The translations under genes and the position numbers were made by a program. A stretch of 40,545 bases of DNA, from contig DSAB01000117.1 in the NCBI GenBank assembly GCA_011388275.1, forward strand, positions 1-40,545, given 5' to 3'. The notes below the pieces were generated by a model. It was given only the letters and a program-made list of their open reading frames with translations, was not told the DNA's origin and ran no database searches. Shown in pieces: positions 1 to 40,545 of the stretch; position 1 is the first letter of the stretch, and each line of letters begins with the position of its first letter. Origin of the DNA: a bacterium (GTDB taxonomy: Bacteria > Zhuqueibacterota > QNDG01 > DSAB01).

Positions 1-699
1 CTGGCCATGGCGTCCTCTCTGTGCGCGCTGGATCAGGAGATCCAGACCCTGCTCCTCAACCCGGCCATCCGGCTTGAAGGGATTCAGGCCGCATTTTCCC
101 ACGCTCAGCTTCTGAACTGCCCGGACCTGGCCTGCTTTCAGGCCCTGATCGTCGTCGGCGGACGCGCGGCACGGGCCGCGATTCACGCCTCGCGTTTCGG
201 ACCGGAACTCTATCAGGAGACGATCATCGGTCTGACCGGTTCGTTCGACTGGAAAATGCTGACTCTTGGACTGCGTTACAAACTGTGCCGTCTTTTTATC
301 GAGTCCTACGGGCAACAGGTTAATCATGCGTGGGACTGCGGAATCACCCTTCACTGGCGGCACTTTCATGCGGGTTTGGCCGTCGACAATCTGAATAACC
401 CCCATGCCAGCAGCCGGTCCCTGCTTAAAACACGCATCCGCATGGGTATCGGCATCAGAACCGGTTCGCTGACCCTGGGGCTAAGCCTGCACCAGGAAAA
501 TGCCGCTTTCGAATGGAACGGCGGACTGGAATGGCACAAGCGGGGTCTGGCGCTTCGATGCGGGGCCGGAAGCGGCAAGCTCTTCAGCGCGGGTTTCGGT
601 GTCACAGCCGGCCGGTTTCGTCTTGATTATGGATTTGCCTGCCTGATACCCGGAACCACGCATCAGCTCACCTGCACATTGACTCTGACCGAACCATGA
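1..699 (+). CDS. PorV-like outer-membrane protein, 5' end cut by window edge
   Basis: The frame is open from the first base of the window, and the ATG at position 7 is probably internal. The visible 230 residues begin with a segment ending LLLNPA, which resembles the conserved SALFLNPA region near the N-terminus of PorV/PorQ/FadL-like barrels. The true start and signal peptide should therefore lie upstream. The rest alternates short amphipathic strands with Gly-rich turns, as expected for a small beta-barrel. The stop overlaps the start of the next gene by an ATGA, so the two are translationally coupled. The substrate is unknown. The barrel assignment is inferred from pattern, not from a catalytic motif. 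Confidence 0.6.
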   Translation: MAMASSLCALDQEIQTLLLNPAIRLEGIQAAFSHAQLLNCPDLACFQALIVVGGRAARAAIHASRFGPELYQETIIGLTGSFDWKMLTLGLRYKLCRLFIESYGQQVNHAWDCGITLHWRHFHAGLAVDNLNNPHASSRSLLKTRIRMGIGIRTGSLTLGLSLHQENAAFEWNGGLEWHKRGLALRCGAGSGKLFSAGFGVTAGRFRLDYGFACLIPGTTHQLTCTLTLTEP

Positions 700-2642
700 A
701 AAGAATCCTCCCCGCCCTTCTTTTCCTGCTTTCGGCTGCAGGCTGCTATGCCCAGACCGAAATCTGGCATCACCTGGAAGAACTCGACAATCTGCCGGAT
801 TCCTACATCGAAGAGTATCTTGAAGATTCTCCGTTCCCCCTGGATCTGAACCGAGTGAATCTGCAATCCCTTTTGAAACTGCCCTTTCTTGCCCCGGAAC
901 TCGCCCGGCGAATCATCGCGGAGCGGAATCGGTCGGGCGTTTTCCGTTCATGGAATGATTTTCTCAAACGGCTGAATCTCAAACCCAGGGACTGGTCGGC
1001 CTGGCAAGCCCTTTTTGCATTCGGCACGCGCTCCGCAGACTCGGCCGCAGAACCCTGGCATGTCCGGATTCGAACGGAAATCGACACCTATCCGGTTCAG
1101 GGTTTTCAAAAAGGACGGTATCGGGGCTCGGCCGGCCGCCGTCTGAATCAGATCCGCGGCCGGCCTTTTCCCTGGATCGAGACCCGTCTTACACTGGAGA
1201 ATGACGCTGGTGAAAAAAACATCGATCATTGGGCCGGATACGCGGAAATGAACCTGACCTCATCGCTGATTCTGACTTTGGGAGATTTTCGCGTTGAGGC
1301 CGGCCAGGGAATCGCCCTGTGGTCCGGCTCCGCCTTCGGCGCCGCGAGGAGTCCATCGAGCATGGTTCGGGAAGCGCGTTTTATCCGCGGATACTCGGGA
1401 ACGGCCGAATACGGAAATCATCGTGGAATCGGGCTGCAGGGAAGCTCCCGAAACTGGAGGTACTTTGTTTTCGCGTCTCACACCCCCCGTGATGCGGTGA
1501 TCAGCAAAGAGGGGTTGATCACATCCCTCCTCGAGACGGGATACCATCGGACAAAAACCGAATACGGACACGCTGATGCGGCCCGCGAAACCCTCTGGGG
1601 GCTGGGAATCCTCTCCACAATGGGCTCTTTCCGCCTGGGGATCAACGCCGTTCATGGTCACTTTACTCATGATTTGGCCCCATCCAGTCGCTTCAATGCA
1701 GGAAGATATCAGGACATTCTCGGCCTTTCGGCTCAATGGAAAGCCGAAAGAGTCCGGCTGGCCTGCGAAGCGGCCCTGGTCCAGGGTGTTTGGGGAATCG
1801 GTCTGTCCGGATACGGCCGTCTGGACAATATCGATCTGGGTATCACGGCTCGATGGCTCGCTCCCGATTTTCATCCCTGGCACGGTGAAAATACACCGGG
1901 AAACGAACACAGTCTCCGTCTGGCATTGAACTGGCGCGGTGCTCCATGGAACATCCTGTTCTTATACGGCTGGCTGCACCGCCCCGCTCCGACTGCGACA
2001 CGGCCTCTTCCCTCTCATCGAACGGAGTGGGAGCTCAATCTTCGGGCGGGATTCGGAAAACAGCGTTTCCTTGGGCGGATTCAGTATAAACTGGATGAGA
2101 GGCTTCGAAAAGGTGAAACCGAACTGCCTCTGACTGTTCCGGTTTTGACCGAATCGCGATCGGTGCATATACGGATTCAATGGGAATGGCAGCCCGGTCC
2201 GGGCCAACGAATCCGGGCGCAGGGAAATTGGGTTCGTCCTTCGGAGCCCGGTCTTTCCGGAAACATCACGCTCCCGAGCCTCCTCGAGCAGGGACGAATG
2301 GCGTTTATCGAATGGAAGGGAGATCTATATCATGATCTTTCCGTCAACACCCGTCTGACCGGGTATCACACCGACACCTACACCAGCCGGCTCTACGCAG
2401 TCGAAGGAGGCGTCACCGGAAAACTGGATCCCTCGGTCTTTTACGGGCGGGGAGTCCGATGGATGCTGGTCGTTCACCATCAATGGAACCGGTATCTGGG
2501 CTGGTCCTGCAAATTCATCGAAAACAGAAGATGGCAGCCGCCTTACCAGGGCTCCGGAGATCAGAAACTGAACCGGCCGATCGGCCGCTGCCTCGTCCTT
2601 CAGGCGGACATCGTTTTTTACCATAAATCACCAAAAAAATAA
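696..2642 (+). CDS. Helix-hairpin-helix N-terminal outer-membrane barrel protein
   Basis: This 648-residue protein has a clear signal peptide (about residues 1-19, ending CYAQ). A ComEA-like helix-hairpin-helix segment follows at about 45-110, recognisable from the LDLNRVNLQSLLKLP stretch. The remaining ~530 residues are rich in aromatic-ended alternating strands, typical of a large beta-barrel, and end in a polar C-terminus. Proteins with this layout (periplasmic HhH plus barrel) are widespread but uncharacterised in FCB genomes. Translation is coupled to the preceding barrel gene through a 4-nt overlap. HhH modules usually bind DNA, so a DNA-uptake or competence role is possible but not shown here. 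Confidence 0.6.
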   Translation: MKRILPALLFLLSAAGCYAQTEIWHHLEELDNLPDSYIEEYLEDSPFPLDLNRVNLQSLLKLPFLAPELARRIIAERNRSGVFRSWNDFLKRLNLKPRDWSAWQALFAFGTRSADSAAEPWHVRIRTEIDTYPVQGFQKGRYRGSAGRRLNQIRGRPFPWIETRLTLENDAGEKNIDHWAGYAEMNLTSSLILTLGDFRVEAGQGIALWSGSAFGAARSPSSMVREARFIRGYSGTAEYGNHRGIGLQGSSRNWRYFVFASHTPRDAVISKEGLITSLLETGYHRTKTEYGHADAARETLWGLGILSTMGSFRLGINAVHGHFTHDLAPSSRFNAGRYQDILGLSAQWKAERVRLACEAALVQGVWGIGLSGYGRLDNIDLGITARWLAPDFHPWHGENTPGNEHSLRLALNWRGAPWNILFLYGWLHRPAPTATRPLPSHRTEWELNLRAGFGKQRFLGRIQYKLDERLRKGETELPLTVPVLTESRSVHIRIQWEWQPGPGQRIRAQGNWVRPSEPGLSGNITLPSLLEQGRMAFIEWKGDLYHDLSVNTRLTGYHTDTYTSRLYAVEGGVTGKLDPSVFYGRGVRWMLVVHHQWNRYLGWSCKFIENRRWQPPYQGSGDQKLNRPIGRCLVLQADIVFYHKSPKK

Positions 2643-2755
2643 TACGTTTTCGGTTGATTTTTCATCCACGATTCATTACCTTAATATCCCGGCATAAAAT
2701 TTTCCGGAGCATTATAGAATACATCCCCCATGATCATCCAGAACGAGGTGCATAT

Positions 2756-3010
2756 ATGGCTCGCAGCAAGAGCAAACAAAAACGCCGAAGAATCATACTC
2801 AAACGAAACCGCAAAGCGAGAAAAAGCAAATTATTGAAAAAACATCCAGCACCGGTCAAGAAAAAGACCAAACCCGCAGTTTCCAAAAAGGCATCACCGC
2901 CCGGGGCTGAGAAAAAAAAGACGGCCCCGAAGCCGGCGGCTTCGGCCAAATCCGGAGTCCGGAAAACCAGAACACCCAAACCCAAAAAAAGCGACAAGGA
3001 GGCCGGCTGA
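2756..3010 (+). CDS. Small lysine-rich basic protein
   Basis: This gene encodes 84 residues and starts at an ATG preceded by GAGGTG at 2745-2750. The composition is dominated by Lys, Arg, Pro, Ala and Ser, with K-P-A-type repeats in the second half and no hydrophobic core. It resembles histone H1-like or other disordered nucleic-acid-binding bacterial proteins. A longer in-frame start at 2654 lacks a ribosome-binding site and would add an atypical N-terminus. No family can be assigned. It is separated from the DUF1015 gene by about 160 nt and may be transcribed independently. Confidence 0.55.
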   Translation: MARSKSKQKRRRIILKRNRKARKSKLLKKHPAPVKKKTKPAVSKKASPPGAEKKKTAPKPAASAKSGVRKTRTPKPKKSDKEAG

Positions 3011-3169
3011 TATCCGCCGAACCCCGGCCCTGAGTGAAAGTCCTTTCGAGATCACATCGGTGCGATTCTTCCACCGACGCGGGGAAAAACCCGGCTGTGA
3101 CGTTCGACTCGGCTCGGATTCATGTCCGCACTTCGTGTTCACCGTTTCAGGCATCAATAGGAGATCTCT

Positions 3170-4429
3170 ATGGCACGCATAAGACCTTTTCGAGGGTTAA
3201 GACCGGTTCCTGATAAAATTCAGGAAGTCGCCTCTCCCCCCTACGATGTATTGAGCTCGGAAGAAGCCGCCGAGAAAGCCCGGGGGAATCCCAACTCATT
3301 TCTGCACGTTATCAAACCGGAGATCGATCTGGATCCCCCTGTGGATTTATACGGAGAGGCAACCTATGCCAGGGGGGGAGAAAATCTCAGGCGTCTCGAA
3401 AATTCCGGCATTATGATTCAGGACGAAAAGCCCGGCTTCTACCTTTACAAGCTGCGTATGGGCGACCACGAACAGACCGGTCTGGTGGCCGTGGCCTCGG
3501 TCGAAGATTATGAAAAAAACATCATCAAAAAACATGAACTGACCCGGCCGGACAAGGAAAACGACCGAATGAACCATATTGACGCCCTCAATGCCCAGAC
3601 CGGGCCCGTTTTTCTGACCCACCGCCACAACCCGTCGATTCAGACACTGATGGACGAAGCCGCCAAAAAGAATCCAGTCTATGATTTCGAGGGGGATCAC
3701 GGAGTCCGGCACACCATCACCCGTATCGAAGAGCCGTCGCTCATTCAGCGGATTCAGGACGGGTTTCAGGCCATACCGGCTCTTTATGTGGCCGACGGGC
3801 ATCATCGGTCGGCGGCGGCCGCCCGGGTTCGGGACAAACGGCGGCAGGCAAATCACGCTCATACCGGCGAAGAATCCTACAACTACTTTCTCTGTGTGAT
3901 CTTCCCGGACAGCGAGATGCAGATTCTGGATTACAACCGGATCGTCACCGATCTCGGCGGTCTCACCGTCGAAGCGTTCATCGAACGGCTGAAAGAGCGT
4001 TTCGAAGTTCAAGGCTGCAAACCGGAAGCCGGCGGGCATCGCCATGCCAAACCCAAAGGTCTTCACGAATTCGGCCTGTACTGCGACGGACAATGGTATG
4101 CGATGAAGGCCCGGGAAGGTTCATTCGACGCCAACGATCCGATCAAACAGCTCGATGTCTCCATTCTGCAGGAAAACTGTCTGGCTCCGGTCCTGGGCAT
4201 CGGGGATCCCAGAACAGACAAGCGCATCCATTTTGTGGGAGGAATCCGGGGGCTGGAAGAACTGGAACGGCTGGTCGACAGCGGCAAGGCCGCGGCCGCG
4301 TTCGCCCTCTACCCCACCCGCATTCATCAGCTGCTTGCCGTGGCCGACGCCAATCAGGTGATGCCGCCCAAATCCACCTGGTTCGAGCCCAAGCTGGCCA
4401 GCGGCGTGGTTGTACACAAGCTTGACTGA
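3170..4429 (+). CDS. DUF1015 family protein
   Basis: This 419-residue protein belongs to the DUF1015 family. Family signatures include the opening RPFRGLRPVPDKIQEVASPPYD, the LYKL..GDHEQTGLVA region and YVADGHHRSAAA in the middle. The family has no established biochemical function. It is typically found next to serA and serC, as here, where it is the first of three same-strand genes with short spacers, so a role linked to serine or phosphoserine metabolism is the best contextual guess. GGAG at 3161-3164 precedes the ATG. Length is normal for the family. Confidence 0.85.
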   Translation: MARIRPFRGLRPVPDKIQEVASPPYDVLSSEEAAEKARGNPNSFLHVIKPEIDLDPPVDLYGEATYARGGENLRRLENSGIMIQDEKPGFYLYKLRMGDHEQTGLVAVASVEDYEKNIIKKHELTRPDKENDRMNHIDALNAQTGPVFLTHRHNPSIQTLMDEAAKKNPVYDFEGDHGVRHTITRIEEPSLIQRIQDGFQAIPALYVADGHHRSAAAARVRDKRRQANHAHTGEESYNYFLCVIFPDSEMQILDYNRIVTDLGGLTVEAFIERLKERFEVQGCKPEAGGHRHAKPKGLHEFGLYCDGQWYAMKAREGSFDANDPIKQLDVSILQENCLAPVLGIGDPRTDKRIHFVGGIRGLEELERLVDSGKAAAAFALYPTRIHQLLAVADANQVMPPKSTWFEPKLASGVVVHKLD

Positions 4430-4477
4430 AAAATAGATCTTCACAAACCCAATCACTCTGTTCAGGAGGACAGGATT

Positions 4478-5350
4478 ATGAAAATCTTACTTTCCGACGC
4501 GTTCGATCCCTCTTTGCCCGAACGGCTGAAAAAGTTCGGAACAGTCACGGATGACAAGTCGCAGGTAGCCGATTGCGACGTGGTGTTGATCAGAAGCAAA
4601 ACCAAGTGCACCCGCGAGTATATTGACAACGCTCCGAAATTGAAGCTGATCATACGCGGAGGCGTGGGACTTGACAACGTCGATCTCGAATACGCCAAGG
4701 AGAAAGACATTACCGTGCACAACACGCCCGCGGCATCGAGTGTGGCCGTGGCCGAACTGGCCTTCGCCCACATGCTGGCCGTTCCCAATCGTCTTGTTGA
4801 GGCCCACAACAGCATGATGGCCGGCAAATGGGAAAAGAAAGAGCTGAAGCGCACTGAACTGATGGGGAAAACCCTGGGCCTCATCGGCATCGGGAGAATC
4901 GCCACCGAACTGGCGGTTCGCGCCAAAGCCTTCGGCATGACGGTGATCGCCTACGATAAATATGTCAAATCATCCGATGCCGCATCCATGAAGACACTCG
5001 ATGAAGTTCTGGCTCAATCCGACTATCTCTCCCTGCATGTTCCTTTGACCGACGAAACCCGGGGAATGATCAACAAGAAAACGATCGCCTCGATGAAAGA
5101 CGGCGTGGTGATTATCAACACGGGCCGGGGAAAATGCATCGTCGAGGAAGATGTCGCGGACGCTCTCAAATCGGGTAAAATCGGCGTGTACGCCACCGAT
5201 GTGTGGTATTCCGATCCTCCGGATCCGTCCTGTCCCATTCTGAAGGCACCCAACGTGCAGCTGACTCCCCACATCGGAGCTTCTTCGAAAGAAAATCTTC
5301 TGCGAATCGGAGACATCATCGTGGACATACTGGAAGATTTCACCAAATAG
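4478..5350 (+). CDS. serA: D-3-phosphoglycerate dehydrogenase, short form without ACT domain
   Basis: This would oxidise 3-phosphoglycerate to 3-phosphohydroxypyruvate with NAD, the first step of serine synthesis. The 290-residue protein has the GVGLDNVD substrate-loop motif (about 62-69), a Rossmann GLIGIGRIA (134-142), the active-site Arg in INTGRG (217) and the His in TPHIG (265). At the usual catalytic Glu of the DVFxxEP motif there is Asp (D246, in DVWYSDPP), a conservative change. The C-terminal ACT/ASB regulatory domains of long SerA forms are missing, so serine feedback through them is not expected. An AGGAGGA ribosome-binding site lies about 8 nt upstream. It sits directly upstream of serC. 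Confidence 0.88.
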   Translation: MKILLSDAFDPSLPERLKKFGTVTDDKSQVADCDVVLIRSKTKCTREYIDNAPKLKLIIRGGVGLDNVDLEYAKEKDITVHNTPAASSVAVAELAFAHMLAVPNRLVEAHNSMMAGKWEKKELKRTELMGKTLGLIGIGRIATELAVRAKAFGMTVIAYDKYVKSSDAASMKTLDEVLAQSDYLSLHVPLTDETRGMINKKTIASMKDGVVIINTGRGKCIVEEDVADALKSGKIGVYATDVWYSDPPDPSCPILKAPNVQLTPHIGASSKENLLRIGDIIVDILEDFTK

Positions 5351-5367
5351 AACGAGAGGAGAATACT

Positions 5368-6453
5368 ATGGCCAGAATATGGAATTTCAATCCCGGACCG
5401 TCGACCCTGCCCCTGTCAGCCCTCGAAAAAGCCAGGGCGGACATTCCCGATTTTCAGGGCACGGGCATGGCCGTTATGGAGCTCAGCCATCGTTCGAAGG
5501 AATTCGCCGCTGTTCATGAACAGACCAAATCTCTTTTAAAAAGCCTTTTCGGCATACCCGATAATTTCCACATCCTGTTCTTGCAAGGGGGGGCCAGCCT
5601 GCAGTTTGCCATGGTGCCCATGAATCTGCTAAAACAGGGCCGTTCGGCCGATTACATCGTAACCGGTTCCTGGTCAAAGAAAGCGATCAAGGAAGCGAAA
5701 ATAGTGGGATCGGCGAGATTGGCGGGATCGTCCGAAGAAAACCAGTTCAACCGGATTCCTTCTCCGGACAGTCTGGACCTGGATTCGGAAGCTGTCTATG
5801 TTCATATCACATCCAACAATACCATCGCGGGAACCCAGTGGAGCCGGTTCCCCGAAACCGGAAATGTGCCCATCGTGGCGGATATGTCCAGCGACATTCT
5901 TTCCCGCCGCATCGATTTAGCGCCTTTCGGCCTGATCTATGCCGGCGCCCAGAAGAATCTGGGCCCATCCGGAGTCACCGTGGTCCTGATTCGGGATGAC
6001 CTGCTGGCGCAATGCCGCGATGACATCCCCACGCTTTTGAGATACCAAACCCACGTGGAAAAGGACTCGATGTTCAACACCCCCCCCACCTATTCCATTT
6101 ACTTCATGAAACTGGTTCTCGAATGGGTCAAAGAAAAAGGCGGTCTGGACGCGATTGAAAAGGAAAACAACGCCAAAGCCGAGCTTCTCTATGGAACGAT
6201 GGATAAATATCCTGAATTCTTCAAAGGGACGGTGGAAACGGACAGCCGTTCCAGGATGAACGCCACCTTCCGCCTGCCCACGGAAGAATTCGAGGCGGCA
6301 TTCATCAGTGAAGCCAAATCCGCCGGATTCGGGGGTCTCAAGGGCCACCGTTCCGTGGGCGGCATTCGGGTTTCCATGTACAATGCCATGCCCCTCAAGG
6401 GTATCGAGGAGCTGACCCGGTTTATGGAAGATTTTCATAAGAAAAACGGGTAG
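5368..6453 (+). CDS. serC: Phosphoserine aminotransferase
   Basis: This PLP enzyme converts 3-phosphohydroxypyruvate and glutamate to phosphoserine and 2-oxoglutarate. At 361 residues it is full length. It opens with WNFNPGPSTLP, has FLQGGAS (71-77) for phosphate/PLP contacts, and carries the PLP lysine in YAGAQKNLGPSG (K196). The ATG at 5368 follows AGAGGAGAA, 17 nt after serA, so the two are co-translated from one message. An upstream in-frame start inside serA would add 55 unrelated residues and is rejected. A strong terminator follows. No serB phosphatase is in the window. Confidence 0.95.
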   Translation: MARIWNFNPGPSTLPLSALEKARADIPDFQGTGMAVMELSHRSKEFAAVHEQTKSLLKSLFGIPDNFHILFLQGGASLQFAMVPMNLLKQGRSADYIVTGSWSKKAIKEAKIVGSARLAGSSEENQFNRIPSPDSLDLDSEAVYVHITSNNTIAGTQWSRFPETGNVPIVADMSSDILSRRIDLAPFGLIYAGAQKNLGPSGVTVVLIRDDLLAQCRDDIPTLLRYQTHVEKDSMFNTPPTYSIYFMKLVLEWVKEKGGLDAIEKENNAKAELLYGTMDKYPEFFKGTVETDSRSRMNATFRLPTEEFEAAFISEAKSAGFGGLKGHRSVGGIRVSMYNAMPLKGIEELTRFMEDFHKKNG

Positions 6454-6472
6454 ATCAAGATCCTGTAGAAAT

Positions 6473-6504
6473 AAAAACCCCGGCCTTCATGACCGGGGTT
6501 TTTT
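6473..6504. terminator. Bidirectional intrinsic terminator between serC and hpt
   Basis: The stem CCCCGG (6478-6483) pairs with CCGGGG (6493-6498) around a 9-nt loop. It is flanked by A5 on the left and T6 on the right, so it works in both directions. It ends the DUF1015-serA-serC transcript and the convergent capA-hpt transcript. Confidence 0.9.
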
Positions 6505-6530
6505 CATTGATCCGCGAGCGGCCGTATTGC

Positions 6531-7055
6531 TCAGGATTCGGTCATGGCCGCGATATAGGGCAGTTCCCGATACCGCCCGTTCATGTCCAGTCCGTATCCG
6601 GCGACGAACACATCCGGAATCGTAAAACCGGTAAAATCGACGCGATTGTCGAATGACCGCGTCTTCGATTTTTTCAAGAGCACACAGGTTTTCAAAACAG
6701 TCGGATTCTGACGGAGAAGATGCTGTTGGACTCCGTTCAAGGTCAGGCCGGTATCGAGAATATCATCCACCAACAGGACTCTGCGTTCCGCCGCGCTCAG
6801 CGGGGGACGCCGATACCAGCTCAGTCTCCCCGATGACCGCGTATTTCCCTGGTAGGAGGAGACCCCGATAAAATTCACCGTCAGCGGGAAATCGAGTTGA
6901 TACAGCTCCCGAATCAGATCCGCCAGAAACATGAAACTGCCGTCTAAAAGCGCAATAACCGCCGTTTCTTCGCCGCGGCCCATCTCATTCACAATTTCAA
7001 TGGCCAGACGGCGGATCCGTCGGCGAATGTTTTTCTCCGTGATCAGCGGCTTCAC
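6531..7055 (-). CDS. hpt: Hypoxanthine phosphoribosyltransferase
   Basis: This type I phosphoribosyltransferase salvages hypoxanthine/guanine with PRPP to IMP/GMP. The 174 residues carry the PRPP-binding loop VLLVDDILDTGLTL (93-106) and the ALLDGSFMFLADLIR segment (36-50) that holds the flexible-loop region. The C-terminal VFVAGYGLDMNGRYRELPYIA motif is typical of bacterial Hpt. The start is GTG at 7055 with GGGAGG about 10 nt upstream. It overlaps the end of the upstream CapA gene by 59 nt, so it is probably translationally coupled to it. Confidence 0.93.
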   Translation of the reverse strand: MKPLITEKNIRRRIRRLAIEIVNEMGRGEETAVIALLDGSFMFLADLIRELYQLDFPLTVNFIGVSSYQGNTRSSGRLSWYRRPPLSAAERRVLLVDDILDTGLTLNGVQQHLLRQNPTVLKTCVLLKKSKTRSFDNRVDFTGFTIPDVFVAGYGLDMNGRYRELPYIAAMTES

Positions 7056-8145
7056 AATCAGAATGCCTCCCGACAGGAGCTCCTGCCTGATTCATGACAA
7101 TAACCCCCTCATCATCCACCCGTAAAGACTTTTCATTCAAGGCCCCGGAAAGGCGAATCACTTCATCCAGGCAGGCCTTCATCGCTGCTCCTCGCAGAAA
7201 ACGGGGCTGAAACGCCACGCGATGGTTGTTCACATCCATGGGCAGGAGCCGTACCGAATGCAGTGCACGATTTTGAAAAGCGGCCCAAAGCATCAAGCCC
7301 TGACTGGTCATGCTGTACGAACCGAACACATAATTGCCCAGGCTGTAGGCGATGAAGGCGCCGCGATAAATCTCGACCCCCTGAAGCACATGGGGATGGT
7401 GTCCGATGATCAGGTGAGCTCCGGCATCCACGGCCATATGAGCGAAGTGTCTTTGATATTCCCTCGGAACGGGCAGCCTCTCACCTCCCCAGTGAAAGGA
7501 GACCACGACCGCGTCCACCGAATCGGCCAGCGACGCGATCTGTCTCTGCATCCGCCTGGGATGCGGATACGCGGCACCTCCCCGGTTCTGATCGGCCCAG
7601 AACTCCGAAGGATAGGTCATGGAATAGGCCAGAAAACCGACCCTCCATCCGCCCGTTTCCAGAACAGCAGCCCTTTCCGCCTGCTTTCGGTCTTTACCGG
7701 CTCCGCAATAAAGAACAGACAGCCGGTCGAGGGTCTCCATCGTCTCCGTCAATCCCTCCGGTCCGAAATCGAGAATATGGTTATTGGCCAGGGTCATTAC
7801 ATCGAAACCCGCGTCGGCCAACGCCGGCGCCAGGTCTGGGGGCACGCGGAATGTATAGGTCTTTTCAAAAGGCTTGCCGGTCAGGGTGAAAGGTGCCTCC
7901 AGATTCGCCATGGCGATATCAGCCGATCGAATCGTGGCGCGTGTGCTGTCAAAGGGATAGTGCATCCCGTACAGCTCGATAAACGGCAGCACCCTTCCAC
8001 CCATCATCAGATCACCCACAGCCGCGAGAGTCAGCGTGTCCTTCGCACCTTCCGGAACGGACCGCGCACCCTCGCCCTGAGGCCCGATCGCGCTTGCGAT
8101 AATCAGGATGCAAGCCGGAAAGACCCCGGTTCGAATCCGATTCAT
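6997..8145 (-). CDS. CapA-family putative metallophosphatase (PGA_cap domain), exported
   Basis: The 382 residues carry an N-terminal signal segment (about 1-25) followed by a complete CapA/PgsA-type calcineurin-like domain: VGDLMMGGRV, ANLEAPFT, LANNHILDFG, SFHWGGE and IIGHHPHVLQG supply the metal-ligand His/Asp/Asn set. Family members act in poly-gamma-glutamate capsule formation, or more generally as secreted metallophosphoesterases. No pgsB/pgsC partners are present, so a capsule role is unproven. The start overlaps the upstream gene by ATGA, and the 3' end overlaps hpt by 59 nt. Confidence 0.85.
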   Translation of the reverse strand: MNRIRTGVFPACILIIASAIGPQGEGARSVPEGAKDTLTLAAVGDLMMGGRVLPFIELYGMHYPFDSTRATIRSADIAMANLEAPFTLTGKPFEKTYTFRVPPDLAPALADAGFDVMTLANNHILDFGPEGLTETMETLDRLSVLYCGAGKDRKQAERAAVLETGGWRVGFLAYSMTYPSEFWADQNRGGAAYPHPRRMQRQIASLADSVDAVVVSFHWGGERLPVPREYQRHFAHMAVDAGAHLIIGHHPHVLQGVEIYRGAFIAYSLGNYVFGSYSMTSQGLMLWAAFQNRALHSVRLLPMDVNNHRVAFQPRFLRGAAMKACLDEVIRLSGALNEKSLRVDDEGVIVMNQAGAPVGRHSDCEAADHGEKHSPTDPPSGH

Positions 8146-8627
8146 GAATCCTTTTTCGGTCCGGAATCAGCCGGTTTCTTATCGGCGGCCGTTTCTTTTA
8201 TCTGGACGGATTTTCCGGACGCGGCGGTTTTTTTCTTTGCCGGTGCTGAAGCCTTTTTTTCAGACTCTTTTTTCTCTTCTTTCTTCGTTTCCTTTTTCTT
8301 CGCTTCTTTACTGACCGCTTTTTTTCTGGCTTCGGCCCTGATCTTCTCGATCTCTTTTTCTTTGTCTTTGATATGGTCGATTTGTTTCTGTATGCCGGCC
8401 ATCAATTTTTGAATCTCCGCCTTTCCGCCCAAAGCCGTTTGATCGTCTTTTTTCAGCGCGTCAAAAACGGCTTTTCCCATTTCCTGGTATTGCCTGTCAA
8501 GGGATCTTTTCAGATTCACAATATCGACCTTGATTTTTCCGATCTTGGCATATTCCTCCGTCTTGTCCGCTGCACTGTTAAAAAAGGATTTCATCGATGT
8601 TTTGAAATCGTCCCATGAAGATGCCAT
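8142..8627 (-). CDS. Coiled-coil protein with Lys/Ala/Glu-rich tail, unknown function
   Basis: This 161-residue protein starts at an ATG preceded by AGGAGGATCC. Residues 1-50 look like an amphipathic helical domain (DDFKTSMKSFFNSA), 50-100 form a charged coiled coil, and the C-terminal third is a disordered KKE/KKA-rich tail. There is no signal peptide or transmembrane helix. No enzymatic motif is visible. It is the first gene of a unit with capA and hpt (ATGA overlap with capA). An upstream in-frame start at 8678 lacks a suitable ribosome-binding site. Confidence 0.65.
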   Translation of the reverse strand: MASSWDDFKTSMKSFFNSAADKTEEYAKIGKIKVDIVNLKRSLDRQYQEMGKAVFDALKKDDQTALGGKAEIQKLMAGIQKQIDHIKDKEKEIEKIRAEARKKAVSKEAKKKETKKEEKKESEKKASAPAKKKTAASGKSVQIKETAADKKPADSGPKKDS

Positions 8628-8710
8628 AATGGATCCTCCTCGCTTGATTGATTCGTTCGTCAAACTGTGTCTGCTCACAATGTACTAGGTTTGAAGAGAA
8701 AAAACAAATA

Positions 8711-8736
8711 AAAAAGCGGATCCCATGGATCCGCTT
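8711..8736 (-). terminator. Intrinsic terminator after the lipoprotein gene
   Basis: On the minus strand a 10-bp stem (AAGCGGATCC paired with GGATCCGCTT on the plus strand, 8714-8723 / 8727-8736) has a 3-nt loop and is followed by a T-rich tract. It separates the lipoprotein transcript from the coiled-coil/capA/hpt unit. Confidence 0.85.
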
Positions 8737-8763
8737 CGTTATCGGTCTTCTGCTCCGGACGGA

Positions 8764-9291
8764 CTATGGATCCTGAGAGCAGAGGCTGTTCCCGATAAAG
8801 GGCACCGGAGTCTTTTGCCCTCTTTCATCCAGCGCGTAAACGGCGGTCAGACTGACCTGAACGACCCTGCCCTGATCCCCGTCAAAAGGAACGTATTCAT
8901 TGGTAGGAAATTTCGGACGGACCAAAAGATAGGTCTCTCCGGCCTCGATCCATGAAAAGACCGGAAGTTCGATATCGTTTCCATCGGGTGCGATGAGTAT
9001 CTCATCGGTTCGAAAGATCACTGCGTGCTCGCGAGTATTCGGAGGCCCGTTTAAAACCACCAACGCGTGGAATTCCAGCGCGCGTGTACTGACTGATTGG
9101 GTTCGAAACTGAAAAGTCAAAAGGTTGACTTTCGTGGCATCAAGACCCTCGATGGAAGGTTTGGCGGGCACATACTCCGTTTGCACATGCGTGCAATCGA
9201 CCCGTTTCTCGATCGGTTCGCCTTTCGGATTGTCCGGAAAGGTTTCGCATCCCAGAACGATCAGTAGAATGAAAAAGAAAGATTTTTTCAT
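8764..9291 (-). CDS. Putative lipoprotein
   Basis: The 175-residue protein has a lipoprotein signal peptide: MKKSFFFILLIVLGC, with the lipobox Cys at 15. It is preceded by GAGGTG. The mature part appears all-beta (alternating strands such as HALVVLNGP and TYLLVRPKF) and suggests an immunoglobulin-like or small beta-sandwich domain. No known family is recognised. It is expressed alone, with a terminator immediately downstream. Lgt, encoded at 15.5-16.3 kb, would modify its Cys. A start 45 nt further upstream is possible but would bury the signal peptide. Confidence 0.7.
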   Translation of the reverse strand: MKKSFFFILLIVLGCETFPDNPKGEPIEKRVDCTHVQTEYVPAKPSIEGLDATKVNLLTFQFRTQSVSTRALEFHALVVLNGPPNTREHAVIFRTDEILIAPDGNDIELPVFSWIEAGETYLLVRPKFPTNEYVPFDGDQGRVVQVSLTAVYALDERGQKTPVPFIGNSLCSQDP

Positions 9292-9628
9292 GGTCTTCAC
9301 CTCTTGTAACATCTTCGCCGGCCCTCTCAAAGGCACTGAGGCGAAAATTCCGTCTGAATGGGAAATTTCCGCCGCTTCAGTGAATCAGTGCAAATCTCAA
9401 AATATTTTCTAAGCCTTTTATATACATTACGTTATGGTTTTTCTGAAAAGAAAGAATCCAATCAACCGCTGGTATACAAGCAAAAGAAAGGCCATAGAAT
9501 AAAAGATGAAGAAAATGTCATAAAAATACGCTGAGCCTTTGAGAAGGCAATCTGCGGTGTCCGCGGCATTCGATTCAAACCGGCAGATCCAGGACCGGCA
9601 TCATGGCAAGTGGAGCACAAAATAAGAA
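9292..9628. other. Intergenic stretch between the lipoprotein gene and tRNA-Asp
   Basis: About 340 nt, AT-rich between 9390 and 9530. Apart from the candidate lipoprotein promoter I see no gene, repeat or recognisable RNA here. The right edge is the tRNA-Asp terminator. Confidence 0.6.
9419..9447 (-). promoter_or_regulatory. Candidate promoter for the lipoprotein gene
   Basis: On the minus strand TTCAGA and TATATA are separated by 17 nt. The match is moderate at -35 and good at -10. It would leave a 5' leader of about 120 nt. Confidence 0.35.
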
Positions 9629-9649
9629 ACCCCGCTGATGAAGCGGGGT
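9619..9649 (-). terminator. Intrinsic terminator after tRNA-Asp
   Basis: On the minus strand ACCCCGC (9643-9649) and GCGGGGT (9629-9635) form a 7-bp stem with a 7-nt loop, followed by TTTCTTATTTT. It lies 7 nt beyond the 3' end of tRNA-Asp. Confidence 0.85.
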
Positions 9650-9656
9650 CCTGGGG

Positions 9657-9731
<75 letters not shown>

Positions 9732-9753
9732 GAATTCTACAAAATTGGACTAC

Positions 9754-9782
9754 AATATAACGGGTTTATCGCATTTTGTCAA
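9754..9782 (-). promoter_or_regulatory. Strong sigma-70-type promoter for tRNA-Asp
   Basis: Minus strand TTGACA (9777-9782), 17-nt spacer, TATATT (9754-9759). Transcription should start near 9747, about 16 nt ahead of the tRNA 5' end. Confidence 0.85.
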
Positions 9783-9871
9783 CTGATTTCTTCCGGACTT
9801 TGCAGGCTTTTTTCTTTTGCCCGAAAAAACCGGACCGATCGGGATTCATGGAATAACCGCCATGAAACCGG

Positions 9872-9946
9872 TGGGCGATGGCAGATTCGAACTGCCGACC
9901 TCCTGCTTGTAAGGCAGGCGCTCTAAACCGGCTGAGCTAATCGCCC
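9872..9946 (-). tRNA. tRNA-Val (anticodon TAC)
   Basis: Cloverleaf of 75 nt: acceptor GGGCGAT/ATCGCCC, anticodon loop CTTACAA, T-arm GGCAGTTCGAATCTGCC, discriminator A. CCA is not encoded (CCG follows). Its first base directly follows the stop codon of the DUF3098 gene, so it is cut from that mRNA. Confidence 0.97.
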
Positions 9947-10198
9947 TTACTGGGATTCCTTGCTGCCGGGCCGATAAAGAATAGCCAGGGGAATGAGCAC
10001 ACAATACCCCAGCAGCAGAAGAACCGGAGAGACGGTCAGCGACCATACACTGTTCCAGGGACCCTGCGCCAGGGCGATATATCCGATAGTCAGAAAGAAA
10101 ATACCCGAAGCGAACAGAAGATAGTTTTCTTTCCGGAAAGGAAACCGGGATACATCCGCCTTCTTCCTGCGATGATATTGCTTGTCTTTCGCTGCCAT
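9947..10198 (-). CDS. DUF3098-like small membrane protein
   Basis: The 83-residue protein has a basic N-terminus (MAAKDKQYHRRKK), then FPFRKENYLLFASGIFFLTIGY, and a second hydrophobic segment at about 52-75. Two transmembrane helices and the F-x-F-x-K-x-N-Y pattern match DUF3098, a family mainly from Bacteroidota and relatives. The function is unknown. AAGGAGGT precedes the ATG and a strong promoter lies directly upstream. The TAA stop is immediately adjacent to the 5' base of tRNA-Val. RNase P maturation of the tRNA would therefore leave an mRNA ending exactly at its stop codon. Confidence 0.75.
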   Translation of the reverse strand: MAAKDKQYHRRKKADVSRFPFRKENYLLFASGIFFLTIGYIALAQGPWNSVWSLTVSPVLLLLGYCVLIPLAILYRPGSKESQ

Positions 10199-10221
10199 GA
10201 CACCTCCTTGAAGCGGCATTC

Positions 10222-10250
10222 AATATACTAAAATCTGTTGTTTTTGTCAA
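10222..10250 (-). promoter_or_regulatory. Strong sigma-70-type promoter for DUF3098 and tRNA-Val
   Basis: Minus strand TTGACA (10245-10250), 17-nt spacer, TATATT (10222-10227). It has the same boxes and spacing as the tRNA-Asp promoter. Confidence 0.85.
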
Positions 10251-10257
10251 CCCCGGC

Positions 10258-10299
10258 AAGAAAAAGATCACCTTCGAATCACACCGAGGGTGATCTTTT
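10258..10299 (-). terminator. Intrinsic terminator after the toast-rack gene
   Basis: AAAAGATCACC (10262-10272) and GGTGATCTTTT (10289-10299) form an 11-bp stem with a 16-nt loop. The A/T ends make it functional in either direction. It lies about 100 nt past the stop of the toast-rack gene and isolates it from the DUF3098 unit. Confidence 0.75.
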
Positions 10300-10401
10300 C
10301 ATTAAGCCGGTCCGGCGCCGGGTTAAAATCCGAGATTAAAAAGCCCTTCTCGACTGCCCTTCGTTTTCATCAAACGGTCCCGATCGCCGGTTTTTGATGA
10401 A

Positions 10402-11253
10402 TCATTCCGCGGCCGTTACTCTCAGCGCACCCAGACCCGGACTGATTCGAATATAAAACCGGCCGGTTTTTTCATCGTAATCATCGTTGTAATAGATGCC
10501 GCCCCGTTCATATAAAAACGGATCGATGCTCTTCTGAGAAAGAAATCCCATACCGCCGATTTTCATCTGAATACCCGTGTTCACGGGCAGAATCACATGG
10601 GATTCGCCGATGTTCAGATTCACTCTGGCCCTGCATTCCTCTTCCAGGGCGCCGGAGAAATCCGCTTCCAGTTCGCCGATCCCGCCGCTGATATCGGCCC
10701 GTTCAAACCGGGCATTGCCCAGACTCAGAAAGCGGGATTCTCCGACGCGGGCCTTCAGATAGAGCCGGGACATGGTCACCGGATTGGGTTCATCGAAAGA
10801 CACTTTCACTTCGCCGGCCCACACCGTGAGTGAGAATTCCAGGAGACGGATTCCCCCCATTCGCATATTCACTTCACCGGCCTTGATCCGTGAATCCATC
10901 ATTACATCCACTCCGGCGGGAATTTCCAGTGTGACTTTGGCTTTCTGGTCCTTTCCGTTACGCCGGAAACGGGTCCAGCTGCCTTTCTTGAGCGCCACTC
11001 TCAGGCGTCCCCTGTCTTCATTAAAATCAAAAACCGGACGAAATTCGTCTCGAGTGAATTCCATGAACAAACGGCCTTCCCGGTCATCCGCGCAGCGTTT
11101 CACCCAAACCTCTCCGGCGTCGACATCCAGGAAGATTTCCAGTACTTTCCCCTCTTTCGCCCTGTATGTCTCTTCCACCCGCTCCACACCGGCAGCGGTA
11201 CCTGTCAGAACAAACGAAATGCCCAGCAGGCAAATCGAAATCCAGTTTTTCAT
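10402..11253 (-). CDS. Exported toast-rack (DUF4097/LiaF-C-like) protein
   Basis: The 283 residues begin with a signal peptide (about 1-21). The mature part is a repetitive beta-helix-like array with recurring D-A-G-E-V, I-K-A-G-E-V-N, V-W-A-G-E-V-K and G-I-G-E-L motifs. That is the pattern of the putative adhesin/toast-rack domains found in DUF4097 and the LiaF C-terminus. The ladder is followed by a short NTGIQMKIGGMGF segment. Such domains often act in envelope-stress sensing, but no partner kinase is visible. GAGGAGG precedes the ATG. It lies 116 nt downstream of the Omp85-like gene and probably shares its sigma-54 transcript. Confidence 0.7.
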   Translation of the reverse strand: MKNWISICLLGISFVLTGTAAGVERVEETYRAKEGKVLEIFLDVDAGEVWVKRCADDREGRLFMEFTRDEFRPVFDFNEDRGRLRVALKKGSWTRFRRNGKDQKAKVTLEIPAGVDVMMDSRIKAGEVNMRMGGIRLLEFSLTVWAGEVKVSFDEPNPVTMSRLYLKARVGESRFLSLGNARFERADISGGIGELEADFSGALEEECRARVNLNIGESHVILPVNTGIQMKIGGMGFLSQKSIDPFLYERGGIYYNDDYDEKTGRFYIRISPGLGALRVTAAE

Positions 11254-11369
11254 TCCATCCTCCTCAACCGAACTTGATACGATTGATTATTTCTTGTTTT
11301 CATCCGCGTCTATCTGTATGTACGCACGGCACCCGCAAAAGGTTGCCGGCTGTCTGCCCGCCCGAAAGA

Positions 11370-12629
11370 TCAGAACGGGCGGTGTATGCGGAACGAAAAC
11401 GTATAGGGGTCGTTCCCGCGATCCGTGCGTCTGGCCACCTGCAGCCGGACGCTGCCGCTGCGATTGGCCAGAGCGAGTCCCACACTGCTTTTCAGTTCCC
11501 CCCAGGAGAATCCTTCGAACCCTTTGGTGAATCCCTCATGCATTCCGGCCGATCCCACCCATCCGGCGTCGGCAAACAGAATGAGGTTAAACAATTCCAG
11601 AAGACCCCAGTCCAGATAATCGGGCAGGTCCTGCCCGCCCAGCCGGTACTCCGCCTGAGCCAGGACCATTCGGTTCGCCCCGTGATTGAAACGCCCTGAA
11701 GGAAATTCCTTGTACCCGTATCCTCTCAGGGTGCCGAGCCCCCCCAGATGGTAGCTCTTCTGCCAGGGTAGAATGCCGCTGGAGGTGCCCACACAGATTC
11801 GAAGATCAAAACCCTCGTTGAAACTGATCGGCTGATACCTGCGCAGATCAACCAGAAGACGGTCGTAATTGAACGCCCCCCCCAAATCATCGCCTGCATG
11901 TTCCCAGTCAACGCCGATGTACCAGCCGCGGGTCGTATTCCGTTTGCTGTTTCGAGTATCGAAGGTCAGTTTTCCTCGAAGGCTTTTATGTTCCCCCGCC
12001 GGCATGGCCGGATTTGCGGGAAATTTCTTGTTCCCGCCGAAGAACGACCATTTGGCATTTCTTTCAAGAGAATCGTAATCCTCGGAATGATAACCCAGCT
12101 TGATTCTCATGTCACGGGTGAAGTTCTGTGTGATATACACACTCCAACCCTCTCTCAGGTAAAAATCGTGATAATCTTCACGAATCAAAAGAGCGGCCAG
12201 CGTGTTTTCCAGCTCGGAGATTCTCCAGCAATCCGGTGAATCGATCAAACGATGGTATTCCGCCCCGAAACCCAGACGGTATTCACGAAAAAATCCCTTT
12301 TCAAAGCCCAGCTGATATTCAAACTCTTCGGCTGAAAATGCATATCCGGCCGATCCGTACAAAAACGGGTTCGAGGCATGAAATCGGTAGGCTTCGTCCT
12401 GATTGAAAGAAGCACCGAGAAATAAACCTTCCACCCGGTTGTATCGAAAAAGAAAATCGCTGCGTCTCTTGTCGCGAAAGAAATCATCGTCATCCCAATC
12501 CCAGTCCCGGTTCGAAAACAGATTGACTTCTCGAGCCCGAATGGTCGCATATCCTTCAAAAGCAAAACCCGTCAAAAGCGCCAGGATGATCAAAAGCGGC
12601 GCGTATCGGCTTGTAATAAAATGCTTCAT
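11370..12629 (-). CDS. BamA/TamA-family (Omp85-type) outer-membrane barrel without POTRA domains
   Basis: The 419-residue protein has a signal peptide (about 1-28, ending GYA). The mature chain goes quickly into barrel strands. Two signatures point to the bacterial surface antigen (D15/Omp85) barrel: FDTRNSKRNTTRGWYIG at mid-length, and GGLGTLRGYGYKEF, matching the conserved L6-loop RGY/RGF motif. No POTRA repeats fit in the short N-terminus, so it resembles the patatin/POTRA-less barrel subgroup. The ATG at 12629 follows ACAGGAGGC. A TTG start at 12686 would fall inside the sigma-54 -12 element and is rejected. Confidence 0.78.
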   Translation of the reverse strand: MKHFITSRYAPLLIILALLTGFAFEGYATIRAREVNLFSNRDWDWDDDDFFRDKRRSDFLFRYNRVEGLFLGASFNQDEAYRFHASNPFLYGSAGYAFSAEEFEYQLGFEKGFFREYRLGFGAEYHRLIDSPDCWRISELENTLAALLIREDYHDFYLREGWSVYITQNFTRDMRIKLGYHSEDYDSLERNAKWSFFGGNKKFPANPAMPAGEHKSLRGKLTFDTRNSKRNTTRGWYIGVDWEHAGDDLGGAFNYDRLLVDLRRYQPISFNEGFDLRICVGTSSGILPWQKSYHLGGLGTLRGYGYKEFPSGRFNHGANRMVLAQAEYRLGGQDLPDYLDWGLLELFNLILFADAGWVGSAGMHEGFTKGFEGFSWGELKSSVGLALANRSGSVRLQVARRTDRGNDPYTFSFRIHRPF

Positions 12630-12682
12630 CAATGCCTCCTGTATCTCCTGTATCCTGGAAACCGTTCTGATCATCCTGTCAA

Positions 12683-12696
12683 GCAAGATCCGTGCC
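12683..12696 (-). promoter_or_regulatory. Sigma-54 (-24/-12) promoter for the Omp85-like gene
   Basis: The minus strand reads CGGCACGGATCTTGCT. Against TGGCAC-N5-TTGC[AT] only the first base differs, and the GG and GC dinucleotides are separated by exactly 10 nt. Transcription would begin near 12671, leaving a ~40-nt leader that contains the ribosome-binding site. Confidence 0.72.
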
Positions 12697-12808
12697 GATC
12701 TGGAATACTTCGTAAAATAAAGAGATTTAAACCTTTGTTATTAAGTTATTTATATAGACGACTGCTGTTCACGGCACCAGCGGAAAAATACCGGTTCCGG
12801 TCCCATTA

Positions 12809-12845
12809 GTGTCAAATTGACACAGTCAAAACCCTACACATGTGT
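12809..12845. promoter_or_regulatory. Palindromic activator-site candidates upstream of the sigma-54 promoter
   Basis: Two palindromes lie about 125-160 bp upstream of the -12/-24 element. One is GTGTCAA-A-TTGACAC (12809-12823), a perfect 7+7 dyad. The other is ACACATGTGT (12836-12845), which touches the stop codon of the NtrC-type regulator. Both contain TGTC/GACA or TGTGT half-sites. Distance and symmetry fit enhancer sites for a sigma-54 activator dimer. Binding by the neighbouring regulator is inferred. Confidence 0.55.
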
Positions 12846-14197
12846 CATTTGGCCTCACTCTGAATTCCATATTGTTTCAATTTACGATACAGATTGGCCC
12901 GATCCATTTTCAGTGCCCTGGCCATGGCGGAGACATTGCCTCGAACCCTTTGATATGCATCGGCGAGAATCTCTCTTTCAAAATCCGCCACCTGTTCCCT
13001 GAACGAACGCGAATCCGGCTCCCGCTTGATCCGGTCAGCGAAGGTTCCGGACTCGGGAAGCATGGAACGCACCTGACCGGCTTCAATCACCCTTCCTTCA
13101 CCCATGATGATCAGACGTTCGATAAAATTTTTCAGTTCTCTGACATTTCCGGGCCACTCGTATTTCTGAAGCGCCTGAAGCGCCCCTTCGCCGAATTCTT
13201 TCAGACCCCTGCCGGTCCGCCTTCCAAAATAATCCAGATAATACCCGGCCAGAAGCGGAACATCCTCGAGACGCTCCCGAAGTGGAGGAACCTGAAGCGG
13301 AATCACATTCAGTCGATAAAACAGATCTTCCCTAAACCGTCCCTTTTTGATCTCTTCGGCCGGATCTTTGTTGGTTGCCGCGATAATCCGAACATCAAAC
13401 CCATAGGGCGCTGTTCCCCCCAGCCTGACCGCTTCACCGGCCTCCAGCACCCGCAGGAGTTTGGCCTGTGTTTCCAGAGCCATATCGCCCACTTCATCAA
13501 GGAAGAGAGTGCCCTTGTCCGCGGATTCAAAACGGCCGGGTTTCTGTTTCAACGCCCCGGTAAACGCCCCTTTCTCATATCCGAACAGCTCACTCTCCAC
13601 CAGCGATTGAGGCAGAGCCGCGCAATTGAGTGTGATAAAGGATTGATTTCTACGGTGTGAACCTCTGTGAACGGCCCGCGCCACGAGTTCCTTGCCTGTC
13701 CCGTTCTCTCCTGTAATCAAAACCCGTCCATTCGAAGGCGCGGCCCTGGCAACGGCTTCACGAAGCCTGATCATGAGAGGAGACTCCCCGATCATTTCAT
13801 GAGTCTCCAGATCACTCTCCAGAGAGGTCAGACGCATCTCAAGGGCCAGCTGTTTTTCGAGGTTTTTAACCGCCAGAAGAATTCGATCGGGGTTGAGGGG
13901 CTTTTCGAAAAAATCATGCGCGCCCAGACGGGTGGCTTCAACCGCGGTAGAAAGATCGGATTTTCCGGAAATCATGAAGATCCGGACCGAAGAATCCAGA
14001 AGGCTTTTCAAGACGGCAAGACCATCCATTCCGGGAAGCATGACATCCAGAAAGATCAGATCCATGGTTTTTTGACGGAGAACGGCCAGGCCGTCTTCAC
14101 CTGTTTCGCACGAAACGACCCGGTGCCCCTCGTCCTCCAGGAGTCCGGATAGAGCCGTTCGAATACGGGGTTCGTCGTCAATGATCAGTATGTTCAT
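12845..14197 (-). CDS. NtrC-family sigma-54 response regulator (orphan)
   Basis: The 450 residues fall into three domains. The receiver (1-115) has the phospho-acceptor D51 and a conserved Lys at 99. The sigma-54 AAA+ domain (about 135-375) has Walker A GENGTGKE (163-170), GAFTGA for sigma-54 contact (210-215) and Walker B LFLDEVGD (231-238). The Fis-type helix-turn-helix is at about 410-447 (NVSAMARALKMDRANLYRKLKQYG). No histidine kinase is nearby. The gene is the last of the long minus-strand run and overlaps hflX by 20 nt. The sigma-54 promoter just downstream suggests its target is the Omp85-like/toast-rack pair. Confidence 0.95.
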   Translation of the reverse strand: MNILIIDDEPRIRTALSGLLEDEGHRVVSCETGEDGLAVLRQKTMDLIFLDVMLPGMDGLAVLKSLLDSSVRIFMISGKSDLSTAVEATRLGAHDFFEKPLNPDRILLAVKNLEKQLALEMRLTSLESDLETHEMIGESPLMIRLREAVARAAPSNGRVLITGENGTGKELVARAVHRGSHRRNQSFITLNCAALPQSLVESELFGYEKGAFTGALKQKPGRFESADKGTLFLDEVGDMALETQAKLLRVLEAGEAVRLGGTAPYGFDVRIIAATNKDPAEEIKKGRFREDLFYRLNVIPLQVPPLRERLEDVPLLAGYYLDYFGRRTGRGLKEFGEGALQALQKYEWPGNVRELKNFIERLIIMGEGRVIEAGQVRSMLPESGTFADRIKREPDSRSFREQVADFEREILADAYQRVRGNVSAMARALKMDRANLYRKLKQYGIQSEAK

Positions 14198-15464
14198 GCA
14201 TCACCCGATCCACCAGAGCGTCGATCTTCTTCCGCTGAACCGCGGTCGCGAAGAAATGCAGGATGGTCTGGCCGTCCGCGTGTTCCCGCCGGACGACTCT
14301 TGCCAGGTCATACACGGCCGCGACGGCCCGCGAAGCGTTGTGCGGAACCGCGACCACACCCGGACTTTCACCCTGATGCAGCAAATCAACAACAGCCGAT
14401 TTCAACGCGTTCAGGCCCATTCCCTTCAGTGCCGATGTAAAAACAACATCCGGATAGCGCTGTTTGTAAAGCGCCAAATCTTCTCCGGAAGCGACGCGGT
14501 CCACCTTGTTGAATACCGTAATAACCGGCTTTCGATCAAGGTCCAGATCCTTCAAAACCGACTGCACAGTGGCCATCTGTTCTTCGAATCCGGCATGACT
14601 CACATCCACGACATGCAGAAGGATATCGGCCTCCCGGCTTTCCTCCAGCGTGCTGCGGAATGAAGCCACCAGATGATGGGGAAGTTTGCGGATGAATCCG
14701 ACCGTATCGATGAGCAGCACCCGTCCCGTTTCTTCCAGTTCCATGGAACGGATCGTGGCATCCAGAGTAGCGAAAAGGCGGTTTTCCACGAAAACACGGG
14801 AATCGGCCAGCGCGGTCAACAGGCTTGATTTGCCCACATTGGTATACCCGACCAGGGCCGCCTTGGGTACGTTTCTGCGGTGTTTTCTTCTTATCGAACG
14901 CTGCCGTTCAATTTTCTCGAGCTCAGACTGCAGATGGCCGATCCGTTTTCGAATGGCCCTTCGGTCCGACTCCAGCTGCGTTTCACCGGGCCCCCGCGTG
15001 CCGATTCCGGCCTCCTGGCGTGAAAGATGCGTCCATAGACGTGTCAGACGGGGAAGATAATACTGAAGCTGAGCCAGTTCAACCTGAATCTGAGACTCCC
15101 GGGTACGCGCGTGCCGGGCAAAAATATCGAGTATAAGACCGCTTCGGTCCAGTATTTTACGCTTGAGTTCCCCTTCCAGATTTCGCGCCTGGGCCGGAGT
15201 CAGGTCGGCGTTAAAAATGATCATTCCGGCTTCCGACTCCGAAGCCTTGCGGGCCAGCTGTCCGAGTTTTCCCTTTCCAATGAATGTCGCGGCATGAGCG
15301 GCATTCCGCGTTTGCATGATCTTTCCAACAACACGCGCGCCGGCGGTTTCGGCCAGAGCGACGAGTTCATTCAGGCTCTCCTCTTCCTGGATCCGGCCGA
15401 TACCCGGAAAAACAACCCCGACAACCAGGGCTTTCTCTTCAATTTGACCGGTATGGCTTTTCAA
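14178..15464 (-). CDS. hflX: Ribosome-associated GTPase HflX
   Basis: HflX splits stalled or hibernating ribosomes under stress. The N-terminal HflX domain contains HAATFIGKGKL and NADLTPAQARNLE, followed by the coiled-coil linker with GPGETQLESDRR. The G domain has GYTNVGKSS (G1), DTVGFI (G3) and NKVD (G4), and a short C-terminal domain ends HEHTDH. I chose the TTG at 15464 (AGGGAG 4-5 nt upstream), giving 428 residues. A further TTG at 15551 has no ribosome-binding site and would overlap lgt by 40 nt. The 3' end overlaps the response regulator by 20 nt. Confidence 0.9.
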   Translation of the reverse strand: MKSHTGQIEEKALVVGVVFPGIGRIQEEESLNELVALAETAGARVVGKIMQTRNAAHAATFIGKGKLGQLARKASESEAGMIIFNADLTPAQARNLEGELKRKILDRSGLILDIFARHARTRESQIQVELAQLQYYLPRLTRLWTHLSRQEAGIGTRGPGETQLESDRRAIRKRIGHLQSELEKIERQRSIRRKHRRNVPKAALVGYTNVGKSSLLTALADSRVFVENRLFATLDATIRSMELEETGRVLLIDTVGFIRKLPHHLVASFRSTLEESREADILLHVVDVSHAGFEEQMATVQSVLKDLDLDRKPVITVFNKVDRVASGEDLALYKQRYPDVVFTSALKGMGLNALKSAVVDLLHQGESPGVVAVPHNASRAVAAVYDLARVVRREHADGQTILHFFATAVQRKKIDALVDRVMHEHTDH

Positions 15465-15511
15465 CAGACTCCCTGTCGTTTTCGAAGGGGGGTGGCCCTT
15501 CCTCTGTTCGA

Positions 15512-16321
15512 TCAGGCCGGCAGCCGGCTCCTGAGGTATCCCCTGATCCAAAATGCGGCGGAAACGACAAACATCGCAGCCAAAAGAAGATGATTTACGT
15601 TGAAGACGACCGGTCCGAGCCGTCCCATGATCTGTTCGGGTTCATAATAACGGAACTGATCCACAAGGAAGCGGTCCACCGCATAGTAGGCGAACACCAT
15701 CCACATGGTGTACCCCTTGAAACGATGCCACCGCCCCAGCCAGAGCACAAGGACAAACCCCAGAAACCCGAGCAGCGAAGCCAGCAGCTGAGCGGGGTAC
15801 AGAGCCTGCCCGGGAAAGATCGATCCAGCCACTGAGCCGGGCGGGAAAACCACCCCCAGGCCGCAGTCCGTGGGCTTTCCGAAACAGCAGCCTGCCATGA
15901 AACATCCCCCGACCCGCTGTATACCGGCACCCAAAAGAAAACTGGGCGCCACGGTATCGCCGATTTCGAGAAAGTTCAGCTTTCGAACACGAGTATAGAT
16001 AAACGCGGCAATCACAGCCAGCACCACACCCCCCACCATGGAAAGACCGGCTATGCCGAAATAATCATCATGAACGGGATTGATCACATCAAACCAGTTT
16101 CCCCTGAATTCGTCCAGGTGGAAGAGAACATACCACAACCGGCTCCCGATAATGGCGGCCACCATGATCACAAAAGCCAGATCCAGAATCTGACTGGTCT
16201 CGATTCCGAACTTTTTCGCCCTTTTCGATGCCACCCAGACTCCGAGAACAATGGACAACACCAGGGCCAGGCCCCAGGTATGCAGTTCAAAATTTCCGAT
16301 TCGGAATAAAATGGAATGCAT
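15512..16321 (-). CDS. lgt: Prolipoprotein diacylglyceryl transferase
   Basis: This inner-membrane enzyme transfers diacylglycerol from phosphatidylglycerol to the lipobox Cys of prolipoproteins. The 269 residues form about seven hydrophobic helices. The family signature region reads GAGIQRVGGCFMAGCCFGKPTD (about 130-151). This is the Cys-containing variant of the GRxGNFxNxE motif also seen in other Lgt proteins. The N-terminal HTWGLAL motif is present. It is in the same run as pgsA, which makes its lipid substrate. A lipoprotein is encoded at 8.8-9.3 kb. Confidence 0.88.
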   Translation of the reverse strand: MHSILFRIGNFELHTWGLALVLSIVLGVWVASKRAKKFGIETSQILDLAFVIMVAAIIGSRLWYVLFHLDEFRGNWFDVINPVHDDYFGIAGLSMVGGVVLAVIAAFIYTRVRKLNFLEIGDTVAPSFLLGAGIQRVGGCFMAGCCFGKPTDCGLGVVFPPGSVAGSIFPGQALYPAQLLASLLGFLGFVLVLWLGRWHRFKGYTMWMVFAYYAVDRFLVDQFRYYEPEQIMGRLGPVVFNVNHLLLAAMFVVSAAFWIRGYLRSRLPA

Positions 16322-16372
16322 GATCGCTCTCCTGCTTATTATAAAAGAATCAAACTCCTTCGCCTGAATCGA

Positions 16373-16957
16373 TTACCGCGCCCCCTGTGAAGTATCCAGT
16401 TCGGCTTCCACCCATTCACAAAGCAGATGGCCGACCAGGGCATGCACTTCCTGAATGCGGGGGGTGTCCCTGGAAGGAACCGTAATGCAGACATCAACCT
16501 GAAATTCAAGGGCCGATCCATCCTGACCCGTCATGAGGATTCGTTTCATCCCGATTCGTGAAGCCTCTTTGAGTGCTTCGAGAATGTTGGCCGAACGTCC
16601 GCTGGTGGTCATCGCGACCAGCACGTCTCCCTTGCGGCCCAGAGCTTCGATCTGCCTGCTGAAAATGGATTCCACGCCCATATCATTGGCTGCTGCGGTC
16701 AATACCGAGGTGTCCGTGGTCAAAGCCAGCGCAGCCAGCGCGCCACGGTTCCTGTAAAAGCGCACCGCCAGTTCCGCGGCCAGATGCTGACTGTCCGCCG
16801 CGCTGCCTCCGTTTCCACAGAACAGGACCTTCCGGCCCGATTGCAGAGCCGATTTCCACAAACGGCCGGCCTCAATCACCACCGGAGTCTGGGAAGACAG
16901 AAACGCTTCCAGGATTTCCCGGTGTTCCCTGAAGCGTGTTTCAAGCAGTTTCTTCAC
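16373..16957 (-). CDS. gmhA: Phosphoheptose isomerase (SIS domain)
   Basis: This would convert sedoheptulose 7-phosphate to D-glycero-D-manno-heptose 7-phosphate, the first step to LPS/S-layer heptose. The 194 residues have the GmhA signature FCGNGGSAADSQHLAAEL (about 46-63), TTDTSVLTAAANDMG, and the SIS phosphate loop MTTSGRSANI. The start is GTG with GGAGGG upstream. It lies about 15 nt behind the CpsB-like gene. Presence of a heptose pathway gene points to a Gram-negative envelope. Confidence 0.9.
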   Translation of the reverse strand: MKKLLETRFREHREILEAFLSSQTPVVIEAGRLWKSALQSGRKVLFCGNGGSAADSQHLAAELAVRFYRNRGALAALALTTDTSVLTAAANDMGVESIFSRQIEALGRKGDVLVAMTTSGRSANILEALKEASRIGMKRILMTGQDGSALEFQVDVCITVPSRDTPRIQEVHALVGHLLCEWVEAELDTSQGAR

Positions 16958-16971
16958 AGTCCCTCCGGAAA

Positions 16972-17733
16972 TTAAAATCTGCGATTACGAGCTGCCTTTT
17001 TGCTGAACATCGGTGACCCTTCAGGAATGGGTTCTCCCTGAACGACACGCAGGGGATTCTCCTTGAACAGTCGTTCCGCCTCCACCCGCCCCACTCGCCG
17101 GATCACCCAGTGATACGCTCTCCACAAATGCATGGGCCGGGACCGGACATCATGGCAGTCACTGGCCACAAAGTGCACCATACGCTGACTGACCAGACTT
17201 CTCGCCAGCCGGCGGGTTTTTCGGCCGAAAGTCCCTGTCAGGCTTCCGCTGTTGATCTGGATCAAAACCCCTCTGGCCACCAATTCCCCGAGAATGCCGG
17301 GATTGCTCCAGACCACCCGATTTCGCTCCGGATGTGCCAAAATAGGGACCACCCCCGTCAGGGAAAGCTGGAACAGCAAATCTCCCAGCCGGGCGGGCAT
17401 GGTGCCCAGAGGCAATTCAAGAAGACAGTACCGGCCCTGGCCGTTGATGGTCGCCAGAGGAGAACGGATGTCGAAAAGGGTCTGTACATGCAGCTCCGCG
17501 CCGAGCCACAGGGAAAAATCCCATCCTTTATCGCGCACCGCCTGCTTTAACTCAAGAAAACGTTCGTTCAAACGGGCTTCGGTTTCGCTGTCCAGCCGAT
17601 CGAGCACGTGTGAGGTGCATACAGCCCCCCGTATGCCTTCTTTCATGCCCTGCCGAACCAGATTCAGGGATTCGGTCATGGAACTTGAGCCGTCATCAAC
17701 CCCGGGAAGGATATGCGTATGAATATCGATCAT
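16972..17733 (-). CDS. CpsB/YwqE-type PHP-fold protein tyrosine phosphatase
   Basis: The 253-residue PHP-fold metalloenzyme begins MIDIHTHILPGVDDG, the metal-binding signature of CpsB/CapC/YwqE. It continues with AVCTSHV, GAELHV, LLELPLG, LAHPERNR and FVASDCHD, which supply the remaining His/Asp/Glu metal ligands. Members dephosphorylate capsule-regulating tyrosine kinases, but no such kinase gene is visible here. The start overlaps the end of the GGGP-synthase-like gene by 4 nt. Confidence 0.87.
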   Translation of the reverse strand: MIDIHTHILPGVDDGSSSMTESLNLVRQGMKEGIRGAVCTSHVLDRLDSETEARLNERFLELKQAVRDKGWDFSLWLGAELHVQTLFDIRSPLATINGQGRYCLLELPLGTMPARLGDLLFQLSLTGVVPILAHPERNRVVWSNPGILGELVARGVLIQINSGSLTGTFGRKTRRLARSLVSQRMVHFVASDCHDVRSRPMHLWRAYHWVIRRVGRVEAERLFKENPLRVVQGEPIPEGSPMFSKKAARNRRF

Positions 17734-18488
17734 AACGGCCCGTCTTCTCCGTGCACGGCACGGGCCAACTCCGCGACGAATTCACGGCGGCCGTCTTTTT
17801 CCAGGGCATTGCCGATCACAATAAAATCGGCCCCGGCACGCACCAGTTCTTTTGCTTCGAGAGTTGTTTGAATGCCGCCGCCGACAATGAGCGACAGACC
17901 CACGGCCTGACGGACCGCACTGACCAGAGTCGCCGGAACACATTGCTTCGACCCGCTGCCTGCTTCGAGATAACACATCCTCATGCCCAGATACTGTGCG
18001 GCCAGGGCATGGGCCACGGCGAGATCCGGCTTGTTTCTGGGCAGCGGGCGGGTCTGGCTGATGAATTCCACGGAAGTCATCGATTCAGAGGCCACCAGCA
18101 TATAAGCGACCGGCACCGTATCCATCCGCATTTGATGAACGCGCGGAGCCGCCAACACCTGTTCACCGATCAGATACTGCGGATTTCGACCGCTTATCAG
18201 GCTCATGAACAGGATCCCGTCGGCCTCGGCGCTCAACTGATAGGCTCCTCCAGGAAACAGAATAACCGGACAGTCCACCGCCTGCTTCACCACCCGGATT
18301 CTTTCATCCAGTGAACCGGTCATGAGCAGGCTGCCCCCCACAAGCAGGGCATCGGCTCCTTCCCGGCAACAGATTTCAGCCCGGCGAGCCAAATCGTCTG
18401 CTGTTTCCTGGTCCGGATCGAGCAGAACGAGAAATGCCGCACCAGGGCGGGCTTTCCGGATAGTCATCAACCGATCGAACAGTTTCAT
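17730..18488 (-). CDS. Geranylgeranylglyceryl/heptaprenylglyceryl phosphate synthase-like enzyme
   Basis: This TIM-barrel prenyltransferase would join a polyprenyl diphosphate to sn-glycerol 1-phosphate, the committed step of archaeal-type ether lipids. The 252 residues show FLVLLDPDQE (19-28), GADALLVGGSLLMTG, VILFPGG, YLEAGSGSK and the G1P-phosphate loop LIVGGGIQTTLEAKELVRAGADFIVIGNA. The length fits group II GGGPS proteins, which occur in archaea and in FCB-group bacteria. The sequence cannot tell GGPP from heptaprenyl-PP specificity. It is on the same strand as pgsA and pgpA, the bacterial G3P-lipid genes. Confidence 0.88.
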   Translation of the reverse strand: MKLFDRLMTIRKARPGAAFLVLLDPDQETADDLARRAEICCREGADALLVGGSLLMTGSLDERIRVVKQAVDCPVILFPGGAYQLSAEADGILFMSLISGRNPQYLIGEQVLAAPRVHQMRMDTVPVAYMLVASESMTSVEFISQTRPLPRNKPDLAVAHALAAQYLGMRMCYLEAGSGSKQCVPATLVSAVRQAVGLSLIVGGGIQTTLEAKELVRAGADFIVIGNALEKDGRREFVAELARAVHGEDGPL

Positions 18489-18524
18489 GGACAGTCTGCT
18501 CCGTTTGCTGTGGGGTTCGCGCCT

Positions 18525-21137
18525 TCAGGTGAGCAGGGCCTTGATAATATCCGGCACTCTGTTCAGGGCCTCCTGAAGCTTTTCGGTCTCTTTGGCCCCG
18601 GCAAGAGCCAGGTGAGGACGGCCGCCGCCGCTGCCTCCGGCCGCTTTCGCCACCTCCCGAACAATATCCCCGGCCTTTAATTGCCTCTTCCGAATCAAAT
18701 CATCGGTCACCACGGCCAGAAACTGAACCTTGTCATTCGACCGGGTTCCCAAAACGCCCACACCGGATTTCAGGGTTTCGCGGAGACGGTCTCCCAAAAC
18801 CCTCAAATCCTCGGTTCCGGATGCTTCCACAATCTCGGCCACCACTCTGATTCCTTCCACATCCCGGGCCGCGGCGAGCAGATGATCGAGCAGCGACCCC
18901 GAATCCGCCTTCCTGGCCTGCCGGACCGCCTTCTCCAGAGTCTTTCTTTCCTGGATCAGAGCTTGCAGGCGATCGATGATTTCGCCGCTGCGACACCGAA
19001 GAAGACTTTCGACTTCACGGACAATCCGCTTCTCTTCACGAAGTATCGTATCGGCCGCCTGACCGGTCACCGCCTCGATGCGGCGCACACCGGCGGCCAC
19101 GCTCTCCTCCTGAAGAATACGGAAAACTCCGATTTGTCCGGATCGCTCCAGATGAATACCGCCGCACAGCTCCATGGACACGTTGCCCACACGAACCACT
19201 CGAACCCGTTCACCGTACTTTTCCCCGAACAGCGCGGTCGCCCCCTCCTTTTTCGCTTTCGCGAGAGTCATCTCCGTTTTTTCAACAGGCAGGTCGGCAC
19301 GGATCATCTCATTGATCCTTTTTTCGACTTCGTCCAGCTGCCGGGCCGACGGCGCCTCGAAATGGGTGAAATCGAAACGAAGACGATCGGGTGCCACCAG
19401 AGATCCCGCCTGGTTCACATGTTCGCCGAGCACCTGCTTGAGGGCGCGATGCAGCAAATGGGTGGCCGTGTGGTTCCGTGCCGTGGAAAGACGGCGGTCT
19501 TTGTGCACCCGGGCCCTGACCCTCGACCCGCTCAATGTACCCATGACCCGTCCGAAATGAAGAATCTGGTCACCCTGCCGCCGAGTATCATCCACCTCGA
19601 TCGTGAACCCGTCTCCCTCCAGAACTCCCTGGTCGCCGATCTGCCCGCCGGCTTCCGCATAAAACGGCGTTCGGTCGAGAAGAAGAATCAACCGGTCGCC
19701 GTCCCGCTTGATTTTCCGGATCGTGGAGTCTGTTTCATCGGCCGCGTATCCCTCAAAATGCGAATCGTCCCCCTCCGTAACAGTTTCCCATTCACCCTCG
19801 AAACTTTCTGTTGAACGGCCGGCTTCACGCGCCCGGGCTCTCTGGTCTTCCAGCGCGGCTTCAAACCCTCCGGTGTCAACGGACAGACCCTGTTCCCGGG
19901 CCATGAGTTCCGTTAAATCCAGAGGGAATCCATAGGTATCGTAAAGGGCAAACGCATCGGCTCCTGAAATGACCCTTCGTTTCTGCCGGCGGGCCGAGTC
20001 TGCGACATTCCCGAACCGTTCGAGACCCCGGTCGAGCACCTCATTGAAACGTTCCTCTTCCGACCGAATCACCAGTTCGGTGTGAGAAGCCCTTTGGGCC
20101 ACTTCCGGATAGGCCTGACCCATGATCTCCACCAGAGGTGCGACCAATCGGTAAAGAAACGGTTCGTGCATCCCCAGTGTTCGGCCGTACCGGGCCGCGC
20201 GGCGGAGAATCCGCCTCAGCACATACCCCCTGCCCTCATTGGAAGGGATGGCGCCGTCGGTTACGGCAAAGGCCAGAGCGCGAATATGGTCAGTGATCAC
20301 GCGGGCCGGAGACAGGTTCTCGGGCTTGCGCCAGTCATGACCCGTCATCTCCGTAACCGCATCCAGCAGAGGAACGAACAGATCCGTGTGATAGTTGGAC
20401 CCTTTGCCCTGAAGCACGGCCACCGCGCGTTCCAGGCCCATCCCGGTGTCCACATGTTTCGAAGGCAGGGTTGTCAGCCGGCCCTGTTCGTCCCGGTTGA
20501 ACTGAATAAAAACCAGGTTCCAAAGCTCGATGACCCTTGCGCAGCCCTGATTCACGCCGCATTGATGTCCCTTGTCGTGCGCACGGTCACAATAGCCGTC
20601 TCCCAGATCGATGTGGATCTCGGAGCAGGGACCGCAAGGCCCCGTCTCACCCATCTCCCAGAAATTGTCTTTCTCGTCAAACCGCAGCACGTGCGACGGC
20701 TTGATGTCCGTAACCCGTTTCCACAGGGCTTCCGCCTCGTCATCTTCGCGAAATACCGTGGCCCAGAGACGCTCTTTGGGAAGACTCCACACATCAGTGA
20801 TCAGCTCCCACGCCCAGCGAATCGCTTCTTCTTTGTAGTAATCGCCGAACGACCAGTTTCCGAGCATCTCGAAAAACGTGTGATGATAGGAGTCGCGGCC
20901 CACTTCTTCCAGATCGTTGTGTTTGCCGCTCACGCGAATGCATTTCTGGGAATCAACCGCCCTTTTATACGGACGGGTTCCGGTTCCCAGAAAGATATCC
21001 TTGAATTGATTCATTCCGGCATTGATAAAGAACAATGTCGGATCATCCCGGGGCACCACGGGCGCACTGGGAACGATTTGATGATCATATTTTTGAAAAA
21101 ATTCCAGAAAAGACTGTCTTACTTCCGATGCTTTCAT
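18525..21137 (-). CDS. alaS: Alanyl-tRNA synthetase
   Basis: At 870 residues it is full length. Class II motifs are present in the N-terminal aminoacylation domain (FFINAGMNQFKDIFLG, RDSYHHTFFEMLGNWSFGDY, and GMGLERAVAVLQG). The editing domain has the zinc-site HTATHLLH and CGGIH; the second usually reads CGGTH. The C-terminal Ala domain has the Gly-rich GGSGGGRPHLALAGA segment near the end. The ATG is 10 nt from recX. It charges the tRNA-Ala(CGC) encoded at 28.8 kb, which carries the expected G3:U70 pair. Confidence 0.97.
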   Translation of the reverse strand: MKASEVRQSFLEFFQKYDHQIVPSAPVVPRDDPTLFFINAGMNQFKDIFLGTGTRPYKRAVDSQKCIRVSGKHNDLEEVGRDSYHHTFFEMLGNWSFGDYYKEEAIRWAWELITDVWSLPKERLWATVFREDDEAEALWKRVTDIKPSHVLRFDEKDNFWEMGETGPCGPCSEIHIDLGDGYCDRAHDKGHQCGVNQGCARVIELWNLVFIQFNRDEQGRLTTLPSKHVDTGMGLERAVAVLQGKGSNYHTDLFVPLLDAVTEMTGHDWRKPENLSPARVITDHIRALAFAVTDGAIPSNEGRGYVLRRILRRAARYGRTLGMHEPFLYRLVAPLVEIMGQAYPEVAQRASHTELVIRSEEERFNEVLDRGLERFGNVADSARRQKRRVISGADAFALYDTYGFPLDLTELMAREQGLSVDTGGFEAALEDQRARAREAGRSTESFEGEWETVTEGDDSHFEGYAADETDSTIRKIKRDGDRLILLLDRTPFYAEAGGQIGDQGVLEGDGFTIEVDDTRRQGDQILHFGRVMGTLSGSRVRARVHKDRRLSTARNHTATHLLHRALKQVLGEHVNQAGSLVAPDRLRFDFTHFEAPSARQLDEVEKRINEMIRADLPVEKTEMTLAKAKKEGATALFGEKYGERVRVVRVGNVSMELCGGIHLERSGQIGVFRILQEESVAAGVRRIEAVTGQAADTILREEKRIVREVESLLRCRSGEIIDRLQALIQERKTLEKAVRQARKADSGSLLDHLLAAARDVEGIRVVAEIVEASGTEDLRVLGDRLRETLKSGVGVLGTRSNDKVQFLAVVTDDLIRKRQLKAGDIVREVAKAAGGSGGGRPHLALAGAKETEKLQEALNRVPDIIKALLT

Positions 21138-21146
21138 GCCGGCATC

Positions 21147-21800
21147 TCATTCGTCAGATAAAAACATATCATCGTCATTCGTTTTCAGCTCCTCGATCAG
21201 CGGGGAAACGATCTCCCATTCAAAACCCCTCCGTATGAGGAAATCGGTCAACCGTTTCATTTCTTTCGGGTTCATCGGCTTTCGAGCACGGCGCGCGATC
21301 AGCCGGCCGGCCAGGTCCTTTTCCGGCATGGCCTGATATACCGTTTCACCAATCCGGACTATCACCTCTTCATCGATACCGCGCCGGCGGAGCTCATGCG
21401 CAAGCAGGCGCCTTCCTATGGGATGCTGCATCAGACGGTTATGCGCATACGAAGCGGCAAAGGATTCGTCATCGAGCAGGCCGACCCGAACCAGATCTTC
21501 GGTGACCCGGGCGGTTACCGGCTCACTGTATCCCTCCTGCTTCAGCCTTGTCGTGATTTCCCGAACCGATCTGGGCCGGTATTTCAGAAGCCGCAGGGCT
21601 TTCTCTTTGGCTTCGGTCAGTTTTTCAGTTCGCTTGATATCGCGGATCAAGACCTCGTTCAGCGATTCCCCTTCCTGTATGCCGAATTGTGACCGCACGG
21701 TATCGGACACTTCGAAGGCGAAAATCCCGTCCAGATAAACCTGACAGCGGCGGGAGTTCCGGGACCGCTTAACCGCGGTCACGTCACGCTCCCGGCCCAT
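21147..21800 (-). CDS. recX: Recombination regulator RecX
   Basis: The 217-residue, mostly helical protein is made of three-helix repeats (ALRLLKYRPRSVREITTRLKQEGY, LVRVGLLDDESFAASYAHNRL, GIDEEVIVRIG). RecX binds RecA filaments and limits strand exchange. The gap to recA is 3 nt, and the AAGGAG ribosome-binding site overlaps the recA stop codon, so expression is tightly coupled. It is slightly longer than typical RecX (about 150-210). Confidence 0.92.
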   Translation of the reverse strand: MGRERDVTAVKRSRNSRRCQVYLDGIFAFEVSDTVRSQFGIQEGESLNEVLIRDIKRTEKLTEAKEKALRLLKYRPRSVREITTRLKQEGYSEPVTARVTEDLVRVGLLDDESFAASYAHNRLMQHPIGRRLLAHELRRRGIDEEVIVRIGETVYQAMPEKDLAGRLIARRARKPMNPKEMKRLTDFLIRRGFEWEIVSPLIEELKTNDDDMFLSDE

Positions 21801-21803
21801 GGG

Positions 21804-22862
21804 TTACTCCTTCGAAGGCGGCGCTTCCTTCACCACGCCGCCTGCACCGTCATCGGGAATCAGCCCGTATTTGATCTTTACGGCTTTTTCGATCTTCTCC
21901 AGAATGTCCCGGTTCTCCGCCTGATCCAAAAACCGCTTGACGTTTTCCCTGCCCTGACCGATCCGCTCCCCTTCAAAAGAGTACCACGTTCCGCTCTTCT
22001 CCACCACATCGCATTCCACGCCCAGATCCAGCAAGTCACCGGTCTTCGAAATGCCCGTACCGTACATGATGTCGAACTCCGCGGTCTTGAAAGGAGGCGC
22101 GATTTTGTTTTTCACGACCTTGGCCTTGGTTCGATTCCCGACCATATCGGTTCCCTCCTTGATGGACGCGATGCGCCGAATATCGATTCGAACCGAAGCG
22201 TAAAATTTCAACGCCCGCCCGCCGGTCGTGGTTTCGGGATTCCCGAACATCACCCCGATCTTCTCCCGGATCTGATTGATAAACACCACGGACGTCTTGG
22301 ACTTGCTGATCGCCCCAGTCAGTTTCCTGAGGGCCTGAGACATGAGGCGGGCCTGAAGACCCATCTGGGCGTCGCCCATCTCTCCCTCGATCTCGGCCCG
22401 GGGAACCAGAGCCGCCACTGAATCGACCACAATCACATCCAGGGCTCCGCTTCGGACCAGGGTCTCGGTGATTTCCAGAGCCTGTTCTCCTGTATCCGGC
22501 TGCGAAATCAGCAGATCATCCGTTTTAACGCCCAAAGCCCGTGCGTACTTGGCATCCAGAGCGTGCTCGGCGTCGATAAATGCGGCGATGCCGCCTCGTT
22601 TCTGGGCTTCGGCGATCACATGCAGAGCCAATGTGGTCTTCCCCGAAGATTCGGGCCCGAAGATTTCGATGACGCGGCCGCGGGGTATGCCCCCGACACC
22701 CAGCGCGATGTCCAGAGAAACCGATCCCGTTGAAATGGCCGGAACAGCCACCACTTCCTGGCTGTTCCCCAGTTTCATCACCGATCCTTTGCCGAATTGC
22801 CGGTCTATCTGCGCAATGGCCAGGTCCAGCGCTTTTAAGCGTTCTTCGTTTTTTTCTGTCAT
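21804..22862 (-). CDS. recA: RecA recombinase
   Basis: At 352 residues it is full length. Walker A is GPESSGKT (69-76). [22 protein letters not shown] and [32 protein letters not shown] are highly conserved RecA blocks. The C-terminus is short and mildly acidic. It lies between thpR and recX with spacers of 7 and 3 nt, so it has no private promoter. The nearest gap is upstream of thpR. Confidence 0.99.
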
Positions 22863-22869
22863 AGGCCTT

Positions 22870-23439
22870 TCATCCCTCCAGTTGAATTGAATGCAGCGGG
22901 GTGTACTTCGGTCCGGACGGGTGAAGATCGCTTCGAAAAATCGTGACCTCCTTCACCCTGAAAGGCTCCAGCTCGATTCCCGTCTGCATGGCCTCCACAC
23001 AGGCCTTGATTCCTTGTTGTGAACGAACACGTCCCAAAGTTAAATGAGCGGAGAACGGACGCCGTTCTCTTTCAAAACCTTCCGCGGCCAGACTTTCATC
23101 AACAGCGGCCGCCAGATCCCTGAGCGATTCGGCTCCCTGACGCAGGCCGACCCACAAGACACGGGGATGCCCGCCGCCTGGAAAGGTTCCGCACCCGCCG
23201 AATTGAATGTCAAACGACCGTCTCCCTGAAACAGCCCGTTCAACCGCCCGAAACACCGGCTGCAGCCGATCGGCGGCCACGTTCCCCAAAAATTTCAGGG
23301 TCAGATGCATGTTCTCCAGGCGGACCCATTTGACATCGGCCCGGCTGCGTCTCAGGCGGTTTGTGAACTCCTCCAAATCCCGCCTGAGTGCCGAGGGAAT
23401 GCACACAGCAATAAACGTTCGTACCGGTTCGCTCATCAT
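22870..23439 (-). CDS. thpR: RNA 2',3'-cyclic phosphodiesterase (2H family)
   Basis: The 189-residue 2H phosphoesterase has the two HxTx motifs: MHLTLKF (H45, T47) and AHLTLGR (H132, T134). It also opens with the FIAVCIP start characteristic of ThpR/LigT. It hydrolyses 2',3'-cyclic phosphodiester to the 2'-phosphomonoester. Two consecutive ATGs are possible starts; the second (23436) has better spacing from GGAG. It directly precedes recA, a pairing (with cinA) also seen in other bacteria. Confidence 0.93.
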
Positions 23440-23452
23440 GCTCCGCGGATTC

Positions 23453-23498
23453 GTTCAAGAATTCGAACCAATCTTTAAAATAACACGTTTCCCGTCAA
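23453..23498 (-). promoter_or_regulatory. Candidate promoter and dyad upstream of thpR-recA-recX
   Basis: The 61-nt gap between cinA and thpR contains minus-strand TTGACG (23493-23498). About 16-17 nt further is a weak -10-like AAAGAT. Next comes GTTC-N8-GAAC (23453-23468), an inverted repeat that could be an operator. This is the only gap upstream of recA large enough for control elements. Confidence 0.35.
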
Positions 23499-23500
23499 AA

Positions 23501-24742
23501 TCAAAGCGAATTCTCCAAAAGAAACCGTCTCAGGACATCCAGGGCAGCCATGGCGAATCGCTCCTTGTTGATTCGCCGTGTCGGACCGCCGACCATTCGG
23601 CTCGTGCTCAGCGTGCCCCCAACATGGCTCAGACCCAGCCAGACCAGACCCACGGGTTTCTCCGGCGTCCCTCCGCCGGGCCCGGCAATGCCTGTGGTCG
23701 AAAGGCCGATATCCGTCCCGCCCGATTCCCTTACTCCCAAGGCCATGGCTTCGGCGGTCTCGGCGCTTACCGCCCCCCGGCTGTTCAGAGTATTCAGCGA
23801 AACGTTCAAGAGCTCCATCTTGGCTTCATTGCTGTAGGCCACGACGCAGCGATTGAACCAGGACGAGCTGCCGGGGATATCCGTCAGATAATGGGATATC
23901 AGCCCTCCGGTGCACGATTCGGCCACACTCAATGTCAGTCTCCTTTCGGTCAGCAAACGGGCCGCTACGCCGGCCAGAGTCTCTTCTCCGGAACCGTAGA
24001 CCGCGGGCCCCAGCATTTTCCGGATCCACTGTTCGGCCGCATCCAGCCCCGTTTCGTTTTCAATGTCGGAACCGCGGGCCGAATACATCCTCAGGCGGAC
24101 TCCGGACGGACCGGGAAGAAAGGCCAGTCGGATTCCGGGAACCTGTTTCTCAAAATCCAGAATCTTCTCATAGAGCTCTGATTCGGGAACTCCGAAGGTG
24201 AGGAGCATTCTGGATTGAAATCCGGCTGATGAGGCCACCCGGGGAATGATTTCTTCGCGCACAATGGCTTTCATCTCCGCGGGAACGCCCGGCACAAAGA
24301 AGAACCGGCGGTTCTCTTTTTCGATAAGAAGTCCGGGTGCCGTGCCGAGAGAATTGTCAAGCAGGACCGCGTTTTTCGGAAGCAAACCCTGCTTTCGGTT
24401 GCATGCCGGCATGGGCCGGTTCAGGGTTCGGAAACGGGCTTCCAGCCGCCGGATTACCTCCGAACGCATTTCAAGAGGAGAATGAAAATAGCAGGAAGCG
24501 GCTTCGATTGTTTTATCATCGGAGGTGGGACCCAACCCGCCGGAAACCACACAGAGATCCACCCGGCTGAACGCCTCATCCAGAGCGCCTGCAATCAAAT
24601 CGACCTCGTCACCCACGGTCTTGATCCAGAGAACAGACAGCCCGGCATCGGTAAGAGTGCGGGCCAGAAACGTTCCGTTTCCGTTCAGGATAAGCCCTGT
24701 GGTCAGCTCATCACCGACGCAGATAATTCCAGCCCGCTTCAC
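23501..24742 (-). CDS. cinA: CinA family protein (nicotinamide mononucleotide deamidase / ADP-ribose pyrophosphatase type)
   Basis: The 413 residues form two domains. The N-terminal MoCF-like domain has GDELTTGLILN (about 11-21) and VVSGGLGPTSDD. The C-terminal amidase domain has VAESCTGGLISHYLTDIPGSSSWF and TTGIAGPGGGTPEKPVGLVW, including the catalytic Ser in ESCTGG. These are the two activities of NAD-recycling CinA proteins. The start is GTG. The gene lies upstream of thpR-recA, the classic cinA-recA neighbourhood linked to competence and DNA damage. Confidence 0.95.
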   Translation of the reverse strand: MKRAGIICVGDELTTGLILNGNGTFLARTLTDAGLSVLWIKTVGDEVDLIAGALDEAFSRVDLCVVSGGLGPTSDDKTIEAASCYFHSPLEMRSEVIRRLEARFRTLNRPMPACNRKQGLLPKNAVLLDNSLGTAPGLLIEKENRRFFFVPGVPAEMKAIVREEIIPRVASSAGFQSRMLLTFGVPESELYEKILDFEKQVPGIRLAFLPGPSGVRLRMYSARGSDIENETGLDAAEQWIRKMLGPAVYGSGEETLAGVAARLLTERRLTLSVAESCTGGLISHYLTDIPGSSSWFNRCVVAYSNEAKMELLNVSLNTLNSRGAVSAETAEAMALGVRESGGTDIGLSTTGIAGPGGGTPEKPVGLVWLGLSHVGGTLSTSRMVGGPTRRINKERFAMAALDVLRRFLLENSL

Positions 24743-24752
24743 GGGGGTCTCC

Positions 24753-25256
24753 TTAAATCAAGGCGTAAGCCAACCGGATGAAAAAAACGGTATAGAGCGC
24801 GGCCAGGATATCATCGGCCATGATTCCCCAGCCTCCAGGCAGCGACTGGATTTGGAAGGCCGGCGGGGGTTTGACGATATCCATCAAACGAAAGAGGCAA
24901 AACGCGATTGCATGCCACAGCACCCTGAGGTCGGAGATCAGAAACAGCACGATCCACATCCCCACCCACTCGTCCACGGTGACGATAGACGGATCCTTCC
25001 CTTTGCGGGCGGCCACAACCGTTGACGCGGGCACGCCCGCTCCGCAAAGCAGGAGAGTGGCGCCCAGAAGGACCGGTCCTCGAAAACCCGGCACCAGCCA
25101 GAAAACAAGCAGGGCGAACAGGCTCCCCCATGAACCGGGAGCAACCGGCAGGTATCCGCTGTAAAAACCGGTGGCAATAAAAAAGGAGACTCGTTCCGTA
25201 AACGAACCGGTGTTTACATGTCCGAGGGTACGGTTTTCTTCCAAATGGACATCCAT
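24753..25256 (-). CDS. pgpA: Phosphatidylglycerophosphatase A
   Basis: It would remove the terminal phosphate of phosphatidylglycerophosphate to give phosphatidylglycerol. The 167 residues show APGSWGSL (about 39-46), VTVDEWVGMW (with the acidic metal-site residues) and FRLMDIVKPPP, and end in GGWGIMADDILAALY. Three or four hydrophobic helices place it in the inner membrane. It overlaps the pgsA 3' end by 43 nt, so product-to-substrate enzymes are coupled. Confidence 0.9.
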   Translation of the reverse strand: MDVHLEENRTLGHVNTGSFTERVSFFIATGFYSGYLPVAPGSWGSLFALLVFWLVPGFRGPVLLGATLLLCGAGVPASTVVAARKGKDPSIVTVDEWVGMWIVLFLISDLRVLWHAIAFCLFRLMDIVKPPPAFQIQSLPGGWGIMADDILAALYTVFFIRLAYALI

Positions 25257-25828
25257 AAACGTTTGAGATGGATCCGGTTTCCTATGAGATAGAGCGATCC
25301 CGAAGCCAACGTCAGGATCATGACAGAAGCCATCAACGCCGGAATCAGACGAACGCGTTCAATGAAACGGATGACTTGCGGAATCTTTTCAGCAAATCCG
25401 TAGAAAATGATCAAATGGTAAATAAACATGAAATAAAGAACCACAAACTGAATAAACGTCTTCGACCTGGCGAGAAGGCTTGTTATCAGGGGTTTTTCCC
25501 TGTTCATGGAATAACCGCGCAGCGCGGTGATCACCACATCCCGCAAGAGGATGAGTGCCAGAATCCAGGCAGGAAAATAACCCAGTATACAGAAGCAGAG
25601 AAAACCGGCTGATATCAATATCTTGTCAGCCAGGGGATCCATAAACCGGCCCCATGAGGAAACGAATCCAAATTTACGGGCCGCGTATCCGTCATACCAA
25701 TCCGTCAGTGAGGCCACGGTGAATACCACAAAAGCGAGAAACGGCGCGGGGCCGTTTCCGAAGAAAAGAGCCATGAACACCGGTGTCAGTAAAATTCGAA
25801 GCAGTGTCAGCTGATTGGGCAGTGTCAT
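25214..25828 (-). CDS. pgsA: CDP-diacylglycerol-glycerol-3-phosphate 3-phosphatidyltransferase
   Basis: This multi-pass CDP-alcohol phosphatidyltransferase makes phosphatidylglycerophosphate from CDP-DAG and sn-glycerol 3-phosphate. The full family motif D-x2-D-G-x2-A-R-x8-G-x3-D-x3-D is seen as D43, D46, G47, A50, R51, G60, D64 and D68. The 204-residue length is normal. It is followed at once by pgpA, the next enzyme. It supplies the phosphatidylglycerol that Lgt uses. Confidence 0.94.
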   Translation of the reverse strand: MTLPNQLTLLRILLTPVFMALFFGNGPAPFLAFVVFTVASLTDWYDGYAARKFGFVSSWGRFMDPLADKILISAGFLCFCILGYFPAWILALILLRDVVITALRGYSMNREKPLITSLLARSKTFIQFVVLYFMFIYHLIIFYGFAEKIPQVIRFIERVRLIPALMASVMILTLASGSLYLIGNRIHLKRLWMSIWKKTVPSDM

Positions 25829-25873
25829 TTGGAGTATTCCACTTTTTTCCTGCCGCCGGAGTGACTCGACGGC

Positions 25874-26476
25874 TTAATCCACCATTTCCGACCGTCCTTC
25901 CAGAGCCCTGGAAACCGTAATCGCGTCATTGAACTCCAGCGAGCCGCCGAAGGGTATGCCTCGCGCGATCCGGGTGATCTTCACGCCGCAGGGTTTTAAA
26001 AGCCGTGCCAGATGCGCCGCGGTCATCTCTCCCTCCACCGTGGGATTGGTAGCCAGAATGACTTCCCGGGTTTCCCGGTTGAGTCTCGCGGTGAGTTCGG
26101 CGATTTTCAGGTCCTTCTCACCCACCCCGTCCAGAGGTGAAAGCAGCCCTCCCAAAACATGGTACCTGCCCCGATATCCTCCGGCCCGTTCAATGGCCAT
26201 CACATCCCGAGTATCTTCGACAACACAAATGATGCTCCCGTCCCTTTGAGGATCGCTGCAAAAAACACAGGGATCGGTTTCCGTCAGGTTGTTGCATATG
26301 GCACAGGCATGAACCTTTTCTCTCAAATCCTGAATGGTCCGAACCAGCTGTTCGCCCTCATCCCGTCCATCCTGCAGCAAGAAAAGGGCGATCCGCTGAG
26401 CCGATTTCTCGCCGAGTCCCGGCAGCCGGCAAAAGGCCCTGATCACCCTGGCCAATGTTTCCGAGCCGTATTCCAA
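25874..26476 (-). CDS. recR: Recombination mediator RecR
   Basis: The 200 residues carry an HhH segment (AFCRLPGLGEKSAQRIA), a four-Cys zinc finger (C58, C61, C70, C73), a Toprim domain (CVVEDTRDVMAIE) and the C-terminal ITRIARGIPFGGSLEFNDAITVSRALEGR. It loads RecA at gaps with RecF/RecO. The start is TTG, supported by GGAGGGG upstream. The dnaX-ybaB-recR order is conserved in many bacteria. Confidence 0.97.
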   Translation of the reverse strand: MEYGSETLARVIRAFCRLPGLGEKSAQRIALFLLQDGRDEGEQLVRTIQDLREKVHACAICNNLTETDPCVFCSDPQRDGSIICVVEDTRDVMAIERAGGYRGRYHVLGGLLSPLDGVGEKDLKIAELTARLNRETREVILATNPTVEGEMTAAHLARLLKPCGVKITRIARGIPFGGSLEFNDAITVSRALEGRSEMVD

Positions 26477-26488
26477 GAAACCCCTCCG

Positions 26489-26833
26489 CTAAAAAGGCAT
26501 TCCGGGTATTTTCAGCCCTCCGGGGAGGCCTCCCAGCATACCGCCGGCGATCTTTTGCATCTCCTCCTGGGCTGTTTCCCGTGATTTGTCTATCGCCTGA
26601 TTCACGGCTGCGACGATCAGATCTTCCAGCATCTCGACATCTTCAGAATCAACGACTTCCGGATCGATGGTCACGGAAAGCACCTTTTGTTTTCCGTTCA
26701 CCCTGACGCTGACCATGCCGCCGCCGGCTGTACCTTCAATTTGAATGGCTTCCAGACGCTCCTGCAGGGCCTCCATCTCTTTTTGCATCTTCTGCAGCAA
26801 ATTGAATTGACCGGCCATATTGGATTTCGCCAT
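26489..26833 (-). CDS. ybaB: YbaB/EbfC nucleoid-associated protein
   Basis: The 114-residue dimeric DNA-binding protein has an N-terminal helix ([23 protein letters not shown]), the conserved [16 protein letters not shown] strand region, [16 protein letters not shown], and a Gly/Met-rich tail [10 protein letters not shown]. It is placed between dnaX and recR as usual. Confidence 0.96.
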
Positions 26834-26852
26834 TGTCTCGCCTCCTGACGCC

Positions 26853-28478
26853 CTATTGAATAATTTCAGCGTCCAGATCGTCTATGATTCGGCCTACAGC
26901 CGGATTCTCCGATTTTAATTTTTCCAGCAGCGATTCTTTCTCCTCTTGCGGACTGACGGGCCGGGAATCTCCAAAATCTTTCTTGATACATTGAAACCGG
27001 ACTGCAGAGCCGAATTGATTTCGCAAGACATCCAGGACAATTGCCTCAGACCGCTTGATGGCGTCCATATGAAATCCATTCTGCAGCCCGAATCCAATCT
27101 GAATGACATTGTCTTCGACACCCAGCAGCCTTCCCTCCTGAAGAAAAGATCCGATGGTGATCTTCCGATGCTTGATCTGCTGAATCAGGGCATCCCAGTT
27201 TTCATTGACTTCATCCAGACTCAGTTTCTTTTTTTTTTCAGGCGGTTCGGGATCCCGAACCGGTTCAGCCGCAGATGGCTGACTATCGGCCGCAGAACTC
27301 GCGTTTTGTTCGTGGAGCGGAGCATCTACAGGCGCCTGAAAGTTTCCGGATCCCAGTTTGTCCAGCCTCTGCAGCAGATCTTCAACCGTGACCGTACGAT
27401 CCATTCGGATCATTTTTACCATGGCCATTTCCATCGGAATCCGGGGATTGACCGCGTTCTTCACAGAAACCCGCGCCCGGTTCAGAATCTCGATGAGCCG
27501 GATCAGATCCTCTTCGGCAAATTGCCCGGCCGCTTCCCCGGTTCTTTTTCGAAGGTCTTCGGTTCCATCGACCAGATCGGCCTTTCCGGCCGCCCGAACG
27601 GCCAGGAGGTTGCGAAAATGTTCCATGAGACCTGAAATGAACTCCTCGGGATCATAACCGCCGGTAACCACTTTTTCGACAAGCTCCATACCGCTTCCCA
27701 GATCTTTTGAAGCAAGAATGTCGGTCACTTTGAAAAACCATTCCTGTTCGATCAGTCCCAGTCCCTGAACCACGTGATCAGCCGTAATACGGCTCTCTGT
27801 AAAAGCGATCATCTGATCCAGAATGGACTGGCTGTCCCGAAGACTTCCGTCGGCTTTCATGGCAATAAGATGCAGCGCCTCGTCTTCAATTTCGATGCTT
27901 TCTTCACGGCAGATGCGTTGAAGATGTTCGATAATGTCCCGGGCGCTGATACGACGAAAATCGAACCTCTGGCAGCGTGACAGAATGGTAGCCGGCACTT
28001 TGTGCGGCTCGGTTGTGGCGAATACGAAGATCACATGATCGGGCGGTTCTTCCAGGGTTTTTAGCAATGCGTTGAACGCCGGCGGAGTCAGCATATGCAC
28101 TTCATCGATGATGTAGACCTTGCGGCGTCCCCGGGCCGGCGTATACCGAATATTCTCCCTGAGACTGCGCACCTCATCAATACCGCGGTTGGATGCCCCG
28201 TCGATTTCAAACACATCCACATGTCGGCCCGAAGTGATCTCTTCACAGCTTCCGCACTGATTGCAGGGGGTCTCCTTTCCCTGCTCGCAGTTCAGTGTCT
28301 TGGCAAGAATACGCGCCGCGCTGGTCTTTCCGACTCCGCGCGGACCCGTGAACAGATAGGCATGGGCCAGGCGCTGATTACGAACCGCGTTCCGCAAAGT
28401 CGCGGTTACATGTTCCTGGGCCACCACATCATCCCAGGCCTGCGGCCTCCATTTTCTCGCTAAAACCAGATAGGACAT
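26853..28478 (-). CDS. dnaX: DNA polymerase III subunit gamma/tau with internal A10 slippage site
   Basis: This is the clamp-loader ATPase. The 541 residues have Walker A GPRGVGKT (45-52), the zinc site C64/C72/C75/C78, [10 protein letters not shown] (Walker B), [22 protein letters not shown] (sensor 1/SRC), domain III, and a tau-like C-terminal part after about residue 417. A run of ten A (27229-27238) at codons ~414-417 (GAA AAA AAA AAG) lies at the gamma/tau boundary. Shifting by one base in either direction gives a stop within 10 codons, which would yield a ~420-residue gamma form. The ATG lies 28 nt after the SRP RNA, with AGGA about 9 nt upstream. Confidence 0.96.
27229..27238 (-). promoter_or_regulatory. 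A10 slippage site in dnaX
   Basis: On the coding strand the run reads GAAAAAAAAAAGAAACTG. One extra A (or a -1 shift) gives K-K-K-E-T-E-S-G-stop; one fewer A (or +1) gives K-K-R-N-stop. Both truncated products would lack the tau-specific domain. Confidence 0.65.
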
Positions 28479-28498
28479 CGTCGAATCCTGATTGAATG

Positions 28499-28522
28499 AA
28501 AAAAAAGGCTGTGCACCCAGCT
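28499..28522 (-). terminator. T8 tract after SRP RNA (partial terminator)
   Basis: The GC-rich 3' end of the SRP RNA (GCACAGCC, and a small local GCTG/CAGC hairpin) is followed by eight T. It resembles an intrinsic terminator, but dnaX begins only 20 nt later, so it may be leaky and set the ratio of RNA to dnaX transcripts. Confidence 0.45.
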
Positions 28523-28780
28523 CCGATCCTCCAGATCTCCGTTTCGTCTTCGGCAGCCGACTCCAGCCAAGTGAACCTGCGGCACACGGTCCATCCGCTT
28601 ACCGCTGCTACCTTCCGGTCCTGACGGGGTTCGGCGGTTTCCCGTTGCACAGGACTCGGACTATCATTGCCGCTTACCAAAGCCGGATCGGAGGAGGATA
28701 AGACCTCGGCATGGGAATTCGACCCTGCTATAGCGGGTTGCAGGTTACAGGGCACCGCTAATTCCCCGTCTAGCACAGCC
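28507..28780 (-). ncRNA. ffs: Large bacterial SRP RNA (6S/scRNA type with Alu domain)
   Basis: This is the RNA core of the signal recognition particle, which targets membrane and secreted proteins with Ffh. The minus strand holds the S-domain helix 8 hallmark GTCAGGACCGGAAGGTAGC (GGAA tetraloop and asymmetric loop). Near its 5' end lies the Alu-domain block GTGCTAGACGGGGA / TAGCGGTGCCCTGT, as in Bacillus-type scRNA. Ends are set by an 8-bp closing helix, GGCTGTGC with GCACAGCC, giving 274 nt, followed by T8. Its 5' end is 6 nt behind tRNA-Ala, so it is probably released from the tRNA precursor. Confidence 0.95.
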
Positions 28781-28786
28781 AACAGG

Positions 28787-28859
28787 TGGAGCAGAGCGGG
28801 ATCGAACCGCCGACCTGTACGTTGCGAACGTACCGCTCTCCCAACTGAGCTACTGCCCC
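28787..28859 (-). tRNA. tRNA-Ala (anticodon CGC)
   Basis: Cloverleaf of 73 nt. Acceptor GGGGCAG/CTGCTCC contains the G3:U70 alanine identity pair. Anticodon loop TTCGCAA, discriminator A. CCA is not encoded (CCT follows). Confidence 0.97.
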
Positions 28860-28889
28860 AATCTGAATCCGTAAACCGTCAAAGAACAG

Positions 28890-28974
28890 CGGAGAGGGCG
28901 GGATTCGAACCCGCGGTAGCATTCACTACACACGCTTTCCAAGCGTGCTCCTTCAGCCACTCGGACACCTCTCC
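28890..28974 (-). tRNA. tRNA-Ser (anticodon GGA)
   Basis: 85 nt with the long variable arm of a class II tRNA. Acceptor GGAGAGG/CCTCTCC, anticodon loop TTGGAAA, discriminator G. CCA is not encoded. Confidence 0.97.
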
Positions 28975-29026
28975 AAAACCGGTCATTCCGTCATGCCGCA
29001 TCGCCGTAAGGCAAACAACTCAACAG

Positions 29027-29115
29027 CGGAGAGGGTGGGATTCGAACCCACGGTCCGCCGACAGGCAGACAACGGTTTTCGAGACCGCCCGATTCGACCG
29101 CTCTCGCACCTCTCC
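29027..29115 (-). tRNA. tRNA-Ser (anticodon CGA)
   Basis: 89 nt class II tRNA. Its acceptor is identical to that of the neighbouring tRNA-Ser, but it has a longer variable arm. Anticodon loop CTCGAAA. CCA is not encoded. Confidence 0.96.
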
Positions 29116-29122
29116 GGAGTCA

Positions 29123-29581
29123 TCAGGATTTCTGGCGAAGCTTTCGGAAAAAGGATCGCATCAGTTCCGACGATTCCGCTTCCAGGATGCCTGATATCAA
29201 ACTGACCTGATGGTTCAACCGGTGATCCCGGGCGATGTTTCTCAAAGAACCGCATGCGCCGGCCCTGGGATCAAAGGCTCCGAACACCAGAGTATCGATA
29301 CGCGAAAGCACAACCGCGCCGGCACACATGGAACAGGGTTCTAGTGTCACATACAGGAAGCAGTTCTCGAGCCGCCATGAGTGGAGGGTATCGGCCGCGG
29401 CTGAAATGGCGATCATTTCGGCATGGGCTGTGGGGTCCTGAAGCGTTTCGGTTTGATTGTATCCTTTACCGATCACACAACCGTCTTTTACCACAACCGC
29501 TCCGACCGGAACCTCACCCACGCGAAAGGCTTTTTCCGCTTCCTTGATTGCGCAGCGCATCCACCCTTCATGCAAATCCAT
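29123..29581 (-). CDS. tadA: tRNA(adenine-34) deaminase
   Basis: It converts A34 of tRNA-Arg(ACG) to inosine so that one tRNA reads CGU, CGC and CGA. The 152 residues carry the deaminase zinc motifs TAHAEM (H53, E55) and EPCSMCAG (C83, C86). The ATG at 29581 is chosen because an upstream in-frame extension would run into the tRNA-Arg gene. It starts only 27 nt behind tRNA-Arg(ACG), its substrate, and its stop lies 7 nt before tRNA-Ser(CGA). The ribosome-binding site is weak. Confidence 0.95.
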   Translation of the reverse strand: MDLHEGWMRCAIKEAEKAFRVGEVPVGAVVVKDGCVIGKGYNQTETLQDPTAHAEMIAISAAADTLHSWRLENCFLYVTLEPCSMCAGAVVLSRIDTLVFGAFDPRAGACGSLRNIARDHRLNHQVSLISGILEAESSELMRSFFRKLRQKS

Positions 29582-29608
29582 GGATTGTTCCGAACCCCGT
29601 CCTTCTCG

Positions 29609-29682
29609 TACGCCCGGAGGGAATCGAACCCCCAACCTCCTGATCCGTAGTCAGGTGCTCTATCCAGTTGAGCCACGGGCGC
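29609..29682 (-). tRNA. tRNA-Arg (anticodon ACG)
   Basis: 74 nt. Anticodon loop CTACGGA, so A34 is the TadA target. Acceptor GCGCCCG/CGGGCGT has a terminal G1:U72 wobble; discriminator A. CCA is not encoded (ACG at the 3' end). Confidence 0.95.
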
Positions 29683-29711
29683 GTTGCATTTCACCATACT
29701 TTGATTCTTCG

Positions 29712-29788
29712 ATGGTAGCGCGTACGGGAGTCGAACCCGTGTTACCGACGTGAGAGGCCGGCGTCCTGGACCACTAGACGAACGCGCC
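29712..29788 (-). tRNA. tRNA-Glu (anticodon CTC)
   Basis: The 74-nt body (29715-29788) is followed by an encoded CCA. 5' GGCGCGTTCGTCTAGTGG is Glu-like. Anticodon loop CTCTCAC. The acceptor ends in a G1:U72 wobble. Confidence 0.95.
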
Positions 29789-29813
29789 ATATGGCTTCAA
29801 ATCCGTTGAACCG

Positions 29814-29887
29814 TACGCCCGGAGGGACTCGAACCCCCAACCCTCTGATCCGAAGTCAGATGCTCTGTCCAATTGAGCTACGGGCGC
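29814..29887 (-). tRNA. tRNA-Arg (anticodon TCG)
   Basis: 74 nt, closely similar to the tRNA-Arg(ACG) nearby (same acceptor and T-arm), so probably a duplicate with a changed anticodon arm. Loop CTTCGGA. G1:U72 terminal pair. CCA is not encoded. Confidence 0.95.
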
Positions 29888-29898
29888 GACAGAATTCC

Positions 29899-29972
29899 TG
29901 GCTGGGGAGCAGGGATTCGAACCCCGATACTACGGTCCAGAGCCGCATGTCCTGCCATTGGACGACTCCCCA
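29899..29972 (-). tRNA. tRNA-Gln (anticodon CTG)
   Basis: The 71-nt body (29902-29972) starts with U1 as usual for Gln: TGGGGAG/CTCCCCA. Anticodon loop CTCTGGA, discriminator G, and CCA is encoded. It is the first RNA of the cluster behind the promoter. Confidence 0.95.
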
Positions 29973-29990
29973 TAGTGCATTAAGATTATG

Positions 29991-30019
29991 AATATAGAAA
30001 TATTCATCAGAAAAGTCAA
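29991..30019 (-). promoter_or_regulatory. Strong sigma-70-type promoter of the tRNA-tadA-SRP-dnaX run
   Basis: Minus strand TTGACT (30014-30019), 17-nt spacer, TATATT (29991-29996). Transcription should begin near 29984, about 12 nt before tRNA-Gln. Confidence 0.85.
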
Positions 30020-30348
30020 CCCTTTTTTGGGCTGGAATGACGGCCGCATGGAGCCGTTTTCAGGTCTTGTGATCGGAAAAAAGGAGTCGTGAAGTCCATG
30101 AAATCGGTCAGAACGCCGATGCCGAATCATAAATCCTTTTCGTTTAATTTTTCGACATCGGCATTCTGCCGTCTTGAGAGGAACGCGGGCTGCCAGCCGC
30201 CTTGAAGATCGTTTCCTCTTGCTCACGAATTAATACGTTTCAAAACCGGACAGCCCTATATCAATAATCGGCTTTGCCGCAAGGACCCGACAGCAATCGC
30301 CGGATTCCGAACCCGGGGCCGCTGATTTCGGCCGAAGGGGCGAAAAAG
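30020..30348. other. Intergenic region with a long hairpin
   Basis: This 329-nt gap holds no gene I can support. At 30111-30121 and 30156-30166 the arms GAACGCCGATG and CATCGGCATTC pair over 11 positions, with one G:U on the minus strand. Inner CGAA/TTCG can extend the stem. No T-tract follows, so it is not a clear terminator for the hydrolase gene ending at 30349. Confidence 0.5.
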
Positions 30349-31365
30349 TCAAAACCGGACCGGATATCCCAATACGAATGAGAGCGCCTTGTCCAGTGTT
30401 TCCTGAAAATCCAGCGGAAGCCACGGCCCCGCATCAGGGGCGATCAGCAGTCTATGGAAAAGCCCCTGTGAATCGAACTCCTGAGCCATTTTTCTGTGTT
30501 CATCGAAATGCGGATCCGTTTGCGTGGTCAGGGTCACTCCTCGAACACCCAGTTCGGCGAGCGTCTTGATGGCTGCAGAATGTAAAATGTCCGGACGAAT
30601 CGGATTCAAAGTCACAAAACCCTGGATCGGAAATGTCTGCTCAGCCAGCATGGCCAGGGCGCCGTATCCGCCTGAGGAAAATCCGCCGATAAAAACACGG
30701 CCGGGACTGACATTGTAAATCTGCATGACCTTATTGTAGGCGGTCAGAATATCTTCCCGGGTCTTATCGAGGTTTTTCCAGGTATAGCCCCTCATCGACA
30801 CCACCTGTGAAGACTGCACGTAGGCGATAATAAACGAATTGTTCAGAGTGATCGAGCGCCACACATCACGAAAAGCGGCCGCGGTTTCACCGCCTCCGTG
30901 CAGGGCAATAAACAGCGGATACGATTGCCGGGTGCTGTGGTTCGCGGGAAGTTCGACAATCACATCGGAACGGGCTGCCTGCTGGGCTCTTCTGAAAAAT
31001 TTATCGTTCCTCTTCATGAAAACCGGGTACCGGTCGTGTTTGCGCAAAGGGCGGAAAAACTCCGAGGAAAATGCATTCAGACCGAACCACACTCCCCGGT
31101 CATGGGCGTATTTTAACGCGTCAAAGGCCCGTTCATAATCTTCCAGATGGATACACATGGCCGTCAGATTGTAGGTGTTCTCCTCGACATGATCTGGATA
31201 CTGATCGATTACCCGCTCGAGAACATCCGCGGCTTCCTGGTAATTCTTTCCTTCATACAGCTGCGCGATGTAGGTTTTCAAGGCGTCATACGTGGGCAGA
31301 CGGGCCTCCTGCCCGGAAAGGCAAAGCGGTAAAATGATCAGCGTGAGCCATATTGACTTTCTCAT
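30349..31365 (-). CDS. Exported TPR-alpha/beta hydrolase
   Basis: This 338-residue protein has a signal peptide (about 1-18, MRKSIWLTLIILPLCLSG). A TPR-like helical part (to about 130; NYQEAADVLERVIDQYPDH) precedes an alpha/beta-hydrolase domain with PLFIALHGGG (oxyanion region) and GGFSSGGYGAL (nucleophilic Ser). A DTDP-like acid loop is less clear, and a His late in the sequence (DEHRKM region) may complete the triad. It resembles the polyhydroxybutyrate depolymerase/esterase group. The substrate is unknown. The ATG at 31365 is preceded by AGGGGAG; a GTG 27 nt upstream is less likely. Confidence 0.72.
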   Translation of the reverse strand: MRKSIWLTLIILPLCLSGQEARLPTYDALKTYIAQLYEGKNYQEAADVLERVIDQYPDHVEENTYNLTAMCIHLEDYERAFDALKYAHDRGVWFGLNAFSSEFFRPLRKHDRYPVFMKRNDKFFRRAQQAARSDVIVELPANHSTRQSYPLFIALHGGGETAAAFRDVWRSITLNNSFIIAYVQSSQVVSMRGYTWKNLDKTREDILTAYNKVMQIYNVSPGRVFIGGFSSGGYGALAMLAEQTFPIQGFVTLNPIRPDILHSAAIKTLAELGVRGVTLTTQTDPHFDEHRKMAQEFDSQGLFHRLLIAPDAGPWLPLDFQETLDKALSFVLGYPVRF

Positions 31366-31500
31366 AAGGTTTTCTCCCCTATCAAATTTCACTTTTTCAA
31401 TGATTTGCTGTTTTGCATTCCGGTCCGGCAGAAAGCCGGTTTAAATACTTTTCATGTGAGCACTGATCAATCAGCACGGACGGCTGAAACGTTCCGCGGT

Positions 31501-32688
31501 CTAGAACAGCTTGCTGGTCAGTTTGTCCCTGATCCTCTGAAGATGCTCCATATACAGATCTTCGTATCCGTCGGGACGAAGCCGGCTCTTTTTCACCGCG
31601 GTTTCATAATGCTTTTTGGCGATCAGATATTTTCCTTCCAGTTCATACAGCTCACCCAGGCTGTCATGGCTCTTGGGTGAATCGGGATACAGACGAACAT
31701 ATTCCTCGAAAATGATTCTGGCCGTCTCACGATCATAGGCCATGGTTTCATAACCCAGCCTTCGGATCATCTGTTCGGGTATCTTCACGGTATAGCCGAA
31801 ACGCTCGGTCAGAGCATCATAATAGGCCCGAAGAGAATCCAGGCCTTCCGCGTAGATTCGCGCCGGAACCTGCCAGCCGTCAAAGATGAATTCCAGTCCA
31901 TGATACACGCTGAGATGGGGAGTCGTGCCATGATGGTATTTCGGCATGGAAACAAACCGCCAGACCACTCCGTCCCCGGATCCGTCCTGCAGCAGCTCCG
32001 TAAACCGGTCAATACCGGGCCGGTATGAAGGCTCATTGCCGAGGGTAATGTACAAATACTTGTTGCGGCGATTCTTTTCGCTCAGGTGCGATTCAATATC
32101 CGGAAGCAGCATATTTTTCGGCAGGCCCAGTGCCGGACTGACCGCGATATAACCGCCGAAAAGATACGGCCGCGTCAGAAACGCGTAGACGGTCAGAGTG
32201 CCGCCGAGAGAGTGACCGGCCAAGATCCGATAGGGTTCGGTGCGGTAACGGCTTTCCACGGCCGGGAAGCACTCCTTTTCAAGAAAATCCAGAAACCGGT
32301 CGGCTCCGCCGCTGAGGCGTGAATTGGGAATCCAAACGGGTGTAAAATCCCGGTCTCGATTGACATTGATCAATCCGACCACAATCATTTGCGGCATGGT
32401 CCAGCTCGATGAAAGAAACTGAACGATCCCGGTCACATGAAAGAAATGATTCTCCGCATCCAGCAGGTAGAGGACCGGATATTTTTTTTCTTCCATCATC
32501 TCATAGTTATCCGGCAGATAGACCAGCAGAGTACGGTTCTCGTTGAGCTCCGTGGAATGAAGAGTGATGATTTTACCGGCAACCAGCAGCCTGGTGTCCT
32601 CATCGGCCGGCAGCGGGGTTTGCATTATCATGATCAGAATGCATCCCGCGAGGCATTTTCTTATATACAATCCGTTCACAACGTTCAT
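31501..32688 (-). CDS. Exported esterase (Fes/EstD-like) with C-terminal TPR
   Basis: The 395 residues begin with a signal peptide (about 1-28). The esterase D-type fold follows: LLVYLPDNYE, KKYPVLYLLDAENHF, IVVGLINVNRDRDFTP, and the nucleophile elbow LAGHSLGG, with YHHGTTPHLSVYHGL supplying the candidate catalytic His. The last ~80 residues contain a TPR (SHDSLGELYELEGKYLIAKKHYETA). Family members cleave siderophore or carbohydrate esters. It is followed at 108 nt by the second TPR hydrolase on the same strand. Confidence 0.78.
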   Translation of the reverse strand: MNVVNGLYIRKCLAGCILIMIMQTPLPADEDTRLLVAGKIITLHSTELNENRTLLVYLPDNYEMMEEKKYPVLYLLDAENHFFHVTGIVQFLSSSWTMPQMIVVGLINVNRDRDFTPVWIPNSRLSGGADRFLDFLEKECFPAVESRYRTEPYRILAGHSLGGTLTVYAFLTRPYLFGGYIAVSPALGLPKNMLLPDIESHLSEKNRRNKYLYITLGNEPSYRPGIDRFTELLQDGSGDGVVWRFVSMPKYHHGTTPHLSVYHGLEFIFDGWQVPARIYAEGLDSLRAYYDALTERFGYTVKIPEQMIRRLGYETMAYDRETARIIFEEYVRLYPDSPKSHDSLGELYELEGKYLIAKKHYETAVKKSRLRPDGYEDLYMEHLQRIRDKLTSKLF

Positions 32689-33014
32689 GGTTCTGATGCC
32701 ATCCTTTGATTAAATATACAAATTTAACATGAAATATCCAGGTTAATATAAAAATGCCATCTGTTACTACGGTTTATCAGCGATTATCCCTGACCATACC
32801 GTTCCATTGAGCGGCCGGGATAGTGAGCATATATGAAACACACTCAACGGCCCATTATTTCCCATAAAATGATTTTTCCGCTTTTTTGCCTGGCGGAAAA
32901 AACCTTTTATTCTTTACCCAAAGATCGTATATTAAACAAGGGCTGAATTGCTTCCGGTCCCGATTCTTTCGGGATCCTGACATCCAATATCGGAAATCCA
33001 TCCGGAGGCCCCTC
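32689..33014. other. Divergent promoter region between esterase and GH97-like genes
   Basis: The 326-nt AT-rich gap has three visible elements. First, TTTTTCCGC/GCGGAAAAA (32873-32881 / 32893-32901) forms a 9-bp hairpin. Second, TATATT at 32928-32933 is a likely plus-strand -10 box, with only a weak -35. Third, a TCCCGA/TCGGGA hairpin (32958-32974) lies in the presumed leader of the GH97-like gene. On the minus side AT-rich boxes near 32715 may drive the esterase. No gene is seen. Confidence 0.45.
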
Positions 33015-35000
33015 ATGTTCCTGAAGCAGAAAATGATTTCGTTTCTCTGGCTGAGCCTCGCCTTTTGCGGACACGCAGCCGGAACCGAGATCATACGCTC
33101 TCCTTCGGGGTCCATACAGGTTCACTGCAATCTCAAAATCGAAACAGGGAGAGAAGGCAGCCGCTCTCGATTCACATTCAATATCTTCTACAAGGGCAAC
33201 CTCGTCCTTCAGGATTCTCCGACCGGCCTCTCATTCCGGGATCTTCCCTCACTCGAAGGAGATTTCCGTATCTACCACCTTGAAAGCCGCAGCGGTCAGG
33301 ATATCTTTCGCCTGCCCTTTGGCAACACGGATACGGTCCGCTGCGCGTGGAATGAAACCGTATTTTACCTGCAGGAGAGGTACCCCCCGTTTCGCGTGAT
33401 GGAGATGCATTTCAGAGTTTCGGAAGAAGGGGTCGCCTTCAGGTATCGGGTTCCGGATCAGGCAGGACTCAGCGAAGTCGAACTCACCGGTGAAGAAACC
33501 GCCTTCCAGCTGGCGGAAGGCCTGCTTTACGCTCTGCCGCTGGAATCGTTTACCACAACGTACGAAGCCAATTACTGGACAGGCCGCCCTCGGGAAATGC
33601 AGCCCTCCACCTTGCTCGGGCTTCCACTGCTCATGCGCACACCCCATGCCTGGCTTCTGTTTACGGAAGCCGGACTTAAAAATTACGGAGGAATGTATCT
33701 CAGGAAAGATCCAAAGAATATGTCGCGTCTTTTATCGGAAATCGCGCCTCGCAGACAGGATGCCGGAATTTCGGCACGGCTGAAAACGCCCTTTGTCACC
33801 CCCTGGAGGGTGATCCTGGTCCAAGAACGCCCCGTGCCCGCGGCTTCTCCGTTCATTCTCAGCCTCAATGACAAACCCGCTTATCCGGACACGGACTGGA
33901 TCAAACCCGGTAAATGCGTCTGGCCCGAATGGTCGGGTCATTGGGCGGAGGGGGAACCCTTTTCAGGGAAAATGAATACAGATACGTATCTATACTATTT
34001 GCAGTTCGCAGCCGATCATGGACTGGAATATCTGCTGATCGACGCGGGCTGGTACGGAGATCCTGAAAGCGGCCTCGAAGACATCACGACACCCAACTCC
34101 GGACTCGATCTTTCCCGCATTCTTCAGCAGGGTAAAGAGAGCGGAGTCGGTATTTTTCTCTGGCTGAACCTTGAATGTGTCGAGAATCAGATGGAAAAAG
34201 CGTTTCCGATCTACCGTTCATGGGGGGTGGCCGGAGTCAGAATCGGCCGCATAAACCGGGACGATCAGGAGACGGTCCGCTTTCTCCACCGTGTGCTGGA
34301 AGCGGCGGGAAAGCATCGGCTGATGGTCGTTTTTGACGGAGCATACAAACCCACCGGAATACGGCGAACCTATCCGCACCTGCTCACGCGAACGGCCGTT
34401 TTGGGCCAGCCGTGGAACAGAGGTTCAGTCCGATGCGACCCCGAGCACGCGCTGATGGTTCCTTTCATACGAATGGCCGCCGGTCCCGTGGATTTCGGAC
34501 CGGGCTGTTTCCGCACCGTGCAGGAAAACTATTTCGACCCTCATGCCGTTCCGCCCCTGGCCATGGGAACCCGAATGCATCAGCTGGCCATGTATGTGAT
34601 TTTTGAATCCCCTCTGCAGATGTGTGTCGACCATCCTGCCGCTTATTCAGGACAGCCCGGAATCGAACTTCTTCAAGCCCTGCCCACGGTTTGGGATGAA
34701 ACCCGGTTTATTGACGGAGAACCCGGAGATTTCATCATCACGGCCCGCCGCAAAGGCTCGGAATGGTTTGTGGCGGCCATGACAGACTGGACGCCCCGGA
34801 CTCTTTCTGTTCCGCTCTCCTTTTTGCAGGAGGGTGCGTACCGGTCGGAGATGCATACCGATTCACCCAATGCCCGCTTCGAGCCTCGCCGAATCCGCCG
34901 GTATTCGCTTCGGGTGACACGAAACGACACCCTCGACCTGCTGCTCGGACCGGGAGGCGGCGCGGTGGTTCACTTGATACTCGAATCCGCGGACTTTTGA
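33015..35000 (+). CDS. GH97-family glycoside hydrolase-like protein with altered active site
   Basis: The 661 residues follow the full GH97 layout: signal peptide (about 1-22), N-terminal beta-sandwich (SPSGSIQVHCNLKI), TIM barrel (LLIDAGWYGD, FLWLNLE, RDDQETVRFLHRVLEAAGKH, GAYKPTGIRRTYPHLLTR, PEHALMVPFIRMAAGPVDF) and C-terminal beta domain (PTVWDET, TARRKG, LGPGGG). Members are alpha-glucosidases/galactosidases. Where retaining enzymes have the nucleophile in KVDFMDRDDQ, this protein has RIGRINRDDQ (G411). The usual acid Glu after GVRG is replaced (LGQPWNRGS, P466). Inactive or unusual catalysis is possible. GGAGG precedes the ATG. Confidence 0.85.
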   Translation: MFLKQKMISFLWLSLAFCGHAAGTEIIRSPSGSIQVHCNLKIETGREGSRSRFTFNIFYKGNLVLQDSPTGLSFRDLPSLEGDFRIYHLESRSGQDIFRLPFGNTDTVRCAWNETVFYLQERYPPFRVMEMHFRVSEEGVAFRYRVPDQAGLSEVELTGEETAFQLAEGLLYALPLESFTTTYEANYWTGRPREMQPSTLLGLPLLMRTPHAWLLFTEAGLKNYGGMYLRKDPKNMSRLLSEIAPRRQDAGISARLKTPFVTPWRVILVQERPVPAASPFILSLNDKPAYPDTDWIKPGKCVWPEWSGHWAEGEPFSGKMNTDTYLYYLQFAADHGLEYLLIDAGWYGDPESGLEDITTPNSGLDLSRILQQGKESGVGIFLWLNLECVENQMEKAFPIYRSWGVAGVRIGRINRDDQETVRFLHRVLEAAGKHRLMVVFDGAYKPTGIRRTYPHLLTRTAVLGQPWNRGSVRCDPEHALMVPFIRMAAGPVDFGPGCFRTVQENYFDPHAVPPLAMGTRMHQLAMYVIFESPLQMCVDHPAAYSGQPGIELLQALPTVWDETRFIDGEPGDFIITARRKGSEWFVAAMTDWTPRTLSVPLSFLQEGAYRSEMHTDSPNARFEPRRIRRYSLRVTRNDTLDLLLGPGGGAVVHLILESADF

Positions 35001-35034
35001 GAAGGCGCCGAAAAACATTCAGGGAGGAAACTGT

Positions 35035-36723
35035 ATGAAACAACGTATCTGGATATTCTTGCTGACTGTCCCCTTGCTCAGTCAGGCCGAAAATTATCTG
35101 ATTCAGGGTGAAAAATCGTCCCGAATTCAGTACCGGCTCACCCAGGAGGTCCAGACAGGGGCCGGCACACAGAGTCTGACCCTGAGTTTTGTGATCCCGC
35201 AATCTTTTGACTCGCCTACCGTGAAGCAGCGTATCGAGAATCTGAGGCTGAATCTGGCTCCGGAACCGCAGGAACGCAGAGAGGAACAGGATTCACGTGG
35301 CAACCGGATCGTTCGGGCTGTTTGGAAAAAGCCTCCGGCATCCATTGACGCGGCCATGGAATTCACAGCCGTCAACCGGACACAGCTGGGCCGGCTGAAA
35401 TCCGGCGCGCCTTTCCCGCTGAACACGGTCCCCGCAGAGGTGTCCGATTATCTCGGCGAATCCAGACAGGTTCAGGTGAATGATCCGCGTATTCGGGAGA
35501 AAGCCCGATCTCTGACACAGTCTGTGAAAACCGAATTCGACGCGGTCCAGAGAATACTGACCTGGATCGTGGATCACATGCGCTACGTCACGCCTCCCAG
35601 GCAATACGACGCGCTGTACAGCTTCGAAAGCGGCAGGGGAAACTGTCAGAACTATTCGCACCTGTCCGCGGCCCTCATGCGCTCTGCAGGCATACCGGTA
35701 CGCATCGTCAACGGGGTCACCCTCAAAGAACCCTATACGGTGAACACTCCGGAAGGGGCGTTTACTTTCAAAATGGGCCAGGGAAGACATTCATGGATTG
35801 AGGTCTGGTTTCCGGATCTGGGCTGGATTCCGTTCGATCCCCAGCAGACCGAACTGTTCGTTTCCAACCGGTTCGTCCGCATCGAGGTCGGCGTGGACAA
35901 TGAAGAAACCGTCAATGACGGCATGGTGCAGTGGCGGCGGGTCAAGGGAACTTCGGAAAAGCCCCGTTTCCGCGAATCGATCGACGCGGCCTTTCCCGAA
36001 GACCGGGTTCAGCTGACACTGACCAAACAGAATTACGGTCCGCAGGCCATGCTGATATGCCCGGCCATTGAAACCACGTTCACTCCGGTCGCGGTACCGC
36101 CTCCCCCGCCTCCGGAAAAAGTGGATGAAAGCCGCCTGAAAACCCTGCGGTACACAAAACCCTTTCTGTTCGGAAACCTGGACTTTCCTCGCGGCGTTGA
36201 TTTTCTGTTCACACACGGGCCGGCCGAGAAGAAGAAAGACGATCTCTTTTCAATGACCAAAACATTTATGGTGGAGACCGCCGAATACGTCACAACCCAG
36301 ATGACTCAGTACGCACAGATCTTCGTGCTTCAGGTGCCCGTCGAACTGAAGAGCGTGGGTCTGGCCCTGCACAAGTTCGGAGGCAGCGGTCAGCTCTGGG
36401 TTGAACTCATGGACGATGCCGGGGGGCGGCCCGGAAAAATCATCGTTTCCAGCGATTTTCTGTCTCTGGACCGGCTTTCGGCCAAACCCGGTTACGACTG
36501 GGTGGATTTCGATTTTTCCGGACAATCTCTGAAACTTTCGCCCGGCCGGTACTGGATCGCGCTGGGTTTTACGGGCCGGCCCATTGTCAACTGGTTTTAC
36601 ACCTACGGAAAGCCCGTGGGGCCCATTGACGGCACGCGGTACAAATCGGTTTACGAAGAAAAGTGGAGCGGAGCCATGACCTATGAGTTCAATTACCGGG
36701 TCACCGGCCTGGCCGCCCGCTGA
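35035..36723 (+). CDS. Exported transglutaminase-like (TGc) protein
   Basis: The 562 residues carry a signal peptide (about 1-19). A beta-rich N-terminal region leads to a transglutaminase/protease-fold core with the triad C204 (GRGNCQNYSHLSAALMRSAGIPVR), H252 (GRHSWIEVWF) and D268 (GWIPFDP). A proline run (PPPPPPEK) follows. The C-terminal ~170 residues look like a beta-sandwich (GSGQLWVELMDDAGGRPG), perhaps a surface-binding or sorting domain. Proteins of this type act as peptidases or amidases in the envelope. Spacing to the GH97-like gene is 34 nt with AGGGAGG upstream. Confidence 0.82.
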   Translation: MKQRIWIFLLTVPLLSQAENYLIQGEKSSRIQYRLTQEVQTGAGTQSLTLSFVIPQSFDSPTVKQRIENLRLNLAPEPQERREEQDSRGNRIVRAVWKKPPASIDAAMEFTAVNRTQLGRLKSGAPFPLNTVPAEVSDYLGESRQVQVNDPRIREKARSLTQSVKTEFDAVQRILTWIVDHMRYVTPPRQYDALYSFESGRGNCQNYSHLSAALMRSAGIPVRIVNGVTLKEPYTVNTPEGAFTFKMGQGRHSWIEVWFPDLGWIPFDPQQTELFVSNRFVRIEVGVDNEETVNDGMVQWRRVKGTSEKPRFRESIDAAFPEDRVQLTLTKQNYGPQAMLICPAIETTFTPVAVPPPPPPEKVDESRLKTLRYTKPFLFGNLDFPRGVDFLFTHGPAEKKKDDLFSMTKTFMVETAEYVTTQMTQYAQIFVLQVPVELKSVGLALHKFGGSGQLWVELMDDAGGRPGKIIVSSDFLSLDRLSAKPGYDWVDFDFSGQSLKLSPGRYWIALGFTGRPIVNWFYTYGKPVGPIDGTRYKSVYEEKWSGAMTYEFNYRVTGLAAR

Positions 36724-36763
36724 GAAACAGCGAAGCAAACTCATTGATCATGGAAATCGAAAT

Positions 36764-37792
36764 ATGAAAGCGAAGCTTGTTTTTGGATGGATAATGCTTT
36801 TTCAGCTGGCGTGGACACAGGCCATGGGGGCCCGTTCCATCCAGCTGATCACACCCGAACTTCAGCAGCTGGGGCGCCTGAAGGAAGGGACCGTGGTCAC
36901 GGATACGCTTCTTTTCGCCAACCGGACTCGGTCTTCCCTGCGCATCAGCCGGATCAAATCTTCATGCGGATGCACGGTTCCGACTCTGGACCGGGACATC
37001 CTCGCGCCCGGAGACACCGCCCGAATCATCTATGTGCTCAATACTCGAGGCTTCCACGGCCTGCTTCGAAAAACCCTGACCGTGGAGTTCCATGAAACAA
37101 AGATCGAACCGGTCACCTTCCTTCTGGAATTTCAGGTGTACAATGAACTGGATATCGAACCCCGGTATATCCATTTCAAGGACGTCCATACCGATCCCGA
37201 CACCGTGTTGACCGCCGCGATCATCGTGCGGAATTACGGCGATGTCCCCATTCGGCTGAAACGGGTGTTCGCCAAATCCGGCCGGGTGAAAGTCGGCCCG
37301 GTCAGGGCGCGCCTCGATCCGCTCGATGCAGTCACCCTGACGGTGCGTTTTACACCGACTGAACCAGCGATGATCATGGATTATATTATTATCGAGACCG
37401 ACCATGAGAAAAACAGAATTCTGGAAATTCCCGTTTTCGGCCAGGTGCGGCGCGGATTTCAAACGAATCATCAGCCGGAGCCTGATGCTCGCGGGTGCGG
37501 CCCTGTTTCTGGGACTGGCCGCCAACCATCTTCACCCGGCCGGCATGCCCATGCGCCTGATGACGCTTCCCCTTACCGGCGTTTCAGCCGTGGAGGCCTG
37601 GCGGCCCCTGCATGCGGATTCGGCTTTTGCGCTTCACCTGCAGCAGACCGCCGTGTTCTGGGACGTGCGGCCTCAGGCCGATTTCAACCTGGACCATATT
37701 CCGGGCGCCTGTTCCGTGCCCTTCCCGGCGTTTTTCAGAAATCCGGACCGGTACCTGCCGGCCGACCCCGAGACCACGCTGGTGCTCTATGA
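36764..37792 (+). CDS. DUF1573 protein, frame runs on into the next gene
   Basis: This exported protein has a signal peptide (about 1-22) and the DUF1573 hallmark KSSCGCTVPTLDRDILAPGDTARI (about 65-88), followed by a second immunoglobulin-like repeat (DIEPRYIHFKDV to ILEIPVFGQV, about residue 227). From about 37450 the frame continues for over 110 residues of Arg/Pro/Gly-rich sequence that is only the out-of-frame reading of the rhodanese-like gene. The genuine protein should end near 37450-37485. A TGA (37483) is present in the -1 frame. A one-base loss or a real -1 shift would close it. Confidence 0.7.
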   Translation: MKAKLVFGWIMLFQLAWTQAMGARSIQLITPELQQLGRLKEGTVVTDTLLFANRTRSSLRISRIKSSCGCTVPTLDRDILAPGDTARIIYVLNTRGFHGLLRKTLTVEFHETKIEPVTFLLEFQVYNELDIEPRYIHFKDVHTDPDTVLTAAIIVRNYGDVPIRLKRVFAKSGRVKVGPVRARLDPLDAVTLTVRFTPTEPAMIMDYIIIETDHEKNRILEIPVFGQVRRGFQTNHQPEPDARGCGPVSGTGRQPSSPGRHAHAPDDASPYRRFSRGGLAAPACGFGFCASPAADRRVLGRAASGRFQPGPYSGRLFRALPGVFQKSGPVPAGRPRDHAGAL

Positions 37793-37931
37793 TTTCGAAG
37801 ATTACAGCCCCAGGCCCAGACAAATGATTCAATGGCTTTTGTCCAAAGGATACAGCCGGGTTTATCAGCTTCGGAACGGATACAGTTTCTGGCTGGACAT
37901 GGGATACCCGAGGAAGGAGGGGAACCGATGA
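37404..37931 (+). CDS. Membrane-anchored rhodanese-like protein lacking the active-site Cys
   Basis: Up to 175 residues. A basic segment (FKRIISRS) is followed by a transmembrane helix (LMLAGAALFLGLAANHL), then a rhodanese fold: VFWDVRPQADFNLDHIPGACSVPF, LVLYDFEDYSPRPRQMIQWLLSKGY and VYQLRNGYSFWLDMGYP. The loop that normally carries the catalytic Cys (VVYCxxGxR) reads LYDFEDYSPRP, so sulphur transfer is unlikely. The start is uncertain. ATG 37404 keeps the positive charges; ATG 37485 has GGAG upstream and a TGATG overlap. It precedes the DoxX-like gene with an ATGA overlap. Confidence 0.7.
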   Translation: MRKTEFWKFPFSARCGADFKRIISRSLMLAGAALFLGLAANHLHPAGMPMRLMTLPLTGVSAVEAWRPLHADSAFALHLQQTAVFWDVRPQADFNLDHIPGACSVPFPAFFRNPDRYLPADPETTLVLYDFEDYSPRPRQMIQWLLSKGYSRVYQLRNGYSFWLDMGYPRKEGNR

Positions 37932-38383
37932 AAGCCGGGACATGGACGGTTTGGTTGCTGCGCCTGGGATTCGGAGTACTGCTTCTGGCCGCGGCGCTTC
38001 CCAAGATCGCTCAGCCCCTGCTGTTCGCCGAAGCCGTAGCGAATTACCGGGTTCTGGGAGAGCCTCTCTCCCGCTGGGCCGCGGTGTGGGTGCCCTGGCT
38101 GGAACTTCTGGCGGGACTCTCTCTGATCAGCGGTCTCTGGCTGGAAGCCGGCGTGACAGTCAACGCGGGACTCATGACGGCCTTTCTCGTTCTGGTCGTT
38201 CAGGCCCAGCTCCGGGGTCTCGACATCGGCTGCGGCTGCTTCGATGTGCAGGGTGAGGATCCCATTACCTGGCTGAAAATCATGGAGAATCTGGCTTTCG
38301 CGGCCGGATCGCTGCTCCTGGCGCGGCTGTGCTTCCGGCCAAGCGGATCCGGCTTTCCAAACGTTAATACCGATCATCAATGA
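37928..38383 (+). CDS. DoxX/MauE-like membrane protein
   Basis: The 151 residues form four transmembrane helices, starting MKAGTWTVWLLRLGFGVLLL. LGEPLSRWAAVWVPWLELLAGLSLI and the loop LDIGCGCFDVQ (CxC) identify the MauE/DoxX-like quinone-linked redox group. Such proteins resemble half of a VKOR/DsbB unit and pair with rhodanese-like partners in many FCB genomes. A GGAGG lies just upstream. The ATGA overlap makes it co-translated with the rhodanese-like gene. Confidence 0.82.
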   Translation: MKAGTWTVWLLRLGFGVLLLAAALPKIAQPLLFAEAVANYRVLGEPLSRWAAVWVPWLELLAGLSLISGLWLEAGVTVNAGLMTAFLVLVVQAQLRGLDIGCGCFDVQGEDPITWLKIMENLAFAAGSLLLARLCFRPSGSGFPNVNTDHQ

Positions 38384-38402
38384 ACTGTCAAGGAAACCGA
38401 CC

Positions 38403-38780
38403 ATGGAAAAGAAACCGATATTCATCACCAAATACGACAAGGTGCGGCTCAAGCGTCTGATCGACACCGATCTGATCAATGAAATAAAGCGGGCCAAAGT
38501 CGTGGATTCAAAGGAAATTCCCGATGATGTCATTACCATGAACTCCCGGTTCAAACTGAAGGATCTGGATTCCGGAGAAGAGTCGGTCTACACGCTGGTT
38601 TTTCCCGAGGATGCCGACATCTACCAGAACAAGATCTCGATTTACGCGCCCATGGGAATCGCCCTGATCGGTTACCAGGTCGGTGATGTGATCGAGTGGC
38701 CTGTCCCCGGCGGAATTCTCCGCATCAAGGTACTGGAAATTTTGTATCAGCCGGAAGCATCCGGTGATTTTCATTTGTAA
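38403..38780 (+). CDS. rnk: Rnk-type nucleoside diphosphate kinase regulator (GreA/GreB C-terminal fold)
   Basis: The 125 residues comprise an N-terminal coiled coil of reduced length and the GreA/B-like C-terminal domain. Rnk signatures are IPDDVITMNSRFKLKDLDSGEE, TLVFPEDAD, IAPMGIALIGYQVGD-like YAPMGIALIGYQVGDVIEW and the end LEILYQPEASGD. Rnk binds RNA polymerase and affects nucleotide pools. It begins 19 nt after the DoxX-like gene. Confidence 0.9.
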   Translation: MEKKPIFITKYDKVRLKRLIDTDLINEIKRAKVVDSKEIPDDVITMNSRFKLKDLDSGEESVYTLVFPEDADIYQNKISIYAPMGIALIGYQVGDVIEWPVPGGILRIKVLEILYQPEASGDFHL

Positions 38781-38844
38781 CCGAAGGGATCGGAATCAAT
38801 CACAAACCGTGGCCGCCACTGCGTCTCCAAAACGGGAAGGAGAG

Positions 38845-39750
38845 ATGAAACAAAACCTGAAAGTCTGGCATAACGGGAATATCATCGACAAGTCAAAAGC
38901 CGTTGTCCCCCTGCTCTCCCATGGGTTCTCCCGCGCATCCGCGATCTTTGAAGTCTTCGGCGTGCACCGGGGACCCGGCGGCCCCATGGCCTTTCGCATG
39001 GACGAACACCTGAAGCGGCTGCGGCACAGCGCGAACATTCTGAAGATGACTCTCAAATACGATGAGCAGACGCTTCGTGACGCGGTCTCTCAAACCGTGG
39101 CCGCAAACAGGATTCAAGCCGGCATGATCAAGATCATGGCCTACTGGAAAGAGGAGTCGCTCATCGAACTGGTTCTGGACAGCTCTCTGGATGTCACGGT
39201 GTTCGCCGTTCCCGCGGATCCGGCCCTGCACTTGGGAGACACCACCCCCATCACAGCTTGCCTGTCCAAATGGAGAAAACTGCATCCGGAAACCGCTCCG
39301 GTCACGGCCAAGGCCTGCGCCAACTATCTCAACGCCTATCTGGTGCAGCGGGATGCCCGGGAACGGGGTTTTGACGTGGGACTGCTGCTGAGCACGGACG
39401 GATTTCTGACAGAAGGCGCCCTGGAATCCGTCTTTCTGGTCAGGGACGGCATACTCCGGACGCCTCCGTCCGGACGTATTCTGTCCAGCATCTCGCGGAA
39501 AACCATTCTGGAAATCGCTCCTCATGCCGGCATTCCCGTGGATATGACACCCATGAGAACAGAGGCCCTGTACTCGGCCGATGAGATCTTTACATCCCAC
39601 ACAGGCATCAAGGTGAGTCCCGTGAAGCGATTCGAGGACCGTGAACTCTCCGCGCCGGGCCCTGTGACGCAAAAGCTGATGCATATGATGAACCGGCTCC
39701 TCGGTTTCGAGGATGACCGTTTCGCTCACTGGTTTCATAAACTGGACTGA
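38845..39750 (+). CDS. Class IV PLP aminotransferase (branched-chain / D-amino acid type)
   Basis: The 301 residues have the fold-type IV motifs VPLLSHGFSRASAIFEVFGVH (N-terminal domain), TAKACANYLNAYLVQRDAR (PLP Lys in AKA), FLTEGALESVFLVRDGIL (cofactor-anchoring Glu) and ADEIFTSHTGIKVSPV. The likely substrates are branched-chain 2-oxo acids with glutamate. A D-amino acid transaminase or aminodeoxychorismate lyase is the main alternative. GGGAAGGAGAG precedes the ATG; an upstream in-frame start overlapping rnk is less likely. Confidence 0.88.
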   Translation: MKQNLKVWHNGNIIDKSKAVVPLLSHGFSRASAIFEVFGVHRGPGGPMAFRMDEHLKRLRHSANILKMTLKYDEQTLRDAVSQTVAANRIQAGMIKIMAYWKEESLIELVLDSSLDVTVFAVPADPALHLGDTTPITACLSKWRKLHPETAPVTAKACANYLNAYLVQRDARERGFDVGLLLSTDGFLTEGALESVFLVRDGILRTPPSGRILSSISRKTILEIAPHAGIPVDMTPMRTEALYSADEIFTSHTGIKVSPVKRFEDRELSAPGPVTQKLMHMMNRLLGFEDDRFAHWFHKLD

Positions 39751-39774
39751 CTCCATCGCCGCTGTTTCCCCCGC

Positions 39775-40349
39775 ATGGAGCCCTGGGAGAAATCCGATAT
39801 CGAAAGTCAGGTGGGATTTTTTCCCGAGGGTCAGTTTGTCATTGAGTATGAAGACCGCCTAATCGCCTCGTGCAGCAGTCTGATTGTGGATTTCGACGAT
39901 TACGCGGACATCCATGACTGGAACCAGATCGCGGCCGGCGGCACCATAAAGAATCACAATCCGGACGGCGATACGCTCTATGGAATCGAAATCATGGTGG
40001 ACCCCGATTTTCGGAACTGGCCCGCATTGCCGTGGAACAGGGTGCCCGCATTCTTTTTGTGCCCTTCAACATCAATGAGCGTCACGGCAATCTTCCGTTC
40101 GTGGAAAACATGGATGTTCAGCACGCCCAGAGCGGCATCTACACGCCTTCGGATATGCAGTTCGCGCGGGACGGCATCGCGTCGGAATGCACGCCCAATG
40201 TGGAGACCGTCGTGGTCCACGATCTGGATCTGGCCGTGCTGGAAAGGTACCGCAAAAGCGGCGTGGTAACCCACTGGGCCGACCGGCGCGATGATCTTTA
40301 CCGGGTGGAATATCTGGGGCCGAAGGAGAACAGGGGGCGGAGGTCATAG
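39775..40349 (+). pseudogene. Degraded GNAT-nitrilase fusion gene
   Basis: Two reading frames hold pieces of one large protein (GNAT acetyltransferase fused to a carbon-nitrogen hydrolase, normally about 500 residues). Frame 1 (39775-40016) covers a GNAT stretch: GFFPEGQFVIEYEDRL, SSLIVDFDDYADIHDW and NHNPDGDTLYGIEIMVDPDFR. From about 40022 the nitrilase C-terminus appears in another frame: ARIAVEQGARILFVPFN, then NLPFVENMDVQHAQSGIYTPSD, DGIASECTPNVETVVVHDLDL. The N-terminus, most of the GNAT and nitrilase middle, and a piece after RHG (about 40088) are missing. None of the intact sites needed for activity, such as the nitrilase Cys, remains. Confidence 0.8.
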
Positions 40350-40520
40350 GCGGCCCTTCGGGCCGCGACCACAGACAACAGACCGCAGACCACGGGCGGC
40401 CTCCGGCCGCGACAATAGACCGTAGACCATCGACCATAGTCGACCATAGTCGTCCATCGTCTGCGGTCTATGGTCTATCGTCAGAACATCGTCTGCCGTC
40501 CATCGTCTATCGTCCACAAA
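40347..40520. repeat. Hairpin plus heptamer inverted-repeat array
   Basis: Two GC-rich hairpins, GCGGCCC-TTC-GGGCCGC (40350-40366) and GCGGCC-TCC-GGCCGC (40396-40410), are each followed by 7-nt units like gcagacc/gtagacc. A large imperfect palindrome follows: 40411-40443 matches the reverse complement of 40450-40482 at 25 of 33 positions by hand count. The right half continues with tccatcg/tctatcg units to about 40516. It looks like a non-coding dispersed intergenic repeat. Confidence 0.75.
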
Positions 40521-40545
40521 AGAATAATGCCCTCCCCCCATACCA

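Follow-up and report, generated by a model that had tools for sequence, protein, structure and literature searches.

A clade of GH97-fold proteins with piecemeal loss of catalytic residues, probably secreted pseudoenzymes

The protein encoded by gene P0001 in the window (the whole 40,545-nucleotide stretch of DNA analysed here) belongs, together with four relatives from the same order, to a clade that probably consists of secreted GH97 pseudoenzymes, in which catalytic residues were lost piecemeal while the proteins were retained for a non-catalytic role. The clade would descend from a retaining (HG-type) ancestor, and its members would have kept the secretion signal, the reading frame and the fold-determining residues while the catalytic residues went. 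P0001 itself lacks the nucleophile (Gly411), the general acid (Pro466) and an inverting base (HHET and HE being absent), and of the Ca2+-ligand glutamates it retains only one, Glu184. It is very likely inactive by any known GH97 mechanism: with nucleophile, acid and another Ca2+ ligand all gone, hydrolysis in this manner is very unlikely. We infer that it has a non-catalytic job outside the cytoplasm, most likely binding a glycan or serving as a scaffold or as a partner in an oligomer. Among the explanations considered, a pseudoenzyme, as raised in the sequence-only reading of this DNA, is the best fit: the nucleophile and the acid are gone, and the inverting glutamate set is absent by sequence.

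Domain architecture and family assignment

P0001 starts with an ATG preceded by GGAGG, and the encoded protein carries a probable signal peptide, judged by eye (Table 1). The assignment of its fold and C-terminal domain to GH97, made earlier from the sequence, holds: all three GH97 Pfam domains score above their cut-offs, namely, Glyco_hydro_97 (E = 3.4e-80; 269.8 bits vs 32.5), GH97_N (E = 1.7e-37; 129.6 bits vs 25.3) and GH97_C (E = 8.1e-28; 97 bits vs 25). The nearest PDB chains are 5e1q (E = 7.6e-85) and 3a24 (E = 7.4e-84); 3a24 and 5e1q represent the retaining alpha-galactosidase BT1871 (BtGH97b) and the D415G mutant of BT1871. A structure prediction based on an alignment of P0001 with five related loci had a mean pLDDT of 58.4 and a pTM of 0.43, with residues 441-517, in the active site, below a pLDDT of 50. 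A Foldseek search with this model ranked GH97 chains first (5e1q_B, E = 2.2e-38; TM 0.34, rmsd 28 A), which supports the family assignment but not a superposition.

Table 1. Features of P0001 and the adjacent downstream gene (window coordinates)
Feature	Position	Strand	Remarks
P0001, gene of a GH97-fold protein, probable pseudoenzyme	33015..35000	+	661 aa; N-terminal signal peptide by eye
GH97_N beta-sandwich, residues 27-274	33093..33836	+	PF14508; carries clade motif LQERYPPFR (alignment)
GH97 (beta/alpha)8 barrel, residues 292-557	33888..34685	+	PF10566; catalytic positions replaced
GH97_C domain, residues 559-654	34689..34976	+	PF14509; invariant columns kept 11/11
Glu184, equivalent of SusB Glu194 (Ca2+ ligand)	33564..33566	+	Sole Ca2+-site Glu kept; Gln here is the signature of HD-type outliers
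Glu305, in place of invariant Trp on strand beta1	33927..33929	+	Alignment
Arg409, in place of Lys (SusB Lys467, C3-OH binding)	34239..34241	+	
Gly411, in place of retaining nucleophile Asp (BtGH97b Asp415)	34245..34247	+	
Asp441, in place of active-site His (SusB His507)	34335..34337	+	
Thr460, in place of Ca2+-ligand Glu (SusB Glu526)	34392..34394	+	
Pro466, in place of general acid/base Glu (SusB Glu532)	34410..34412	+	
Transglutaminase-like protein	35035..36723	+	34 nt downstream of P0001; own Shine-Dalgarno sequence

Active-site replacements

The active-site positions of P0001 were mapped using conserved flanks and the description of SusB in PMC2670981; the correspondence with SusB numbering follows motif order rather than an alignment to SusB, and the Glu194 column was recognized by its content, Glu in the HE-type and HG-type rows but Gln in the HD-type ones. 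According to this description, SusB employs Glu439 of the HHET motif as the base and Glu532 as the acid, coordinates Ca2+ through Glu194, Glu508, Glu526 and Glu532 (Gloster 2008), contacts the C3-, C4- and C2-hydroxyls of the sugar through Lys467, residue 391 and His507, respectively, and has Gly469 at the position of the retaining nucleophile (PMC2670981).

The motifs RIGRINRDDQ, VFDGAYKPTG and LGQPWNRGS are each found in P0001 as quoted in the sequence-only reading, and alignment with 106 GH97 rows bears out its finding that the nucleophile has become Gly and the acid Pro. P0001 has neither the beta4 Asp nucleophile (Gly411) nor the beta6 acid/base Glu (Pro466) of retaining enzymes, whose motifs are (K/M)(I/V)DF and HG. 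The GH97 Ca2+ site is not intact either: Glu184 is kept, Gly442 occupies the position of Glu508, and Thr460 and Pro466 occupy those of residues 526 and 532. The motifs HHET/HNET and HE of the inverting enzymes (97a) are absent from P0001, with FLWLNLE and FDG found instead in the sequence alignment, and so is the complete inverting glutamate set that the earlier reading had named as the case against a pseudoenzyme (no HHET; DG for HE; Thr/Pro for Glu/Glu). Weak sugar binding by P0001 is plausible because Asp343, the pocket residue at the position of the C4-OH binder of SusB (residue 391), is kept.

No canonical GH97 motif is found in the other reading frames of 34225-34440, which makes it unlikely that a local frameshift produced the replacements. 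The same Asp-to-Gly change as in P0001 characterizes the D415G mutant of BtGH97b, which is described as catalytically inactive (PMC12018205) and as regaining activity when azide or formate is supplied together with alpha-galactosyl fluoride (PMC12018205, PMC6151457).

Conservation of the catalytic residues among GH97 proteins

The alignment contained P0001 and 106 GH97 rows, 101 from the phylum of P0001 and five from Bacteroidales/Bacteroides records; 75 rows are of the HG type. Outside the five-member clade, Asp/His/Glu/Glu (nucleophile, beta5 His, Ca2+ ligand and acid) are kept in all 71 HG-type rows, which argues that the losses in P0001 are not due to chance; the set is complete in none of the five clade members. 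Among the HE-type rows, HHET or HNET is present in 19 of 20 and YHET in the remaining one, and the Ca2+-ligand Glu and the acid Glu are each found in 20/20. The HD-type rows have the Ca2+-ligand Glu in 10/10, the acid Glu in 9/9 readable rows and Gln at the Glu194 position in 8/9 readable rows. The best matches of P0001 are HG-type proteins, and in trees from which HE and HD rows were absent, it likewise falls with HG-type relatives.

Fragments short of the active-site columns and the partial rows L176-L179 stood outside this 107-row tally, and for loci split by a stop, the best piece alone was counted. Wherever the partial rows could be read, they match the consensus; a Pro that a pairwise alignment of L177 placed at the acid position was rejected as an alignment slip, the sequence reading GYE. 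The first piece of L125 has Asn/Pro at the late positions, where the alignment overruns the end of that frame, and its second piece has Glu/Glu. Scans of viral contigs found no further relatives of P0001, the scan of genome contigs yielded only five distant GH97s from Bacteroidales/Bacteroides, and the nearest hit in the plasmid search was at 36%.

A clade with mosaic losses

In the maximum-likelihood tree, a branch supported at 100/100 separates P0001, L004, L005, L094 and L124 from the rest, and P0001, L004 and L005 also appear together in further trees (support 100/100 in one of them). The nearest relatives, L004 (genome G008, from the same family as P0001) and L005 (G015, same order), each match P0001 at 46-47%; L094 (G018) and L124 (G017), from the same order, are far more divergent. 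The N-domain motif (L/M)QE(K/R)xxPFR occurs in all five, and across 12 genomes of the order, the matches of L094 rank L124, L004, P0001 and L005 ahead of other GH97s.

Given as Lys / nucleophile / His / Ca2+ ligand / acid, the residues are K/D/H/D/E in L005, Q/N/H/E/E in L004, R/G/D/T/P in P0001, F/D/K/A/I in L094 and F/S/Q/T in L124, where the acid column is uncertain (Glu in one alignment, Ala in another; not reliably alignable). L004 has lost the nucleophile and kept the acid, and L094 has lost everything but an Asp that still aligns with the nucleophile; this mosaic points to repeated loss once constraint eased, rather than to a single inherited inactive state. L005, with Glu to Asp at the Ca2+ ligand as the sole change in the set, may well be active. 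L094 and L124, the two most degenerate members, also lack the beta1 loop, the motifs around it and the equivalent of Asp343, and in them the outer beta domains alone stay comparatively conserved, on which grounds the job of these two proteins has probably moved to the outer domains. P0001 and L005 group together with 95-99% bootstrap, but a grouping of P0001 with L004 is not rejected (p-AU 0.09), the branching within the clade not being firm, and long branches leave the order of the losses uncertain. Recurrent loss in a lineage of intact ORFs, taken here as one mark of pseudoenzymes, is seen in the five-member clade.

Selective constraint and domain conservation

L005, L094 and L124 are each divergent from, and adjoin, the same OPT transporter gene (protein identity 76% for G015/G018 and 88-91% for G017/G018), and L094 and L124 are hence positional orthologues of L005; the OPT orthologue at G000:C57 is without an adjoining GH97. 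The GH97 proteins of G017 and G018 share 36% identity, vs 88% for OPT and 77, 59 and 50% for three more genes of the neighbourhood, so the L094/L124 lineage evolves fast. By eye, the gene at 77% resembles one for a histidyl-tRNA synthetase.

The frames of L094 and L124 are open, with no internal stops. Identities at the three codon positions are 0.58/0.64/0.36 for P0001/L004 and 0.49/0.62/0.36 for L094/L124, the second position being the best conserved in both pairs; as judged from this comparison, the pattern shows protein-level coding constraint. For dN/dS of L094/L124, synonymous sites are saturated. The degenerate copy is the only GH97 match in G017 and G018 (genome completeness 80% and 95%), and the genome of P0001 has a second, canonical GH97 (G000:C129, with KVDFMQRDDQ and REGVRGLE).

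Of 95 columns that are invariant across 36 retaining relatives, P0001 keeps 76 (14/15 in the N domain, 51/69 in the barrel and 11/11 in the C domain). Its losses affect 5 of the 8 literature-mapped active-site columns vs 14 of the 87 others (one-sided Fisher p 0.007), an enrichment that is not significant for L004, L005, L094 and L124. As a control, 17 near relatives were each scored on the columns invariant among the others, and every one retained 95-100% of these. The barrel of P0001 is 55% identical to that of L006, and the barrel of L004 is 57% identical; P0001 has thus evolved no faster than L004 in this domain, and its losses are therefore concentrated in the active site.

Identities of the barrel, N and C domains are 74/37/42% for the canonical copies L001/L055 (from the genome of P0001 and its nearest relative), 56/39/44% for P0001/L004 and 30/39/38% for L094/L124. 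We tentatively suggest a stepwise change within this one order, possible although not the likelier case, from a secreted GH97 alpha-galactosidase-like enzyme to a fast-evolving non-catalytic protein, in which the barrel would have passed from the most to the least conserved domain and function would have shifted to the beta domains, with stages ranging from near-intact through partly dead to fully degenerate coexisting among living genomes.

Genomic neighborhood

P0001 was previously proposed to head an operon with the gene of a transglutaminase-like protein. The two genes lie on the same strand with a 34-nt gap and are probably co-transcribed, but the pair is not a conserved unit. Orthologues of the transglutaminase-like protein are common in the phylum; within the order, 10 of the remaining 11 genomes encode one, at 55-66% identity. 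None of them adjoins a GH97 gene, all lying either on different contigs or over 10 kb from GH97 matches (coordinates by eye). Because these orthologues are not next to GH97 genes, no functional link to P0001 is proposed. Comparison of 14 window genes with 22 stretches around GH97 relatives detected no synteny, the GH97 gene alone being matched.

Elsewhere in the window, two genes of esterase-type alpha/beta hydrolases (30349-32688, minus strand) are divergent to P0001. A DUF1573 ORF (36767-37792, plus strand) overlaps a rhodanese ORF (37404-37931, plus strand) by almost 400 nt in another frame, and its tail looks like read-through, possibly from a frameshift or from an ORF called too long; downstream of the DUF1573 gene is a pair encoding a rhodanese and a MauE/DoxX-like membrane protein (37404-38383, plus strand).

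Around the relatives, an aldose 1-epimerase gene lies directly behind the L005 GH97 gene (L039:8818-11949), which would be in keeping with an active galactosidase. The canonical GH97 of the same genome (L058, G015:C5) is split by an in-frame TGA, so this copy may be broken. Directly behind L004 (L038:6711-8822, minus strand), a 703-aa protein with a HELGH motif is encoded, zinc-peptidase-like by eye and without a Pfam match.

Alternative explanations

The most serious competitor, albeit an unlikely one, is that P0001 is a dying gene under relaxed selection, redundant with the canonical G000:C129 and devoid of current function. The presence of that canonical copy in the same genome and the fast evolution of the clade (36% for L094/L124 vs 88, 77, 59 and 50% for neighbourhood genes) are in line with decay. 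However, despite a long terminal branch of about 0.9 changes per site, P0001 has 661 stop-free codons and keeps the outer-domain invariants along with 51/69 of those in the barrel, second codon positions are the best conserved, and in G017 and G018, the degenerate copy is the sole GH97 match. Still less probable is an active P0001 with a rebuilt site, in which Asp441 and/or Glu305 would take over as acid or nucleophile and the usual Ca2+ site would be dispensed with. These two residues are indeed new carboxylates at pocket positions, the nucleophile/base position of GH97 has already changed once (Gloster 2008, PMC2670981), and the barrel is still the best-conserved domain of P0001 (56% to L004 vs 39% for the N and 44% for the C domain). 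Yet several usual pocket ligands are gone at once, and neither residue occurs in L004 (Gly305, His441), L005 (Trp305, His441), L094 or L124, so no lineage conserves a new apparatus.

Two further explanations appear highly improbable. Membership in the known outlier group of GH97 (97e-like, with KXG(Y/F) and HD motifs) would account for the Gly at the nucleophile position and the missing inverting base, both as described in PMC2670981, but that group keeps both late glutamates, its His is followed by Asp, and the Glu194 position is mostly Gln, whereas in P0001 Asp441 is followed by Gly, the other three positions are Glu184, Thr460 and Pro466, and the best matches are of the HG type. Assembly or sequencing error in the contig is conceivable in that the species of P0001 is represented by one sequence; nevertheless, several separate positions are changed with no compensating frameshift, and the same sites carry different losses in four relatives, each from another genome of the order. 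A GH97 pseudoenzyme remains the preferred interpretation of P0001.

Comparison with known GH97 proteins and pseudoenzymes

The equivalents of Glu526 and Glu532 were described as absolutely conserved in the ~80 GH97 members then known (Gloster 2008, PMC2670981); the clade analysed here breaks this reported invariance of the acid and Ca2+-ligand glutamates. In the open-licence literature searched, we found no GH97 protein described as a pseudoenzyme and no report on the P0001 clade. Automatic annotation would label these proteins alpha-galactosidases, probably wrongly for at least three of the five. The graded losses amount to a natural experiment in the conversion of a carbohydrate-active enzyme to a non-enzyme, in which one can ask whether sugar binding outlives catalysis.

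P0001 resembles BtGH97b/BT1871 (3a24, 5e1q) in its three-domain architecture, as its best PDB match and in belonging to the HG-type branch, but differs in that Asp415, the acid Glu and a Ca2+-ligand Glu of that enzyme are replaced with Gly, Pro and Thr. With the inverting alpha-glucosidase SusB/BtGH97a (2d73, 2jka), it shares Gly at the beta4 position, whereas the HHET base motif, the beta5 HE and both late glutamates of SusB are all missing. Like the six outlier GH97 sequences of Gloster 2008 (compare 97e, Naumoff 2005, PMC1249566), which are predicted to have neither nucleophile nor inverting base and for which the authors suggest inactivity or another apparatus (PMC2670981), P0001 is without both. 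Unlike those sequences, which are described as keeping both late glutamates, with Gln at the Glu194 position, P0001 has lost the late glutamates and kept Glu184; the HD motif and the Gln at the Glu194 position are not found in it (Asp441-Gly442 and Glu184, respectively). By prediction, P0001 is akin to the GH18 and GH13 pseudoenzymes named in PMC2670981, in which the fold was kept, catalysis was lost and a new non-enzymatic role was acquired.
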